Origin: Varibaculum cambriense
Lineage (GTDB): Bacteria > Actinomycetota > Actinomycetes > Actinomycetales > Actinomycetaceae
DNA length: 64,000 bases
Direction of reading: 5' to 3'
Assembly: GCF_022133705.1 (NCBI RefSeq)
Contig: NZ_JAKNHJ010000007.1
Location: 1-64,000, forward strand
A model generated the notes under the pieces. The model did no database searches. It worked only from the letters and a program-made list of their open reading frames with translations, and was not told where the DNA came from. Positions within the stretch are counted from its first letter, which is position 1, and every line of letters begins with the position of its first letter. Made by a program: the position numbers and the translations under genes. This document shows, piece after piece, positions 1 through 64,000 of this stretch.

Positions 1-31
1 GGCTTGCCTGGCTAGTTTAGCCAGGCAAGCC
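1..31 (-). terminator. Terminator hairpin after rpoC
   Basis: Positions 1-14 and 18-31 form a perfect 14-bp inverted repeat with a 3-nt loop. It lies 26 bp beyond the rpoC stop codon on the minus strand. Any U-tract would lie outside the window. Confidence 0.8.
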
Positions 32-56
32 CCCGGAAGGAACTCAACTATTTAGA

Positions 57-3000
57 TTAGAGATTCAGACCAAAAGAGTCTTCGAAATTAATGCCCGCCA
101 AAAAGTCGTCATCAATATCGGGAATCTTAAAGTCATCAGCAGACCAACCCATCTTGGCCATCGCTTCCTCAGTAGGCTCCACACTGGCATCACGGAACAT
201 CGACAGACCGGTACCAGCCGGAATCAGCTTACCGATAATCACGTTCTCCTTCAGGCCTACCAGCGGATCCTTCTTCGCCGCCATCGCGGCATCAGTTAGC
301 ACCTTCGTAGTCTCCTGGAAGGAAGCTGCCGACAACCAAGAATCGGTAGCCAGCGAAGCCTTGGTAATCCCCATCAGTTCCGGACGAGCCGCAGCTGGCT
401 CTCCGCCCTCGGAAACTACCTTGCGGTTAATCGAGCGGAAGCGAATCGAATCCACCAAAGTACCCGGCAACAGGTCAGTGTCGCCCGACTTCAGCACGGT
501 CACCCGCCGCAACATCTGGCGCACAATCACTTCAATATGCTTGGAGTGAATATCTACGCCCTGCGAACGGTAAACCTCTTGCACCTCGTTGACCAGCTGT
601 TTTTGGGTGGAATTAACGCCCAAAATCCGCAGCACCTTCTTCGGATCCAAGCGACCCTCAGTCAGCTGCTCGCCTACCTCTACATGGTCACCATCAGAAA
701 TAATCAGCTTCATCCGGCGCGGAGCGTCAATAATCAGATCATCTTGACCATCATCACGCACCACTACCAAATGGCGCGGTTCACCCGGTTCGTCAACTAC
801 CTTGACGCGCCCGGCAGCTTCGGTAATCAAAGCTTCACCCTTGGGGGTACGAGCCTCGAATAGCTCCTGTACACGCGGCAAACCCTGAGTAATATCCGCG
901 GCACCCGCGGCACCACCGGTGTGGAAGGTACGCATCGTCAGCTGGGTACCGGGCTCCCCAATCGACTGGGCAGCGATAATCCCCACAGCCTCGCCAATAT
1001 CAACCCGTTTACCGGTAGCCAGTGAACGTCCGTAACAAGACGCACAAGTGCCGGCTTCGGACTCGCAGGTCAAAACGGAACGCACCGGAATCTCGGTGAC
1101 TCCCGCCTCGATCAAAACGTCAATCTCGGCGTCACCCACATCGGTACCTTTAGCAAACACCAAGTTGCCGTCCTTATCGGTAACGTCCTTAGACAAGGTA
1201 CGTCCATAGGCGGTGGTCTCTACGATATCCATCTTGTAAACCTGGCCGTTTTCACCGACGTTACCAATGGGCAGTACCAGGCCGCGGCGAGTACCACAGT
1301 CTTGTTCGCGCACAATAACGTCCTGCGAAACGTCCACCAGACGACGGGTCAAATAACCCGAGTCCGCCGTACGCAACGCGGTATCGGCCAAACCTTTACG
1401 AGCACCGTGAGTAGCAATGAAGTATTCGAGCACCGACAGACCGGAACGGTAGTTCGATTTAATCGGCTGCTCAATCAGCTTCTGCTTCGGGTCAGCCACC
1501 AGGCCACGCATACCCGAAATCTGCCGGATCTGATCCCAGTTACCACGAGCACCAGAAGAAACCATCCGGTTGACCTGGTTACGAGCCGGGAAGTTCTCCC
1601 GCATTGCCTCGGCAACTTTAGCCGTACATTCGGTCCACAAATCCACCAGTTCGTTGTAGCGATCCTGGGCGGTAATCAAACCGAGATCGGCGTCCTCTTG
1701 AACCTGGGTAGCCTTTTCGTCATACTCGGCTAGAATCTTCGCCTTAACTGGTGGTTCTACCACGTCAGCGAAACCGATAGTAGTACCCGACCAGGTTGCC
1801 CAGTGGAAACCGGTCTCTTTCAAAGCATCCAAAGAAGCTGCCACATTACCTTTGTCGTAACGCTCAGCCAAAGTGTTGACAATCCGGGACAGTCCCTTCT
1901 TATCAACCAGCTCGTTTACGAACGGGTAAGAAACCGGCAGTGCCTCGTTAAAGAAGCAACGCCCAATGGAGGTTTCAAACTCTACCGGATCGCCCTCTTC
2001 GAAGCCTTCCGGAGCCTGCCAATCCTTGGGCGGGACTGTGCCCGGCTCAAAACGGATCAGCGCCTTGGCGTTAATATCCAGGCGATTCTGGCCATAAGCC
2101 ATAATGGCTTCACCCAGCGAAGAGAACTTGGGGGTAACCGGGTTTCCGTCCTCGTCGGTCGGAACCGGTAGCGACGGATCGGGATCCGAAGTCAAGTGGT
2201 AAATACCAATCACCATGTCCTGCGAAGGCATAGTAACCGGGCGGCCATCAGCCGGCTTCAAAATGTTATTCGAAGACAGCATCAAAATCCGTGCCTCCGC
2301 TTGCGCTTCTGCGCCCAGCGGCAGGTGAACAGCCATCTGGTCACCATCGAAGTCCGCGTTGAACGCGCCACAAGCTAGCGGGTGCAACTGGATAGCTTTA
2401 CCCTCAATCAGGATCGGTTCGAAAGCCTGAATACCGAGACGGTGCAAAGTAGGTGCACGGTTTAGCAACACCGGATGTTCGGTGATTACCTCATCGAGTA
2501 CGTCCCACACCTGCGGACGCTGGCGTTCCACCATTCGCTTCGCGGCCTTAACGTTCTGGGCTTCCTGCCGCTCTACCAGCCGTTTCATTACGAACGGCTT
2601 GAACAGCTCCAAAGCCATCTGCTTAGGCAGACCGCACTGGTGCAGCCTGAGCTGCGGGCCTACCACGATCACCGAGCGACCCGAGTAGTCAACCCGCTTA
2701 CCCAGTAGGTTCTGACGGAAACGTCCCTGCTTGCCCTTGAGCATATCGGACAGGGACTTCAGCGCGCGGTTACCCGGGCCAGTCACCGGACGTCCGCGGC
2801 GACCATTATCGAACAGGGCATCCACCGATTCCTGCAGCATCCGCTTTTCGTTATTCACGATGATCTGGGGAGCACCCAAATCCAGCAGACGCTTTAGGCG
2901 GTTATTGCGGTTAATAACCCGGCGGTACAGATCGTTCAGGTCAGAGGTCGCAAACCGGCCCCCGTCTAGCTGCACCATCGGGCGCAGATCCGGAGGAATC

Positions 3001-3953
3001 ACCGGGATGCGATCTAGCACCATCGAATCCGGTTTATTCCCGGTCTGTAAGAAAGCAGAAACCACTTTCAGTCGTTTCAGGGCGCGAGTCTTGCGCTGAC
3101 CGGTTCCGGTCTCCACTTCCTCTTTCAGCTTTTCAGCCTCGGCCTCTAAGTCAAAGTCCTGCAAGCGCTTTTGGACTGCTTGCGCGCCCTTATCGCCCTT
3201 GAAGTAAATGCCATAGCGCATCTCCAAGTCGCGGTAAAGCCGCTCGTCGCCCTCTAGGTCACCTACCTGCAGTTCTTTGAAGCGGGTGAAGACCTCGTCC
3301 CGGCGGGTCAGCTCGCGATCCAGTTTGCGCCGCATCTGAGTGACCTCTTTATCGGCGGCTTTACGGATCTTTTCCTTTTCAGAGTTCTTAGCATCTTTAG
3401 CTTCTAAGGCCGCCAAATCCTTCTCCAGTTTTTCCTGGCGAGCCATAATCTGTGCCTCAAAGCGTTCAGTCAAACGCTGTTTTTCCAGGCTGAGCTCGTT
3501 TTCTAGATTCGGTAGATCCTGGTGACGCGCGTCCTCGTCGACCTCAGTAATCATATAGGCGGCGAAATAAATGACCTTCTCCAGGTCTTTCGGCGCTAGA
3601 TCCAGCAGGTACCCCAAACGGGAGGGCACGCCCTTGAAATACCAAATGTGGGTAACCGGGGCAGCCAACTCAATATGACCCATGCGTTCGCGGCGCACCT
3701 TAGAGCGAGTAACCTCTACCCCACAGCGTTCACAAACGATGCCCTTATAGCGCACCCGCTTGTATTTACCGCAGGCACATTCCCAATCCCGGGTAGGACC
3801 GAAAATGCGTTCACAGAACAGGCCATCCTTTTCGGGCTTCAGGGTGCGGTAGTTAATAGTTTCCGGCTTCTTGACTTCCCCGAATGACCATTCAGCCACG
3901 CCCTCGGCGGTCGCCATGCCGATATGTAGTTGATCGAATTTATTTGCATCCAT
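57..3953 (-). CDS. rpoC: DNA-directed RNA polymerase subunit beta'
   Basis: Encodes a 1298-residue beta' subunit of RNA polymerase, which carries the catalytic magnesium and much of the DNA channel. The N-terminal zinc-binding cysteines are visible at C59, C61, C74 and C77. The catalytic NADFDGD motif is near residue 530. A second cysteine cluster ([13 protein letters not shown]) precedes the [19 protein letters not shown] trigger-loop region. The length fits actinobacterial RpoC. It lies 30 bp downstream of rpoB and is almost certainly co-transcribed with it; the 14-bp hairpin at 1-31 ends the unit. The start is the ATG that keeps the normal [12 protein letters not shown] beginning. Numerous opposite-strand open frames here are shadows of this gene. 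Confidence 0.99.
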
Positions 3954-3983
3954 AATCGACTCTTACCTTCTCTTCCCTGCTGC

Positions 3984-6900
3984 CTAGATTTCTTCCAAAG
4001 AAACATTGGGGTTTGGCCGCGAGCCAATATTGATCCCCAACTCTTCGCTGGCACGCTCAGCACCGTCATCGTCTTCAGCCAGGGACACCACATTATCTTC
4101 GGCGTCTAAGGCCTCCACATTCAGGCAGAGGGAGCGCATTTCTTGTATGAGGACGCGGAACGATTCCGGAATGCCAGGCTGCGGAATATCCTCGCCCTTA
4201 ACAATCGCCTCATAGACCTTCACGCGGCCGGTAATATCATCCGATTTCACGGTGAGCAGTTCCTGTAGCGAATAGGCGGCGCCGTAGGCCTCCATCGCCC
4301 AAACTTCCATCTCGCCGAAACGCTGGCCGCCGAACTGGGCTTTACCGCCCAAAGGCTGCTGCGTAATCATCGAGTAAGGCCCGGTGGAACGAGCGTGAAT
4401 CTTGTCGTCTACCAGGTGGTGCAGCTTCAGCATGTACTTGTAGCCCACCGAAATCGGGTAGGGGAACGGTTCACCGCTGCGTCCATCAAATAGTTGCGCT
4501 TTACCGTCTTCGTTGATGAGGCGATCCCCATCCGCGTTCGGGCGGGTGCAACTGAGCAGACCGGTCAGCACGTCCTCTTCCACACCGTCGAATACCGGGG
4601 TGGCCACCTTTTGACCGGCAGGAGCCGACAGCCCTTCCTTGGGGAGTTTCTCAATCCACTTGGCGCCTTCTTCTGCCAGCAGGGAAGTATCCCAACCCTG
4701 GTGAGCAATCCAGCCCAAGTGGAACTCCAGAACCTGACCGATGTTCATACGACCAGGCACACCCATGGGGTTCAAAATAATGTCAACCGGAGTGCCGTCC
4801 TCTAAGAAAGGCATATCTTCGATCGGCAGAATCTTGGAAACCACACCTTTATTACCGTGACGACCAGCCATTTTATCGCCAATGGTGATCTTACGGCGCT
4901 GCGCGACATAGACGCGCACCATGTGTTTTACCCCGGGAGGTAGTTCGTCGTCTTCATCGTTAAACTCGCGAACCCCGATTACAATCCCGGTTTCGCCGTG
5001 CGGCACGCGCAGTGAAGTATCCCGCACCTCGCGGGCTTTCTCACCGAAGATGGCGCGCAGTAGGCGCTCTTCACTGGTCAGCTCGGTTTCACCCTTCGGG
5101 GTTACTTTCCCGACCAAAATATCGCCAGCCTGTACCTCGGCACCGATGCGGATGATACCGCGCTCGTCCAGGTCAGATAGGGCGTCCTCGGAAATATTAG
5201 GAATATCGCGAGTGATTTCTTCTAGCCCCAGCTTGGTTTCGCGGGCATCGATTTCGTGTTCTTCGATATGGATCGAAGTGAGCACGTCGTCTTGGACTAC
5301 CCGGCGGGAAAGAATAATCGCGTCCTCGTAGTTGAGGCCTTCCCAAGACATGTAGGCAACCAGCAGGTTCTTACCCAAGGCCAGTTCGCCATGATCAGTT
5401 GCCGGGCCGTCAGCGATGAGATCGCCGACCTCTACCCGGTCACCGGCAGCCACCCGAACATGCTGGTTATAGCAGTTACCGGGGTTGGAGCGGTGGAACT
5501 TGTCTAGGTTATAGGTGAAGTAGGAGCCGTCATCGCACATGAGCTGTACATGCGCCGCATCGGCTTCTACGACTACCCCGGCATGGTCACTAACGATGGC
5601 TTCGCCCGCGTCCATAGCGGTGCGCCGTTCCATACCGGTACCCACTAGCGGAGCCTCGGTGGTCAGCAACGGAACTGCTTGGCGCTGCATGTTAGCCCCC
5701 ATGAGGGCGCGGTTGGCGTCATCGTGTTCCAGGAACGGAATCAGGGCGGCGGCGACTGAAGTCATTTGCCGCGCTGAAACGTCCATGAAGTCTACTTCGT
5801 CGCGGTGCATTTCCTGGGGGTCTTCCCCAGCGATCCGGCACAGTACCAGCTCTTCAGCAAAAGAACCGTCATCATTTAGCGGAGCCGAAGCCTGGGCGAT
5901 ATTGTAGCCGGCCTCTTCATCCGCGCTCAGGTAGTGAACTTCGTCGGTTACTTTCCCGTCTTTAACTACCCGATAGGGGGTTTCAATGAAACCGAAGGAG
6001 TTTAAGCGAGCATAAGTTGCCAGCGAGCCGATCAAACCAATGTTCGGGCCTTCCGGAGATTCGATCGGACACATCCGGCCATAGTGGGACGGGTGCACGT
6101 CACGAACTTCCATGCCCGCCCGGTCACGAGAAAGACCGCCCGGACCTAGCGCGGACAGGCGCCGCTTGTGGGTTAGCCCCGAAAGCGGGTTGTTTTGATC
6201 CATGAACTGGGACAGCTGCGAAGTACCAAAGAACTCTTTGATCGCGGCCACTACCGGACGGATATTAATCAGCGACTGCGGAGTGATAGCCTCCGCGTCC
6301 TGAGTGGTCATGCGTTCGCGTACCACGCGTTCCATCCGGGAAAGCCCGGTACGAATCTGGGCTTGGATTAGTTCGCCAACTGCGCGAATCCGGCGGTTAC
6401 CGAAATGGTCGATATCGTCGGTTTCTACCCGCACATCAATGATTTCGCCGTCCTCGTTGGTGGCTGACACCGTCTGGTCGCCTTTTTGCAGCGCCAATAG
6501 GTATTTGAAACCAGCGATAATATCGTCGAGCGTCAAAGTAGAGGCGTGGATATCACTGGTAAGCCCCAGTTTCCGGTTGACCTTGTAGCGGCCAACTTTG
6601 GCCAGGTCATAGCGCTTGGGGTTGAAGTAGAAACCTTCAATCAGGTTACGACCGGCTTCTGCGCTAGCCGGCTCTCCGGGGCGGATTTTGCGGTAAATAT
6701 CTGCCCGGGCATCATCGGTGGACTGAATGTTGTCCGAATCTTTTTCCAAGGTGGAAAGCATGATCGGATAGTCTTTGAACTCTTCGCGAATTTCTTCCGC
6801 CGTCATCCCCAGGGCACGCAGGAAAATGGTGCCGGACTGTTTACGGCGCCGGTCAATACGGATGCCTACGTTTTCCCGTTTGTCGATCTCTAGTTCTAGC

Positions 6901-7472
6901 CAAGCCCCGCGGGAGGGAATGAACTTGCAGCCGTAAATATCCTTATCGGAGGTTTTATCGGCTACTTTTTCAAAGTAGACACCGGGCGAGCGCACCAGCT
7001 GAGAGACCACTACCCGCTCGGTACCGTTAATAATGAAGGTTGCCCGCGGAGTCATCAGCGGGAAATCCCCCATAAACACGGTCTGCGATTTAATTTCGCC
7101 AGTGTTTTCATTCATGTATTCCGCGGTCACGAAGATGGGAGCCGCATAGGTGTAATCCTTGGCTTTGCATTCTTCGATGGAATACTTGGGGGGCTCAAAC
7201 TTGGGGTCGGAAAACGACAGCGACATGGAGCCAGCGAAGTCTTGGATCGGGGAAATTTCTTCAAAAACTTCCTCTAACCCCGACAACACCGGATCGGTGC
7301 GATGGGTCGCTTGTGCTTTTTCTTCTGCACTCTCGCGCCACTGGGGGGTGCCTAAGAGCCATTCAAAAGATTTCCTTTGAATGTCAAGCAGATTCGGAGG
7401 AGCCATAACTTCCTGCAGTTTTGCAAACGACAGGCGAGAGGGCTTATTGGCGGATGCGGTTTCAGCAGCCAA
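3984..7472 (-). CDS. rpoB: DNA-directed RNA polymerase subunit beta
   Basis: Encodes the 1162-residue beta subunit of RNA polymerase. The rifampicin-binding region ([15 protein letters not shown] then [16 protein letters not shown], about residues 415-445) has the sensitive actinobacterial form with no known resistance substitution. The [12 protein letters not shown] motif and the C-terminal [12 protein letters not shown] segment are present. The start codon is TTG (7472-7470), preceded by an AAAGGA-type ribosome site, and the next residues [16 protein letters not shown] fit the family. rpoC follows after 30 bp. The rplJ-rplL pair lies about 42 kb away here, so the classical rplKAJL-rpoBC cluster is split and rpoBC must have its own promoter in 7473-7789. 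Confidence 0.98.
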
Positions 7473-7789
7473 AAGGATTCCTTTCGGACGACGTAACTTC
7501 GCGCGAATTTCTGGTTTCCGGCCCCTTCCAGGCGCTGGTTGTTCTTCCGATCGCCTTGCGCATTTTTAGGGCGAATCAACAGACCAGACCACATCGGGCT
7601 ACGGCAAACGCAAGTATTAATGCTAGTTTGAAAGCGCTCATTATGCCACATGTCAGGCGAGGACGTGCGCATTTTCACAGCTTTTTTCCATTTTGGGCTG
7701 CTATCGGGCCAAGCGGGAGAAAAATACTATTTTTGAGGTTCCGCGTGGGTTCTCTGGCAGCGCGTTCGTCCCCTTTTTGGAGAGCCGGT
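7473..7789 (-). other. rpoB upstream region, no gene
   Basis: This 317-bp interval separates the stop of the CydC-like gene from the rpoB start and should hold the rpoBC promoter and leader. The best signal is on the minus strand at 7640-7648, a CATAAT -10 box with the extended TGG in front. No clear -35 box fits it. The ORFs crossing this stretch have no recognisable product. A short AT-only palindrome (AAAAATA-C-TATTTTT) lies near 7721-7735. Confidence 0.5.
7640..7648 (-). promoter_or_regulatory. Possible extended -10 promoter for rpoB
   Basis: The minus strand reads TGG then CATAAT, a good extended -10 element about 170 bp upstream of the rpoB start. No TTGACA-like box lies at 16-18 bp, so the assignment is tentative. 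Confidence 0.35.
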
Positions 7790-9670
7790 CTACAAGGTAA
7801 ACGCTGCTTCCTTTTCGTGGGCAAATAGCTTCGCCAGTTCCCCGGCTTGCGCGAGCAAATGCTCCGGATCTCCTTGCTCCGCCAGCCTTCCCCCAGAAAG
7901 CACCAACACCTGGTCGGCTTCCTCAACCTGCTGCAAGGTATGGGTGATTTCAATAATGGTGGCCTGCGGACGCTCCTCGCGTACCCGGTGGCGGATCCGC
8001 GCTGCTAGCGCGGGCTCCAAATGCGCGGTGAACTCGTCTAATACTAAGACCGGAGAATCGTTAAGAAACGCCCTCGCTAAAGAGAGCCTTTGCCGCTGTC
8101 CCCCAGACAGTGCCCCGCCGTATCTGCCTACGCGAGTATTTAAACCTGCAGGTAAAGCTGCAACCACCTGGTCGAGTTCTACGATTTTCAATACCTGCCA
8201 GAGCTGTTCCTCACTGGCATCGGGTTTACCGAGCCGCAAATTATCGGCAATCGAGGCCGAGAAAATATGAATCCGCTGGGTAACCAGAGGAATCGCGCGG
8301 CGAATAGCCTGCGGATCTAGCTGCGGCAACGGGCAATCTCCCAGCAAGATCTGCCCGCTATCAACATCCCAGTAGCGCAGCAGCAACCTCGCCAGGGTGG
8401 ATTTTCCGCTCCCAGTAGCGCCACAGATAGCAGTCCAGGAACCGGCGGGAATAGTAAAGGAAACATCCTGCAGGGTTTGCCGGGAGGATGCTTGCTTTCC
8501 GCTTTGGGGATAGGTAAACGACACGTCCTCGAAAATAATCGGGAAAGGCTGCGCGGGCGGGTTCTTTCCGCCGCTAGCTACCTGCGGAGCCGAGTTCGCG
8601 ACCTGCCAAACCCGGCGGGCGGCAGCGAAGGTGTTATCCAGGTGGGTAGAAAAATCTTCCACCCCGCGGCATACTTCCCAAGAACGCATTACCGCAAAGG
8701 TGGCGGCCAGAGCGGCCGGAATCGCGGTCAAATCGGCTGGCGAAGGCATTCCCACCCAGATGACCGCCAGCGCTGCGAGGTACATTCCGCTTTGGGTCAA
8801 AGCCCGGCGCAAAGCCTGCAGCGAAGTCAAAGGGCGCGCGCCGGCTCCCACAATCGACATATAGCGCTCAAGTTGAGTAATGCGCGCCCGCTGCAAACCG
8901 TAGCCGGTTACCTCGCTAATCCCGTTTACCGAGTCGGTCACCGATTGGGCAACTTGCCCCTGAGCTTTCCCCACTGCATCCGCAGCCCGGTTGCCTTCCC
9001 CGCCCCCTAGCAGCATTAAGCACAACAAAGTCACCAGGTAAACCAGGAATAATAAAACGCCGCTAAGGGGAGAAACCAAAAATCCGGCCAGCATCGAGAC
9101 CGCGAGGGGGATAACCAGAGCGCTAAAGGCAGGAACCAAGGTGTGCGCAAAAAACACTTCAATACGATCAATATCGGCGGTGATCCGCGTCAGCAAATCC
9201 CCGCTTTTAGCCCCCACCATACAAGCCGGAGATTGCGGCACCAGGCGCTTAAACATTTCTTGCCGCAAAATCTCTAGCGCTTTAAAGGCCACATAGTGTC
9301 CGGCGAACTGTTCTAGGTAACGGAAGACTGCTTTCAGTAACGCTAAAACCGCCATCACCCCTACGCTCACCCACAGGTAAGCCGAACTCAAGGCGGTGCC
9401 GCCAGTGATTTGTACGACTGCCGCGCCGATACGGTAAACCCCAAAAGTAATCAGCGCGATACCGAAAGCCTGATCTAGCAGGCGCGCCACCGCCGATAAA
9501 TATAGGGGTTTAAGCACGGGGCGAGCCAGCTGCAATAGCCAGTTGATCAATTGGCGGGTTCCCACTTCCGGCGCACTAGCGTCCTCCCTGGTTTTTTCCG
9601 GTGGACGCGGGGTTTCACCGTCTTCTTTAGCAGGGCGCAGGTACTTTATCAGCTCCGGTAGTTTCTTCAC
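7790..9670 (-). CDS. cydC: CydC-like ABC transporter, fused membrane and ATPase domains
   Basis: A 626-residue ABC exporter half. An N-terminal cytoplasmic stretch of about 45 residues is followed by a six-helix membrane domain (about 50-340) and an ATPase domain (about 375-620). Walker A is GATGSGKST and the signature is LSGGQRQRLSLARA. Walker B reads VLVLDEFT, with Phe where most relatives have Pro, and the H-loop is EITHT. RITADIDRIEVFFAH is typical of CydC, which with CydD exports cysteine or glutathione needed for cytochrome bd assembly. The start overlaps the upstream CydD-like stop by 4 bp, so translation is coupled. No cydAB genes are nearby, so the substrate is inferred from family only. 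Confidence 0.85.
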   Translation of the reverse strand: MKKLPELIKYLRPAKEDGETPRPPEKTREDASAPEVGTRQLINWLLQLARPVLKPLYLSAVARLLDQAFGIALITFGVYRIGAAVVQITGGTALSSAYLWVSVGVMAVLALLKAVFRYLEQFAGHYVAFKALEILRQEMFKRLVPQSPACMVGAKSGDLLTRITADIDRIEVFFAHTLVPAFSALVIPLAVSMLAGFLVSPLSGVLLFLVYLVTLLCLMLLGGGEGNRAADAVGKAQGQVAQSVTDSVNGISEVTGYGLQRARITQLERYMSIVGAGARPLTSLQALRRALTQSGMYLAALAVIWVGMPSPADLTAIPAALAATFAVMRSWEVCRGVEDFSTHLDNTFAAARRVWQVANSAPQVASGGKNPPAQPFPIIFEDVSFTYPQSGKQASSRQTLQDVSFTIPAGSWTAICGATGSGKSTLARLLLRYWDVDSGQILLGDCPLPQLDPQAIRRAIPLVTQRIHIFSASIADNLRLGKPDASEEQLWQVLKIVELDQVVAALPAGLNTRVGRYGGALSGGQRQRLSLARAFLNDSPVLVLDEFTAHLEPALAARIRHRVREERPQATIIEITHTLQQVEEADQVLVLSGGRLAEQGDPEHLLAQAGELAKLFAHEKEAAFTL

Positions 9671-11352
9671 CGCACTATCTCCTTTAAAACGCCATCTTGG
9701 AGGTACAGCACCCGGTCAGCAAACTCCAGAGCACTGGCACGATGGGTGAGCAGCACGATAGTTTTTTCTTTCGCGACTTCCGCGAGTGCCTGGGTAATCG
9801 CCGCCTCGGACTCTAAATCTATCTGTGAAGTTGGCTCATCCAGCAGTAGTAACTGGCGCTGGGACAATAGTGCCCGGGCTAAAGATAAGCGCTGGGCTTG
9901 TCCTCCCGATAGGGCATAGCCGTCCTCGCCTACCGGGGTATCTAGTCCTTGCACGAAAGCGCGAACTTCTGCGGCCAGGCGCACTGTTTCCAGGCACTCC
10001 CAAAGGCGGTCTTCACTGGCGCGGGGAGCTACCATCATCAGATTGGAGCGGATGGTTCCGGTGAAAATCCAGGTGTGCTGTTGGACTAGCGCCGATTGGT
10101 CAGCAAACCAGGCGCTACTATCAGCGTCGAGGGCGCGTCCCTGTAGATAATAGGTACCTTGTCTGGGTAAAAGGTTACCTTTAAGCACTTCAATCAGGGT
10201 GGATTTTCCGGCTCCGGAAGGGCCGCAAATTGCCACCCATTCTCCTGGTTTTATTTCTAGATCCAGGTTTTGGAGGACGGGATCGCCCTCGGAATAAGCA
10301 AATGTCAGATCCTGTAGCGAGAGGAAAGAATCAGACTGGTGCGGCGTTACCGGTGTTTTATCGGAGCTGGCGTCCCCGCCTTGACCCTGGGAGGGGGCTT
10401 TGCCAGTCAAAAAGGCGCGTACTAGACGTTGATTCGCCATTCCCGCCATTCCCACGTAGAAGAAGGATCCGATTTTGTTCATCGGCTCTAGGAGCAGCAA
10501 AGTTAACCCCAACATGGAAACCACCGGAGCGATCACCGTAATATCGCTGCCCCATGCACCGTTGATTACCTTCCACAGGGTGAGCGCAAACCCGGTGGTA
10601 AGGAGCAAAAGATTGAATCCCAGGTCGATGACCAGCAAGATTAGTTGATTTGCGGCCAGCAATCGCATAGTGGAAAGCCGGTTTTCTTCCCCTATCTGGG
10701 CTAGTTGCTGACCTTTTGAGTCAGCGGCTCCCAGTAGCGTCAAGGTTTCTAAACCTGAAAGCGCATCCAGGTAGGAGGCCGCGAGCTGATTACGCCGCCG
10801 CCGGGAGCTGCTCGAAACTTTCCGGGTTAGTTTCGAAAAACCAAAAATAATTGCCGGCACTAGCGGCACAAACCCCAGTAACACCAAGGCACACCAAGGG
10901 TCGACCAACAAGGCCATGATCGAAAGCACCAGTAGCGGACTCACCATCGCCCCGATCATGGAACCTAGGAAAGCCTGGCGGTAGCGCTGAATTTTCTCCG
11001 TACCGGAGGTCATCATATCGATTAGGGATCCGGCACTCCGGGAAGCCAATACCCCCGGTCCCTGCCGGAAATAATTTCGCAGCAATCTAGACTGGAGAGC
11101 CTGCTGTTCTTTATAAATTGAGTGTTGCTCGATACTAACCCGGGTTGCTTCACATCCCCCCAGCATCACAGCTACAAAGATGAGCCCGCCCAACATACCC
11201 GAAAGGCTCTTCCCGGAAAATGCGTGCGACAGGGCGTAACCTAGCAAAACCATGAAACCGGCCGCCAATGCCACCGAGATCAAGGTGAGAATCACACTAG
11301 CGATAATCGCTACTGTCCCCGCCGGACGGGAAAGTGACAGTTTTTTCGCCAT
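9667..11352 (-). CDS. cydD: CydD-like ABC transporter, fused membrane and ATPase domains
   Basis: A 561-residue ABC exporter half and partner of the following CydC-like gene. Six membrane helices (about 12-310) precede the ATPase domain. Walker A is GPSGAGKST, the signature is LSGGQAQRLSLARA, Walker B is LLLLDEPTSQID and the H-loop is LLTHR. The ATP sites look intact in this half. Family knowledge points to thiol (cysteine/glutathione) export across the inner membrane. The ATG start lies about 105 bp from the divergent LytR_C gene, so the operon promoter is probably in that gap. Confidence 0.83.
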   Translation of the reverse strand: MAKKLSLSRPAGTVAIIASVILTLISVALAAGFMVLLGYALSHAFSGKSLSGMLGGLIFVAVMLGGCEATRVSIEQHSIYKEQQALQSRLLRNYFRQGPGVLASRSAGSLIDMMTSGTEKIQRYRQAFLGSMIGAMVSPLLVLSIMALLVDPWCALVLLGFVPLVPAIIFGFSKLTRKVSSSSRRRRNQLAASYLDALSGLETLTLLGAADSKGQQLAQIGEENRLSTMRLLAANQLILLVIDLGFNLLLLTTGFALTLWKVINGAWGSDITVIAPVVSMLGLTLLLLEPMNKIGSFFYVGMAGMANQRLVRAFLTGKAPSQGQGGDASSDKTPVTPHQSDSFLSLQDLTFAYSEGDPVLQNLDLEIKPGEWVAICGPSGAGKSTLIEVLKGNLLPRQGTYYLQGRALDADSSAWFADQSALVQQHTWIFTGTIRSNLMMVAPRASEDRLWECLETVRLAAEVRAFVQGLDTPVGEDGYALSGGQAQRLSLARALLSQRQLLLLDEPTSQIDLESEAAITQALAEVAKEKTIVLLTHRASALEFADRVLYLQDGVLKEIVR

Positions 11353-11458
11353 ATGATCCTCTAGCTCAGTGGTTTTCTTGGCTTTACTTTACTAGTTTTA
11401 GCGTCTAAAACGTACCCGCCAACCGTGCCTGAACGCTAAGGGAGGTAAAGTAACAAGC

Positions 11459-12121
11459 ATGAATCAAACCCAGGTGAGCCCCAACAGCGGTGGGGACCCG
11501 CAGCAATCAGATCTGGCAGCAAATCCTGAAAACGTAGACCCGCTGGCAGACCTTACCCCCCATCAGCGCTACGTGCGGCGCCGTCAACAACGCGAAACTA
11601 TGGTTTTCACCGTTATCGGTTCGGTGATGGCCGGACTGCTGGTGCTATCCATCTTGATTGGGTTCGGGATTTTACCCTTCCCCTTCTTCAACGACTTTAA
11701 GCAGGCTCCCCAATACGCCCAGGCGGGAGACGTTCCCTGCCCGACCTCGGAAAAAGCGGTTCCCTTAGACAAAATGGAGATCCATGTGGTCAATGGCACC
11801 GATGTTTCTGGCCTAGCCGGCAAAGTTGCCAAGGGGCTTAAAGAACGCGGAGTTCCGGTTAAAGATACTGGAAATATCAGTTCCGGTTCCTATGAAGGCA
11901 ATATTCGGATCGTTACTGGCCCCACCGGGGTTAACGTGGCCTACACTTTGGCACGCGCCTTTGAGGATGCAGAGGTTATTCTAGATCCTCGTCCTACTTC
12001 GGATGTGACCGTGACTATTGGTTCTCGCTACACCGATATGGTTAGCCCCGAAGAATTTAAGGAAGAGGCGCATAACGATCTTGACAAGATGGAAGGCTGC
12101 AAACTAGTGCAAATCGCCTAG
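11459..12121 (+). CDS. Membrane-anchored LytR C-terminal domain protein
   Basis: A 220-residue protein with a Pro/Asn/Gln-rich cytoplasmic start, one membrane helix (about 46-70, VFTVIGSVMAGLLVLSILIG) and an extracytoplasmic LytR_C domain (about 103-195, starting near MEIHVVNGTDVSGLAGKVA). This domain also forms the tail of LytR-CpsA-Psr enzymes that attach glycopolymers to the wall, but the catalytic LCP domain is absent here. It probably acts as a stand-alone accessory or binding module at the cell envelope. A GGGAGGTAAAG ribosome site precedes the ATG. It converges with the uracil permease, 3 bp apart. Confidence 0.8.
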   Translation: MNQTQVSPNSGGDPQQSDLAANPENVDPLADLTPHQRYVRRRQQRETMVFTVIGSVMAGLLVLSILIGFGILPFPFFNDFKQAPQYAQAGDVPCPTSEKAVPLDKMEIHVVNGTDVSGLAGKVAKGLKERGVPVKDTGNISSGSYEGNIRIVTGPTGVNVAYTLARAFEDAEVILDPRPTSDVTVTIGSRYTDMVSPEEFKEEAHNDLDKMEGCKLVQIA

Positions 12122-12124
12122 GAT

Positions 12125-13573
12125 CTAAGCCTGCTGCTTGCCCGATTCCTCGCCTGTTGTTGTATTTAGGGTTTCTGACAGGTGCGCGACTCGTTTTTCA
12201 TAGGAGCGGGACTCTAGATCTGTACCTGCCGGGACAGAAGCGGGAGAGGCCTGCTCGAGGAAGGTACCGCGCGCCTTCGAAATACCCCGCATCACGTGGT
12301 ACACCACGATAGCTGCGGCCGAACCCAAGGCAATGCCGTTGAAGGTCAGGGAACCGATCTGCCAGGTGTAGTCGGCGATAGCGATAATCATGGCGACCGC
12401 GGCGGTATTGAGATTTACCGGATCGGCGAAATCAACTTTATTTTGCACCCAGATGCGCACGCCCAACATCCCAATCATGCCGTAAAGAACAGTAGCCGCC
12501 CCGCCGAGCACCCCGGGAGGAATCGTGGCGATGGCTGCCCCAAACTTGGGGAACATGGAGAGGGCCAGCGCCACGAAAGCAGCCACAATATAGGCGGCAG
12601 TGGAGTAGACGCGGGTAGCGGCCATTACCCCAATATTTTCCGCATAGGTAGTGGTAGCGCTACCACCGCCGCAACCGGCAAATACGGTGGAAACCCCGTC
12701 AGCAAAGAGGGCGCGCCCGGTCAGGTGGTCAAGGTTTTCCCCGGTCATGGCGGATACCGATTTCACGTGACCTACGTTTTCAGCAATCAACACCAGCACT
12801 ACCGGGATAAATAGCCCCAAGGTAGAAGGTTCAAACGAAGGGCTGTGGAATTCGGGGAGCCCAATCCAGGCGGCCTCGCCGATGGCTTTGAAATCTACTT
12901 CATGCTGGATTACCGCTGCTACGTAGCCCACGCCCACGCCAATCAGGATGGACAGGCGGCCAATGATGCCTTTGAACAGGACGGTAATCAGCACGATCGA
13001 GGTGACGGTAATGACTGCCGTAACCGCGCCCTCTTTAAACCAGTTCCAGGCCGCCGGGGCCAGGTTAAAACCGATCAGAGCCACAATACATCCGGTTACG
13101 GTAGGCGGCATGATGCGGTCAATCCAGACGGTGCCCGCAAAATGAACGATTACCCCGATCAGCGCCAAAGTAACCCCGACGCTGATGACTCCGCCGAGCG
13201 CCGCCGACTGTCCGTACTGGGCAGATACCGCGGTAATCGGGGCGATCAAAGCAAAGGACGACCCCAAATAGGAAGGCAGTTTACCGGCGGTTACCAGCGC
13301 AAAGAGCAAGGTTCCGATCGCGGTGAAGAACAAGGTGGTGTTGGGGGGAAAGCCAGTCAGCAAGGGCACCAGGAAGGTTGCTCCGAACATGGCGACTACG
13401 TGTTGGGTTCCGATACCGATGGTGCGCGGCCAGGAGAGCCGCTCGCGAGGCATTACCACTTCACCCGGGCCAATCGAGCGGCCATCACCGTGAAGTTTCC
13501 ACAAACCTAGAAGCGGTTTCTTCGGGGATTGTTGGGGAGAGATTGGTTGGGGATTCTGATCGTTATTAGACAT
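12125..13573 (-). CDS. uraA: Uracil/nucleobase permease, NCS2 family
   Basis: A 482-residue polytopic membrane protein of the nucleobase:cation symporter-2 family, about 14 helices in this family. The segment GCGGGSATTTYAENIGVMAA is the diagnostic NCS2 motif, and the preceding LIAENVGHVKSVSAMTGEN carries the Glu that contacts the base in UraA-type uracil permeases. It most likely imports uracil with protons. The N-terminal extension is polar and Gln/Pro-rich. It is a single gene with its promoter in the 13574-13785 gap shared with the divergent I36-like gene. Confidence 0.88.
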   Translation of the reverse strand: MSNNDQNPQPISPQQSPKKPLLGLWKLHGDGRSIGPGEVVMPRERLSWPRTIGIGTQHVVAMFGATFLVPLLTGFPPNTTLFFTAIGTLLFALVTAGKLPSYLGSSFALIAPITAVSAQYGQSAALGGVISVGVTLALIGVIVHFAGTVWIDRIMPPTVTGCIVALIGFNLAPAAWNWFKEGAVTAVITVTSIVLITVLFKGIIGRLSILIGVGVGYVAAVIQHEVDFKAIGEAAWIGLPEFHSPSFEPSTLGLFIPVVLVLIAENVGHVKSVSAMTGENLDHLTGRALFADGVSTVFAGCGGGSATTTYAENIGVMAATRVYSTAAYIVAAFVALALSMFPKFGAAIATIPPGVLGGAATVLYGMIGMLGVRIWVQNKVDFADPVNLNTAAVAMIIAIADYTWQIGSLTFNGIALGSAAAIVVYHVMRGISKARGTFLEQASPASVPAGTDLESRSYEKRVAHLSETLNTTTGEESGKQQA

Positions 13574-13704
13574 TTCGTCCCTATCAGCTAGGAGACTCTG
13601 CCCTTTTGCGGGCTAGGGTCTACTTGAGTTTTACGGTCAGAACTTAACTTTATTCCTCTGAGGGTACTTAAGAAAAGTTAGCCCAAAATTCGCCCTCAAA
13701 ACCA

Positions 13705-13734
13705 TTGAAAAACAAAAAAGTTTAGTTTTATAGT
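13705..13734 (+). promoter_or_regulatory. Promoter of the I36/MacAB-like cluster
   Basis: A TTGAAA -35 box (13705-13710) and a TATAGT -10 box (13729-13734) are separated by 18 bp in an AT-rich stretch. The expected start near 13741 gives a leader of about 45 nt to the ATG at 13786, which is preceded by an AGGAGA ribosome site. Confidence 0.6.
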
Positions 13735-13785
13735 TATCTAGTTAGCGTATTGATTCATCGTCAACCAAGTTAGGAGATTCCTATT

Positions 13786-14139
13786 ATGTCCACTTTCAAA
13801 AGACTGTCCGGAGCACTAGCCGCCACCGCCATGTTGATATCGGGAATAGTTTGTGCCCCAGCTGCACAGGCAGCTCCTTCTTGCTCTTCTGGCTACGTTT
13901 GTATGTGGAACGGAATTAACGGGACCGGTACGAAGTTCAAATATTCCTCATCTGCGAATCACACCCATCAGATCCACTCAGTCTATTTTAACTATCGGAA
14001 AATGGGAACCAAGTTTACGAGCGAAAGGAATGGCAGGGGATATAGAATTACCTCCTACACCCCCTCTCAAAGAGGTTTTCGCAATTGGGATCGCATAAAC
14101 TGGAAAGCCTGCCGCTCACACTGGGATTTTAAGATTTAA
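13786..14139 (+). CDS. Secreted peptidase-inhibitor-I36-like small protein
   Basis: A 117-residue precursor with a Sec signal peptide (about 1-29, cleavage after AQA). The mature protein is about 88 residues and basic. It begins CSSGYVCMWNGINGTG, the cysteine/Trp pattern of the I36 (SMI-like, crystallin-fold) family, and has a further Cys near the C-terminus (WKACRSH). I36 proteins include metalloprotease inhibitors, but most actinobacterial members are uncharacterised. Four genes follow on the same strand at 0-32 bp gaps or overlapping: a lipoprotein and a three-component ABC efflux system. That layout resembles small bacteriocin loci such as lactococcin 972, so an antagonistic role is possible but unproven. 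The locus is AT-richer than its surroundings. Confidence 0.75.
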   Translation: MSTFKRLSGALAATAMLISGIVCAPAAQAAPSCSSGYVCMWNGINGTGTKFKYSSSANHTHQIHSVYFNYRKMGTKFTSERNGRGYRITSYTPSQRGFRNWDRINWKACRSHWDFKI

Positions 14140-14159
14140 TCTAGAATTGAAGGATTCGT

Positions 14160-15071
14160 ATGAGAACCAAAAAGAGGCTGAAATTCTTACAAATACTCTG
14201 CGGAATTTCACTGGTTAGCTTTATGACGGCGTGCGCTTCACAACCGGTTGATGATAGCGCCGAGTGGACTCCTAGTAAATCTGCTGTAAATAGCCACATT
14301 TATCTAAGCGAGACCAACGCTATTCTCTATCCCCCACAGGCAGAAACTAACCAGTTGCGTAACGCATATTATGCGGCAGTTACATCTTGTATGCAGAAGC
14401 AAGGATTTTCCTATACGCCCACAGACGCCAATTCCCCATCATTGGATTTGATTTCAATGAACGAAAAGGCAATTGAAAATGTTTATGAATACGTCTCAGA
14501 AGAAGACGCGGTAAAATACGGCGTCGCCGCCCCAGGATGGTACGACCAGGATGCTAAAGCTCCAGACGATAAAATTTCGTCTCCCGAAGATCGGGCGCTC
14601 TACGGAGACGAAAACAGTAAAAACCCTTCAGGATGCGTGAACGAAGCAATGAAGGCGGTACTTCCAAAATATAAACGCATGGTCGAACTTGAGCAGGAAG
14701 CTACCAACATTTCTGTACAAGCCGCAGACGCAATCTCCACAACGAAATACAAAGCTGCAGCAGCTTGGAATAAATGCATGAAAAACGAGGGATACACTCA
14801 GTTTTTATCCCCCTCTTCCCTGTCTAGCCCGAAGGGGGATGAGGCTCCCGACATGTCCTGGCCGGCACCAAATCCCGGTATAGAAGAAATAAAGGCAGCT
14901 CAGGCCGCTTCTCGCTGTATGACAAGCACCAGGTATCTTGAAAAAGTTTCCAAAGCGGAGGCACTAGCGGTACATAAGATATTAGCGAAGAAACCAGGGC
15001 TAATCACGGAGTGGCAAGAACTACGCCAAGATAGCCTAAAAAAGAGTAAAAATATTTCCGGAGAAAACTAA
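14160..15071 (+). CDS. Lipoprotein of the I36/MacAB-like cluster
   Basis: A 303-residue predicted lipoprotein. A positively charged start, a hydrophobic stretch and the lipobox MTAC put the lipidated Cys near residue 25. The mature part contains repeated cysteine-containing helices (SCMQKQGFSY, SGCVNEAM, NKCMKNEGYTQ, SRCMTST), a pattern found in many uncharacterised actinobacterial surface lipoproteins. No enzyme motif is visible. It starts 20 bp after the I36-like gene and is followed after 32 bp by the membrane-fusion-like gene, so it is probably part of the same operon. A surface immunity or docking role is a guess from context only. Confidence 0.72.
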   Translation: MRTKKRLKFLQILCGISLVSFMTACASQPVDDSAEWTPSKSAVNSHIYLSETNAILYPPQAETNQLRNAYYAAVTSCMQKQGFSYTPTDANSPSLDLISMNEKAIENVYEYVSEEDAVKYGVAAPGWYDQDAKAPDDKISSPEDRALYGDENSKNPSGCVNEAMKAVLPKYKRMVELEQEATNISVQAADAISTTKYKAAAAWNKCMKNEGYTQFLSPSSLSSPKGDEAPDMSWPAPNPGIEEIKAAQAASRCMTSTRYLEKVSKAEALAVHKILAKKPGLITEWQELRQDSLKKSKNISGEN

Positions 15072-15103
15072 TATTTTCGTCCCACCACATAGGATGCTAT
15101 AAC

Positions 15104-16297
15104 TTGAAATTCTTGAGCCGCGGTAAACGCCGAGTTGCATGGAAAACAGTCATTTTTACTGCTACTGGAGCAGCTATATGTCTGGGTTTTGTTTTACTTC
15201 TGACGCTGAGTTTCTTATCCCCCTCCAAGGCGCGTCCTATCTCTAGTGCTCACCCGGTCGCTACCGCGAAAGTAGAAGCTGGAAAACTATCTCGCACGCT
15301 AACAGGAACAGCTAACATTTCGTCCTCTAGCGAAAGAGAAATTCCTCTTTCAGTTAGCAGCGAGGACGAAGTAGGGGTGATCTCGGCGTTGCCAGTCAGC
15401 GCTGGAAAACCTGTTCCCTACTGTCATGCTTTGCTAGAAATATCAGGGCGTCCCCTTTTAGCGTTAAACGGATTAATACCTGCCTACCGCGACCTCCATA
15501 TCGGCGACAGCGGCAAGGATGTCACCCAGCTGCAAAAAGCTTTGAAGAGCTGTGGCTATTCGGTTGCAGCAGATGGACATCTAGGTAAATACACTGCCCA
15601 GCTCGTCGCGAGGCTCTATCGAAACAACGGTTATGCTCCGGCTCAGAACCCGAATAAGCGAAATAGCAGTCAGGATACCTCTGATAATAAATCCCAGCCG
15701 GAATCAGATGCCAAAAGCACTGACAACGAAACTGGCTCAGATGATTCATTAGTTATCCCCCGCAGTGAAGTCGCCTATATACCTGCCAATTCCACTATTA
15801 CCGCGCTGCCTGATTTGGGTAGCTATCTGGGTGAGAAATCTAGTGTGAAAATCGGGGTAGGCGCCCCCTTAGCAATCCTGAAATTAGACGCAAAACAGAT
15901 ACTGAAGCTGCGTGAAGGCTTACCAATAAAGCTGGAGTCTGGTCAATGGAATAACGAGACCACATTACCCGCAATCCCCAACTCTCCCGACTCCAATGAT
16001 AGTGATGAAGAACAAAGCTCAGAACCAACATACACTTTGCGGATCCCCTTAAATAATCCCCCAAATAACGCCCTAACTACTTGTCAATGGAGCGTAACCA
16101 TCGGTTCTAACACTACTTATCCGTTCACTGTGCCCGAGGCAGCAATCCGAGAGGATAACAAAGGGACTTATGTGCAAAAGAAGACCGGAGACTCTACCCA
16201 GAAAACTTATGTTGAAATTATCGAAAGTGGCGATGGAGCCGTAGCCATTAAAGGAGCAGTAAAAACTGGAGAAATTGTCTTGCTGGGAGATAAATAA
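15104..16297 (+). CDS. MacA-like membrane fusion protein with peptidoglycan-binding domain
   Basis: A 397-residue protein starting at TTG with AGGA 9 nt upstream. One N-terminal membrane helix (about 15-38) is followed by a hybrid-motif start (HPVATAKVEAGKLSRTLTG) typical of efflux adaptor proteins. A peptidoglycan_binding_1 domain follows (about 125-175, DLHIGDSGKDVTQLQKALKS). A Ser/Asp/Asn-rich linker and a C-terminal beta domain with YVEIIESGDGAVAIKGAVKTG complete it. Such adaptors pair with MacB-type ABC transporters in Gram-positive bacteria and connect the transporter to the wall. The ATPase gene begins at the next base after its stop. Confidence 0.8.
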   Translation: MKFLSRGKRRVAWKTVIFTATGAAICLGFVLLLTLSFLSPSKARPISSAHPVATAKVEAGKLSRTLTGTANISSSSEREIPLSVSSEDEVGVISALPVSAGKPVPYCHALLEISGRPLLALNGLIPAYRDLHIGDSGKDVTQLQKALKSCGYSVAADGHLGKYTAQLVARLYRNNGYAPAQNPNKRNSSQDTSDNKSQPESDAKSTDNETGSDDSLVIPRSEVAYIPANSTITALPDLGSYLGEKSSVKIGVGAPLAILKLDAKQILKLREGLPIKLESGQWNNETTLPAIPNSPDSNDSDEEQSSEPTYTLRIPLNNPPNNALTTCQWSVTIGSNTTYPFTVPEAAIREDNKGTYVQKKTGDSTQKTYVEIIESGDGAVAIKGAVKTGEIVLLGDK

Positions 16298-17041
16298 GTG
16301 GACTCTAACGCTCAGGATAATACCTTTGATATAGCCCCTCCGACTAATGAGCCCCCTATCCTAGAAATGCATAACTTAAACCGTACCTTCGGGACAGGGA
16401 ATTCTACTGTTTATGCCTTAAAAAATGTGAATCTAAAAATAAAAAAAGGGGAATCAGTAGTAATTACCGGTCCTTCTGGGGCGGGAAAATCAACTCTCCT
16501 AAACATCCTGGGGTTATTAGACCCCAACTACGAAGGCACGTTAAAGATACAAGGGAAGGATTGCAGCAAACTAAAACCAGCACAAATTGATCAATTACGG
16601 GCTGATCATATTGGTTTTATTTTTCAGGATTTCGGTTTAATTCCTTACCTGAATGTAATACAAAATATCGAGTTGGGTTTTACCTACAGTAATCTCGGAA
16701 GGGACATACGAAAAGAAAAAACACTCTTTTGTTTATCGGCAGTGGGGCTAGAACATCGAGCAACCGCTCGTATTAGCACCTTATCTGGGGGTGAAAAACA
16801 ACGGGTAGCCATTGCTCGAACCTTAACTAGGTCACCCAGTCTACTGTTAGCTGATGAACCCACGGGGAATCTCGATCAAGATAATTCTCAAAAAACTATT
16901 GAACTCTTATTGCAGGTACAACAGAGCAGTGGATGCGCTCTGGTAGTGGTCACGCATGAGCCAGAAGTGCGCGCCCAGTTCAGCCAAGGTTACTTGGTCG
17001 TAGACGGAAACGTGGAGCAGGTCAATTATGACAAGAGTTAA
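16298..17041 (+). CDS. MacB/LolD-type ABC transporter ATPase
   Basis: A 247-residue ATPase subunit starting at GTG directly after the TAA of the adaptor gene. Walker A is GPSGAGKSTLL, the Q-loop is IFQDFGLIPYLN, the signature is LSGGEKQRVAIART, Walker B is LLLADEPTGNLD and the H-loop is VVTHEP. The FGLIPYLN and DEPTGNLD forms are typical of the MacB/LolD/FtsE group, which uses FtsX-like permeases and mechanically exports peptides, antibiotics or lipoproteins. Its stop overlaps the permease start by 14 bp. Confidence 0.9.
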   Translation: MDSNAQDNTFDIAPPTNEPPILEMHNLNRTFGTGNSTVYALKNVNLKIKKGESVVITGPSGAGKSTLLNILGLLDPNYEGTLKIQGKDCSKLKPAQIDQLRADHIGFIFQDFGLIPYLNVIQNIELGFTYSNLGRDIRKEKTLFCLSAVGLEHRATARISTLSGGEKQRVAIARTLTRSPSLLLADEPTGNLDQDNSQKTIELLLQVQQSSGCALVVVTHEPEVRAQFSQGYLVVDGNVEQVNYDKS

Positions 17042-18197
17042 TTGGGGACTGCTACTACAGCAATCTCTTGGTGCCATCTGGGGCAGAAAAATGCGCTCCG
17101 TCATGACCGCGTTTGGGATAACCGTGGGGATTCTAGTTTTTCTTGTCACCTTAGGTTGGTCTCTCTCCGCCAGTGCCGACATAAACGCAACTTTCGATGA
17201 GCGTACGGCGACTACCATAACCGTTACTGCCCGTGAAGATGCTGAGCAAATACTAGATAAAAACTTCACTGACAGGGTAACGAAAATGCAGGGGGTAAAA
17301 GCAGCAGGACGTTACAGCAGCGCACCCCAAGCCGATTGCCACACTCACCCCGGCGAGACTCAAACCACTCCTATAATCGTGGCTGATCCCGGGTTTTTAC
17401 AAGCCAGTGGCATGAAAGTAAAAAGCGGGAGATTTTTCGATAAAAGCATCGAGAGAATTCCAGGGCCGGTCGCCTTGTTAGGGCCGACTGCTGCTAACAA
17501 CTTGGATATGACCACAACTGACGGCACCACAAGAATTATTTGCGATGGCAAATCTATTCCAGTGTTTGGGGTCTTGTCCTCCACCGGCCAGGCCGCGGGT
17601 GCAAGTTCAGCGGTAATTATTTCTAAGAATCTAGACGGCAGTGATGTGTCATATCAAGCTGGAGAGGGACTTGCTGGCGTGGTTGAAACCGAGTTAGGTG
17701 CCACTAAAAAAGTGGCAGCTGCGCTTCCGTATGCAGTATCTGCCAGGCATTCGGAGCTAGTCGCAGTCAGAATGCCACCAAGTACCGAAGAACTCCGAGG
17801 TAAAGTAACAACTTCATTAAACACAATGGCAATCGGGGTTTCTATCCTTTCCCTAGTAGTGGGCGCAATAGGAATTATGACAACTACGCTAACCTCGGTT
17901 ATTGAACGCACTACAGAAATAGGGTTGCGTCGTTCTCTTGGGGCACGTCCGCGTCACATTGCGTGCCAGTTTATTATCGAAGGAGTGTTTCTTGGGGGCA
18001 TCGGCGCTTTTTTTGGAGTACTTCTCGGCTTAGTTTCACTGTTAGTGTTAGTCAAGCTACAAGGGTGGACGCCAGTAATGTACCCGCTAATACCGGTGCT
18101 ATTGATTCCCGGAGGAATGATCATCGGAATACTCTCATCCCTGGTTCCTGCCTTACGTGCTGCTAAAATTCCTCCAGCAGCCGCCTTAAGACACTAA
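17028..18197 (+). CDS. MacB/FtsX-type ABC transporter permease
   Basis: A 389-residue permease. One N-terminal helix (about 22-45, SVMTAFGITVGILVFLV) is followed by a large extracytoplasmic domain (about 46-265) and three C-terminal helices. The segment TTEIGLRRSLGARPRHIACQF is the conserved cytoplasmic loop of FtsX-like permeases that contacts the ATPase. With the adaptor and ATPase it forms a complete MacAB-like exporter. Substrate unknown: the secreted I36-like product or a toxic peptide is suggested by the gene order. The start overlaps the ATPase gene by 14 bp. Confidence 0.88.
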   Translation: MTRVNWGLLLQQSLGAIWGRKMRSVMTAFGITVGILVFLVTLGWSLSASADINATFDERTATTITVTAREDAEQILDKNFTDRVTKMQGVKAAGRYSSAPQADCHTHPGETQTTPIIVADPGFLQASGMKVKSGRFFDKSIERIPGPVALLGPTAANNLDMTTTDGTTRIICDGKSIPVFGVLSSTGQAAGASSAVIISKNLDGSDVSYQAGEGLAGVVETELGATKKVAAALPYAVSARHSELVAVRMPPSTEELRGKVTTSLNTMAIGVSILSLVVGAIGIMTTTLTSVIERTTEIGLRRSLGARPRHIACQFIIEGVFLGGIGAFFGVLLGLVSLLVLVKLQGWTPVMYPLIPVLLIPGGMIIGILSSLVPALRAAKIPPAAALRH

Positions 18198-18263
18198 AGA
18201 CCTGGAGCCTCTGAAATAGCAATCTAGCCATTTACCCTCTGCCGCCAGCAATAGTATGGGGGT

Positions 18264-18758
18264 ATGCAAAAAAAACTGGTTTACCGCGATGAAGTTGACG
18301 ACCCGATTGCTTTGCCGGATTTGAGCGACCCGGAACAAACCTCGCGGTTCTTGCTGTCTCTGCCGGATGTTTCCGACAAGTGCCCCTCGGCCAAGGCACA
18401 GCTTATTGAGGCGATGGGGATCCGTTTTCACCACTTAGGCGCGGATTTAATGGTTTGCTCCATGCCGGTAGAGGGTAACCGCCAGACCCTGGGCGTACTC
18501 CATGGCGGAGCGAATGCAGTGTTGGGGGAAACCACCGGGTCTTTGGCTGCCAACTATGCGGCTCCGGAAGGCAAACATGCGGTGGGGTCAAATATCTTTG
18601 TCACCCACCATCGTCCGGCTATCGGGGGGCGGGTCTATTGCGTGGCGACTTTAGCGCAAAGCGGGCGCACCCTCGCGACTTATTTCTTAAAGATTTTTTC
18701 CGAGGACGGGAAGCTCACTGCCTCCGGCACCCACACCTGCGCCTTTGTAGATGACTAA
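18264..18758 (+). CDS. PaaI-family hotdog thioesterase
   Basis: A 164-residue protein whose C-terminal 115 residues form a hotdog domain. VLHGGANAVLGETTGSLAA is the hallmark of the PaaI/YbdB group of acyl-CoA thioesterases (catalytic Asp/Glu on the helix after HGG). About 45 extra residues at the N-terminus are polar. It is expected to hydrolyse a small aromatic or isoprenoid-type acyl-CoA in the cytoplasm; the substrate is unknown. Its TAA ends exactly one base before the left attachment repeat of the integrative element. Confidence 0.85.
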   Translation: MQKKLVYRDEVDDPIALPDLSDPEQTSRFLLSLPDVSDKCPSAKAQLIEAMGIRFHHLGADLMVCSMPVEGNRQTLGVLHGGANAVLGETTGSLAANYAAPEGKHAVGSNIFVTHHRPAIGGRVYCVATLAQSGRTLATYFLKIFSEDGKLTASGTHTCAFVDD

Positions 18759-18781
18759 CGGTGCGCAAGGGGGGACTTGAA
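18759..18781. repeat. Attachment repeat, left end of integrative element
   Basis: These 23 bp are identical to 24174-24196, which is the 3' end of the intact tRNA-Leu gene. After position 18781 the similarity stops. This is the duplicated att core left by site-specific integration. It lies directly after the thioesterase stop codon and 204 bp before the integrase gene. Confidence 0.9.
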
Positions 18782-18924
18782 AGCCCCTTAATCGCCTGAC
18801 CTGGAAAAATAAAAAATAAGCCCCTACCAGCGATAAGCCCCTCTATTTGCGCTGGTGAACGTATTGTTTCCGCTGGTTGCTAGACTTCACCTAAACGCAT
18901 TTGATATCATTTAACTACGTTTCA

Positions 18925-18957
18925 TCTGACAACGTTCTGACAACGTTCTGACAACGA
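18925..18957. repeat. Three 11-bp direct repeats, probable integrase arm sites
   Basis: Three tandem copies of TCTGACAACGT (the last ending in A) occupy 18925-18957, just upstream of the integrase. Two copies of the same unit, with the same TTTCA lead-in, lie at 24098-24119 inside the other end. A matched repeat near both ends fits arm-type binding sites of a tyrosine integrase. Confidence 0.65.
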
Positions 18958-18984
18958 AAACGCGAGCCGAAACAAGGGGGAAAC

Positions 18985-20235
18985 ATGGCAACGTCACATT
19001 TTGGGCGCATACTACGGTTAAAATCTGGACGTTATCGCGCTGATTACCAACGCCCCGATATGCAGGGGATAGAGACGCGCGCCGCGCGGATCACAGCCCC
19101 TCAAACGTTCGCGGTTAAAGAAGCGGCGGTTAGCTGGCTCGCAAAAGAAAAAGCCGCTATTGATTCTGGAAACTGGAAAAGCCCGGAACAGCTCGCGGAA
19201 GAAGCAGAAGAAGCCGCCCGCCTAGCAGAAGCAGACGCGCTAACCTTTGGAGAGTTCGCAGAATTATCGCTTGCGGCTCGCAAAGACCGACACTCAACCG
19301 AAACATATCGAAAAGAACTAAGCAACTACAACCACTGGATTAAACCCTATTGGGGGGATAAACCTATTAAGGCGATCACCCCGCAACAAGTGACCGCCTG
19401 GCTTAACACTTTCGACCTGACCCGCCCGGGCTATAAACGCCCGCTAGAGTTGTTTAACGCCATGATGAACGAAGCGGTTAAAGATTTTGAGGTAATCGAA
19501 AAGAACCCAGCAGAGCGCCCGATCTACCGGCTAAGAAAATCCGGCAAGAAAATCCATGCCACCAAGTCCCAGCGACACGAAGCCGCCCCGCTAACCATGA
19601 ACGAACTAATAGCGCTCGCGGACAAGATAACCCCGCCATGCTTGCGTTTGTGGATATTGCTAGGCGGTCTGCTAGGTTTACGCGCTGGCGAACTTAGAGG
19701 GCTAACCCGATCATCTTTCGATTGGGATAAACAGTTATTGACCGTGGACAGGGCAACTACCGGCGTTGGTAAGACCTTAGACGCGGACGCCGCCCCGAAA
19801 ACTGCAACATCTTTCCGAGTGCTACCGATACCGCCCGCCTTGGAAAGCGAAATAAAACGACACTTGGAGGCTTTCGCGGCGTTTGGTAAAGATGGTTTAT
19901 TGTTTCCTTCCCCGCGTGATCCAGAACGCCCCCGCGATACAACCGGCATAGGGCAAGCCATGCGCCGGGCGTGTAAACGGCTAGGGATAGAGCCACGCAC
20001 GAGCCACGACCTGAGACACAGCGCCGCTAGTCTGCTGGCAGAAGCCGGGATACCGGCGGTTACTGTTCAAGCGATTCTAGGACACGCCGAAAGCTCAATA
20101 ACCAGGCGTTATACTCACGCTTTCCAAGAGCAGACCGCGAAAGCGCTAAACGGTTTAGGGGACGCCTTCACAACCGCCGCGAGCGGACGCGATAACGTGC
20201 TAAAGTTACCAACCCAGAAAGGGCTAAGCGCATGA
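18985..20235 (+). CDS. int: Tyrosine-family site-specific integrase
   Basis: A 416-residue phage-type integrase. An N-terminal arm-binding/SAM-like region (about 1-180, with FGEFAELSLAARKDRHSTETYRKEL) precedes the catalytic domain (about 195-400). The catalytic residues are visible as the Arg in LLGLRAGELRGL, the HxxR of SHDLRHSAASLL, the His of ILGHAESS and the nucleophile Tyr of RRYTHAF. It recombines the attachment site in tRNA-Leu. The ATG start is preceded by AAGGGGGAAAC. The next gene overlaps its stop by 4 bp. Confidence 0.95.
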   Translation: MATSHFGRILRLKSGRYRADYQRPDMQGIETRAARITAPQTFAVKEAAVSWLAKEKAAIDSGNWKSPEQLAEEAEEAARLAEADALTFGEFAELSLAARKDRHSTETYRKELSNYNHWIKPYWGDKPIKAITPQQVTAWLNTFDLTRPGYKRPLELFNAMMNEAVKDFEVIEKNPAERPIYRLRKSGKKIHATKSQRHEAAPLTMNELIALADKITPPCLRLWILLGGLLGLRAGELRGLTRSSFDWDKQLLTVDRATTGVGKTLDADAAPKTATSFRVLPIPPALESEIKRHLEAFAAFGKDGLLFPSPRDPERPRDTTGIGQAMRRACKRLGIEPRTSHDLRHSAASLLAEAGIPAVTVQAILGHAESSITRRYTHAFQEQTAKALNGLGDAFTTAASGRDNVLKLPTQKGLSA

Positions 20236-20780
20236 GCGAAAACGAGAAGCCGCGAGTGCTTAAAGTCTGGTGTGGCCGGCGCGATGAAGCACACCGAAAC
20301 CAAAAAGGCGGGGTAAGAACCCCGCTTGCATATATTGAACCGGTCAGGTCTGGAAAGCCTGACAATATCCCTTTTAGCATAGATGGCGTTATCAGTTGCT
20401 CGCTAAAAGTTCGCTCATACTGGAAACTTAAAACGGTTGGAACAAAGAGCACCCGCCCCCTTAGACAGCTGAAACGCATCCACGAAGAACAAGAAAAAAA
20501 TAAAGCTAAGTTTAGTAATGATGTTATTGATAAAACTTATAAAGCCCTTTGGCATGCAGAACATCAACGCAATTCCGGTCTAGTGATGAACTACCTACCC
20601 GGTAAAGTTATTTTGACGTGCCCAGTGTGCGACACCACTTATTTTTTTCTGTTGTTTAACGATGTTGCCGAATGGTTAGATAGCCAGATTGGTAAAAGCC
20701 GTTACATATCCGCTGAAAGGTTGGAAATACTATCTGACGCAATGACAAACAAGTTAAAAGAACAGCACGGAACGCATTAG
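20232..20780 (+). CDS. Unknown protein coupled to the integrase
   Basis: A 182-residue protein that I do not recognise. It starts in an ATGA overlap with the integrase stop, so it is translationally coupled. The middle is basic and Lys-rich. A single CPVC knuckle (about residue 130) could be half of a zinc site. No membrane segment or signal peptide is seen. A GAACGC-ATTA-GCGTTC hairpin followed by TTTCT overlaps its stop codon (20770-20785) and may end transcription. Position suggests a role in control of integration, but nothing in the sequence proves it. Confidence 0.7.
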   Translation: MSENEKPRVLKVWCGRRDEAHRNQKGGVRTPLAYIEPVRSGKPDNIPFSIDGVISCSLKVRSYWKLKTVGTKSTRPLRQLKRIHEEQEKNKAKFSNDVIDKTYKALWHAEHQRNSGLVMNYLPGKVILTCPVCDTTYFFLLFNDVAEWLDSQIGKSRYISAERLEILSDAMTNKLKEQHGTH

Positions 20781-20790
20781 CGTTCTTTCT
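20770..20790 (+). terminator. Short hairpin at the stop of the integrase operon
   Basis: GAACGC (20770-20775) and GCGTTC (20780-20785) form a 6-bp stem with a 4-nt loop, followed by TTTCT. The stop codon of the unknown gene lies inside it. Confidence 0.5.
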
Positions 20791-20800
20791 GGTATATACT

Positions 20801-20970
20801 GGACTTGCTAAGACCGGTTATTATCGCGATCTTGGAGAGAACGCCCGTTCACCATCGCGGCAAGAATTGGCATGACTGTTTAACATCATGTCTTTCTGAG
20901 AGGCTCAGACCGAGATTAAAATTTACTTGCAGGTGGTCAGTGTACTTAATCGTGCATTGACCGCCTTTTT
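20801..20970 (+). ncRNA. Candidate structured RNA of the integrative element
   Basis: This stretch has no ORF but several nested stems. CTTGC (20804-20808) pairs with GCAAG (20860-20864). CGCGAT (20825-20830) pairs with ATCGCG (20854-20859), stacked next to it. TCTGAG (20895-20900) pairs with CTCAGA (20904-20909). The end is an 11-bp terminator stem with T5. A TGG-TATATA extended -10-like sequence lies just upstream (20790-20798). A free small RNA or a long leader of the following HTH gene are both possible. Boundaries are estimated. Confidence 0.45.
20932..20970 (+). terminator. Intrinsic terminator between candidate RNA and HTH gene
   Basis: 20932-20942 pairs with 20955-20965 over 11 bp (two G-U pairs) with a 12-nt loop, followed by TTTTT at 20966-20970. 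A classical Rho-independent terminator upstream of the excisionase-like gene. Confidence 0.75.
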
Positions 20971-21015
20971 CATACCCCGGCGGGAAATGCACAGCTAACC
21001 AGAAAAGGGAAAGCT

Positions 21016-21240
21016 ATGCGAACAGAATATAACCACCAAGAGGAACAGTTACCGCGCTACCTGTCGATTAAGGAGGCCGCGCGATTTGCAGGCGTTGCTA
21101 CTAACACGGCGCGTCATTGGGTTTACCGTGACGGTTTACCGGCTGTGAGACGTGGCCGCGTTGTCCGTATTGAAACCGCCGCGCTAATCGAGTGGTTGCA
21201 GCCGAATATTAACCCCGTTAAAGGTAAGGGGGCGGCGTAA
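21016..21240 (+). CDS. Excisionase/AlpA-like helix-turn-helix protein
   Basis: A 74-residue protein made almost entirely of one MerR/excisionase-type winged-helix domain: YLSIKEAARFAGVATNTARH followed by WVYRDGLPAVRRGRVVRI and an IEWLQ helix. Such proteins act as Xis directionality factors or as activators of island replication genes. AAAAGGGAAAGCT precedes the ATG. It sits 3 bp before the prim-pol gene in an evident operon. Confidence 0.82.
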   Translation: MRTEYNHQEEQLPRYLSIKEAARFAGVATNTARHWVYRDGLPAVRRGRVVRIETAALIEWLQPNINPVKGKGAA

Positions 21241-21243
21241 CCC

Positions 21244-22185
21244 ATGAGGCTAAACGAAACCCCCCGGCCATATAGGAAACAACCGGGGGAAAACGAGCTA
21301 ACCAACCCTAACCCGATTCTATCAGCCGCGTTGCGTTATGCCGCTTGCGGCTGGCAAGTGTTGCCATGCCTAGAACAAGACGGCAAACAGGCAGGGAAAC
21401 CCGCTAAAGCGCCTTATTACTCGCGGGCGCTAGAGCTAACGCATGGCGCGAAATCTGCCAGCGGAAACCCGGAGTTAATCCGGCAATGGTGGAAGGAATG
21501 GCCGCGCGCGCTCATTGGGCTAGCCGTACCGCCTCACATAGCGGTTATTGATATTGACCCGCGCAACGGTGGCACACTCGAAGCGCTAGAGGCTGCTATC
21601 GGGGGAAAACTTACCCGGTGTCCTATCGTGGTTAGCGGGCGCGGTGATGGCGGGTGTCACCTGTATTATCAACGCCCGGCGCGCCTGGAAGGGTTTACCC
21701 CGCTATTTGGTCAGGTTATTTGCGATGACGGAACAGCCTTGCCCGGTGTGGACGTTAAAACGCATGGCGGTTTCTGTGTCGCGCCGCCATCGCTTCATCC
21801 TGAAACCGGCAAGCCGTACCGTTGGGAGGGTAACGAGTTTTTCACCCCGCCGCCGTACCCGCAAGCGTTAGGGAAACTGATAGAGCGCCCCCCGCGCCCG
21901 CAACCCTTACCCGGCAAGCGTGTTAGCCGCGCGGGCTTTAACCCGATAGCGGGTGCGAACATGGTTAGCGGTCTGCTGGCAACCGTTGCGCAAGCAAGGC
22001 AGGGAACGAGGAATAATGCCCTTTTTTGGGCGGCGTGTCGTATGCAGCAAAACGATCTAACCGGCGCGGCTACGGACTGGCAAGGCTTGCGACAGGCCGC
22101 GTTAGCTACTGGCTTAACCGCGTGGGAAGTAGATAACACGATTCATTCAGCCCGCCGCCGGATTGGGGGACACCATGCAGCCTAA
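21244..22185 (+). CDS. Bifunctional DNA primase/polymerase (prim-pol)
   Basis: A 313-residue protein with an N-terminal prim-pol domain (about 17-200). IAVIDIDPRNGGT carries the metal-binding acidic residues, VVSGRGDGGCHLYY and KTHGGFCVAPPSLHP are the other family blocks. The C-terminal part (about 230-310, GTRNNALFWAACRM) resembles a primase C-terminal helical module. No helicase domain is fused. It probably primes or initiates replication of the excised element together with the next gene and the iterons at 22639-22761. Confidence 0.87.
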   Translation: MRLNETPRPYRKQPGENELTNPNPILSAALRYAACGWQVLPCLEQDGKQAGKPAKAPYYSRALELTHGAKSASGNPELIRQWWKEWPRALIGLAVPPHIAVIDIDPRNGGTLEALEAAIGGKLTRCPIVVSGRGDGGCHLYYQRPARLEGFTPLFGQVICDDGTALPGVDVKTHGGFCVAPPSLHPETGKPYRWEGNEFFTPPPYPQALGKLIERPPRPQPLPGKRVSRAGFNPIAGANMVSGLLATVAQARQGTRNNALFWAACRMQQNDLTGAATDWQGLRQAALATGLTAWEVDNTIHSARRRIGGHHAA

Positions 22186-22624
22186 CCAGAGAAGGCGCAA
22201 GAACCAGATTATCGCCCCGCCCGAGTTTGAACCGCTTATTTATGAACGGTCAGCGGCTCACTCGCGGTTAGATTTGCGACAGAATACCGGCGATCTATTG
22301 CGCGGCGCGTCTGGCCTATTAACCCCGCCCGCCTATATGTTGCGGCATTATTTAACGGCAATGTGCCTTGATAATGATTTGGACGGTTATGTTCCGGAAC
22401 AATGGCTTGACCCTACCGACTACCTTATTAAACGTTTCAGACAAGACGCGGTTAGCGAACTACTTAAAGCCGGCGATCTTGAACAGTTGGATAACGAGGA
22501 CGGCTACCGGCTGGACTGGTCAGCGCAAACCCTATATGCCGAAAGAGAGCGAAGGCGGCAATATAACGCCCGTAATCAAGCCCGGCATAGGCAGCGGCAG
22601 AGAGGCGAAAACCGTGAAATCTGA
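22175..22624 (+). CDS. Unknown protein, possible replication partner
   Basis: A 149-residue protein starting at the ATG at 22175, which has GGGGGAC in front; the longer TTG version from 22163 would include that ribosome site. It overlaps the prim-pol stop by 11 bp. The start is basic, the centre is acidic/helical, and the tail is strongly basic (ERERRRQYNARNQARHRQRQ), suggesting nucleic-acid contact. No known domain is recognised. The iteron array begins 15 bp after its stop, so it could be an origin-binding or helicase-loading protein; this is inferred from position. Confidence 0.7.
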   Translation: MQPNQRRRKNQIIAPPEFEPLIYERSAAHSRLDLRQNTGDLLRGASGLLTPPAYMLRHYLTAMCLDNDLDGYVPEQWLDPTDYLIKRFRQDAVSELLKAGDLEQLDNEDGYRLDWSAQTLYAERERRRQYNARNQARHRQRQRGENREI

Positions 22625-22638
22625 CCAGCGCAAACCGT

Positions 22639-22693
22639 AAGCGATTACTAAGCGATTAGTAACAGCTTAGTAAGAGCTTAGTAAGTGATTTAA
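22639..22693. repeat. Iteron array 1, five 11-bp units
   Basis: Five directly repeated 11-bp units in register (AAGCGATTACT, AAGCGATTAGT, AACAGCTTAGT, AAGAGCTTAGT, AAGTGATTTAA). Position just after the replication genes and exact 11-bp phasing, one helical turn, point to an initiator-binding origin. Confidence 0.75.
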
Positions 22694-22728
22694 GAAGGCG
22701 CTAACACCTTGTGAACAGGGCAAAGCGT

Positions 22729-22761
22729 AAGCGATTACTAAGCGCTTACTAAGGGATTACT
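22729..22761. repeat. Iteron array 2, three 11-bp units
   Basis: Three in-register units (AAGCGATTACT, AAGCGCTTACT, AAGGGATTACT). The first unit and the preceding 15 bp closely copy the start of array 1, so the two arrays arose by duplication. Confidence 0.75.
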
Positions 22762-22781
22762 AGGAATAGGCAATTAGGAAA

Positions 22782-22803
22782 GATAGCCCCCTTTAGGGCT
22801 ATC
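22782..22803. other. Short hairpin after the iterons
   Basis: GATAGCCC and GGGCTATC form an 8-bp stem with a 6-nt loop. It could be a terminator or part of the replication origin. Confidence 0.4.
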
Positions 22804-22860
22804 ACCGTTAGTTATCACTCGCGGGTGTTCGCGAGCGAGATTTTAGAAAGGATAAAGATA

Positions 22861-23112
22861 ATGAACGATGAAAACGAAACACTGGATTATGAGGCTTACA
22901 CGGCGCGCGAGATTGAACGCCTTGAAACTGTGCTAGACGGTCTGCAAGAGCTATTCAAGTCCCAGGCTGATCCGCGCGTGTCTGACGCGATTTTGAAAGC
23001 GCAAACCAAACTAGATGCTTATCGCGGGTTTGAGGGTGCGCCCCGAATGCGCACACCAGAGGATGAAGGGAAAGACTGGCTAGAAACTGTTGCCGCCGCT
23101 TATAGCTTTTAG
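22861..23112 (+). CDS. Small unknown acidic protein of the element
   Basis: An 83-residue protein from the ATG at 22861, preceded by GAAAGGATAAAG; an upstream start at 22825 would add 12 residues but lacks a good ribosome site. It is acidic and predicted mainly helical (REIERLETVLDGLQELFKSQ). No domain is recognised. It is the last gene before the 1-kb non-coding tail of the element. Confidence 0.65.
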   Translation: MNDENETLDYEAYTAREIERLETVLDGLQELFKSQADPRVSDAILKAQTKLDAYRGFEGAPRMRTPEDEGKDWLETVAAAYSF

Positions 23113-23204
23113 TCCTGATTGGTGGCTGTGCGTACTTGCTTAGGGTGCTTTCCCTGTTGCGGGTGCGCACGGCTACCCGGCAAGAAAGGAAACCTAACCG
23201 CAAG

Positions 23205-23213
23205 TTATCCACA
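23205..23213 (+). promoter_or_regulatory. DnaA box
   Basis: Exact TTATCCACA consensus inside the non-coding part of the element. A lone match can occur by chance, but the replication-gene context supports function. Confidence 0.5.
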
Positions 23214-24097
23214 GCCCCCCGCGCCGCTAACGCGGTTGCGGTAAAATAATAATCAACGCCCATTAAGGGACGCTCGCGAACAACTCAACACGCAAGCCTT
23301 GCACCGTCAAGAACGCAACGCGTCAGACATTCCGGCTTTAATCGAGATAACCGCGACCGTACCACTTGGCATGGCATAGAGGGCGTTTTAATCACTACCC
23401 GGAACCCGCCCGGCTCACTGTTCGGGTGGTGCTGTTTCACCCCCCGGCAAGATAGCCCCCCCCCTATCGCGCGCCCGCGCGCACGCGCGCGCGTAGAACC
23501 AAAGTTTTAAAGGTGGCGGCATTTTGCCACCCCCCTTAACGGGGTAAGTGGTGAGGTGGTAAACCGCCACCCCACGCCCTAGCTATGGGGTAGCGTTTCA
23601 CGCCCCCGTCTCTCGCGTGTCCTAGGCATGCTAGAAGCCACTAACAGCCCTTCCCGCTACCCAGGTACTAGAACCACGCTAAAACCGTTAAAACACGATA
23701 TACGCGCCCACCCCTGTCGCTTACTGAAACCCGCTTTATTTTGCGCTCGCGGGCTACCACACCCCGCCCCCTTGGTGTTGTGCGCACCGACAGTTTAGCG
23801 ATTTATCCCCCCGGCATTTTTTATTTTTCGCCCCTTGGTCTGTTTTACGTTGTAACCACCAAGCAGGGAGGGGAGACCCCGCCCCCGGGGTATCTCGCGC
23901 GCACCTGGGAGTGCTGTTGATTTTATTTTGTACAGGTCTGGAGATTTTAGAAAAACGTATCCGCGAGCGACCCGCCAGCGGTGGCAGTAGCAAGAACAAG
24001 CCCGCGCGATCCACGCTAGGGAGGGAACGAAATAGACCCCCCTTAACCCGCCCGCGAGCGATCCGCGAGCCTGAAAATAGTTAGCTAACTGTTTTCA

Positions 24098-24119
24098 TCT
24101 GACAACGTTCTGACAACGC
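24098..24119. repeat. Two 11-bp direct repeats, right-end integrase arm sites
   Basis: Two tandem TCTGACAACG units match the three at 18925-18957 and lie 55 bp inside the right attachment repeat. Confidence 0.6.
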
Positions 24120-24173
24120 GGAGACAATTTTTATTTTGACCCTTGCGTTCTTGCTGGTCAGAGCCTTATTTTT

Positions 24174-24196
24174 CGGTGCGCAAGGGGGGACTTGAA
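24174..24196. repeat. Attachment repeat, right end of integrative element
   Basis: Identical over 23 bp to 18759-18781. It covers the 3' end of the tRNA-Leu gene (acceptor and part of the T arm), so the tRNA stays intact after integration. Confidence 0.9.
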
Positions 24197-24262
24197 CCCC
24201 CATGCCCGGTAAAGGGCACACGGACCTGAACCGTGCGCGTCTACCAATTCCGCCACTTGCGC
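24177..24262 (-). tRNA. tRNA-Leu(CAG)
   Basis: Reading the minus strand, GCGCAAG pairs with CTTGCGC as the acceptor, and the anticodon loop TTCAGGT gives CAG. A long variable arm typical of tRNA-Leu and a GTTCAAGTC T loop are present. Its 3' end is the integration site of the element. fhaA lies on its other side, as in other actinobacteria. Confidence 0.95.
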
Positions 24263-24607
24263 TCGGGTTTAACGCTCAGACGCGTTAACCAACGAATAGA
24301 AATCTACCCCGAAACCAAAGGCGGGAGCAAGCCCAGGAGCAAAAGGCGTTACGTTTCACAAGTAATAATTCTGTTTTTCCTATACTAAGCAAGAATCTAC
24401 CGACTGTCAGTAGCTGCTAGCCCCTAATAAGTTGCTATAAATTCGCCCTATTAACCCTGGGATAATACTTATTAGCGAATTTTCGATTAACCTTGAACTT
24501 AGGTATGTCTACTGCGCGCAGTTAGCACCGGCAATGTCCGGCTGCTTATAACAGCGAGCCGCAGGCACTGACCGTAGATTCTACGATTTACAGGAGAGGA
24601 CGAAAAT
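24263..24607. other. tRNA-Leu to fhaA intergenic region
   Basis: A 345-bp gap with divergent transcription of tRNA-Leu and fhaA, so promoters of both should lie here. TATACT occurs near 24381-24386 but has no good -35 box. TTAACGC and GCGTTAA (24269-24288) form a 7-bp stem near the tRNA start. Nothing else is clear. Confidence 0.5.
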
Positions 24608-25303
24608 ATGGGAGTGGTTGACCGCTTCGAAAAAGCCGTTTCTTTAGGGGTAAACGCCCCTTTTTCGAAGATGTTCGCCAGCTCGATTAAAGCCGTGGAT
24701 GTAAAAACGGCTATACGTGAGAGCATGGATAACTCCCGCGCCACTTTGAGTGACGGCCGGGTGGTGGTACCGAACGAATACCAGGTGTTGCTCAACCAAA
24801 AAGACTACGAATCGGTGATGGCGGCTAACTCGCAGGTGCTTTCGCAAGAACTCGCCCAAGACGCTACCGCGTATGCCACCGAACAAAGCTACGTGTTTGT
24901 CGGGCCGGTAGAAGTAGTATTCTCTGCCGGTGACCACCCGCTAGGGGAGCTGAAAATCGATAACTCGATCCGCCGCGGGCCGGCCGCACCGGTAACTACC
25001 GCCGGCGCCAGCCCCTCCCATCCGATCATTGATATTGAGGGTCAACAGTGGCTACTGACCGAGCCGGTCACGGTGATCGGTCGCGGATCGGAAGCCGATA
25101 TCGTAGTCCACGATCCGGGAGTATCCCGACGTCACCTAGAACTGCGGATTACTCCCCAAGGGGTAATCGCCACCGATCTGGGATCGACTAACGGATCCTA
25201 TGTGGAAGGACATCGCATCAGTGCCGCCACTCTCTTAGACGGTAACGAACTAACGATCGGCCGCACCCACCTGCTATTTTGGACTTCAAGCGCGGATGAA
25301 TAG
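24608..25303 (+). CDS. fhaA: FhaA, DUF3662 and FHA domain protein
   Basis: A 231-residue cytoplasmic protein. The DUF3662 domain (about 1-125, VDRFEKAVSLGVNAPFSKMF) is joined by a short linker to a C-terminal FHA domain (about 145-231). The phosphothreonine-binding signature GRGSEADIVVHDPGVSRRH and DLGSTNGSYVEG are intact. FhaA binds phosphorylated partners, including MviN/MurJ in mycobacteria, and links PknB signalling to peptidoglycan synthesis. It lacks the long linker of the mycobacterial protein. AGGAGAGGAC precedes the ATG. It heads the fhaA-fhaB-pstP-rodA-pbpA-pknA-pknB operon. Confidence 0.95.
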   Translation: MGVVDRFEKAVSLGVNAPFSKMFASSIKAVDVKTAIRESMDNSRATLSDGRVVVPNEYQVLLNQKDYESVMAANSQVLSQELAQDATAYATEQSYVFVGPVEVVFSAGDHPLGELKIDNSIRRGPAAPVTTAGASPSHPIIDIEGQQWLLTEPVTVIGRGSEADIVVHDPGVSRRHLELRITPQGVIATDLGSTNGSYVEGHRISAATLLDGNELTIGRTHLLFWTSSADE

Positions 25304-25315
25304 TAGGCGATAATC

Positions 25316-25807
25316 GTGGCAGTTGGACTTTTATACACTATTTTACGATTCGGTTTCGTAGCCCTATTGTGGCTGCTAGTTATCGGATTAGCGGTAGTGT
25401 TACGCCGCGATATTTCCCTGGCCGCCACCGCCTCCGCAAAAACCCCAACCAGTCGCTCCCGGAAAGCTAGCCGGCAACCTGAAAAATCTAAACCTCGTAA
25501 AAGCAAACGTGGGGGTCGCCCTCGCTACTTAGCTTTCACGGGGGGTGCCTTAGCCGGCAATCGGTTAAAACTGGATGGACAACCAATCCTTTTAGGGCGC
25601 TCCGGGGACTGTACGGTGCCTCTGCAGGATTCTTACGCCTCCAATCGACATGCCCGCATCTATTACCGTGACGGGCAATGGTTTATCGAGGACTTAAACT
25701 CAACGAACGGAACGTACCTTGGCAACAACCGTCTCACCAGTGCTCAGCTTTTAGAGCCGGGAATGGTAGTGCGGATTGGACAAACAACAATGGAGCTAAC
25801 TAGATGA
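25316..25807 (+). CDS. fhaB: FhaB (FipA), membrane-anchored FHA protein
   Basis: A 163-residue protein starting at GTG. One N-terminal membrane helix (about 5-27, LLYTILRFGFVALLWLLVIG) is followed by a basic linker and a C-terminal FHA domain (about 80-163) with LLGRSGDCTVPLQDSYASNRH and EDLNSTNGTYLG. It recognises phosphothreonine on division and wall proteins, as FipA does with FtsZ and FtsQ in mycobacteria. The stop overlaps the pstP start by 4 bp. Confidence 0.94.
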   Translation: MAVGLLYTILRFGFVALLWLLVIGLAVVLRRDISLAATASAKTPTSRSRKASRQPEKSKPRKSKRGGRPRYLAFTGGALAGNRLKLDGQPILLGRSGDCTVPLQDSYASNRHARIYYRDGQWFIEDLNSTNGTYLGNNRLTSAQLLEPGMVVRIGQTTMELTR

Positions 25808-27000
25808 GCATCGGATTCAACTATGCCGCCCTGTCTGATATCGGCAAGATCCGCCAATCTAACCAGGATTCCGGTTACGCCGGACCTAACCTGCTGGTAT
25901 TAGCAGATGGGATGGGTGGGCCTGCCGGGGGCGATATTGCCTCCTCGATTGCGATTGATCATTTACGTTCCCTCGACACCGAAGCAGATACCCCCGAGGA
26001 GGCTCTCGAAAGCCTGCGGGAAGCAATAGCCCAGGCACACCAGGAACTGTGCGAACGCTCCACCCAAGATCCGGCATTAGCCGGCCTGGGCACTACTTGT
26101 ATCGCGATTCGTCGCAGCCAAAACGCTATCACTATGACCCATATTGGGGATTCGCGTGCCTACCGTTTGCGCGGCGGAGAATTGCGGCAAATGACCAATG
26201 ATCATTCTTTCGTGCAATACCTGGTAGATACGGGACAGCTAACCCCTGAACAGGCTGAGAATCATCCTCAGCGCTCCGTGCTATTGCGAGTGCTGGGAGA
26301 TTCCCAAGAGGACGTGAATCTTGACGAATCCCAACCCGACTTCACAATAGGTGACCGCTGGTTGCTTTGCTCTGACGGACTATGCGGCTTTGTTTCTGGC
26401 CCCACCATTGGCAAGATTCTTTACCGGAGCAAAACTCCGCAACAGGCCTGTGAAACTCTAGTAGAACTGGCGCTAAAAGCGGGCGGACCGGACAATATCA
26501 CTTGCGTGGTTGCCGATATTGTTGAGGATCCGCAAGATAAAGAACCTCAAATAGTGGGGGCGGCCGCTACCGACCGGCTGGCTGAGCTCCGTAGCCAACA
26601 AACAGAAAACCCCGGCGACGAAGCGGTCAGAGACGACCAGGACGCATCCGATCCTGCCATTCAAGATCAAACAGATAACGAGGACGAGGATGAGGACGAT
26701 TCTTTTAGTCAGGCGCGGGCGGCAATACCGACGGAATCTTTAACTGAGGAAGACTCTGCCCCCAAATATCGCTGGGGAAGAATCATCGGCGTGATTGTGG
26801 GACTGATCGTCCTGCTAGCCCTATTTGCCACTGCTGTGTGGTACGGAATGTCGGAACGCCCCAACCCCACCCCGCCGCCCACGTCAACTTCGATTTCCGA
26901 AACTAAATCCCCGGCTACTACCGCAGAGGAAACCACGCAAGAATCGGAAGCATCTTCAAGCGCTGAACCTTCCTCATCAAGCTCAGCTAGTAACTCCTAA
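25804..27000 (+). CDS. pstP: PstP, PP2C-family serine/threonine phosphatase
   Basis: A 398-residue membrane phosphatase. The N-terminal PPM domain (about 1-240) has the metal-binding motifs RQSNQDS, LADGMGGPAGGD, HIGDSRAYR, LCSDGL and GPDNITCVV. An acidic juxtamembrane linker, one helix (about 328-348) and a Ser/Thr/Pro-rich external tail follow. The extracellular part is much shorter than in mycobacterial PstP. It removes phosphate from PknA, PknB and their substrates. It overlaps fhaB by 4 bp. Confidence 0.95.
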   Translation: MSIGFNYAALSDIGKIRQSNQDSGYAGPNLLVLADGMGGPAGGDIASSIAIDHLRSLDTEADTPEEALESLREAIAQAHQELCERSTQDPALAGLGTTCIAIRRSQNAITMTHIGDSRAYRLRGGELRQMTNDHSFVQYLVDTGQLTPEQAENHPQRSVLLRVLGDSQEDVNLDESQPDFTIGDRWLLCSDGLCGFVSGPTIGKILYRSKTPQQACETLVELALKAGGPDNITCVVADIVEDPQDKEPQIVGAAATDRLAELRSQQTENPGDEAVRDDQDASDPAIQDQTDNEDEDEDDSFSQARAAIPTESLTEEDSAPKYRWGRIIGVIVGLIVLLALFATAVWYGMSERPNPTPPPTSTSISETKSPATTAEETTQESEASSSAEPSSSSSASNS

Positions 27001-27070
27001 CTAACCATAAGCATCAAGAATTCGAACCACCAAGATGAGAGAGCAGATATAGGAAGGGGGTAATGTACTG

Positions 27071-28645
27071 GTGCCAAAGATAAAACACCCTACTGGCCGG
27101 CTGGCGGAACTATTGCTAATAGTGATCGCCCTGGCGATGTGTTTCTTGGGGTATTTCTCGATTAATGTTAACCGCACTGGGGCACTGCCCACTTCCTTCG
27201 TATTGCATATGTGCGTACTGGGAGCCTTCGCCCTCGCCACTCATCTAGCGGTTCGTTTCCTCGCGCCCTACGCTGACCCAGTACTTTTACCTGCAGTTTT
27301 GGCTTTAAATGGTATCGGGCTGGTGATGATTTACCGCCTAGATTTGGCATATGGCCCAGATTCGATCCTGTATATTGGATTCAAACAAGCATTATTTACC
27401 CTGATAGGCGTAGTTTTGATGGTGATTACGCTGGCAGTAGTTCGTGACTACCGCAAGCTGCGTAACTACACTTATCTGTCGATGCTGCTGGCAATTGTAC
27501 TGTTACTGCTGCCCTTAGCGCCGTTCATCGGACGTAGTATCAATGGTGCTCGCATCTGGATTAATATCGGGTTTTCCATCCAGCCCTCCGAGGTAGCCAA
27601 GATTTGTTTAGCGATTTTCTTTGCCGGATATTTAACTACCCGGCGGGAAGCCTTAATCCAAGGCGGAAAATCGCTGCTGGGAATGCGCCTGCCGCGCCTG
27701 CGGGATCTCGGTCCCCTCCTGGTGGTGTGGGCAGCCTCCATTTTGATTTTGGTATTCGAGCGGGACTTGGGTACTTCCCTGCTAATCTTCGGTTTATTCG
27801 TAGCCATGCTATATGTGGCCACCAATCAAACTTCCTGGCTGCTAATCGGAGCGATCCTGTTCGCGCCCGCAGTGTTCTTAGCTTCTCGTCTGTTTTCGCA
27901 TGTGCAAGCGCGCATTGATGTCTGGCTGCACGCCCTCGATCCAGAAATCTATTCCCGCCCCATCGGGGGATCGGGACAGTTAGTCTCCGGGCTATTTGGG
28001 ATGGCTGACGGCGGTATTCTCGGTACCGGTTGGGCGCAAGGTTCGCCCTCCCTAACCCCCTTCGCGAACTCGGACTTTATTTTTGCTTCCCTCGGGGAAG
28101 AACTGGGTCTAACCGGCTCCCTTGCTCTGCTCACGCTGTATCTTATTTTCGTAGAACGCGGGCTGCGTACTGCCTTGATCGTGCGTGACAGCTTTGGAAA
28201 GCTTTTGGCTACCGGGTTTGCTTTCACCATCGGATTCCAAGTGTTCGTGGTAGTCGGAGGATTAACCCGAGTAATCCCCTCTACCGGACTCACCTTGCCT
28301 TTTGTGGCCGCGGGTGGATCTTCACTGGTCGCCAACTGGGTGATCTTGGCCTTGCTGCTGCGCCTATCTAGCGAGGCGCGCCAGCCGGTTAGAACCGAGA
28401 GCGGAGTTATCGATACCGCCGAACTAGAAGCAATCATTGCTCGCCAGCAAGAGAAACGCTCTGCCTCGCTGGAGGCTAAGACTGCTAGCCGCACTAACCA
28501 AGCCTCCCCCGCTACTTCCCATCCCAGCGGACAGCCAGCGAAACGTGCCTCATCGGTGCAGTCGCTTTCCAGCCCGGCAGCCCCTGATGCCGCTTTTCCT
28601 GCGCGACCAGTTCCGGGAGGTGAACGTCATGAATCCACAGATTAA
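27071..28645 (+). CDS. rodA: RodA/FtsW-family peptidoglycan glycosyltransferase
   Basis: A 524-residue SEDS protein with about 12 membrane helices and a Ser/Ala/Pro-rich cytoplasmic tail of about 100 residues. IGRSINGARIWINIGFSIQP followed by SEVAKI is the family block, with further conserved GGSSLVANW near the C-terminal helices. It polymerises lipid II glycan chains with the adjacent transpeptidase PbpA. The start is GTG with GGAAGGGGG upstream. The pbpA start lies 17 bp inside its 3' end. Confidence 0.95.
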   Translation: MPKIKHPTGRLAELLLIVIALAMCFLGYFSINVNRTGALPTSFVLHMCVLGAFALATHLAVRFLAPYADPVLLPAVLALNGIGLVMIYRLDLAYGPDSILYIGFKQALFTLIGVVLMVITLAVVRDYRKLRNYTYLSMLLAIVLLLLPLAPFIGRSINGARIWINIGFSIQPSEVAKICLAIFFAGYLTTRREALIQGGKSLLGMRLPRLRDLGPLLVVWAASILILVFERDLGTSLLIFGLFVAMLYVATNQTSWLLIGAILFAPAVFLASRLFSHVQARIDVWLHALDPEIYSRPIGGSGQLVSGLFGMADGGILGTGWAQGSPSLTPFANSDFIFASLGEELGLTGSLALLTLYLIFVERGLRTALIVRDSFGKLLATGFAFTIGFQVFVVVGGLTRVIPSTGLTLPFVAAGGSSLVANWVILALLLRLSSEARQPVRTESGVIDTAELEAIIARQQEKRSASLEAKTASRTNQASPATSHPSGQPAKRASSVQSLSSPAAPDAAFPARPVPGGERHESTD

Positions 28646-30101
28646 ACGGCTTTTCTTCGTAGTTTTTGTCATGTTTTTATCGTTGATGGTGGCGTGCACC
28701 TATATCCAATTCCTGGGCGCCGATTCTTTGAACGCCGATGGGCGCAATTCTCGCGCCTTTTACCGTTCCAAATATATTGAACGTGGCCCCATTATGGTGG
28801 GCGAAAACGCGATTGCGGCTTCAGAGCCCACGAAAGACTCTACCGGTTACCGCAAGCGCTACCACCGGGTTTACTCCGAGCAGGCACCGCTGTACTCAAA
28901 CCTGACCGGTTATCTTTCCCCGGGAGGTAACGCTACCGGGATGGAACGGCTGCAGAACTCGGTACTAATGGGAGAAGCCTCCAGCCAGGCCTTATCCCAG
29001 TTACTAAAATATGCAGCTGGCGAGAATCAAAAAGGTGGAGGGATTCTCCTTACTATTGATCCGCAGATTCAACAGGCCGCCGCGCAGGCACTCGGCAATC
29101 ATAAAGGTGCGGTAGTTGCCCTTAACTATCAAAGTGGGGCAATCCTCGCAGCGGTTACTACCCCGCGATTTAATCCCAGCTCTTTAGCGACCGGCAGTGA
29201 AAAACAGTCACAACAGACCTTGAAGCAGCTACAGGCAGACCCATCAAAACCCATGCTAGATCGGGCTTTGCGCGGAGAATATCCTCCCGGTTCGGCTTTT
29301 AAAATCATTACTGCTGCTGCCGCCCTAGAACAGCAAATCCGCAAGCCTGAGGACGCCGTGGATGCTCCCGTCTCGGTGCCACTGCCCGGCTCGCGAGCAA
29401 AGATTTCCAATATTGAATCCACGAGATGCGGAAATGGCCATCCCACTTTCACCTATGCCTTTGCGTATTCTTGTAACACGCCTTTCGCTAAGATCGGTCA
29501 AGACTTGGGGTATCAGGCATTAAAAGACAAAACCGAGGCTTTTGGATTCAATCCCAAGACTGATTTAAAGATTCCGCTGCCAGTCCAAAAATCTTATTTC
29601 CCTTCCTCCGATCCGGGGATAGCTTCCACTATGATGAGTGCGATCGGGCAATACGAGGTGCGCACTTCACCGCTAATGATGGCTACCGTAGCTGCAGCGG
29701 TAGCCAATCAGGGAACTCAGATGCGTCCCTTCCTGGTGGCTGCCGAGTTGGGATCAGATGGGAAAGCCACCAGAACTTATCGTTCCGGGGGCAAACTCGG
29801 AAAACCGATCTCTAAAGAGGTCGCCGCGCAGCTTAGACAGATGATGATCGCCACCGTTACCGAGGGAACCGGCGAAACTGGCCGGGTTGCCGGGGTAGAG
29901 ATGGGCGCTAAAACGGGAACTGCCCAAACCGGTGGCAATAAAACCGATGCCTGGTATGTGGGCTGGGCAGATACCCCTAATCTGCCTCTGGCTTTCGCGG
30001 TAGTAATTGAGGGCGATAACTCCAACCCCACCCCTCACGGCGGACCGGTTGCCGGACCGGTAGCAAAACAAGTGGTACAGGCGGCGATGAATCATGACTG
30101 A
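28629..30101 (+). CDS. pbpA: PbpA, class B penicillin-binding protein
   Basis: A 490-residue transpeptidase. The start is the ATG at 28629, with GGGAGGTGAAC in front; the open frame runs further upstream inside rodA, but that part has no relation to the family. One N-terminal helix (about 7-29) anchors it. The active-site motifs are S222-A-F-K225, S281-C-N283 and K428-T-G430. It crosslinks peptidoglycan at growth sites with RodA. The beta-lactam target residues are intact. It overlaps rodA by 17 bp and pknA by 8 bp. Confidence 0.95.
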   Translation: MNPQIKRLFFVVFVMFLSLMVACTYIQFLGADSLNADGRNSRAFYRSKYIERGPIMVGENAIAASEPTKDSTGYRKRYHRVYSEQAPLYSNLTGYLSPGGNATGMERLQNSVLMGEASSQALSQLLKYAAGENQKGGGILLTIDPQIQQAAAQALGNHKGAVVALNYQSGAILAAVTTPRFNPSSLATGSEKQSQQTLKQLQADPSKPMLDRALRGEYPPGSAFKIITAAAALEQQIRKPEDAVDAPVSVPLPGSRAKISNIESTRCGNGHPTFTYAFAYSCNTPFAKIGQDLGYQALKDKTEAFGFNPKTDLKIPLPVQKSYFPSSDPGIASTMMSAIGQYEVRTSPLMMATVAAAVANQGTQMRPFLVAAELGSDGKATRTYRSGGKLGKPISKEVAAQLRQMMIATVTEGTGETGRVAGVEMGAKTGTAQTGGNKTDAWYVGWADTPNLPLAFAVVIEGDNSNPTPHGGPVAGPVAKQVVQAAMNHD

Positions 30102-32031
30102 TAGTCACGTATTACCTGTCCCGCCGCGCGCCGGGGAAGCCGAAATGTCAACTCCTTTGGAACCGGCAGCGACTGCTACTGGACAAGCCACCAACGCGCA
30201 AAAAGCGGTTGCTTCCTTAAAAGTGGGGATGAAGATTTCGGAGCGTTACCTGCTGCTTTCTCGTCTTGCGATCGGCGGTATGGGAGAGGTTTGGCAGACG
30301 CTGGATGAAAAAACTGGCGAAAGGCTGGCGCTTAAAATTCTCCGCCCGGAACTGGCGGGCAAAAAGCTTTTCCTGTCCCGGTTGCAGATTGAAGCCTATA
30401 ACGCTTCTCGGGTTCATCACCCGAACTTAGCGGAGGTACACGCCTCAGGAGAGGACGCCGGTCTGGGCTGGATCAGTATGGAACTGGTCGATGGGGTTTC
30501 ACTAACCGAAATCCTGGATCAGGAACACATTTTAGAGACTGATTTCCTGTTATCAGTTTTGTACCAGACCGCTGATGCTCTCAGTGCAGTACATGGTGCC
30601 GGCATTGTCCACCGGGATATTAAACCAGGCAACATTATGGTTACTCCTACGGGAGAAGTAAAACTAACCGATTTCGGGATTTCTAAGGCTCCGGGGCAAG
30701 TTAACTTAACACAGGCGGGGATGGTTATGGGTACCGCGCAGTATCTGCCGCCTGAACAAGCGATGGGACAGCCAGCTACTCCCGCAGGTGACCTCTATGC
30801 CCTGGGGGTTATCGCGTATGAAGCTCTAGCCGGCAAGCGCCCCTTCAGCGGTGACAAACCGGTAGATATTGCTTTCGCCCATGTCAACAAACCGGTGCCT
30901 GCCCTGCCTGATTCTGTGGCTCCCAGTTTGCGTGAACTGGTGATGGAGCTGCTTGAAAAAGAACCTCAAAAACGTCTGGCCAGTGCAGATGCCTTAATGC
31001 AACGTTTAGAGGAAGTGCAACAGGCGCTTAATTCCGCAGGCGACTCGCTAGCTGCCCCCATTGCGGAAGCCAGCGTTCCTGAGGCCGGGGAGCTAGCCGC
31101 CAATCTAGCAGAACCTGCAGAATCCGCAGAGGTGGCAGACAAAGCGGCAGATCAGATAGCTGCCGAACCTGCCGATCTAGAAAATCTGCAAGAGGATCTG
31201 GAAGAAATAGCGCAACTAGATCAGGCAGTACACACACCTTTACCTGCCAGCACCTCCGGTAAGGAGAGCCTTACTTCCCGGCAACGGCCGCCCTCGCCCG
31301 ATATTGATGAGCCGGCAGCAGCTGCCGCGACCGCGAAAGACGCCACCTGGCAGCCTCGACCCGCCGCTAGCGCTCCTAGAGAAGAAGATGGCTCCCCCAT
31401 GCTCTATCTTTCCGGAGGGACGGTTCCGGCTCCCCAGATCCTACCGGATTCGGTGCCTTTGCCCGAGAAATCCTGGCAACAACGAGTGCGCCTGCGCGAA
31501 CGTCCTCGCGAGTTCGCGGCGCTGATACCTCCAGTTTCTGCTTCCCGGCCCCGCTCGCAATTAGAACGTCTGCGTTCCTTGCCGCAAGCGCTTAACTGGC
31601 GTAAAACGAGTGCGCCCCCTCGTTATGCCAAGCTACCTTCGCCAGCGGCACCAGCCCCTGCTCCCTCCCTAACGGCACCTTTAGCGGCTTGGAGTCGCAG
31701 GCTAGAATCCCAGATAGGCATAAGACCGGTTGACCCCTTAGCGGCGCAGGTAGCTAGATTACGTCGCCCCTACGAAAAAGCGCCCTTCTTGAGCCGGAAA
31801 TGGTGGAACCAAGATGTTTCCAGAGCTAGACATGGAAACGCCACGCCTCGTTCTCCGCTATATCTGGTATTAGTAACCCTGATTTTGTGGATGCTGGTAA
31901 CCGCTTTAAGCCTGGGGGCTAGCCTGGTTTATTCCGCTGCCCCCGCACCGGTGATCCCTAAACAAAAAGCTGTAATATTGGTAGTTTCGGAACAAAAGGA
32001 AGACCCATGGCAGAATCTCCATACCGCATAG
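30094..32031 (+). CDS. pknA: PknA-like serine/threonine kinase
   Basis: A 645-residue membrane kinase. An N-terminal extension of about 50 residues precedes the kinase domain (about 52-310), with catalytic Lys K81, HRDIKPGN (D175) and DFG (D193). A long Ala/Glu- and Pro-rich cytoplasmic linker of about 290 residues leads to a membrane helix near residue 612-634 and a very short external tail without PASTA repeats. The linker is longer than in mycobacterial PknA. The gene overlaps pbpA by 8 bp and pknB by 25 bp. A later ATG at 30145 would give a shorter start and cannot be excluded. Confidence 0.92.
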   Translation: MTDSHVLPVPPRAGEAEMSTPLEPAATATGQATNAQKAVASLKVGMKISERYLLLSRLAIGGMGEVWQTLDEKTGERLALKILRPELAGKKLFLSRLQIEAYNASRVHHPNLAEVHASGEDAGLGWISMELVDGVSLTEILDQEHILETDFLLSVLYQTADALSAVHGAGIVHRDIKPGNIMVTPTGEVKLTDFGISKAPGQVNLTQAGMVMGTAQYLPPEQAMGQPATPAGDLYALGVIAYEALAGKRPFSGDKPVDIAFAHVNKPVPALPDSVAPSLRELVMELLEKEPQKRLASADALMQRLEEVQQALNSAGDSLAAPIAEASVPEAGELAANLAEPAESAEVADKAADQIAAEPADLENLQEDLEEIAQLDQAVHTPLPASTSGKESLTSRQRPPSPDIDEPAAAAATAKDATWQPRPAASAPREEDGSPMLYLSGGTVPAPQILPDSVPLPEKSWQQRVRLRERPREFAALIPPVSASRPRSQLERLRSLPQALNWRKTSAPPRYAKLPSPAAPAPAPSLTAPLAAWSRRLESQIGIRPVDPLAAQVARLRRPYEKAPFLSRKWWNQDVSRARHGNATPRSPLYLVLVTLILWMLVTALSLGASLVYSAAPAPVIPKQKAVILVVSEQKEDPWQNLHTA

Positions 32032-33830
32032 GCGGAGGACGCTACGAAATCCGTTCCCTCATCGGCAGAGGGGGAATGGCGGAAGTACACCAGGCCTACG
32101 ACACCCTGCTCTCGCGGGTGGTAGCGATAAAAATGCTGCGTATAGACCTGGCGAAGGACACGGTATTCCTGACGCGTTTTCGGCGCGAGGCCTTGGCGTC
32201 TGCTTCCCTAAATCATGAAAACATCGTGCAGGTCTATGACACTGGCGAACAGGTGGTGACTGCCCCTGACGGCACCGAGGTGCACGTTCCCTATATCGTC
32301 ATGGAGCTGGTAGAAGGACACACGGTGCACCAACTCCTTACTGATGGCCAACCGGTACCGATTAACGAGGCCGTCGAAATCATGTCGGGGGTACTCAATG
32401 CCCTTGAGTATTCCCATAAACGCGGCCTGGTACACCGGGATATTAAGCCCGGCAACGTGATGCTTACCAATAGCGGAAAAATCAAGGTTATGGATTTTGG
32501 GATTGCCCGTGCCTTAGAAGACTCGGGACAGACCATGACCAGTACCGATGCGGTGGTGGGAACCGCGCAATACCTATCCCCCGAGCAGGCACGTGGTGAA
32601 ACTGTAGATACCCGCTCTGACCTGTACTCTTGCGGTTGCATGTTATTTGAACTGCTGACTGGACGGGCACCTTTCAAAGGAGATTCCGCAGTTTCGGTTG
32701 CCTACCAGCATGTGGCAGAAATGCCGCCGCTGCCTTCTGCTATTGCCGCCGATATTAGCCCCGAACTTGACCGCATGGTGATGAAGTCACTGGCTAAGCG
32801 ACCCGAGGAACGCTATCAGGATGCGGCTTCTATGCGTTCGGATATGGTGCGGGCGGCCGCCGGAGCTGCTATTTCTGCCCCGATGCTGCCACCACTACCA
32901 GTTACCACGCCGACCGAAGGCATTGCTGCCCCCCACACTTCCTATGCTCCCGCCCAGTGGTCACAGGTTCTGGGAGAGGATCCGGATAACGAGGACGAGG
33001 AAAAGGAGATTGCCCAAAAGAAAAAGAAGAGAAAAACTATTTGGGCAGTAGTCATTGGGATATTAGTGGCAATCGCCCTCATCGCGGTGGTTTGGTGGCT
33101 GATCGCTTCCAATAAGAACCAGGAACCCGAACAAGTGGCCATTCCCGAGAACATTATCGGAATGAGCGCTATCGAGGCGCAACGCAGCTTAAAAGACCTG
33201 GGTTTGGTTATGAAGCAGGGGCAAGCTATCGCTTCTGAAACCGTAGACAAAGGTAAAGTCGCAGCTACCGATCCTAAACCGGGATCGATGGTGGATCCAG
33301 GTTCAACGGTGACTATCCAGCTGTCTTCAGGTGCTGCCGAAATTACTGTCCCCGATGTTTCGGGACAAACCCAAGATGCAGCTCGGAAGACCTTAGAGGA
33401 TGCGGGTTTGCAGGTCGGCTCGGTCAAATACGAGGACGATTCCAAAGTTGCAGCCGATCGGGTTATTCGCACCACTCCGGAAGCGGGCTCTTCTGCCAGC
33501 AAGGATGAAGAAATTATTCTGGTACTTGCTTCCGGTTACGTATCGATCGATTCCGGGCAGGTAGTGGGTAAATCTCAAGAGCAGGGACTGAAGTACCTAG
33601 CTGATTTAGGTTTGCAGACGAATACGGTCACTGAAGAAACCACTGCGGCTCCCAATGGGCAAATCATTGCGGTGGATCCTTCGGGACGGGTTAAGGTAGG
33701 CAGCTCGGTCACGGTTAAAGTGGCGAAGACGCCGCCTGCGCCCTCACCAGGCCCTTCGTCTTCCCCGTCTACCTCGCCAACGGGAGATAATGCCAGCTCG
33801 GAGCCTTCCGCGAGCAGTTCTACCCCTTAG
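32007..33830 (+). CDS. pknB: PknB, PASTA-domain serine/threonine kinase
   Basis: A 607-residue kinase. The kinase domain (about 10-275) has K42, HRDIKPGN (D145), DFG (D163) and an activation loop with TMTSTDAVVGT, the Thr residues autophosphorylated in PknB. One membrane helix is at about 343-366. Three extracellular PASTA repeats follow (starting near IPENIIGMSAIEA, VPDVSGQTQDAA and SGQVVGKSQEQG), then a Pro/Ser-rich tail. PASTA domains bind muropeptides or lipid II and control growth and division. The kinase gene ends the operon; a hairpin lies at 33846-33877. Confidence 0.96.
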   Translation: MAESPYRIGGGRYEIRSLIGRGGMAEVHQAYDTLLSRVVAIKMLRIDLAKDTVFLTRFRREALASASLNHENIVQVYDTGEQVVTAPDGTEVHVPYIVMELVEGHTVHQLLTDGQPVPINEAVEIMSGVLNALEYSHKRGLVHRDIKPGNVMLTNSGKIKVMDFGIARALEDSGQTMTSTDAVVGTAQYLSPEQARGETVDTRSDLYSCGCMLFELLTGRAPFKGDSAVSVAYQHVAEMPPLPSAIAADISPELDRMVMKSLAKRPEERYQDAASMRSDMVRAAAGAAISAPMLPPLPVTTPTEGIAAPHTSYAPAQWSQVLGEDPDNEDEEKEIAQKKKKRKTIWAVVIGILVAIALIAVVWWLIASNKNQEPEQVAIPENIIGMSAIEAQRSLKDLGLVMKQGQAIASETVDKGKVAATDPKPGSMVDPGSTVTIQLSSGAAEITVPDVSGQTQDAARKTLEDAGLQVGSVKYEDDSKVAADRVIRTTPEAGSSASKDEEIILVLASGYVSIDSGQVVGKSQEQGLKYLADLGLQTNTVTEETTAAPNGQIIAVDPSGRVKVGSSVTVKVAKTPPAPSPGPSSSPSTSPTGDNASSEPSASSSTP

Positions 33831-33845
33831 GTTCGCCATCCCCTG

Positions 33846-33877
33846 GCCGCTAGCTGCGAGTATACCCAGTTAGCGGC
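33846..33877. terminator. Hairpin between pknB and the convergent sortase operon
   Basis: GCCGCTAGCTG pairs with CAGTTAGCGGC over 11 bp (one G-T) around a 10-nt loop. It sits between convergent genes and could stop transcription from both sides. It has no T-tract. Confidence 0.55.
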
Positions 33878-33895
33878 AGGTGCTGTGTTGCCAGC

Positions 33896-34090
33896 TTATA
33901 ACCAGCTTGCCTGGCTAGTGCTGTATCCTTGGGGGCTACCCACGGTGGTACCGGTTAGATCCAGGGTCTGGGAGATCCAGGGGAATAGCCACCAAAAGCA
34001 GGCCATAATGATGAGGGCGATTATCAGCACTACCTGTAGGAATTTCAGCCACCTCGGGCCGGGCAGTAGATCCCAGATTAGCCCGCACAT
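33896..34090 (-). CDS. Small membrane protein coupled to the sortase
   Basis: A 64-residue protein with one membrane helix (about 15-38, LKFLQVVLIIALIIMACFWW) and a polar outer tail. Its start lies 13 bp inside the 3' end of the sortase gene, so it is translationally coupled. No domain name can be given. The overlap, the clean hydrophobic helix and a plausible start make it a likely real gene, perhaps a partner of the class E sortase. Confidence 0.6.
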   Translation of the reverse strand: MCGLIWDLLPGPRWLKFLQVVLIIALIIMACFWWLFPWISQTLDLTGTTVGSPQGYSTSQASWL

Positions 34091-34830
34091 GCGTTGCCTC
34101 CTTCTGCCAGTTCCTTAGGGATACCGCTATCTCTGGGCACCCAGTGATTGAAAGTTAGATGCACGATATAACGCTCCCAGTTGCCATACTCCGGGTTGCA
34201 GGTGGTCATAGTCATTAATCGTTCGCTGGGCTGCTCCCCCGGTTTTTCTGGCACCGGTAAGATCACATCCGATTGGGTGGGGAGCACAATCTTATGGTCT
34301 CTGACCTTATAGATTAGCCACTCATTTGCGGTCTCCATCACCACGGTGTCCCCGGGTTTTAACACATCGATCCGGCGGAAGTTAGATCCAAAGGAACGAC
34401 GGTGGGCGGCAACCGAGAAGTTTCCGATTTGTCCTGGCAGCGCGGTCGTTTCATAGTGTCCGGCAGCCCCGGTATTCAAAATGGTTTGCGTAGTTCCTTC
34501 TTTAACTGGAACCACCATATAGTTCCATTTTGGAACATGCAGCGCCCCTAGGGTTTCATTCTCTTGCTTGATTCCCCCGCTGGGAGGGGCGCTAGTGCGT
34601 TCGTCCTTCGAAATACGATTGGGACAGGACTTATTGGCCTGTTGGAACGAGGTTAAAGCTTTCTGGTTATAACTGGCAACCTGCCAGTCGGTGACAAAAA
34701 CGTCCCAGAACGCGAAGAGCCCGGCCAGTAATCCCGTGATAATTAGCAGCTCGCCGAAAGCTGCAATGGGATCAAAACGGTGCCGACGGTTATTGGTCGT
34801 TGACCGCGCTTGCTTGGTTTTCCTACTCAT
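34078..34830 (-). CDS. Class E sortase
   Basis: A 250-residue membrane-anchored transpeptidase. A basic N-terminus and one helix (about 24-46) precede the sortase domain (about 95-235). The catalytic His is in FSVAAHRRSFGSNFRR, the Cys in TMTTCNPEYG and the Arg in NWERYIVHL. Class E sortases anchor surface proteins with LAxTG motifs to the wall in actinobacteria. No substrate with a sorting signal lies in this window. It is convergent with pknB and divergent from crgA. Confidence 0.92.
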   Translation of the reverse strand: MSRKTKQARSTTNNRRHRFDPIAAFGELLIITGLLAGLFAFWDVFVTDWQVASYNQKALTSFQQANKSCPNRISKDERTSAPPSGGIKQENETLGALHVPKWNYMVVPVKEGTTQTILNTGAAGHYETTALPGQIGNFSVAAHRRSFGSNFRRIDVLKPGDTVVMETANEWLIYKVRDHKIVLPTQSDVILPVPEKPGEQPSERLMTMTTCNPEYGNWERYIVHLTFNHWVPRDSGIPKELAEGGNACAG

Positions 34831-34982
34831 ATTCTTCCGAGTTCGCTTACTGTGGGTTCGGGACCTGATGTCCTGGTATCATCCTAGATTAATTTACCGG
34901 AAAACGAATCTAACTAGGTCTGCAGCGCCAATAACACTAGAATGAACCTAGCTACTAAAACCCTACTTTTGGAGGTCACCTC

Positions 34983-35252
34983 GTGCCGGAGTCTCGTAAG
35001 CGTAAAGGCGCTAAGCCCCACCGCGAACAACAGCCAGAGGAATTAAATAAGTCTTGGGCTGCTGATATGAAGCCTTCCCCCAGTTGGTGGGCACCGCTTT
35101 CGGTAGCGTTAATGCTGGTCGGCCTGGTACTGGTGGTTATTTACTACATTTCTTCGGGTTCCTACCCCATCCCCAATGCCGGTAACTGGAATCTAGCCTT
35201 GGGTCTGGGCGTGGCTTTCGGAGGCTTTTTAATGCTACTGCGCTGGAAGTAG
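34983..35252 (+). CDS. crgA: CrgA, cell division regulator
   Basis: An 89-residue protein starting at GTG with TTGGAGGTCA in front. A basic N-terminus is followed by two membrane helices (about 36-60, WWAPLSVALMLVGLVLVVIY, and about 70-87). The length, the SPSWWAPL start of helix 1 and the ending LLRWK match the CrgA family, which recruits FtsI/PbpB and inhibits or coordinates septation. Its place near pknB and the sortase is normal for actinobacteria. Confidence 0.92.
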   Translation: MPESRKRKGAKPHREQQPEELNKSWAADMKPSPSWWAPLSVALMLVGLVLVVIYYISSGSYPIPNAGNWNLALGLGVAFGGFLMLLRWK

Positions 35253-35273
35253 CGTTTTATTTGAGTTTTTCCC

Positions 35274-35297
35274 TAGGAGGACGTGCGCGTCCTCCTA
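35274..35297. terminator. Hairpin after crgA
   Basis: TAGGAGGACG and CGTCCTCCTA form a perfect 10-bp stem with a TGCG loop, 21 bp after the crgA stop. No T-tract follows. Confidence 0.6.
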
Positions 35298-35485
35298 TCT
35301 GATGCGGCTACCTGTATCTCCGAAAGCGCGACGGGGTGCCGCTATACATAGCAAAATGGTTATCGGTTTTACCGAAATATTTTTGTTTATGTATTTACAT
35401 TCGTGTTTTATTCCTTTATTCTTGTTTATTGTAAGGACAAAGGAATGGGAGCTAGTTACTCCCCTGCAGAGAACAGAGTTGTTTT

Positions 35486-36478
35486 ATGTTGAAATTTGGA
35501 TTACTGGGTGCCGGACGAATCGGGCACGTTCACGCAAAAACCCTAGCGGCCAACCCCGATGCTTCTCTAGAAGTAGTTTTTGATATCCGCCAAGAAGCGG
35601 CTGACGAACTCGCTAAAGAATACGGGGGACGCGGAGTAACCGACGAAAAAGAAATTTGGGATAACCCCGATATTGATGCCGTGATCATCGGTTCTCCCAC
35701 TCCGCTGCACGTTCCTCATATCATCGCTGCTGCTAAATCCGGTAAAGCTGCGCTGTGCGAAAAACCCGTTGCCATGGAAACCGCGAAAGTTGAAGAACTG
35801 CGCGAGGCGCTCAAGGGGCTAGATCCCACGGTGATGATGGGCTTCAACCGCCGTTTTGACCCCTCTTTTGCACGGGTAAAAGAGCTGATGGATAAGGGCG
35901 AGATCGGTGAAATTGAGCAAGTAACCATTATTTCGCGCGACCCGGCGGCTCCTCCGGCGGACTACATTAAAGTTTCCGGGGGAATCTTCAAAGATATGAC
36001 TATCCATGATTTCGATATGGCTCGTTTCTTGCTGGGAGACATTGACACCGTCACTACCATCCCGCAGAACCTAGATCCCGAAATCGCGGCTTGCAACGAC
36101 TATGACGCCGCGGTGATTGTGCTAACCGCCAAGTCGGGAGCAGTAGCCACCATTATCAATAATCGTCATTGTGCCACTGGTTACGATCAGCGCCTAGAGG
36201 TAACCGGCCATGATGGACAACTAAACGCCGATAACCAGCGTCCTACCACGGTCTCGCTTTCTAAAGACAGCTATTCTCTGTCCCGCGAACCGTACCTGGA
36301 TTTCTTCCTAACTCGCTACGCCGACGCCTATGCGGCTGAGCTAAACCAGTTTATTTCCATAGTTAAGGAAGGTGGCAGGCCTACCCCCTCTATCGAGGAT
36401 GGTGCGCAGGCTTTGCTGCTAGCAGAAGCAGCGGAAAAGTCCGCTCGCGAGCAACGCCCGGTGAAGGTTGGCGAATAG
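35486..36478 (+). CDS. iolG: Inositol 2-dehydrogenase-like Gfo/Idh/MocA oxidoreductase
   Basis: A 330-residue NAD-dependent oxidoreductase. The N-terminal Rossmann fold starts FGLLGAGRIGHVHA, the EKP motif (LCEKPVAME) is near residue 95, and GGIFKDMTIHDFDMARF carries the catalytic Asp/His pair of inositol dehydrogenases. It most likely oxidises myo-inositol to scyllo-inosose. An AT-rich stretch (35340-35440) upstream should contain its promoter. An inosose-dehydratase-like gene follows after 143 bp, which supports the inositol role, although the rest of an iol operon is not here. Confidence 0.87.
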   Translation: MLKFGLLGAGRIGHVHAKTLAANPDASLEVVFDIRQEAADELAKEYGGRGVTDEKEIWDNPDIDAVIIGSPTPLHVPHIIAAAKSGKAALCEKPVAMETAKVEELREALKGLDPTVMMGFNRRFDPSFARVKELMDKGEIGEIEQVTIISRDPAAPPADYIKVSGGIFKDMTIHDFDMARFLLGDIDTVTTIPQNLDPEIAACNDYDAAVIVLTAKSGAVATIINNRHCATGYDQRLEVTGHDGQLNADNQRPTTVSLSKDSYSLSREPYLDFFLTRYADAYAAELNQFISIVKEGGRPTPSIEDGAQALLLAEAAEKSAREQRPVKVGE

Positions 36479-36570
36479 GCTACCGGGCAGGGATCCAATA
36501 CATATTAAGGAAGACGCGCCGATAACCAGGAGCGTCTTATCAGACAGCAATAAAAATAGACAAAATAGCA

Positions 36571-36601
36571 AACAGGTAGAACAAACCCTATTTACCTGTA
36601 T
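36571..36601. promoter_or_regulatory. Inverted repeat before the IolE-like gene
   Basis: ACAGGTA and TACCTGT flank about 14 bp within an AT-rich stretch just upstream of the ribosome site of the next gene. It could be an operator for a sugar-type repressor. The assignment rests on symmetry only. Confidence 0.35.
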
Positions 36602-36621
36602 AAATACCAATGGAGGATAAT

Positions 36622-37485
36622 ATGAAGATTGCGGGAGCTCCTATTTCTTGGGGTGTATGTGAGGTTCCAGGCTGGGGATACCAGATGAGCCCTGAGCGTG
36701 TGTTGACCGAGATGAAGGAAATCGGTTTATCCGCTACTGAGTTCGGCCCCCAGGGCTGGTTGCCGATTGAGGCCGCCGCTCGCGCCGAAGAAGTTAGCAA
36801 ATACGATTTAAAGCCGGTGGGGGCTTTCTTCCTGGCGATTATGCATGACCCCGAAATTGACCCGATTCCGGCGGTCAAGAAAGAGCTTGAAGCCTTTAAA
36901 GTTGCCGGTGGCGAGTACCTGATTCTGGCAGCTGATTCCGGCCGTGACGGTTACGATGATCGCCCGGTACTTGATGACGAAGGATGGAAGACTCTGTTCG
37001 GGAACTTGGATCGGATCAGCGATGTTTGTGCAGAAGCCGGGGTAAAAGCCTGCGTGCATCCGCACTGGGGAACCATGATACAAAATGACTCCGAGATCCG
37101 CAAGATGCTGGATGAATCCAAGGTAGCCCTATGCCTGGATACCGGACATATGATTTGTGGTGGCTGTGATCCAGTGGCAATCGTTAAGGAATACCCGGGT
37201 CGCACGGTGATCGTGCACGCCAAAGATGTACACAAGGAAATGACTGACAAGTTGCTGCCTGGCGAAATCACCTGGTCGCAAGGTGTTAAGGCCGGCATGT
37301 TTGCCCCCATCGGAGAGGGCGACATTGATTTCGGTACCATTGTTTCTGAACTGGACAAAGCCGGGTTTGACGGCTACTACGTGCTGGAACAAGACATCAT
37401 GATTGATGAGGAACCTCCGGCCGGTGGCGGCCCGAAAGCCAATGCCCAAAAGTCTTTGCAGGCGCTGCAAAAACTGGCTGGCTAG
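36622..37485 (+). CDS. IolE-like inosose dehydratase, TIM-barrel family
   Basis: A 287-residue xylose-isomerase-like TIM barrel protein. The ATG at 36622 is chosen because GGAGG lies 7 nt upstream; the ATG at 36610 overlaps that ribosome site. It begins MKIAGAPISWGVCEVPGWGY and has metal-site blocks with VHPHWGTMI, LDTGHMICGG, VHAKDVH and YYVLEQD. These fit 2-keto-myo-inositol dehydratases (IolE) and related epimerases. Pairing with the IolG-like gene supports dehydration of inosose. Other sugar isomerase functions remain possible. Confidence 0.82.
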   Translation: MKIAGAPISWGVCEVPGWGYQMSPERVLTEMKEIGLSATEFGPQGWLPIEAAARAEEVSKYDLKPVGAFFLAIMHDPEIDPIPAVKKELEAFKVAGGEYLILAADSGRDGYDDRPVLDDEGWKTLFGNLDRISDVCAEAGVKACVHPHWGTMIQNDSEIRKMLDESKVALCLDTGHMICGGCDPVAIVKEYPGRTVIVHAKDVHKEMTDKLLPGEITWSQGVKAGMFAPIGEGDIDFGTIVSELDKAGFDGYYVLEQDIMIDEEPPAGGGPKANAQKSLQALQKLAG

Positions 37486-37496
37486 GGAGCTAACTA

Positions 37497-37542
37497 CTAG
37501 GGGTTGGGGTAATCCCAATCGCGGGATTACCCCAACCCCTAG
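37497..37542. terminator. Perfect 20-bp hairpin after the inositol genes
   Basis: 37497-37516 and 37523-37542 are perfect reverse complements with a 6-nt loop. It lies 12 bp after the IolE-like stop and 242 bp before the end of the convergent rpmG. There is no T-tract on either strand, so it may be a strong bidirectional terminator or an RNA stabiliser. Confidence 0.75.
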
Positions 37543-37553
37543 CGCCGAACTGA

Positions 37554-37605
37554 AATAGTAAATGGTTGGGGGTCGCTGCTAAGCGACCCCCAACCATTTA
37601 CTATT
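37554..37605. terminator. Perfect 23-bp hairpin, second of a tandem pair
   Basis: 37554-37576 and 37583-37605 are perfect reverse complements with a TGCTAA loop. It follows the first hairpin by only 11 bp. The stems differ in sequence but share GGTTGGGG words. The pair separates the inositol genes from the convergent rpmG/tRNA unit. Confidence 0.75.
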
Positions 37606-37783
37606 AAGCCTATACGTTTGGAATTATGCCTAAACTTTATGCGGTTATCTTCATTTCTAGCTGGTTATTCCGCCGACTTCCCTGTCCATCTGCCACTATT
37701 CCAAGATAATGATCTGGCATAGAGAGCACAGATACGCGATAAAGCCGCAGGAACCGAGAGCAGCTAGCTAAACGATCCCGCGC

Positions 37784-37954
37784 TTAGCGAGTCTCTTTGT
37801 GCGAAGTCGACTTACGGCAACGCGGGCAGTACTTCATCAGTTCCAGACGATCCGGATTATTCCGGCGGTTCTTCTTGGTGATGTAGTTACGCTCTTTGCA
37901 TTCGCTGCACGCCAGAGTGATCTTAGGACGTACGTCGGACGACTTGCTGGCCAT
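37784..37954 (-). CDS. rpmG: 50S ribosomal protein L33
   Basis: A 56-residue ribosomal protein read from the ATG at 37954. It has the zinc-binding pairs CSEC and CPRC and the conserved [20 protein letters not shown] and [12 protein letters not shown] blocks, so it is the cysteine-containing (zinc-replete) form. It follows tRNA-Met by about 70 bp on the same strand, the usual actinobacterial order with tRNA-Thr and tRNA-Met. Confidence 0.97.
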
Positions 37955-38023
37955 TCTTATTTACCTCTATGTCTCGGGCCGCCCGATTAGCGGCATTACC
38001 TATTTTCAACCGAAATTGAAAAG

Positions 38024-38097
38024 TAGCGAGGGCGGGGTTCGAACCCGCGACCTCACGATTATGAGTCGTGCGCTCTCACCAACTGAGCTACCCCGCC
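38024..38097 (-). tRNA. tRNA-Met(CAT)
   Basis: Minus-strand cloverleaf with acceptor GGCGGGG/CCTCGCT (two wobble pairs), TAGCTCAG D arm, anticodon loop CTCATAA (CAT) and GGTTCGAACC T arm. It looks like the elongator form. A CAT tRNA could also be the modified Ile type, which sequence inspection alone cannot exclude. Confidence 0.93.
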
Positions 38098-38126
38098 GCT
38101 TGAGGATCTGTGAAAACAAACCCTAG

Positions 38127-38199
38127 AGCCCCGACAGGGATTTGAACCCTGGACCTTCTCCTTACCATGGAGACGCTCTGCCTACTGAGCTATCGGGGC
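38127..38199 (-). tRNA. tRNA-Thr(GGT)
   Basis: Minus-strand cloverleaf with perfect acceptor GCCCCGA/TCGGGGC, anticodon stem TCTCC/GGAGA and loop ATGGTAA (GGT). It lies 29 bp upstream of tRNA-Met on the same strand. Confidence 0.95.
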
Positions 38200-38293
38200 A
38201 ACAGCAAACATACCTGCTGGTTAAATAGATTTTACTCTGTCCTGCCAGCTAGCAGTTTACCTTATTGCCGCTAAGTCCGAAAACCTAGCACCG

Positions 38294-38375
38294 TGGCGGG
38301 TGAGGGATTCGAACCCCCGAAGGCTACGCCGGCTGATTTACAGTCAGATCCCTTTGGCCGCTTGGGTAACCCGCC
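38294..38375 (-). tRNA. tRNA-Tyr(GTA)
   Basis: Minus-strand cloverleaf with acceptor GGCGGGT/ACCCGCC, anticodon loop CTGTAAA (GTA) and the longer variable arm of bacterial tRNA-Tyr. It lies 94 bp upstream of tRNA-Thr. Confidence 0.95.
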
Positions 38376-38466
38376 TCGTGCACTCAGGCACCCCAAAAGA
38401 CTATCAAACGGAGTTAGGCATACAAAAACTCTAGTAAGGAAAGTTACCGACTTCACCGAATTTTGA

Positions 38467-40761
38467 TTATTTAGCCTCTAGCTTCTCGGTTTTTTGCAGT
38501 TGCGACTTTTCCTTGGCACTTAAGATCAGCATGGCATCGAGAGCCGGAAGGGTAAATAATCCCGCGCAAACTAGGATCAGAGCCCCAGAATCATTGGTTA
38601 GTGCCGCCAGTATGGAGGTAAGCAACACTCCTTTAGCAAAATAACCTGCCCCCGGAATGCGATTCAAGGCCGACAAGCCTCCACCCAACCGCGCGTGGGG
38701 ACGACTTGCGTCTGCGCTGACGCCTCGTTTGCGTTTAATGAGGTACCAGATAGTTACCCCTGCGCCCAGGATTAGCAAAACTGTGAAGGTGAGGGGGCCG
38801 CCGAAGGTATTTATCATGGCTTCGGCTTTACGCTTCACAATAATTCCGCCGCCTCCGTTCGCGACCTCGGAAATAAAACGCCCAAAGTGAGTGCGGGCAG
38901 GGGGACTAGCTAGCTTGTCTACCAATACAAATAAGCTCGAGGCAATAAACGCGGCGACTATCAGCGCAATTACTTTTCCTGGCTCCACCTTTTTACCTAG
39001 CACCCAGTTCAAAGTAATCCCTACCCCGAGGACCATCGCTAGTGGCCCGCCTACATCGGCTCCTAGCCAGGGGAAACCATCTAGGATTACGGCTACTGCC
39101 AGAAGAGTGAAACCGTAGATAAAGTAGCGGTGGCGCCGCTGCGGGAACCTGGCCGCTGCGGGTGCTAAAACCAGGCATTCTAGGGCTAAGACCGCGGCGA
39201 ATAAGAAAGAATACTTATTGTTATTAAGGCCGTAGAAACGAGTAGCAGCAGTGGCGGCAGAAGAGAACATAGCAGAGATTTGATCTGGGGATCCCGTTAA
39301 CAAGCTAACCAGCAACCAGATCAGCACGAGAGTTGCAGCAACCAGTACCGGAGCTGAAAATTCCAGCCCGGACCAGCGCCCGGCAACAACCTTTCCGGCG
39401 GCTAGACAAAACGCCGCCAAAATCGCGGCGATAGCAATCAGTAACAAGAAAAATTGCACGGTAAGGAGGGGAACCGACATTTGTAGGGCGTTACCAGTAA
39501 AGTTCCCGCCAGTTCCCCCCAAGATACCCGCCGGAATATTAGCCGCCAGGAAACTGGCCGGCCCCAGTAAGCTGGCGCTCAGACACAACAGCACGATTAC
39601 CTTGCGGGAGCGCCTAGAGAACCCCAAATATTCCCGCCGCAGCAAAAATAGCAAAAGCCCCAACGCTGCTAATAAAATAATCCCGGTTAGCACGATAAAG
39701 CGCGCTTGTAGAATACTTGCCTGATCGGAACGCAGCGCTTGGTTGCGCAGCCAGTCTAAATTGCCGGCTATTCCATAGTCGCGCGCGGCGCTAAAGGTTC
39801 CTCCCACTAGATATTCAGGAGCATCAGCACCGGTGGCGTCGAGGATGCGACTGGTGAAGTCAACGGTAGAGACTAACCCCAACTGTCGAGTAGAGGAGGA
39901 ACGAATTATTCCCGGCTTTTCCCCGGGTGCGCGGGTAAACGCCATCCCTAAATGGGGCGTGGCGGAATGATCGGCAACATCTAAACCAAAAACCAGATCT
40001 GCATCTTGAGCGGCTTTCAGGGCGGCAGTAAGAGAGGCTAAGACCTGTTTACTGCGGGGTTTGTCCGTTCTATCTGCTCCCGGTAACCCATCGGCGGGAG
40101 TGGCGTTTAACGAAGTGGAGGAAACTTTAATAGCGCTATTCGGGCTCACCGCTCCGACATCGACAATAGTGACTTCGGCGTCCTCCAAAGTCGCTTTTAC
40201 CTGGGAAGTAAGCCCCTCGCTAGTTGCTTGCGGACGATAGTTAGCTACCTTTCCAGCATTATCCATAGCGGCCACGCTGGCTCCCGGACCGATAGCCACC
40301 ACTTTTTTACCCTGTTCTGCAAGACTTTCCCCTAATGTCCCGGGAACGGCTTGTTCGTTTTGCCGAGCGGCATCTTTTTGCCATTCTTTTAGCTCAACTG
40401 CGGAGAAAACACCGTCATCAAAAGCAGGAATTTCGGGGCAATGCCCCTGGGCACGGGCGTTAGTGGGGGTTACTCGCATGCCGGTCGATAAAGTTAGATA
40501 CCCATCTAAGGGACAGGTAGTTTTAGCCGCGTTATGGCGCGTCAAGTTGGCTACCCTAGCTGTTCCTAGGGTGTCCAAGAATTCCTTACCCTCTTTTTCT
40601 GCCGGATCTACGTCTGACCACGATAAACCGGAGGAAATAAGGACGAGGACGCGAGGATGTTCGCGCGCCTGTGCGTTAAGAGGGTAGATCAGGGTCACCA
40701 CCAAGACAATCAACAATAGGGAGATGACCCGCCCAGACCTGCGGGAGCAGTGTTTGTTCAC
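38467..40761 (-). CDS. Exported alkaline-phosphatase-like polytopic membrane protein
   Basis: A protein of about 764 residues when read from the GTG at 40761, which has GGGGGC in front and gives a proper signal peptide (GRVISLLLIVLVVTLIYPLNA, then QA). The frame stays open to 40884, but that extension looks unrelated. The outer domain (about 30-360) resembles alkaline-phosphatase/sulfatase-fold membrane proteins of actinobacteria (HPRVLVLISSGLSWSDV, QDADLVFGLDVADHS), followed by about 10 membrane helices and a short tail. No standard catalytic motif can be named with confidence. The function is unknown; a cell-envelope role is inferred from topology. Confidence 0.75.
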   Translation of the reverse strand: MNKHCSRRSGRVISLLLIVLVVTLIYPLNAQAREHPRVLVLISSGLSWSDVDPAEKEGKEFLDTLGTARVANLTRHNAAKTTCPLDGYLTLSTGMRVTPTNARAQGHCPEIPAFDDGVFSAVELKEWQKDAARQNEQAVPGTLGESLAEQGKKVVAIGPGASVAAMDNAGKVANYRPQATSEGLTSQVKATLEDAEVTIVDVGAVSPNSAIKVSSTSLNATPADGLPGADRTDKPRSKQVLASLTAALKAAQDADLVFGLDVADHSATPHLGMAFTRAPGEKPGIIRSSSTRQLGLVSTVDFTSRILDATGADAPEYLVGGTFSAARDYGIAGNLDWLRNQALRSDQASILQARFIVLTGIILLAALGLLLFLLRREYLGFSRRSRKVIVLLCLSASLLGPASFLAANIPAGILGGTGGNFTGNALQMSVPLLTVQFFLLLIAIAAILAAFCLAAGKVVAGRWSGLEFSAPVLVAATLVLIWLLVSLLTGSPDQISAMFSSAATAATRFYGLNNNKYSFLFAAVLALECLVLAPAAARFPQRRHRYFIYGFTLLAVAVILDGFPWLGADVGGPLAMVLGVGITLNWVLGKKVEPGKVIALIVAAFIASSLFVLVDKLASPPARTHFGRFISEVANGGGGIIVKRKAEAMINTFGGPLTFTVLLILGAGVTIWYLIKRKRGVSADASRPHARLGGGLSALNRIPGAGYFAKGVLLTSILAALTNDSGALILVCAGLFTLPALDAMLILSAKEKSQLQKTEKLEAK

Positions 40762-40901
40762 GCCCCCAGCATATCGGGGTTTTGCTGCGATGAGCACGCA
40801 GAGCGTTGCCCGTCGAAGAAATTTAGGCCTTGAGGCACCCGCAATATTGCAGTCAAGAATCAGCCGCAAAGAGATACCCACCACAGACCTCCCGCAGGAT
40901 T

Positions 40902-40930
40902 TTGCATAATTATTCGTAACAATGCATACT
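40902..40930 (+). promoter_or_regulatory. Promoter of the amino acid ABC importer operon
   Basis: TTGCAT (40902-40907) and CATACT (40925-40930) are spaced by exactly 17 bp. The expected transcript start near 40937 leaves a leader of about 22 nt with GGAG before the ATG at 40959. Confidence 0.65.
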
Positions 40931-40958
40931 TTCTACAGACCTACTGATTGGAGATATC

Positions 40959-41876
40959 ATGAAACGCACACTTGCGGCGCTCGCCGCCATTTCCCTCACC
41001 TCGCTAGGATTAGCGGCTTGCAGCTCCGGTAGTGAGGCAACCGGCTCCACGGACGATCCGGGTGAAAAAGGCTTTGACGTATCAACTATTAAAGCCGATC
41101 CCGCAGTAGAAAAACTGGTGCCGGCAGAGATCAAGAAAGCCGGAGTTCTCAAGAACGGGGCTTCGGTAGACTACGCCCCCGCCGAATACATGAAAGCCGA
41201 CAATAAGACCCCTACCGGCTACGACGTTGACATGGTCAAAGCCATTGCCAAAGTGATGGGACTAAAAGACGGCACCACTGCTCACGGTGAATTCGACTCC
41301 CTGATTCCGCAAATTGGAACCAAATATGACATCGGAGTTTCCGGTTTCAGCATCACCAAGGAGCGGGAAGCCGAGACTCAAATGGTTTCGTATGCGGAAC
41401 TCGGATTCTCTTACGGAGTAGCTAAAGGCAACCCCAAGAAGTTCGACCCGAAGAACCCTTGCGGCAAAACCGTGGGGGTGCAGACCGGCACTGCCCAACA
41501 GGAAACCATTAAAGAGATTTCTAAACAGTGTGAGGCGGATGGAAAACCTGCAGTCACCGTAAAAGAACACAAAATGCAGACTGAGATTGTCCCCAAGGTT
41601 ACCGGGGGTCAATATGACGCGGTACTCGCCGACTCGCCAGTCGTGGGATACGCAGTCAAGATGAGTGGCGGCGAACTGGAAATTGTCGGTAAAGCTTTCG
41701 AAACCGCCCAGCATGGCGTAGTGGTTAATAAAGATAACGAGCAACTGGCGAAAGCGGTACAGGCAGCTCTACAAAAACTAATGGATGACGGAACTTTGGA
41801 GAAAATCTTCGCCCTTTACGGTGCCGATAGCTTCATTCTCGAAAAAGCTGAGATTAATCCAAAAGTTTCCGAGTAA
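40959..41876 (+). CDS. Amino acid ABC transporter substrate-binding lipoprotein
   Basis: A 305-residue extracytoplasmic solute-binding protein of family 3. The lipobox LAAC places the lipidated Cys at residue 21. The domain (about 60-295) has ADNKTPTGYDVDMVKAIAKV, FDSLIPQIGTKYDIGVSGFS and CGKTVGVQTGTAQQETIK, as in glutamine/glutamate/polar amino acid binding proteins. A permease and an ATPase follow (24-bp gap, then 4-bp overlap), giving a complete importer. The exact substrate is not visible. Confidence 0.92.
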   Translation: MKRTLAALAAISLTSLGLAACSSGSEATGSTDDPGEKGFDVSTIKADPAVEKLVPAEIKKAGVLKNGASVDYAPAEYMKADNKTPTGYDVDMVKAIAKVMGLKDGTTAHGEFDSLIPQIGTKYDIGVSGFSITKEREAETQMVSYAELGFSYGVAKGNPKKFDPKNPCGKTVGVQTGTAQQETIKEISKQCEADGKPAVTVKEHKMQTEIVPKVTGGQYDAVLADSPVVGYAVKMSGGELEIVGKAFETAQHGVVVNKDNEQLAKAVQAALQKLMDDGTLEKIFALYGADSFILEKAEINPKVSE

Positions 41877-41900
41877 CTCCCTAGGACATAACCTTTAAAT

Positions 41901-42857
41901 ATGAATAGCCAAAAATTGAAAGATGGCGCCATGCTGACCAGGCCGCGCCCGGTGTTTTCGCCGGGCCGCCTGGTTAGTGCGGTTGTAGTACTGATTCTGG
42001 CCGCCATGCTGGTGCATGGCCTGGTCAGTAATGAAAAGTTCCGTTGGGATCAGGTAGCCACCTACATCTTCCACCCCACGGTGCTGCGCGGCATCATGTG
42101 GACGCTGATTTTGACCGTAGTTTCCATGCTTATCGGGGTGATCCTCGCGGTGACTATGGCGATTATGCGCCAATCCCCTAACCCGATTATGAAAGGGGTT
42201 TCCTGGACCTATATTTGGTTCTTCCGCGGAACCCCTATCTACACGCAGCTACTATTTTGGGGAATGCTGCCCACCCTCTATTCCACCCTGTCACTAGGGG
42301 TTCCTTTCGGCCCAGAGTTGCTGACTTTTGATACCAACACGGTAATTAGCCCAGCGGTAGCAGCGATTTTAGGGTTAGGACTTAACGAGGGCGCGTATTT
42401 GGCAGAAATCGTGCGTTCCGGTTTGAATGCGGTAGATTCCGGGCAGGAAGAGGCCGCCCGCGCCCTCGGAATGCGACGCAGTCAGATTCTGCGGCGGATT
42501 ATTCTGCCCCAAGCCATGCGGGTAATCATTCCGCCTACTGGCAACGAAACCATTTCCATGCTGAAGACCACTTCCTTGGTCTTGGCTGTGCCGTTTACTT
42601 TGGAGATTACTTTCGCCACCCAAACCATTGGGCAGCGCCTATTCTTGCCGATCCCCTTACTGCTGGTGGCAGCTATCTGGTATTTGACAATTACTTCGAT
42701 TTTGATGGTAATTCAAAGCCATATCGAAAGTTACTTCGGTCGGGGTTTCGATGAACGTACCGGTGGAGATAAGAAATCCGCCGGATCCCGTAAAATGCGC
42801 GCCATGACCGAATCCGGCACCACCAAAGACGATCCTTTCTTGGAGTACACCCCATGA
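41901..42857 (+). CDS. Amino acid ABC transporter permease
   Basis: A 318-residue inner-membrane permease of the His/Glu/Gln family with five to six helices. The EAA loop [20 protein letters not shown] followed by [14 protein letters not shown] contacts the ATPase. About 40 polar residues follow the last helix. The stop overlaps the ATPase start by 4 bp. Confidence 0.92.
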
Positions 42858-43699
42858 CCTCACAAACAGAAAATCAACCCCTGATGGTGGATATGCAGCA
42901 CGTCCACAAGTTTTTCGGGAATCTCCACGTACTGCGGGATGTAAGTTTGCAGGTAGCTACCGGTGAAGTGTGCGTGCTGCTAGGCCCGTCCGGCTCGGGC
43001 AAATCTACCCTACTGCGCTGCGTAAACGAGTTAGAACAGGTGTCTGGAGGACGCGTTTACCTCAACGGAGAACTATTAGGGATGGAAGAGGGCGCGCCCT
43101 CGAAAAATCCTTTCCGCGCGTATTTGGATCGCCGCCGCGGTTCACTTACCGAGCAGGGAACCGTGCTGCGCCGCTTGACCGATCAGGAAATCGCGCGCCA
43201 ACGTTCCCAAGTGGGCATGGTATTCCAGCGTTTTAACCTGTTCCCCCATAAGACGGCACTAGAAAACGTGATGGAAGCGCCTACCCAGGTGAAAGGAATC
43301 GGCAAAGAGAAGGCGCAAGCTCAGGCTCTAGAGTTGTTAGCGCGGGTTGGGCTGGCAGATCGCGCTGACCATTACCCGGCTCAGCTTTCGGGTGGGCAGC
43401 AGCAGCGGGTCGCGATTGCCCGCGCCCTCGCCATGGAGCCAGAACTGATGCTGTTTGACGAGCCCACTTCCGCCCTCGATCCCGAGCTAGTAGGGGAAGT
43501 ACTGTCAGTCATGCAGGATTTGGCAAGCGGAGGGATGACCATGATTGTGGTTACCCACGAGATTGGTTTCGCCCGGGAAGTTGCTGACCACGTAGTGTTT
43601 ATGGATGAAGGCAAAATCTTGGAGCAGGGCACCCCTGACCAGGTAATTAACCACCCCCAGAATCCTCGCACCCAAGACTTCTTCTCCAAAGTGCTTTAG
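42854..43699 (+). CDS. Amino acid ABC transporter ATPase
   Basis: A 281-residue GlnQ/HisP-type ATPase. Walker A is [12 protein letters not shown], the Q-loop is [10 protein letters not shown], the signature is [15 protein letters not shown], Walker B is [12 protein letters not shown] and the H-loop is VVTHEIG. An additional stretch of about 30 charged residues ([20 protein letters not shown] and following) sits between the first beta strands and the Q-loop; most GlnQ proteins are shorter here. It completes the three-gene importer. Confidence 0.93.
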
Positions 43700-43710
43700 G
43701 TTTCCCGCCC

Positions 43711-44961
43711 TTATAATCCCAACAGAGGTAGCGGAACCACCAGAACTCCGTCTGGACGCACCAGAGAGTAGGTACTGTTGGCGGTTAGCACCATACGGAA
43801 GCAGGGGGCAGGCATTTTCGTAGTATCGATAAGACCGGAGAGCTTACTTAGAGAATCAGCCCCTTGGCTAACTAAGTCTTCCCCTCCTAGCTTTATCTCT
43901 ATCAACCCATAACGTCCATCCCGTTGCACCATAACTGCATCGCATTCATTCCCGCTTTTGTCGCGGAAATGATATAGCTGCGCATCTAACGCACTGGCGA
44001 AGGCACGTAAGTCTCTAATACACATGGTCTCAAACAGTAAACCTAGGGTGCGCAGGTCACGCAGCAGTACCCCACTGCCCGCACCCATAGCTGCTGCCGC
44101 CAAAGAGGGATCTACGAAATGCCTAACCGCGGTAGTTCTAATCGCAGCTTTTGATCTGAGATTAGGGTTCCAGGCTGGCAGTTCTTCAATCACAAACAAC
44201 TGCTGTAATGCGTTCAAATATTCCCGAGCCGTAGTTTCGCTAATATCAGTATCTTGTGCGATATTAACCAGTGTGGCGGAGGTGGCGCTATGTCGGGCGT
44301 AGCTGCGCAAGAAAGCGCGCATCTTGTCAGGATTACGCTCATTTCCACTGTTGAGGGGAATTTCTTCTGCTATTAAAGCATCCAGGTAATTTATTGCCTG
44401 CCGATTATCCATTCCGGTATGGGTCGCCGCCCCCGGCCAGCCGCCACGGCATAGCAACTCGGTAACCTGCTCTAGTGAATAGTTATTTTTAAGAACCGGA
44501 ATTTTCTTTCCCGAGAACAAGTCACTTATAGAGACATATTCTTGGGGGCACTCTGATTCAAACAGGCTCATAGTACGCATCCGCATCCTTGCGATCCGCC
44601 CAATCCCAGAATGCAGCATTTTAGACCGCTCAACTGGAGTGGCCGAACCCGTCAGGATGAATTGACCAACCGCTTGCCTTTCATCAACCGCAAAACGAAC
44701 CGCGTCCCAAAGCTGCGGAGCTACCTGCCATTCGTCCAAAAGACGTGGCGTTTCCCCCGCTAAAAGAGCAGTAGGGTCGAGATCTGCCGCCACTAAATTC
44801 TGTTCCAGATCACGAGGGTTAGCCATATAGAGGGCGCTGGCAGCATGGTGAACCGCACTAGTAGTTTTTCCGCACCATTTTGGTCCTTCTATCAAAACCG
44901 CTCCACTTGATTCCAACGCACTCTGAAGCTGATGGTCGCTAAGTCTTTGAAAGTACTGCAC
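43711..44961 (-). CDS. AAA ATPase with DUF4143 domain
   Basis: A 416-residue protein read from the GTG at 44961. Homologs of this family start like MQYFQRLSDHQLQSAL, and TATACT ends 6 nt upstream, so the message is probably leaderless; a 6-residue-longer start at 44979 also exists. Walker A is EGPKWCGKTT (G26-T33) and the acidic site is RLLDEWQ. ILTGSATP follows. The C-terminal DUF4143 region is nuclease-like (HFRDKSGNECDAVMVQRDGRYGLIEIKLGG). The function of this widespread family is not established. Four 23-bp tandem repeats begin 20 bp upstream of the start and cover the -35 region. It stands alone. Confidence 0.87.
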   Translation of the reverse strand: MQYFQRLSDHQLQSALESSGAVLIEGPKWCGKTTSAVHHAASALYMANPRDLEQNLVAADLDPTALLAGETPRLLDEWQVAPQLWDAVRFAVDERQAVGQFILTGSATPVERSKMLHSGIGRIARMRMRTMSLFESECPQEYVSISDLFSGKKIPVLKNNYSLEQVTELLCRGGWPGAATHTGMDNRQAINYLDALIAEEIPLNSGNERNPDKMRAFLRSYARHSATSATLVNIAQDTDISETTAREYLNALQQLFVIEELPAWNPNLRSKAAIRTTAVRHFVDPSLAAAAMGAGSGVLLRDLRTLGLLFETMCIRDLRAFASALDAQLYHFRDKSGNECDAVMVQRDGRYGLIEIKLGGEDLVSQGADSLSKLSGLIDTTKMPAPCFRMVLTANSTYSLVRPDGVLVVPLPLLGL

Positions 44962-44967
44962 CCTGCA

Positions 44968-44973
44968 AGTATA
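44968..44973 (-). promoter_or_regulatory. -10 box of a likely leaderless DUF4143 transcript
   Basis: TATACT on the minus strand lies 6 nt before the GTG at 44961, the distance expected if transcription begins at the G of the start codon. The -35 region falls inside the 23-bp repeats and has no TTGACA match. Confidence 0.55.
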
Positions 44974-44981
44974 GCTCATAC

Positions 44982-45073
44982 TGGTGGTTTTGGCGCCATT
45001 TCACTGGTGGAATTGGCACGATTTGACTGATGGTTTTGGCGCTATTTCGCTGATGGAATTGGCGAAATTTGAT
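44982..45073. repeat. Four 23-bp tandem repeats over the DUF4143 promoter
   Basis: Units at 44982-45004, 45005-45027, 45028-45050 and 45051-45073 are exactly 23 bp, with no spacers. They alternate between a TGGTTTTGGCG type and a TGGAATTGGC type, so the higher-order period is 46 bp. They end 8 bp from the -10 box. Binding sites for the gene's own product or an unlinked regulator are likely. Confidence 0.8.
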
Positions 45074-45472
45074 GATTGTAGACCCGATACTGCTAGGCAC
45101 GGAGGGTAGATTTTTCCTCCTGCCCAAGAATTCGGAAAACGTAGCGACGTTTTCCGAATTCTTATGCCCACCGCACCCACTCGGATAAAATCTACCCTCC
45201 ACGCCTAAAAGCAACAGGAGCCTAAAGATCACTCGCCAGTAATAAGACCAAAACACAGACATCAATGGGGGGATGAAAGCGCTGAAACTAGGTTTCCCCG
45301 AGTCGGCTAGGCGGGCGTAAAACTCGGAAAATGCCTCAACATTTTTCGAGTTTTTGGGCGGGGCGACGGGGGCGCGGCCGGCAAAAGATACGAGAGGGGC
45401 TTGACCTGCGAAGCAGGTCACGGGGTCCCCGGAGTGCTTTTGCCGAGCCAGCCCCTGCCCTGCGCGATTCAA
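45074..45472. repeat. Hairpin-rich spacer with two related palindromes
   Basis: This non-coding stretch holds an outer inverted repeat (45095-45114 with 45187-45206, 18 of 20 matched). Inside it is a perfect 17-bp hairpin with a 4-nt loop (45126-45163). A second, related hairpin (45319-45353) shares the TCGGAAAA core. A third structure (about 45378-45446) has CGGCAAAAG/CTTTTGCCG arms and an inner TGACCTG/CAGGTCA hairpin. A minus-strand ORF through the region spells two similar NSENVATFSEF-like peptides only because of the repeat. It is probably a dispersed intergenic repeat family. Confidence 0.6.
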
Positions 45473-47368
45473 TCACGCATCAATGTCACCTTTGGTGAAC
45501 TGTGCGTTGTAGAGGCGGGCATACGCACCTTTGGTGGCGAGTAACTGTTCATGGGTACCGAACTCGACAATATCGCCATGTTCCATCACGAATATCACGT
45601 CACTGTCACGGATAGTAGACAGGCGATGGGCAATCACGAACGAGGTACGTCCCGCCGTAGCTTTGGCTACTGCTCGCTGAATTAGCTGCTCCGTGCGGGT
45701 ATCGACCGAGGACGTAGCCTCATCGAGAATCAGCAAGGGCTTATCGGCAAGCATGGCACGAGCAATAGTCACCAATTGGCGTTGCCCGCTAGAGAGGGCA
45801 GAATCTTCCCGAATCTCGCTATCGAGACCGTGAGGCAGCTGCGCAACCAAGTCACTGAGCCCGACTGCTTTTATCACCTGCTCCAGGCGTTCCCCGGATA
45901 CGTCCTGCCGAGAATAAACCAGGTTTTCCCGCAAGGTTCCTTGGAACATCCAGCTGTCTTGGAGCACCATCGCGAACTGTGAATCCACGTCCTCGCGGCG
46001 CATTGCAGATAGCGGGGTTCCGTCCAATAGGATTTCCCCACTGTCCAGTTCATAAAAGCGCATTAACAGGTTTACCAGGGTGGTTTTGCCGGCTCCGGTC
46101 GGCCCCACTATCGCTACGTTTTGTCCCGGTTTTACTAGGGCAGAGAAGCCGTGAATGATTTCTTTACCCCTCTGATAGGAGAAGCGGATATCCCGAAACT
46201 CGACCTCGCCCTGGGTTATTTTGCCGGTCAGCGCTGGTTTTTCAGATTCGTCCGGTAGCTCGTCCTCTTCCAGAATTTCAAAAACGCGCCCTCCGGCAGC
46301 GGCTGCTGATTGGAAGGAAGCCGCGGCAGAAGCTAGGTTCGATAGCGGCTGGGTGAAAACTCGGATATAGAGCATGAAGGCGGCGATTACGCCGATAGTG
46401 ACATGGCCTTTCACCACCAGGACTGCACCGAGTACGCATACCACCACGTAACCGAGATTTCCCACAAACCCCATGACGGGCATCATCAGCTGGGAGAGGA
46501 AATCGGCGCGCCAAGTCGCATTAAATAGTCGCTGGTTACGACGGTTAAACTCGGCAGTGGTGGCGGATCCCGCGTTATAGATATTGATGATTCCTTGCCC
46601 GGATAGGGACTCTTCGATATGCCCGTTTAGGCTGCCCAGATAGGACTGCCGGCGGATAAAGAAACGCTGGGAGAACACCATAATCACCGCGTTGAGGACG
46701 AACCCCAATAGGGTTACCCCCATACCGGCTAGTGCCATCCGCCACTCGGTGTAGAGCATCATAAATGCGGCTCCCACCAGGGTGACTACTCCGGTAATGA
46801 TAGTGGTGATTGCCGAATGCAAGGTTTGCACCAGGGTGTCAATATCGTTGGTTACCCGGCTCATAGTGTCGCCGTGACTGGTTTTGTCGAAGAAAGACAG
46901 CGGCAGGCGATCGATTTTCCGGTCAATCGCAGAGCGCATCCGCTGCCCGGTGCGTTGGGTAACCATCACCATAATCAGCGATTGCCCCAGGTTAAAGCAG
47001 AACCCTAAGGCGAGGACGAGGGTAGCCATCCGCAACAGGGAAAAGATCCTGTCCATATCGATACTGCTACGCAATCCGGCGGCAATTTCATCGGTTATCA
47101 ACCCTAGGAACATCGGCGTGACCGCAGTCAAAAGCGATCCGGCAATTGCCAAAACTACCGCTACCAGGATAGCTACCCGGTAGCGTCCTAAAAATTGGGC
47201 AAGACCGCGCACCGATTGGGAGAACTGTCCTTTCCCCGCTTTCTCATAAACGTTCCCGCCGTGGCGTCCTCCCGCGCGTACTGGTGACATTTTTTCTGCG
47301 ACTGGTTCTAGGCCGCGCCGCGCCGACTCGACTCGCCGCTCCCACCTGCTCATTTCTACGTCTTTCAT
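45473..47368 (-). CDS. Heterodimeric ABC exporter, canonical half
   Basis: A 631-residue ABC exporter half. A basic N-terminal extension of about 50 residues precedes six membrane helices (about 65-350) and the ATPase domain (about 390-625). Walker A is GPTGAGKTT, the signature is LSSGQRQLVTIARA, Walker B is LLILDEATSSVD with the catalytic Glu, and the H-loop is IAHRLS. Together with the preceding gene, which has a degenerate catalytic Asp, it forms a heterodimeric multidrug/lipid exporter of the LmrCD/BmrCD/TM287-288 type. It overlaps that gene by 4 bp. Confidence 0.9.
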   Translation of the reverse strand: MKDVEMSRWERRVESARRGLEPVAEKMSPVRAGGRHGGNVYEKAGKGQFSQSVRGLAQFLGRYRVAILVAVVLAIAGSLLTAVTPMFLGLITDEIAAGLRSSIDMDRIFSLLRMATLVLALGFCFNLGQSLIMVMVTQRTGQRMRSAIDRKIDRLPLSFFDKTSHGDTMSRVTNDIDTLVQTLHSAITTIITGVVTLVGAAFMMLYTEWRMALAGMGVTLLGFVLNAVIMVFSQRFFIRRQSYLGSLNGHIEESLSGQGIINIYNAGSATTAEFNRRNQRLFNATWRADFLSQLMMPVMGFVGNLGYVVVCVLGAVLVVKGHVTIGVIAAFMLYIRVFTQPLSNLASAAASFQSAAAAGGRVFEILEEDELPDESEKPALTGKITQGEVEFRDIRFSYQRGKEIIHGFSALVKPGQNVAIVGPTGAGKTTLVNLLMRFYELDSGEILLDGTPLSAMRREDVDSQFAMVLQDSWMFQGTLRENLVYSRQDVSGERLEQVIKAVGLSDLVAQLPHGLDSEIREDSALSSGQRQLVTIARAMLADKPLLILDEATSSVDTRTEQLIQRAVAKATAGRTSFVIAHRLSTIRDSDVIFVMEHGDIVEFGTHEQLLATKGAYARLYNAQFTKGDIDA

Positions 47369-49146
47369 GCCAACTCCTCCTCAGAGAGTTGGGACAGCGC
47401 AATTTCTCGATAAATCTTTGAGGAAGCCAATAGCGACTGATGAGTTCCCCGCTCCACGATCTTGCCGTGATCGATCACTAGGATCTGGTCAGCTTCTCGC
47501 ACAGTTGCGATCCGCTGCGCCACAATGATCTGGGTTTTGCCGCTTGCTTTCGTCGATAATTGCCCGCGAACGTCCCGGTCGGTGGCATAGTCGAGGGCGC
47601 TAAAAGTGTCATCAAAAATCAAGATTTGCGCGTCTCTAGCCACTGTCCGGGCAATCGACATCCGTTGTTTTTGCCCGCCGGAAAAGTTACTGCCCCCTGG
47701 GGCTACTTCCGCCGCGAACTCGCCCTCTTTATCGGCAATAAAATCACAGGCAGCGATGTCACCGGCCTCAACAATATCGGTGGGGGTAATGTTTTTCGGC
47801 CCTTTTCCGAAAGCAATATTGGAAGCGATAGTGCCGGTGAATAGCGTGATTTTTTGAGGTGAATATGCGATTTGGTTGCGCAGATCTAGCAAAGGAAATT
47901 CCCGCACGTCTTTGCCGTTAATCAAAACCTGTCCTTCTCGGGGATCATAAACCCGAGGAATTAGGTTCACCAGTGAGGTTTTTCCGCTGCCGGTGGCTCC
48001 AATAAGGGCTACGGTCTGTCCGCGAGCAATCTTTAGATTTATCTGGTGGAGGGCGTCGTCTTCGGCTCCGGGGTAACGGAACGAAACGTCTCTAAACTCA
48101 ATCGCCGGTTCCTGCCGGTCTGGGCAGGTTTCTTTCCCGAGGACGTGGGCGGATCTATCGCCGGTAGCTGCCGAGTCAACTAGGGAAGGTTCGCAATCGA
48201 GCACCTCCCGGATACGGCGATTTGCAACGATTGCTCGGGGAGCAAATACGAATACCATTGCCATCATCAAGAATCCGCCAATCGCCTGGGTGGCGTACCC
48301 CGAAAATACAATCATCTGCGAAAACAAGGTTATTTTTTCCGGGCCGGCAGCCGCGTTAATCATGAAAGCACCCAGAACATAGATCGCCAGGTTAAGCCCG
48401 GATATCACCGTGTTCATCACCGGCATCATGAAGGAGAAAGTGCCGGATACGATTAGGTGCGTGTTGGTTAGTTCGGTGTTGGTGGCTTCAAAACGCTGCT
48501 CGTGGAAATCGTGGGAGCCGTAGGCACGGATAACCCGCACCCCCTCCATATGTTCGCGGGTTACTCGGTTCAGGTCGTCAGTGATCCGCTGCATCCGCAT
48601 CATCCGCGGCATCACGATTCGCCAAATGATGAAAATCATGACCAGCAGTATTAGCGCCGCCACCCCGGTGGCGGCGGTCCAAGTCAGGTTCTTCCCGGCG
48701 ATTTTTATGATTGCCCAGATGGCGAGGATGGGGGCTTTCACCATCATTTGACACCCCATCACCACAAACATTTGCAACTGAGTGACATCGTTGGTGGAGC
48801 GGGTAATTAGCGAGGGCGCGCCGAAACGGTCAAAGTCTGCTTGCGGGAGGGAAATCGCTTTTGTAAACACTGCTTGCCGTAGGTTGCGGGCAACGGTGGC
48901 GCCAATCATGGCCATGCAATAACCGGTGACTATGGCTACTACCATGGATCCGGCGGCGCAGCCGAGCATTTTTGCGCCTTCCGATAGCACCCCGCTGACG
49001 GTAGCACCTGGTTTCACAATCATTTCGGTGATGGTTTGCATGAAATCAATCAGGCGCAAATCTAAGAAAACCTGGCAAATAATGGTGATAATCGCCAGCG
49101 CGCTGAGCAGCCATTCTTTTTTACCTAGGTGCCGCACTACGGTCAT
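47365..49146 (-). CDS. Heterodimeric ABC exporter, degenerate-site half
   Basis: A 593-residue ABC exporter half with six membrane helices (about 12-315) and an ATPase domain (about 350-590). Walker A is GATGSGKTS and the signature is FSGGQKQRMSIART. Walker B reads LIFDDTFSALD, with Asp where the catalytic Glu normally sits, as in the degenerate halves of heterodimeric exporters; the H-loop position reads VAQRIA, with Gln in place of His. The substrate is unknown. It is the first gene of the pair, and its upstream gap has the rplL terminator. Confidence 0.9.
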   Translation of the reverse strand: MTVVRHLGKKEWLLSALAIITIICQVFLDLRLIDFMQTITEMIVKPGATVSGVLSEGAKMLGCAAGSMVVAIVTGYCMAMIGATVARNLRQAVFTKAISLPQADFDRFGAPSLITRSTNDVTQLQMFVVMGCQMMVKAPILAIWAIIKIAGKNLTWTAATGVAALILLVMIFIIWRIVMPRMMRMQRITDDLNRVTREHMEGVRVIRAYGSHDFHEQRFEATNTELTNTHLIVSGTFSFMMPVMNTVISGLNLAIYVLGAFMINAAAGPEKITLFSQMIVFSGYATQAIGGFLMMAMVFVFAPRAIVANRRIREVLDCEPSLVDSAATGDRSAHVLGKETCPDRQEPAIEFRDVSFRYPGAEDDALHQINLKIARGQTVALIGATGSGKTSLVNLIPRVYDPREGQVLINGKDVREFPLLDLRNQIAYSPQKITLFTGTIASNIAFGKGPKNITPTDIVEAGDIAACDFIADKEGEFAAEVAPGGSNFSGGQKQRMSIARTVARDAQILIFDDTFSALDYATDRDVRGQLSTKASGKTQIIVAQRIATVREADQILVIDHGKIVERGTHQSLLASSKIYREIALSQLSEEELA

Positions 49147-49190
49147 TATCTAGCACCTCCCTCTTGTTAAGATTAGCTTCTTTATAAAAG

Positions 49191-49221
49191 GGCGGTGCGG
49201 GGAAAATCTCCCCGCACCGCC
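49191..49221 (-). terminator. Terminator after rplL
   Basis: 49191-49203 and 49209-49221 form a perfect 13-bp GC-rich stem with a 5-nt loop. On the minus strand CTTTTAT follows, so it terminates the rplJ-rplL message. Confidence 0.85.
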
Positions 49222-49246
49222 TTTAAAAGTAAGAGACTAACTAGCC

Positions 49247-49636
49247 TTACTTCAGAGTGACAGAAGCACCCGCGCCTTCCAGATCAGCCTTGGCCTTTTC
49301 AGCGTCTTCCTTGGAAGCGCCTTCCAGGATGGTGGTCGGAGCGGAGTCAACCTTCTCCTTGGCTTCTTTCAGAGCCAGTCCGGGCTGCAGGGCGCGCAGA
49401 GCCTTGATTACAGCGATCTTCTTGTCGCCAGCGCCTTCAAGCACTACGTCGAATTCGGTCTTTTCTTCGGCTGCTTCTTCGCCACCGGCAGCACCGGGGG
49501 CAGCAACAGCGACAGCAGCGGGAGCTGCGGCCTCTACATCGAAGACGTCCTCGAATTCCTTAACGAACTCGGACAGTTCCAACAGAGTCATTTCTTTGAA
49601 AGCATCAATTAGCTCTTCTTTGCTGAGCTTAGCCAT
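49247..49636 (-). CDS. rplL: 50S ribosomal protein L7/L12
   Basis: A 129-residue stalk protein. The N-terminal dimerisation helices ([21 protein letters not shown]) join through an Ala/Glu-rich hinge to the C-terminal domain with [20 protein letters not shown] and LGLKEAK-type sequence (here [14 protein letters not shown]). It recruits translation factors to the ribosome. It follows rplJ after a gap of about 64 bp and ends at the hairpin 49191-49221. Confidence 0.98.
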
Positions 49637-49700
49637 ATTGGCATTCCTTTCTTTTTGCCCACGCGAGGCAGATTTTTTCTTGTCGATCTATGCGGCCTTA

Positions 49701-50222
49701 CTAAGCCGCTTTTTCCTGCTTTTCGCGCAGGGCGTCCACGGTGCGAACCGCCTTGGAGGCGGGCGCCTTGAACATAAAGGCAGCCTGTACCAGTTTGCCT
49801 TCCATTGCTCCGGCCAGTTTGGCCAGCGTAGTTTCGCGATTGTCCAGTTCAGCGAGTTTCTTGACTTCATCTGCAGACAAGAAATTCCCGTCGAGGACAC
49901 CGCCTCTAATAACCAACTGCTCGTTATCCTTGGCGAAGTCGCGCAGCACTTTGGCCGCATCCACGGCCTCTCCGGTTACGAACGCGATTGCGGTCGGGCC
50001 GGTTAGCTCCTCGTCCAGGAAGTCAATTCCCTGGTTCTTGGCGGCAATCCGGGCCAGCGTGTTCTTCGTGACGGAATATGTAGCCGTTCCTGCCAGGTTT
50101 TTGCGCAGCTCAGTCATCTGAGCCACGGTCAACCCGCGGTATTCGGTGAGCAGCAGGGCCGATGCGGAGCTGATTTTTTCTTCCAGCTGAGCGATCATGG
50201 CTTGCTTATCAGCTTTCGCCAT
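49701..50222 (-). CDS. rplJ: 50S ribosomal protein L10
   Basis: A 173-residue ribosomal protein. The start is the ATG at 50222 (MAKADKQAMIAQLEEKISSA), with GGAGGG in front; the longer frame to 50285 reads through the leader hairpin. ALLLTEYRGLTVAQMTELRK and YSVTKNTLARIA are family blocks. L10 anchors L7/L12 dimers to the ribosome and represses its own message by binding the leader. It is separated from rpoBC and from rplK/rplA in this genome. Confidence 0.97.
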   Translation of the reverse strand: MAKADKQAMIAQLEEKISSASALLLTEYRGLTVAQMTELRKNLAGTATYSVTKNTLARIAAKNQGIDFLDEELTGPTAIAFVTGEAVDAAKVLRDFAKDNEQLVIRGGVLDGNFLSADEVKKLAELDNRETTLAKLAGAMEGKLVQAAFMFKAPASKAVRTVDALREKQEKAA

Positions 50223-50380
50223 TAGGCCCTCCTTCCGTTTATCCGTGCCGGGGGCCAGAACAAGAAAACCCCGTGCAGATTGCACGGGGCGAAAATAAAC
50301 CTACCGATCCTAGCTGCTGCCCTCCCGAAGGGGAAGGACGTCCTCTTTTACGAGGGCGCGCAACTATTTTCGATACGTTA
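50223..50380 (-). promoter_or_regulatory. L10 leader with attenuator
   Basis: The minus-strand leader of rplJ holds a GAGGACGTCCTTCCCCTTCG segment (about 50320-50350) that resembles the L10(L12)4 binding region of ribosomal protein leaders. A downstream terminator follows at 50264-50289. It probably lets L10 shut off its own operon. The 5' boundary is approximate. Confidence 0.65.
50264..50289 (-). terminator. Attenuator in the rplJ leader
   Basis: CCCCGTGCA and TGCACGGGG form a perfect 9-bp stem with a 3-nt loop, followed on the minus strand by TTTTC. It lies between the leader and the rplJ ribosome site. Confidence 0.8.
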
Positions 50381-50607
50381 CGCATCGTTCAACCTACACA
50401 GGCTTCCGATCTGGAACTTAAACCCACTGGTGTGGGCACCGGCGATCTTGGGCAATAGCCAATTTAACAGCCCCTTTCCCGGCAGGTCAAAGCAGAAGGG
50501 CAGGATATGCCCTTTTGTGGGTTATTTAACGAGTAGCCGATTGGTTTACGAGACAGCACCGCTTAGCCACAGGTAGCGCTTACGTAACCCACCCCCGCAA
50601 ACCTCAA
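50381..50607. other. Spacer between rplJ leader and AlbA_2 gene
   Basis: No gene is seen. The rplJ promoter should lie here on the minus strand but no confident boxes were found. A 7-bp stem (AAGGGCA at 50496-50502 with TGCCCTT at 50508-50514) is the only clear structure. Confidence 0.4.
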
Positions 50608-50685
50608 CCCATTCAAGCTCTCAACTCAACTCTCAACTAAGCTCTCAACTATATGAGAGTTAAGTTGAGAGCTTAGTTGAGAGTT
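50608..50685. repeat. Upstream copy of the TCTCAACT palindromic repeat
   Basis: A composite of five TCTCAACT/AGTTGAGA octamers. 50629-50651 and 50664-50686 are approximately a perfect 23-bp inverted repeat around a 12-bp spacer. The whole block matches 52212-52290 in the same orientation at about 93 percent by eye. Its right arm contains the TTGAGA -35 box of the AlbA_2 gene. Confidence 0.85.
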
Positions 50686-50700
50686 AGTAAAATAGCTTTC
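50665..50700 (+). promoter_or_regulatory. Promoter of the AlbA_2 gene, likely leaderless
   Basis: TTGAGA (50665-50670) and TAAAAT (50688-50693) are 17 bp apart. The GTG start at 50701 lies 7 nt after the -10 box, where transcription should begin. The -35 box is part of the palindromic repeat, so a bound regulator would block the promoter. Confidence 0.7.
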
Positions 50701-52197
50701 GTGCAGGCACCAATAAATCGCGATGAGCTGGACATACTCATAGAGGAAATTCGCCTCGGCGGTCAAGACACCCAACAGGTGGAAGTTAAAGAGGCTGCTG
50801 GCGGACTCCCCAAATCCATTCTTGAAACCCTTTCTGCGTTCAGTAATGGCGCTGGCGGGATTATTATTCTGGGATTACAAGAACAGAACAACTTCGCTTA
50901 CAGCCCTCAGTTCAAAGCGAAAGCAATCTATGACGCGCTCGCAGGAGCTTGCAACGAAAAACTAACTCCCCCAGTGAGAGCGGAAATAAACTTACTACCT
51001 TATTCCGGTAAACAACTGGTGGTAGCAACTGTTCCCGCCCTGCAGCCACGCGATAAACCCTGCTACGTAACCAGCAAACACATTTACGGCGGTTCATTTA
51101 TTCGTACCGGCGATGGTGACCGCCGGCTGTCTGCATACGAAATTGACCGGCTTCAAGAAAATAAAGCTCAACCTAGTTGGGACAGTGAAGTCATCACCGA
51201 GAGCAGTCTGGACGATTTGGATTCTCAGAGCACAGCAGCCGTGTTACGTCGAGAACGGGAAGCTCATCCTCGGATTTTTGGCAAACTTGCTGACGAAGAT
51301 GCAATGAAGCAACTCAAGATTGTTGGAATGGGGACAGATAAAAAGCTCCACCCCACTTTGGCAGGTTTGCTGGCTTTAGGCATTTACCCGCAACAGTATT
51401 TTCCCCGCTTAACCGTTACTTACGCGGTTTATCCCGGGTCTACCAAAGCGGCAGCGCCTTCAGGGCAGCGACATCTTGATTCGGGAACTCTGGTGGGATC
51501 TATCCCCGCACTGGTTGCGGACGGAGTGGAAGTGGTGGCAAAAAATATGCGCATCGGAGGAGTCATCCAGGGAGCATTCCGGCGCGACCTCGTCGATTAT
51601 CCTTTAGTCGCAGTACGAGAGGCGCTAACTAATGCGCTGATGCACAGAGATTATTCCCCGGTAGCGCGCGGAACCCAGGTACAGCTAAACCTGTATGCAG
51701 ATCGCCTGGAAGTATTAAACCCCGGGGGACTATTCGGCACGGTCACGCTAGATTCTTTGGGAAAACCGGGGCTATCTTCCGCTCGAAACCAATTCTTATC
51801 ACGCCTTTTAGAAGTAACCCCTTACGAGGACGGTGGCTTCGTTGCCGAAAACCGCGGTAGTGGCTACCAGGAGATTCTCTCTCAGTTAGAGCAGGACATG
51901 CTGCCACCACCACGTCCGGTAGATAGGCTAGACAGTTTCAGCCTAACTTTTGAACGCCGCCAAATGACCCTTGCCGAACGCGGAGCAGCAGCCGGTACTT
52001 CCTCAAGAGGGCGCATATTGGACTACCTGCGCACCCACAAGACCGCTAGCAGTAGAGAACTGGCAGCCGCAGCTGGCATCAGCGTAGGCGGTACCAGAGC
52101 GATTATAAATTCGCTGGTCAAATCCGAAACTATTGCCCGCACCGAACCGGCAACCAGCCCTAAACAACGATATCGGTTATTAAGCAAAGAAGATTAA
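50701..52197 (+). CDS. AlbA_2 (Schlafen-like) ATPase with winged-helix tail
   Basis: A 498-residue protein read from the GTG at 50701, which coincides with the expected transcript start; an ATG-started frame from 50653 would begin inside the operator repeat. The AlbA_2 domain is at about 15-140 (EVKEAAGGLPKSILETLSAF), followed by a RecG-like/HATPase region (about 290-400, REALTNALMHRDYSPVARGT, LEVLNPGGLFG) and a C-terminal winged helix (about 440-495, HKTASSRELAAAAGISVGGT). The family is predicted to be a transcription regulator or stress/defence factor, with function mostly unknown. Matching palindromic repeats lie before and after the gene. Confidence 0.85.
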   Translation: MQAPINRDELDILIEEIRLGGQDTQQVEVKEAAGGLPKSILETLSAFSNGAGGIIILGLQEQNNFAYSPQFKAKAIYDALAGACNEKLTPPVRAEINLLPYSGKQLVVATVPALQPRDKPCYVTSKHIYGGSFIRTGDGDRRLSAYEIDRLQENKAQPSWDSEVITESSLDDLDSQSTAAVLRREREAHPRIFGKLADEDAMKQLKIVGMGTDKKLHPTLAGLLALGIYPQQYFPRLTVTYAVYPGSTKAAAPSGQRHLDSGTLVGSIPALVADGVEVVAKNMRIGGVIQGAFRRDLVDYPLVAVREALTNALMHRDYSPVARGTQVQLNLYADRLEVLNPGGLFGTVTLDSLGKPGLSSARNQFLSRLLEVTPYEDGGFVAENRGSGYQEILSQLEQDMLPPPRPVDRLDSFSLTFERRQMTLAERGAAAGTSSRGRILDYLRTHKTASSRELAAAAGISVGGTRAIINSLVKSETIARTEPATSPKQRYRLLSKED

Positions 52198-52601
52198 GGG
52201 GAGGATCTCACCCCATTCAAGCTCTCAACTCAAGCTCTCAACTTAACTCTCAACTATATGAGAGTTGAGTTGAGAGCTTAGTGGAGAGTTCAGTCGCCGG
52301 GGCAGCAATCACGCTACCCTGCCGACTATCGCAATCTGATTTTCATAACCGCTCACATAAACTTCACCCCAAGATTGAAGCTCCGAAAAACCAGTATGTG
52401 CGCAACCTCATAAACAGGCTTTCACGGCCTAGGATAAAAGACCTACGGCCAAAATATGGGGAAAAGCAAAATATTGATTTTGCATCAAGAGTTTAGTGGT
52501 TATAGCCTACTTTCACGCTTCGCTGGAAAGATAAACTTTTATTTTCCTCCTAGTCGTTTAGTCCCAGATTTTGTAACCATCATTATTACAGGAGTTCCTC
52601 T
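52198..52601. other. AlbA_2 to symporter intergenic region
   Basis: A 404-bp gap. The first part holds the downstream palindromic repeat (52212-52290). The rest (52291-52590) is AT-rich without a gene or convincing promoter boxes. AGGAG lies 7 nt before the symporter ATG. Confidence 0.5.
52212..52290. repeat. Downstream copy of the TCTCAACT palindromic repeat
   Basis: A 79-bp block in the same orientation as 50608-50685, with the same order of octamers (two or three TCTCAACT, then ATATGAGAGTT, then GTTGAGAGCTTAGT). It begins 14 bp after the stop of the AlbA_2 gene. A duplicate operator after the gene is unusual. Confidence 0.85.
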
Positions 52602-54110
52602 ATGGGTATGCGCAAACGCAATAAGAATACAGGTGAAGTAATTCCCAAAACTAGCCCCCAGGTCACTGAGCTAACCGCTAGCAAACCTTATGTACCCGAA
52701 AGTAAAAAGCCGAAGAAAGATAACACTCACTGGCTATACATCGGTGTGATCATTGCCGTCATCGCCGGGATTGTTTTCGGAATAGCCGCTCCCGATGTAG
52801 CCAAAGAATTCAAGGTTGTCGGCACTACCTTCGTCCGACTCATCACCATGATGATTGTGCCCGTCATCTTTTGCACCATCGTCCTCGGAATCGGCTCAGT
52901 ACGCGCCGCAGCCTCGGTAGGAAAAGCTGGCGGAATCGCTCTCGCCTACTTCCTAACTATGTCCACATTTGCTCTAGGCATCGGCTTAGTAGTAGGAAAC
53001 ATAATCGAGCCCGGTAGCAACCTAAATATCGAAGCCACCAAAGATGCCGCAGCCCAGTTTACTTCCGGTAACAAACAAGAAGGCGAGGGGATCGTTGGCT
53101 TCATCCAATCGATTATTCCCGACACCTTCTTCTCTTCTCTCACCTCCGGCTCGGTACTGCAAACTCTGTTTATCGCCCTCTTAGTAGGATTCGCCGTACA
53201 AAGCCTAGGCAAAACCGGGGACGGAATCTTGCGCGCTGTCTCCGCCATCCAAAAACTGGTTTTCAAAGTGCTCTACATGGTTCTATGGCTAGCTCCCATC
53301 GGTGCTTTTGGCGCTATGGCCGGAGTAGTCGGTTCGACCGGAGCCAAAGCGGTAGGTCAAATGCTGCTACTGATGGTGGCCTTCTATATCACCTGTATCC
53401 TGTTCATTTGCGTGGTATTAGGTTCCGTCCTAGCGATATTTACTCGCTTCAACATCTTTAAACTAATGAAATACCTGGCAAAAGAATACCTGCTGATCGT
53501 AGCGACTTCCTCCTCCGAATCGGCGCTGCCAAACCTAATGCGGAAAATGGAACACCTGGGGATTCACAAAATCACGGTGGGGATTGTGGTTCCTACCGGC
53601 TATTCTTTCAACCTGGACGGAACCGCTATCTACCTGACTATGTCGGCTATCTTTATCTCCGACGCCATGAACAAGCCCATGGGATTGGGTGAACAAATCG
53701 GCTTGTTGATCTTCATGATGATTGCTTCGAAGGGCGCCGCTGGGGTTTCTGGAGCCGGGATCGCTACCTTAGCTGCCGGCCTACAGTCCCACCGTCCGGA
53801 ACTCCTAGACGGTGTCGGAGTGATCGTCGGTATTGACCGCTTCATGTCAGAGGCACGCGCCCTCACCAACTTCACCGGGAACGCAGTTGCTACCCTATTG
53901 GTGGCCACCTGGACAAAAACCATTGATCGCCAGCGCGTTCACGATGTGTTAAACGGGAAAATACCTTACAACCCCCAGGAAGACGACACCGACATTGATC
54001 TAAAGAACCCCTCGGTAGAGATCAATAACAATCTGCCGCATACTCCGCAGCCAGATGTGGCCGCGATCGAAAAGTTGGCTTCCCAAGAGCAGGACGCTGC
54101 CCATAAGTAA
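52602..54110 (+). CDS. Dicarboxylate/amino acid:cation symporter (SDF/GltP family)
   Basis: A 502-residue membrane protein of the sodium/proton:dicarboxylate or glutamate symporter family. The polar N-terminus of about 45 residues precedes eight helices and two re-entrant loops. The first loop has the serine-rich ATSSSESALPNLMRKM and the family signature GYSFNLDGTAIYLTMSAIFI; SKGAAGVSGAGIATLAAGL forms the second. The aspartate/cation site is therefore intact. It probably imports glutamate, aspartate or C4-dicarboxylates. It stands alone between repeat copies. Confidence 0.92.
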   Translation: MGMRKRNKNTGEVIPKTSPQVTELTASKPYVPESKKPKKDNTHWLYIGVIIAVIAGIVFGIAAPDVAKEFKVVGTTFVRLITMMIVPVIFCTIVLGIGSVRAAASVGKAGGIALAYFLTMSTFALGIGLVVGNIIEPGSNLNIEATKDAAAQFTSGNKQEGEGIVGFIQSIIPDTFFSSLTSGSVLQTLFIALLVGFAVQSLGKTGDGILRAVSAIQKLVFKVLYMVLWLAPIGAFGAMAGVVGSTGAKAVGQMLLLMVAFYITCILFICVVLGSVLAIFTRFNIFKLMKYLAKEYLLIVATSSSESALPNLMRKMEHLGIHKITVGIVVPTGYSFNLDGTAIYLTMSAIFISDAMNKPMGLGEQIGLLIFMMIASKGAAGVSGAGIATLAAGLQSHRPELLDGVGVIVGIDRFMSEARALTNFTGNAVATLLVATWTKTIDRQRVHDVLNGKIPYNPQEDDTDIDLKNPSVEINNNLPHTPQPDVAAIEKLASQEQDAAHK

Positions 54111-54189
54111 ATAGAAAAACGCTTTCACTGCCACCCAGAGAGCAAAAATTAAGCTCAGATTGGGGATCCTCCTCGGGCGGTGAATCCCA

Positions 54190-54263
54190 GTCAAGCTCTC
54201 AGCTAGGCTCTGAAGAAGAGACTCCCATTGAGTTTTCAACTGAAGTGCCTAACTGAGAGCTGA
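54190..54263. repeat. Possible degenerate third copy of the TCTCAACT repeat
   Basis: TCAAGCTCTCAGCT, TTTTCAACTGAAG and CTGAGAGCTGACTTATATG keep the words of the 50608 and 52212 blocks but with many changes. It lies after the symporter gene. The match was made by eye only. Confidence 0.4.
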
Positions 54264-54306
54264 CTTATATGCTCAATTCCCCGGAATAATGGGCTAAGTA
54301 ATAACT

Positions 54307-55458
54307 TTAGGGACAGATGGCGTGGGCGGCGGGCTCACCAATTTCATTTATAGGACGAGCTTGCCCCGGCAAGGCTTGGGCAAGCCAACGGTGAACGCCG
54401 AACCACACCTTTTGACGCACATCAGGGAAAGATAAGAATAAGTCATGTTTGCCAGGGTAACGTTCCAAGGTCACGCGACGGGATAACCGCCAGGCATTCT
54501 CGCACATGGTGTGCACATTTAGCACCGAATCGGTGAACATCATTTCCCGTTTACGTTTTCCACTAGAAGAAGCAGTAGAAGTCAGGAAATAGGTCGGTAC
54601 CTCGGTGGCCTCCCCCGCTAAAAGCTGCTTTTGGGCGATAGTAATCGCTCGTACCCAGCCAAAGCGTACTATCGCATCCGGGGCACCTTTCCAACTTGAA
54701 ACCAGAGGCCACCCCTGCAGGGAGGGATCTTTCAGCCAGGGTTCCAGGCGTTTAGGCAGGGTACCGTCAACCTTTCGATCCCACCCCATTAAAGAATCTA
54801 CATAAGCGGAGTCAGCTGACTGCAGCGGGACCTCTTTCTTAGCTGCCCGCCGGGAGAATATTTCTGCGAGGGCGCGAGCCCCGAAACGCTGGGAAGTTCC
54901 CCCCGCCATTTCAATCCAGGGGGAATCAAGCAATAGTCCTGCGACTTGATCTCGGTGCCGGTTCACCCAATAGGCCGCCGTCAGACCCCCGGTAGAATGA
55001 CCGGCCATAACTAACGGCAAACCTGGATGCTCTTCTCGCATGACCTCGAGAGCGGCGTAAATATCTAGATCATAAGACAGCAGGTCTTCGGTCCAGCCAA
55101 ACGTCTGCCATTTCCGCCATGATCGTCCATATTTACACAGATCAATTGCGTAAAATGCGCCGCCCGCTAAGGAAATATGGCGAGCCAGCTCCCGTTGGAA
55201 AAAGTAATCATTCCAACCGTGAATGAACAGACAGGTAAAGGTAGGCTCTTCGGGGGTATTTGAGATTGCCCAGCGATCATCCTGGGGACGGTGACGCACC
55301 AAAGTGGCACACAGTTCGCCCTCATCATCGCGGGGTAGCTCTAGAGTACGAGCCTCAAATCCCGGCCCTAAAATATCTGGTACCCACCGACCTACCGGGG
55401 CGGGTACCGCCGGAGGCTGAGTCGGTAAAGACGCGGCAGATGAATTCTTTTTCCCCAT
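54307..55458 (-). CDS. Alpha/beta hydrolase, serine aminopeptidase/lysophospholipase type
   Basis: A 383-residue hydrolase. The nucleophile elbow is MAGHSTGGLTAAYW, the oxyanion stretch is CLFIHGWNDYFFQ, and the C-terminal catalytic His is likely in RYPGKHDLFLSF. The fold resembles the S33/Hydrolase_4 group of monoglyceride lipases or lysophospholipases. There is no signal peptide, so it acts in the cytoplasm. It follows the acidic unknown gene after 9 bp in what looks like a two-gene operon. The substrate is unknown. Confidence 0.85.
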   Translation of the reverse strand: MGKKNSSAASLPTQPPAVPAPVGRWVPDILGPGFEARTLELPRDDEGELCATLVRHRPQDDRWAISNTPEEPTFTCLFIHGWNDYFFQRELARHISLAGGAFYAIDLCKYGRSWRKWQTFGWTEDLLSYDLDIYAALEVMREEHPGLPLVMAGHSTGGLTAAYWVNRHRDQVAGLLLDSPWIEMAGGTSQRFGARALAEIFSRRAAKKEVPLQSADSAYVDSLMGWDRKVDGTLPKRLEPWLKDPSLQGWPLVSSWKGAPDAIVRFGWVRAITIAQKQLLAGEATEVPTYFLTSTASSSGKRKREMMFTDSVLNVHTMCENAWRLSRRVTLERYPGKHDLFLSFPDVRQKVWFGVHRWLAQALPGQARPINEIGEPAAHAICP

Positions 55459-55467
55459 TTTCGTCTC

Positions 55468-56709
55468 CTAGTTACCGTGTTTTTTCTCGTGGGAAGACGC
55501 ATGGCGTTCAATCTCTGCGTTAACTTCCGCAATGGCTTCCGCTAAAGTGGGCCCGTCCAGGTTTCCAATCCGGAATGCCTCCCAGGCATCCAGGTCGCTA
55601 TTTCCCCCGACCTGCTCAAACACTGCCTGCACCTGATCGGTGAGCTGCCCGTCTCCCGGGTCAATCACGCCCTCTTCCTTCAAGAGAGCTTCGCATATCC
55701 GTCCGCGATCATCCGACCATAGTAAGACGGCATCTTGACCAACCAGCGAGGAAATAGAACGCAATCCTTCAGCATCTTTTTGCAGCAGCTGCGGTACGGC
55801 AGGACTGGCGGCAGCATCTGCCTCCTCTGCGGTTTCGGCTAAAGATTCTGGAGCTACATCCTCATCTTCTCCCGCCGGAGCTTCCGGCTCTGCAACCGCT
55901 TCTTCCTCCGGATTATCCTCCTGAGGTTCCATGTTTTCCCCGGTTTGAGCGGCCTCTTCATTTTCAATAGCTGCTGCTTCCGGGTCAGCAGGCGGTACCT
56001 CCTCGGGAACCTCGCTCGCAGCGGGTGGCGCCGGAGGTGCAGGCGGTACCGGAGAAACTTGTGCCTCCTGTGGAGCAGAATCTTCATCTACATGCCAAGA
56101 AATCTGGGGAGCCGGAGCTCGATGCCCTCCGATTTGCGGGCGTGAATAATTAATAGAACTGGAGGTAACCTGCGACACTTCTAAGAAACGACGGCCATTC
56201 GACATCTGGCGGGCAGAAATTTGGTGAATCTCAATTCCGGAAGCAAACAGCACCCCCAGCGCAGAGTAACACCCCTCATCAATTTCCCCCACTACCAGGA
56301 ATAACCGCGGCCCCGGTTGAGTGGTAGGCGGCATGGCTTCCCGGAACTCTGCCCAACCGGTTTGAAAAGCTTGCACTCCTCCCGGATATTGACTGGCTAA
56401 ATCCATCCATCCCTGCCCGGAAACCTGCCCCAGACGAGAAATTGCGGCCACCAGGCTCACCGGATCAAGACGGGAAAGCACTTCAACCGAAACTACCTGC
56501 CCTGAAGCATCCAGAGCAGTTAGCGAATGCGGGCCGGTTCCCGATTCTCCACTGTCCCCCGCCCAAGCCACTGGGAAAAGGGGGCGGTCAATTACCTCCA
56601 ACACCTGCGAGCGAATGGACTCGAGCACATCCATCTCTAATCCATGCCCTACCGGGGTACCAAACTGTGCCGGTATTAGGCGACCAGATTCCAGTTCAAA
56701 AAGTGCCAT
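55468..56709 (-). CDS. Unknown protein with acidic Ala/Glu/Pro-rich middle
   Basis: A 413-residue cytoplasmic protein I do not recognise. The folded N-terminal part (about 1-205) contains PRLFLVVGEIDEGCYSALGV and EIHQISARQMSNGRRFLEV. A low-complexity Pro/Glu/Ala region (about 215-305) follows, and then a second conserved-looking segment (about 310-400, GLRSISSLVGQDAVLLWSDD). No membrane segment is present. It precedes the hydrolase by 9 bp. The C-terminal 80 residues could be a small DNA- or protein-binding domain of the McrB/methylase-associated kind, but I cannot support this. Confidence 0.7.
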   Translation of the reverse strand: MALFELESGRLIPAQFGTPVGHGLEMDVLESIRSQVLEVIDRPLFPVAWAGDSGESGTGPHSLTALDASGQVVSVEVLSRLDPVSLVAAISRLGQVSGQGWMDLASQYPGGVQAFQTGWAEFREAMPPTTQPGPRLFLVVGEIDEGCYSALGVLFASGIEIHQISARQMSNGRRFLEVSQVTSSSINYSRPQIGGHRAPAPQISWHVDEDSAPQEAQVSPVPPAPPAPPAASEVPEEVPPADPEAAAIENEEAAQTGENMEPQEDNPEEEAVAEPEAPAGEDEDVAPESLAETAEEADAAASPAVPQLLQKDAEGLRSISSLVGQDAVLLWSDDRGRICEALLKEEGVIDPGDGQLTDQVQAVFEQVGGNSDLDAWEAFRIGNLDGPTLAEAIAEVNAEIERHASSHEKKHGN

Positions 56710-56807
56710 CGATTTACCGCTCCCTGCTTTTCTTAAGGATGTTTACTCCATTGTGTCACGGATATTCGCCAGGGCGCCGGTTTTAGCGCCCATGGCGCTG
56801 TTAAGGA

Positions 56808-59800
56808 TTATTTTTCCCTGAAGCTATCCGGATTAGCCAGCAATTCCGCTAAATGCACTCCTCCTCGGCCAGCCAAAGTCTCGGCCTGTGTGCGGCAAGA
56901 AAACCCATCCGCCAAGAAAACCGCGTCCGGGTTGGCTTTTAGCTGTGGTAGGAGGGCGTGCTCGGCTACCGCCAACGACATCTGGCGGTGCGAGGCTTCC
57001 ATCCCGAAGTTACCGGCCATCCCGCAGCATCCTTGCAGTTCCACCAGCTTAGCGCCAGTTTTCTCTATTAGGGCGCGATCAGCTTCCCAACCCATCACTG
57101 AATAGTGGTGACAGTGCGGTTGGGCGACTACTTTCATCCCAGTGAGATCAGGTAAGCGCAGGTCAGGACAGTTGGCATTAATGAATTCGGCGAGGGTAAA
57201 GGTTGCTTCCCTAACCATTAGGGCGCGGGGATCTGCGGGGAGGAGTTCTAACAGGTCATCGCGAAGCACTGCCGTACATGAGGGCTCGATTCCCACAATG
57301 GGGATACCGTTGGCAGCTGGCGGCGCCAGTCGCGCCAATAAATTTTCGAGGTGTCGCCTGGCTCCTTTAAGTTGCCCGGTGGTGATCCAAGTCAGCCCAC
57401 AGCAAGTATCTGGCGGTGCCAAAAACACCTGCCATCCTGCCTTGCTCAGCAACTGAATAGCGGATTTGACTCCGCGTTGATCTAGTCCTCGGGAAAAAGA
57501 ATCCGCCCAAATCACCACGGATTTAGAGGCCGAAAGCGCCACCTGCCGAGTTCTTTTTCCGGCTTTAGCTTCTTCGGTAGGCACTGTAGCTTCGATCGTG
57601 CGGGATTGCTTTTGCCGCCAGGGCGAGACTGCTGATTCTTTCGGCCAAAGTAGCTGGTTCGGATATTGACTCTCTAAAGAGTGAGTCGCGAAACGAGGAA
57701 GCGTCCGGGCGGTATCCAAGTGGAGCAGCTTTAGAGCAGCCCGGGTTAGCGGGCGAATCTTAGTAGCCAAATTTGCTAGCTGCCTGGCTCCCGGTATTTT
57801 TGCCATTAGGCGCAGCCAACGCGGCAACCATCCCAGGGCATAATGGGAAAGCGGACGCGGCCGTCCCTGGTAGCGCCGGAATAAGGTTTCGCTGCGCCAC
57901 TTGGCCATATCCACCCCGGCAGGACAATCTGCTGAACACGCCTTACAGGCCAGACACAAATCGAGTACCTGCCAGATTTCGGGGTCTGACAATCCGTGAA
58001 TTAGTCCCCCATTGGTGGCTTCTTGCAGGATACGCGCCCGGGCGCGAGTAGCGTCCTGCTCCCGCTGGCTTGCTTGGAAAGAAGGACACATAAACCCGCC
58101 GGCTCCGCTGTTATCGGCACGGCATTTTCCCACCCCGGTGCAGCGATGGAAAGCATCGGTAAGGCTGCCGGCGTCCTCGGAAAAAGCGAAACCTTCCGGG
58201 TGGGCTTTCAGGGCGTGTGCCTGGGTACGCCGCATATTTACTTCCACTCCATCCGGACCTGCCGGGCCGGTCAACACCCCGGGATTCATCAGATTTTCAG
58301 GATCAAATAGGGCTTTCACCTGCGAAAATAAATCTACTGTCTGCGAGGAGTACATTTTGGGCAGCAGCTCAGAGCGCGCCCGTCCGTCCCCGTGTTCTCC
58401 GGAAATCGAGCCACCGTATTTTCCGACTAGCTGCGCGGCGGCAAATAAGAAATCTCGCGATTTGCCGAGTCCTGCGGCGCTGCCCAGGGGCATATTGAGC
58501 CGTACATGTACGCATCCGTCCCCGAAATGCCCATACAGCAGTCCATCCAACCCGAACTTTTCTAGCAGCTTTTGGAAATCCTGCAGATAGGCGGCCAAAT
58601 TTTCAGGTGGTACTGCCGCGTCCTCCCAACCTGGCCAGGCCTGGTCACCTTTAGGAGTGCGTCCCCCCAGTCCCGCTCCATCTGCGCGAATCCGCCAGAG
58701 AGCAGCCGCATCGGCGCCGGGGGGATAAATCATCACTGCATTCCCGCTCGCTCCGGAGGCTGCCGCGAGTTCTCGCGCCCGTCGCATAGTCGCGTCCTCA
58801 TCTATACCTCCTCCGCCGACCTCACACAGTAGCCAACCACTACCGTGGGGTAAATCTGGGACTGCGCCCGGACCTTTATGCTGGCGCACTACTTCCACTA
58901 GCCGAGCATCCATACCCTCCACTGCCAGGGGCTTTAAGGGGAGGATTTTAGGTACGGCGGCGGCAGCGGCAATCATATCGGGGAAACCTAACGCTACCAG
59001 CACGGGAGCTTTGGGAATCGGTACGAGGCGCACGGTTGCCTGAGTGAGAACCCCCAAAGTACCCTCGGTTCCGGTCAGGAAAGGGGCGAGGGCGCAGCCA
59101 TTTTCTGGTAGCAGATGTTCCAGGGAATAACCGGATACTTGTCGCCCAAAGCGTCCAAACTCGGTACGAATCGTAGCTAGATTGGCTTCTACCAGGGATT
59201 TTAAGCCGGGAATTTGTTTGATTTGTTCGCTGTGCGAGGACGGGTCATGCGGGGGAATTGAGTCGGCATTTTGCGGGGTCTGCCCGGCGATAATCTCGCG
59301 CCCTAGCCCATCAATTAACCGCAACTCTAAAACGTTATCGGAGGTGCGCCCATAGGCGGTGGCGTGGGGCCCGCAAGCATTGTTACCAATCATGCCGCCG
59401 ATAGTGCAGCGAGAAGAGGTGGAAGGATCGGGCCCGAATCGTAAGCCGTATTCCGCGGCCGCCTGCTGTAACTGGGATTGGACTACCCCTGGTTCTACGA
59501 TGGCATAACGCTTTTCGGGATTAATTTTTATGATTCGATTCAAGTGGCGCGAGTAGTCGATTACTACTCCCGGGCCAATCGCATTTCCTGCACACGAGGT
59601 ACCTGCTCCTCGCGCCGTCACTGCTACTCGGCATTCCCGAGCAGCCTGCAGCAGTATCCGCAGATCGTCTTGATCTAATGGGCAGGCAATAAGTTTGGGA
59701 GGAATCCGATAGTTCGAGGAATCCGTGGCATAGACGGCACGGTCAGCGCGGGAATCTAGGAGTTCGCCGCGAAATTTTTCGCGCAAGATAGAGCGAAATC

Positions 59801-59828
59801 TATGGTAGTCACCTGCCTTGATACCCAT
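56808..59828 (-). CDS. YdiJ-like FAD-linked dehydrogenase with Fe-S and CCG domains
   Basis: A 1006-residue oxidoreductase. The start is the ATG at 59828 with GAAAGG upstream; the open frame begins at 59897. An FAD_binding_4 domain (about 40-215, VTARGAGTSCAGNAIGPGVV) and FAD-oxidase C-terminal domain (about 240-540, GHFGDGCVHVRLN, GSISGEHGDGRARSELL) are followed by two 4Fe-4S clusters (CTGVGKCRADN, CLACKACSADCPAGVD) and CCG domains (CCGLTWITTG, QGCCGMAGNFGM). This is the layout of E. coli YdiJ, an about 1018-residue D-2-hydroxyacid dehydrogenase family. D-lactate or D-2-hydroxyglutarate is the likely substrate. Confidence 0.9.
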   Translation of the reverse strand: MGIKAGDYHRFRSILREKFRGELLDSRADRAVYATDSSNYRIPPKLIACPLDQDDLRILLQAARECRVAVTARGAGTSCAGNAIGPGVVIDYSRHLNRIIKINPEKRYAIVEPGVVQSQLQQAAAEYGLRFGPDPSTSSRCTIGGMIGNNACGPHATAYGRTSDNVLELRLIDGLGREIIAGQTPQNADSIPPHDPSSHSEQIKQIPGLKSLVEANLATIRTEFGRFGRQVSGYSLEHLLPENGCALAPFLTGTEGTLGVLTQATVRLVPIPKAPVLVALGFPDMIAAAAAVPKILPLKPLAVEGMDARLVEVVRQHKGPGAVPDLPHGSGWLLCEVGGGGIDEDATMRRARELAAASGASGNAVMIYPPGADAAALWRIRADGAGLGGRTPKGDQAWPGWEDAAVPPENLAAYLQDFQKLLEKFGLDGLLYGHFGDGCVHVRLNMPLGSAAGLGKSRDFLFAAAQLVGKYGGSISGEHGDGRARSELLPKMYSSQTVDLFSQVKALFDPENLMNPGVLTGPAGPDGVEVNMRRTQAHALKAHPEGFAFSEDAGSLTDAFHRCTGVGKCRADNSGAGGFMCPSFQASQREQDATRARARILQEATNGGLIHGLSDPEIWQVLDLCLACKACSADCPAGVDMAKWRSETLFRRYQGRPRPLSHYALGWLPRWLRLMAKIPGARQLANLATKIRPLTRAALKLLHLDTARTLPRFATHSLESQYPNQLLWPKESAVSPWRQKQSRTIEATVPTEEAKAGKRTRQVALSASKSVVIWADSFSRGLDQRGVKSAIQLLSKAGWQVFLAPPDTCCGLTWITTGQLKGARRHLENLLARLAPPAANGIPIVGIEPSCTAVLRDDLLELLPADPRALMVREATFTLAEFINANCPDLRLPDLTGMKVVAQPHCHHYSVMGWEADRALIEKTGAKLVELQGCCGMAGNFGMEASHRQMSLAVAEHALLPQLKANPDAVFLADGFSCRTQAETLAGRGGVHLAELLANPDSFREK

Positions 59829-59985
59829 GATTCGCCTTTCGTTACTTCTGTGCCCAATCCTATCGGTTTCCGGCTTAACCCCTAAAGCCTGTCCCATTCC
59901 CAGCCCCCTGGCGCAGTGCGTTTTTCAACAGCCAGCAGCTTTCTTGCACTATGCGCGAATAGCTGTAACGTAAACGAAGTGAATG

Positions 59986-60040
59986 AAGTGTCAGAAATAA
60001 TCATTTCTGACACTTACGGGCGCCAAGGCTGACACTCAGA
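59986..60040. repeat. Downstream copy of the GTGTCAG palindromic repeat
   Basis: 59986-60015 is a 30-bp palindrome (one mismatch) with AAGTGTCAGAAATAA arms, followed by CGGGCG and a further GGCTGACACT half-site. It lies just past the 3' end of the Fic gene. The similarity with 61415-61469 continues in weaker form to about 60085, across the Fic stop codon. Confidence 0.85.
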
Positions 60041-60066
60041 GCATTCCCCCAGGTAATAACCCTCTT

Positions 60067-61395
60067 CTAACTGTCAACGTGATCATTGGCGCCCGAACTA
60101 AGCGATTTTTGCCACCCCGGTACTACCCGCCAAACAACCCAGCGGCCTTTGCGTCCTCTACTTAAAAACCCCATCTCTTCCAGAGAACTTAAGTCACCAT
60201 GCCCGCTAGGACGAGATACCCGGAATCGCTCCGCCACCATCTGCGCCGTCCATAGTTTTTCTGGCTCCCCCCGAGATTCCAACAAGATATCGATTTGCCG
60301 ATTATTTAAGTCGGCGCGATCTTTTAACCTGCCCTTAAGCTCCGCTACCTGACGGAGATCATCCGCTAGATACTTCTCCAGTTGCTCCACTGCTCTGCGG
60401 AGGATTTGCAGCTGATAAATAAGAAAATAGGTAAGATCTCCGCCGTCGTATTCTACATTCAAGAAAGCCCGCGCATACTGGGCGGGAGCTTTCTTTAGCA
60501 GCGAGGAAACCACCAAAAATCTGGCTGCCGGAAAATCTGCTTTCAATAGCATCCAATAGAACAGGGACCGCGCAGTTCTGCCGTTGCCATCAGCAAAATA
60601 GTGATCGTAGCCCACCATGAAATGTACAACCATCGCTTTCAGTAGCGGGTGCATCCACGGATCAGAATTATTTATGAAGTCACACAGCTCCTGTATACGG
60701 GCAGGTAACTCACTTGCCGGCGGCGGAACATAAATAATCTGGTTTGAGTCTCCAAATATCTTTACCCGGTCATTCTGATCAGACTGTATCGTGCCCGCAT
60801 CACTTGCTATCTCTAAAGTTCCCTCCGTAACGGTGCGGTGCAGGTCTTTAATGAAATCGGGAGTAGCCTTACAATCCAGCAAGCCCTGTAGATTCTCCAT
60901 TGCCAAATAGTTATTAACTATCATTCTTTCGCTGACATCTTTAGGCTCACGGTTTTGTTCCAGCAGCTGCCGGGCAACCCGCCGCGAGGTAGATGCCCCC
61001 TCTAGCTGGGCAGAATAAATGGCTTCATCGGTCAATCCGTTGTAAATGAACTTGTCACGCTGATACTCAGATACGCTCGTGTCCAAACTAGATAACTTTT
61101 GACTCAAGAAGTAACATTCTCGAGAAATAAAAGCGGGAAGGCAATAATGGAAGGGTTTTCCCGACTGCTGCTTGAGGTCAATCGGAATCGCATTATTTTG
61201 CCGCTGCAACCGAACGATCCCCCACCATTGAGAAATACTTAAATCAAAGGGAGGGGTTTGGTGGCGAAACTTATCCCAAGGATCATAGGGCTCAAGAGAG
61301 CTTTGCCCCAAGGCTGCAGCAAGATCACCGCCGAGGGTTTTTGCGGCACCGGCAAACTCCTCAATATAGTCCGGAGGCATCGCGGGAGTTTTCAT
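60067..61395 (-). CDS. Fic-family protein with winged-helix tail
   Basis: A 442-residue Fic protein, presumably an AMP-transferase acting on a cytoplasmic target. The catalytic motif HYFADGNGR is at 265-273. An inhibitory helix with SAQLEG (S128, E132, G133) lies N-terminal to it, so this is a class II, self-inhibited Fic. A C-terminal winged-helix-like region (about 370-430, DLNNRQIDILLE, MVAERFRVSRPSG) follows, as in Fic regulators that bind DNA. There is no antitoxin gene beside it. GGTGGAG precedes the ATG. Same-orientation palindromic repeats lie on both sides. Confidence 0.88.
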   Translation of the reverse strand: MKTPAMPPDYIEEFAGAAKTLGGDLAAALGQSSLEPYDPWDKFRHQTPPFDLSISQWWGIVRLQRQNNAIPIDLKQQSGKPFHYCLPAFISRECYFLSQKLSSLDTSVSEYQRDKFIYNGLTDEAIYSAQLEGASTSRRVARQLLEQNREPKDVSERMIVNNYLAMENLQGLLDCKATPDFIKDLHRTVTEGTLEIASDAGTIQSDQNDRVKIFGDSNQIIYVPPPASELPARIQELCDFINNSDPWMHPLLKAMVVHFMVGYDHYFADGNGRTARSLFYWMLLKADFPAARFLVVSSLLKKAPAQYARAFLNVEYDGGDLTYFLIYQLQILRRAVEQLEKYLADDLRQVAELKGRLKDRADLNNRQIDILLESRGEPEKLWTAQMVAERFRVSRPSGHGDLSSLEEMGFLSRGRKGRWVVWRVVPGWQKSLSSGANDHVDS

Positions 61396-61414
61396 ATCTC
61401 CACCCTAGCAAATA

Positions 61415-61469
61415 AAGTGTCAGAAATAATTATTTCTGACACTTCCGGGCGTCAAGGCTGACACTTAGA
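61415..61469. repeat. Upstream copy of the GTGTCAG palindromic repeat
   Basis: 61415-61444 is a perfect 30-bp palindrome (arms AAGTGTCAGAAATAA), followed by CGGGCG and GGCTGACACTTAG. It lies 20 bp upstream of the Fic start codon. The same order and orientation recur at 59986-60040. Confidence 0.85.
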
Positions 61470-61627
61470 TTATCTATCCAGGTAAACGCTGTCCGGAACT
61501 GTCAGCACGAGTAATACCCGATAAAACCCGACGCAGAATTTTTGTCACCAGTAGGGCGTGGAAGCGTCAGGACTAGCAGAGCTAATGGAGGACAAGAGAG
61601 CTAGTAGAGCTAATGGCGAAAAATGAA

Positions 61628-61658
61628 GGGAGTCGGCGGGATAATCCCGCCGACTCCC
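61628..61658. terminator. Perfect 14-bp hairpin
   Basis: 61628-61641 and 61645-61658 pair perfectly with a TAA loop. It lies between divergent Fic upstream sequence and the 3' end of ppdK; probably a ppdK terminator. Confidence 0.65.
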
Positions 61659-61759
61659 CGGGGTGTTATCAAAATAGCTTATGAACTAGACCAGTGGGTC
61701 AGCAACATCCATCACGATAGTCCCAAGAGTCAGTAGCTATCACCGACTCAACCGGTCAA

Positions 61760-61797
61760 CCTATCTGGTTCCCTCCCCTTGTTGGGAACCAGATAGG
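61760..61797 (-). terminator. Terminator hairpin nearest ppdK
   Basis: CCTATCTGGTTCCC (61760-61773) and GGGAACCAGATAGG (61784-61797) form a perfect 14-bp stem with a 10-nt loop, 18 bp past the ppdK stop. Only TT follows on the minus strand. Confidence 0.65.
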
Positions 61798-61815
61798 TAC
61801 ACCCAAGCGTCCTCT

Positions 61816-64000
61816 TTAGGCAGTAGCATCCTCTCCGGAACCCTCGATATTTTCCAAAGCCACTACGCGTCCAGCCTCCAGGCGGGCAACTGCTACCCGG
61901 AACGGCGAGCAGGACACGTAATTCAAACCGGTCTTGTGGAAGAAATGAATCGATTCTGGATCGCCACCATGCTCACCACAAACACCCATCTTCAGCTCTG
62001 GTTTAGTAGAGCGACCGCGGCCGACACCTTCCTTGACCAAACGACCCACACCATGAGTATCAATCGTTTCGAAAGGAGAAGTTCCAAATACGCCCTCTTC
62101 AATGTACTTGGGGAAGAACACACCCTCACAATCATCGCGAGAGAAACCCCAGGTAGTCTGAGTTAGGTCATTGGTTCCGAAGCTGAAGAAATCAGCTTCT
62201 TTAGCCATAGACTCGGCGGTAATCGCAGCGCGCGGAAGCTCGATCATACAACCAATCGGGATATCCAATTCCACACCAACTGATTGAGAAATCTCGTCAA
62301 TAATCGCCTGAGCGCGGTCACGGATAATTCCCAGCTCAGTAATCGAGCCCACCAAGGGCACCATAATCTCCGGGCGCGGATCCCGACCCTGCTTCTTCAA
62401 CTCTGCGGCGGCAGACACTAATGCATGAATCTGCATTTCAAACAGACCCGGCATCCACATGCCCAACCGCACCCCACGCAAACCTAGCATCGGGTTAGCC
62501 TCATGCATCTTTCGCACTGCAGTGAGCATCCGCTGGTCATCCGGATTTACCTTGCCTTCAGCTTTTTGCAGAGCCACTTTAACCTCTAGACCAGTCAAAT
62601 CTGGCAGGAATTCGTGCAGCGGGGGATCAATCAACCGCACCGTCATCGGCTTGCCGTCCATAACCTGCAGCATTTCCACAAAATCCTGCTGCTGACGCTG
62701 ACCCAACTGACCGAGAGCGTCTTTACGGTCAGCCGAACCCGGCTCCGAAAGGATAGCGTGTTCAACCAGCGGACGGCGATCGCCTAAGAACATGTGTTCC
62801 GTACGGCAAAGCCCAATCCCTTTAGCTCCAAAATCTACTGCTAGCTGTGCGTCCTGCGGATTATCGGCATTAGCGCGCACCTGCAAGCGGGCACGCTTAT
62901 CTGCCAGTTCCATCATCCGGTCTACGCAACGCACCAAATCTTGCAAATCAGCATCGTTGTCACAAGCTTCAAGACCCGCAGTTAGACCGCTCTCCAAATA
63001 GGTAGTTACCGGGGAGTCTTGAACCGGAACCGCACCCTCGAACACTTCACCGGTTCCGCCATCAATCGCGATCATGTCGCCTTCGTGGAAGGTCTTGCCT
63101 TCAACGGTCAAAGTCCCGGCTTCTGCATCAATCTCTAGAGATTCCGCGCCACAAACACAGGTCTTGCCCATACCGCGAGCCACTACCGCGGCGTGAGATG
63201 TCTTACCGCCGCGCGCTGTAAGCACGCCCTCAGCAGCGACCATACCTGCCAAATCGTCAGGATTCGTTTCCCGCCGCACCAAAATACAGGATTTACCGGC
63301 ATTCTTTGCGGCCTCGGCCTGTTCGTTATTAAATGCAACTCCGCCCACGGCAGCCCCGGGAGAAGCCGGCATACCGCGAGTTAGCCGTACCCGCACGGCA
63401 TCAGTATCGAACTGGGGGAACATCAACTGGGTGAGCTGTTCACCGGTGACGCGCTCTAGCATCTGATCCTTGGTGATTAGACGTTCCTCGTTCAGTTGAA
63501 CCGCAATCCGGAAAGCAGCCGCTGCTGTCCGCTTACCCACGCGGGTCTGCAGCATCCACAGCTTGCCTTTCTCGATGGTGTACTCAATATCGCACATATC
63601 CTGGTAGTGAGTTTCCAGTTTGCGCATAATCTTGATTAGCTGATTGTAAACCGGCTCATTTACCGTCTTGAGGTGAGAAAGAGGCTCGGTGTTACGGATA
63701 CCGGCAACCACGTCCTCGCCCTGAGCGTTCATCAAGAAATCACCGTAAACACCTGATTTCCCAGTTGAAGGATCCCGAGTAAAGGCCACACCGGTACCCG
63801 AATCGTCACCCATATTCCCAAAGACCATGGTGCAGATATTCACCGCGGTCCCCAAGGAATTCGGAATCCGTTCGCGGCGACGATAAATCGCTGCCCGCTC
63901 GGTATTCCAAGACCTAAATACGGCTTCAATCGCCATATCCATTTGGGTGCGAGGATCTTGCGGGAAATCATTCCCGGTCTGTTCTTTAACGATCTGTTTG
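61816..64000 (-). CDS. ppdK: Pyruvate phosphate dikinase, 5' end outside window
   Basis: The C-terminal 727 residues or so of pyruvate phosphate dikinase, which interconverts pyruvate, ATP and phosphate with phosphoenolpyruvate. The frame is open to the window edge (EQTGNDFPQDPRTQMDMAIE upstream of the first in-window Met), so the gene is cut by the edge, not broken. The phosphohistidine domain has GGKTSHAAVVARGMGKTCVC, and the PEP-binding TIM barrel has LCRTEHMF, GTNDLTQTTWG and the catalytic Cys in GVCGEHGGDP. It is probably about 880-900 residues in full. Two hairpins follow its stop. Confidence 0.96.
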   Translation of the reverse strand, partial: KQIVKEQTGNDFPQDPRTQMDMAIEAVFRSWNTERAAIYRRRERIPNSLGTAVNICTMVFGNMGDDSGTGVAFTRDPSTGKSGVYGDFLMNAQGEDVVAGIRNTEPLSHLKTVNEPVYNQLIKIMRKLETHYQDMCDIEYTIEKGKLWMLQTRVGKRTAAAAFRIAVQLNEERLITKDQMLERVTGEQLTQLMFPQFDTDAVRVRLTRGMPASPGAAVGGVAFNNEQAEAAKNAGKSCILVRRETNPDDLAGMVAAEGVLTARGGKTSHAAVVARGMGKTCVCGAESLEIDAEAGTLTVEGKTFHEGDMIAIDGGTGEVFEGAVPVQDSPVTTYLESGLTAGLEACDNDADLQDLVRCVDRMMELADKRARLQVRANADNPQDAQLAVDFGAKGIGLCRTEHMFLGDRRPLVEHAILSEPGSADRKDALGQLGQRQQQDFVEMLQVMDGKPMTVRLIDPPLHEFLPDLTGLEVKVALQKAEGKVNPDDQRMLTAVRKMHEANPMLGLRGVRLGMWMPGLFEMQIHALVSAAAELKKQGRDPRPEIMVPLVGSITELGIIRDRAQAIIDEISQSVGVELDIPIGCMIELPRAAITAESMAKEADFFSFGTNDLTQTTWGFSRDDCEGVFFPKYIEEGVFGTSPFETIDTHGVGRLVKEGVGRGRSTKPELKMGVCGEHGGDPESIHFFHKTGLNYVSCSPFRVAVARLEAGRVVALENIEGSGEDATA

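Follow-up and report, generated by a model that had tools for sequence, protein, structure and literature searches.

Two described Fic proteins come closest to the one considered here. According to the available text of PMC12249575, SoFic is an AMPylating toxin that acts in abortive infection against phages, and an antitoxin, AS1, is encoded downstream of Sofic; that text mentions no repeat bracketing the gene. CccR of Yersinia pseudotuberculosis is, in the available part of its description, an autorepressing Fic toxin that carries a C-terminal HTH and binds inverted repeats within the promoter of its own gene, the boxes being 10 bp long and 26 bp apart, and no downstream copy of the box is described there (PMC9755527). 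Word searches of open-licence papers returned no description of a gene flanked on both sides by its own operator. Fic toxins that repress themselves and defences made of a single gene are already known; what was not found described is their combination with an operator bracket.

The Fic gene analysed here lies in the window (the whole 64,000-nucleotide stretch of DNA that was analysed) and encodes a SoFic/CccR-like class II Fic protein with a C-terminal winged helix. Its locus, and that of a second gene of the window with a similar arrangement, comprise the following features.

50603-50685, plus strand: upstream repeat of the AlbA_2 gene, with CTCTCAACT half-sites (repeat search, half-site survey).
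50677-52197, plus strand: AlbA_2 - HATPase_c_4 - wHTH gene, 506 aa (Pfam).
52207-52290, plus strand: downstream repeat of the AlbA_2 gene (repeat search, half-site survey).
56808-59897, minus strand: oxidase gene (FAD-linked oxidase/(Fe-S), D-lactate dehydrogenase kind; name inferred from sequence), the next gene downstream of Fic (ORF list).
59986-60078, minus strand: downstream block, in the same orientation as the upstream block; palindrome at 59986-60015.
60067-61395, minus strand: Fic gene, 442 aa (ORF list; Pfam Fic, 2.8e-16).
61415-61506, minus strand: upstream block, the putative Fic promoter-operator; palindrome at 61415-61444, half-sites at 61458-61465 and 61498-61505.
61426-61455, minus strand: candidate promoter, TTGACG - 18 - AATTAT, with the second hexamer at the palindrome centre.
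61816-63942, minus strand: pyruvate, phosphate dikinase-like gene (ORF list, alignments; name inferred from sequence).

The oxidase gene, recovered by orthologue search, and the dikinase-like gene on the other side of Fic served as orthology anchors.

The initial annotation had taken the protein for a class II (self-inhibited) Fic that ends in a winged helix, and motifs and structure prediction bear out both the class and the domain. The Fic motif HxFx(D/E)GNGRxxR is present as HYFADGNGRTAR, with H265, F267, D269-R273 and R276 invariant in seven sequences. The inhibitory motif (S/T)xxxE(G/N), which is the defining mark of class II Fic, lies N-terminally as S128..E132-G133 and is invariant in the alignment of seven sequences. 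The AlphaFold model (mean pLDDT 80.1 with six sequences in; the five models spanned 57.4 to 80.1) predicts a C-terminal winged helix at residues 365-424, built of three helices (365-376, 384-391 and 395-407) followed by two strands (411-416 and 419-424) with a pLDDT of 80-93 in these blocks; Pfam HTH hits on the protein are sub-threshold only. The PADLOC SoFic profile (PDLC03963) matches residues 96-416 (4e-41, 139.6 bits), and the NCBIfam SoFic equivalog scores 38.4 bits against a cut-off of 550. The best fold matches include the SoFic structures 3zcn and 3eqx, at whole-chain TM-scores of about 0.5, and PDB 7xux, which judging by its length and date is probably CccR, is also among the fold matches. 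The protein is SoFic-like and is not filed here as SoFic. Like SoFic, it joins a Fic core to a C-terminal helical/winged domain; among ORFs of at least 60 aa, none that could correspond to the antitoxin AS1 lies between the stop codon of Fic and the oxidase gene. With CccR it shares inverted repeats at its own putative promoter, but the half-sites are 8 bp long and 12 bp apart, with two more outside the palindrome.

The repeat that brackets the gene has a 75-nt core (59982-60056 and 61411-61485; 85% identity, same orientation, 1429 bp apart) that was evident both on reading the sequence and in the repeat search. By local alignment the full repeat measures about 92-94 bp, from -109 to -15 relative to the start codon and from -10 to +85 relative to the end of the stop codon. 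The weaker similarity noted earlier across the stop is thus real, as the repeat continues over about 94 bp through the Fic stop codon and the far end of the downstream block overlaps the last codons of Fic and its stop. Each block contains the 30-bp palindrome AAGTGTCAGAAATAAT(T/C)ATTTCTGACACTT, followed by a CTGACACT half-site at offset 42, and 19 bp separate the upstream palindrome from the Fic ATG. The palindrome had no match in 100 shuffles of the window, and a search of the genome that allowed up to 3 mismatches found it nowhere else. Fic is the sole ORF between the blocks, and the unit contains no transposase or recombinase gene. The upstream block is probably the promoter-operator of Fic; the promoter signal itself is weak, since the region contains two promoter-like matches where 2.1 are expected by chance. 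In simple transposons and gene cassettes, too, repeats enclose a gene that a given site may have or lack, but here the repeats are direct and operator-like, transposase and recombinase are absent, and a complete repeat stays behind at the empty site. By the features tested a transposon was rejected because the unit lacks a recombinase, its repeats are direct rather than inverted and each genome has a single site.

Both the palindrome and the additional half-site at a fixed distance, claimed from one genome, recur in the genus. A survey of all nine genus blocks, with nothing dropped, finds the CTGACACT half-site at offset 42 with at most one mismatch in eight of them (it is missing in G001), and, at the same tolerance, a fourth half-site, an inverted CTGACACT at offset 82-83, in five; a random 100-bp stretch of the window contains 0.045 such half-sites on average. 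These offsets approximate whole helical turns, which would place the half-sites on one face of the helix. Within a genome, the identity of the two Fic blocks is 0.91 (G004), 0.87 (G005) and 0.78 (G000, the genome of the window), and blocks of G004 are 0.71-0.73 identical to those of G000 and G005. Strict concerted evolution is ruled out because the orthologous blocks of G000 and G005 (0.85 and 0.89) agree better than the two copies within G000, and the blocks have evolved only partly in concert.

The copy number of the block goes with the presence of the gene. Sought at up to 3 mismatches in 200 family genomes, the palindrome occurs in six, which are exactly the genomes of the window's genus, and in none of the other 194. 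The Fic carriers G000, G004 and G005 have two blocks, 1429 bp apart, and the Fic-less G001, G002 and G003 have one; all six sites are orthologous and lie beside the oxidase gene. Since both flanks are shared between G003 and G004 (251/299 positions on the left, 260/300 on the right), the G003 site equals that of G004 minus the gene and minus one block. The empty-site sequences match those predicted by recombination between the blocks. The initial annotation had proposed looking in relatives for empty sites with a single block, and for Fic homologues with matching flanks: the Fic-less species all hold one block rather than two at the orthologous site (3/3), and both congeneric orthologues, in G004 and G005, have the matching flanks (2/2). 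The outcome that was to count against the proposal, two blocks without the gene, is not seen in the Fic genus, a near case being a pair of AlbA_2-type operators in G148. The lone block of G001 is decaying, its offset-42 and distal half-sites being gone. It is conceivable that the lone blocks persisting in G002 and G003 have some other use.

The comparison with the AlbA_2 gene, which had been said to be bracketed by an unrelated repeat, also stands, and it proves general among the sampled relatives and in a test of 268 ORFs. AlbA_2 - HATPase_c_4 - wHTH proteins ('ATP-dependent DNA helicase RecG-like'; PF04326, PF13749) share with the Fic protein the bracket, a C-terminal DNA-binding domain and one-block empty sites, whereas their enzyme domain and operator sequences are unrelated to those of Fic. 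At the site of the window's AlbA_2 gene, whose repeat is unrelated in sequence to the Fic block, inspection by eye finds that G002 and G004 each have one similar block near the symporter, that the block of G001 is decayed and that G003 has none. Brackets were scored by the repeats that the two flanks of a gene share on the same strand, and a gene was flagged when its score lay more than 3 above the highest of 30 shuffles (50 shuffles and a margin above 2 in the local alignment of the genus loci). Among 43 window ORFs, three were flagged: Fic, AlbA_2 and a weak third. The 268 ORFs of the window's contig and G005 gave eight flagged genes, five with a score of at least 30, and these five strong brackets belong to two Fic orthologues and three AlbA_2-HATPase-wHTH genes, of which two are orthologues of each other and the third, G000:C65:66264-67685, lies just outside the window; similarly, the five genes flagged among 45 ORFs of the nine-genome loci are all Fic or AlbA_2.

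Across the family sample, the Fic relatives divide into 11 of 27 that are bracketed, this genus supplying three, and 16 that are not, and 19 of 40 AlbA_2 genes are flagged and 21 are not, a count that becomes 16-19 of 40 if L123, L132 and L142 are set aside as weak. The bracketing repeats differ among subfamilies and comprise many different sequences. On the AlbA_2 tree the bracketed genes cluster, yet 7-10 changes are needed. Outside the family only one of 11 testable Fic relatives was flagged (two of 13 loci were too short), so that, in a sample with few other bacterial families, bracketing seems to be characteristic of this one. Distant Fic homologues on Vibrio and Persicobacter plasmids have no bracket, an Ilyobacter homologue has a 152-bp repeat far from the gene, and an archaeal homologue one of 20 bp. 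An E. coli population search with a Klebsiella homologue gave short matches only, none of 92 records covering 80%.

In a second genus the same result is seen at an AlbA_2 site. With up to 3 mismatches allowed, the operator of one AlbA_2 subfamily, CTACTSTAACAATGTTASAGTAG, is present in 26 of 200 genomes, and in genus g17 its site lies between genes named from their sequence as hydrolase-like and aldo/keto reductase-like. Base-by-base alignment of the flanks there shows block, gene and block in G021, two blocks around a shortened AlbA_2 gene in G072, and one block without the gene in G112 and G127. The AlbA_2 gene of G095 is intact with an upstream block only, which indicates that the bracket is not indispensable and that the gene can persist without the downstream block. 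The orthologous site of G138 has neither block nor gene, so that the two probably arrived together. Of 27 loci with this type of operator, 17 have an AlbA_2 match of at least 332 residues, one has a 43-residue remnant and nine have none, the last figure being uncertain because L199 is near a contig end and L202 beside a masked stretch. The pair in G148 (L200, one of these nine; L217 = G148:C6:99000-108000) consists of operators at 4197 and 4396, 199 bp apart, without an AlbA_2 match in the locus.

The scenario that we favour, and hold to be somewhat probable, is that Fic represses itself at its own block and that recombination between the blocks deletes the gene, leaving a single operator as a scar. 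Fic would be a solitary self-regulated gene related to those of SoFic and CccR, with each block of about 92 bp acting as its promoter-operator. A Fic dimer would bind the block through the C-terminal winged helix and so occlude the gene's own promoter, and the downstream block would be an equal binding site. As direct repeats, the blocks could recombine with each other, which would remove the gene and one block, and the single operator left behind would correspond to the state of one block and no gene that comparison finds at the orthologous site of relatives. As long as the gene is in place, the downstream block may support a DNA loop, act as a roadblock, control a second promoter or be a recombination partner only. 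As the architecture recurs in the unrelated AlbA_2 family with other block sequences, the two kinds of bracket would represent a class of autoregulated, dispensable genes rather than one repeat family, and the bracketed genes are probably defensive.

The main rival to such a deletion is entry of Fic at a lone block. The one-block state would then be ancestral and an incoming or circular block-gene unit would recombine with the resident block as a docking site, which we consider unlikely. It accords with the one block at all three empty sites of the genus, with the nine gene-less loci among the 27 that have the AlbA_2-type operator, and with the synonymous divergence between G000 and G005, where dS is 0.251 for Fic, 0.508 for the oxidase gene and 1.34 at the median of 27 computable gene pairs. 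Between G000 and G004, however, Fic has diverged as much as the neighbouring gene (dS 1.08 and 0.98), as would be expected if the gene had long been resident and was lost later. The AlbA_2 gene of the window also has a low dS between G000 and G005 (0.225), but so do the three genes to its left (0.17-0.32; 45473-50006), and its low value thus belongs to a larger recombined segment. A gene-precise exchange between G000 and G005 was rejected since these three genes are equally low and the oxidase gene is intermediate. The site of G138, lacking both block and gene, also argues against insertion, although decay could account for it. On both neighbour-gene trees the presence and absence of Fic needs two changes, and one change sufficed in 0/200 bootstrap trees; the well-supported branches alone force only one, the backbone of the single-gene tree being weak, and this weak support for two changes leaves room for gains at the same site.

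It is also possible, though rather doubtful, that Fic is an ordinary local regulator with one operator before itself and another before a downstream target, so that the lone block would be the target's promoter. At the three sites examined in greatest detail the next gene is indeed co-directional: the oxidase after Fic, the symporter after the window's AlbA_2 gene and, after the AlbA_2 gene of G021, the aldo/keto reductase-like gene, whose ATG is about 55 bp from the block. However, with crude ORF calling and rows L123, L132, L142, L154 and L158 left out, the next ORF is co-directional for 16/27 bracketed and 20/33 unbracketed genes, which gives no support to a downstream target as the general reason for a second block, and in G001 the block decays while the oxidase gene remains. 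Very unlikely is that the palindrome acts as an RNA hairpin, an attenuator or terminator, rather than as a DNA operator. Folded as RNA, the palindrome and its tail reach -15.7 kcal/mol (z -7.8), and compensatory differences separate the paired palindromes in three of seven pairs examined (three such differences in L171, one each in L168 and L150) with none in L159, L153, the window and G004. But no terminator-like site was called at either palindrome, and the half-sites at offsets 42 and 82-83 lie outside the hairpin at helical spacing, where an operator needs them and a hairpin does not. Changes that keep both palindromes palindromic in some relatives would suggest that both are in use; as proof of selection on both, the three pairs of seven are only suggestive.

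In the literature covered by the searches no description was found of such a bracket occurring in two unrelated enzyme families and with many operator sequences, or of a one-operator scar after loss. If deletion between blocks is indeed at work, operator scars would reveal past losses of defence genes in genomes now without them, and the gain and loss of such genes in the absence of mobile-element machinery would have an explanation; the bracket also supplies a predicted binding site for each such protein. A decidedly tentative proposal is that block, gene and block form the smallest exchangeable defence cassette: self-repressing and probably toxic genes of two unrelated families would carry a second operator copy that lets homologous recombination eject them when harmful, with the leftover operator as docking point for re-acquisition, and the operator would thus serve both as a switch and as a site of recombination.

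Several smaller observations concern the surroundings of these genes and further brackets. A strong minus-strand terminator-like hairpin at 61627-61659, at the end of the dikinase-like gene, has similar sequence in G002, G003 and G004 and is ordinary. Between the block and the dikinase-like gene, G003 and G004 (L062, L063) share about 1 kb that the window lacks and that may contain a gene for a membrane protein. The low-dS stretch at 45473-52290, four genes of which AlbA_2 is the last, stops at or near the AlbA_2 downstream repeat. A third bracketed AlbA_2-HATPase_c_4 gene, with CTACTGGAAAA-type half-sites, lies just past the window (G000:C65:66264-67685; L264:2264-3685); its product has sub-threshold HTH hits and was identified only after the bracket scan. 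Its relative in G005 (L057) is bracketed by a 139-bp repeat. Finally, 28 further Fic loci yielded four flagged genes (L025, L026, L034 and L035), of which L034 alone has both of its repeats near the gene; this locus, in G023, encodes a shorter Fic of another kind (364 aa) bracketed by a 61-bp repeat.
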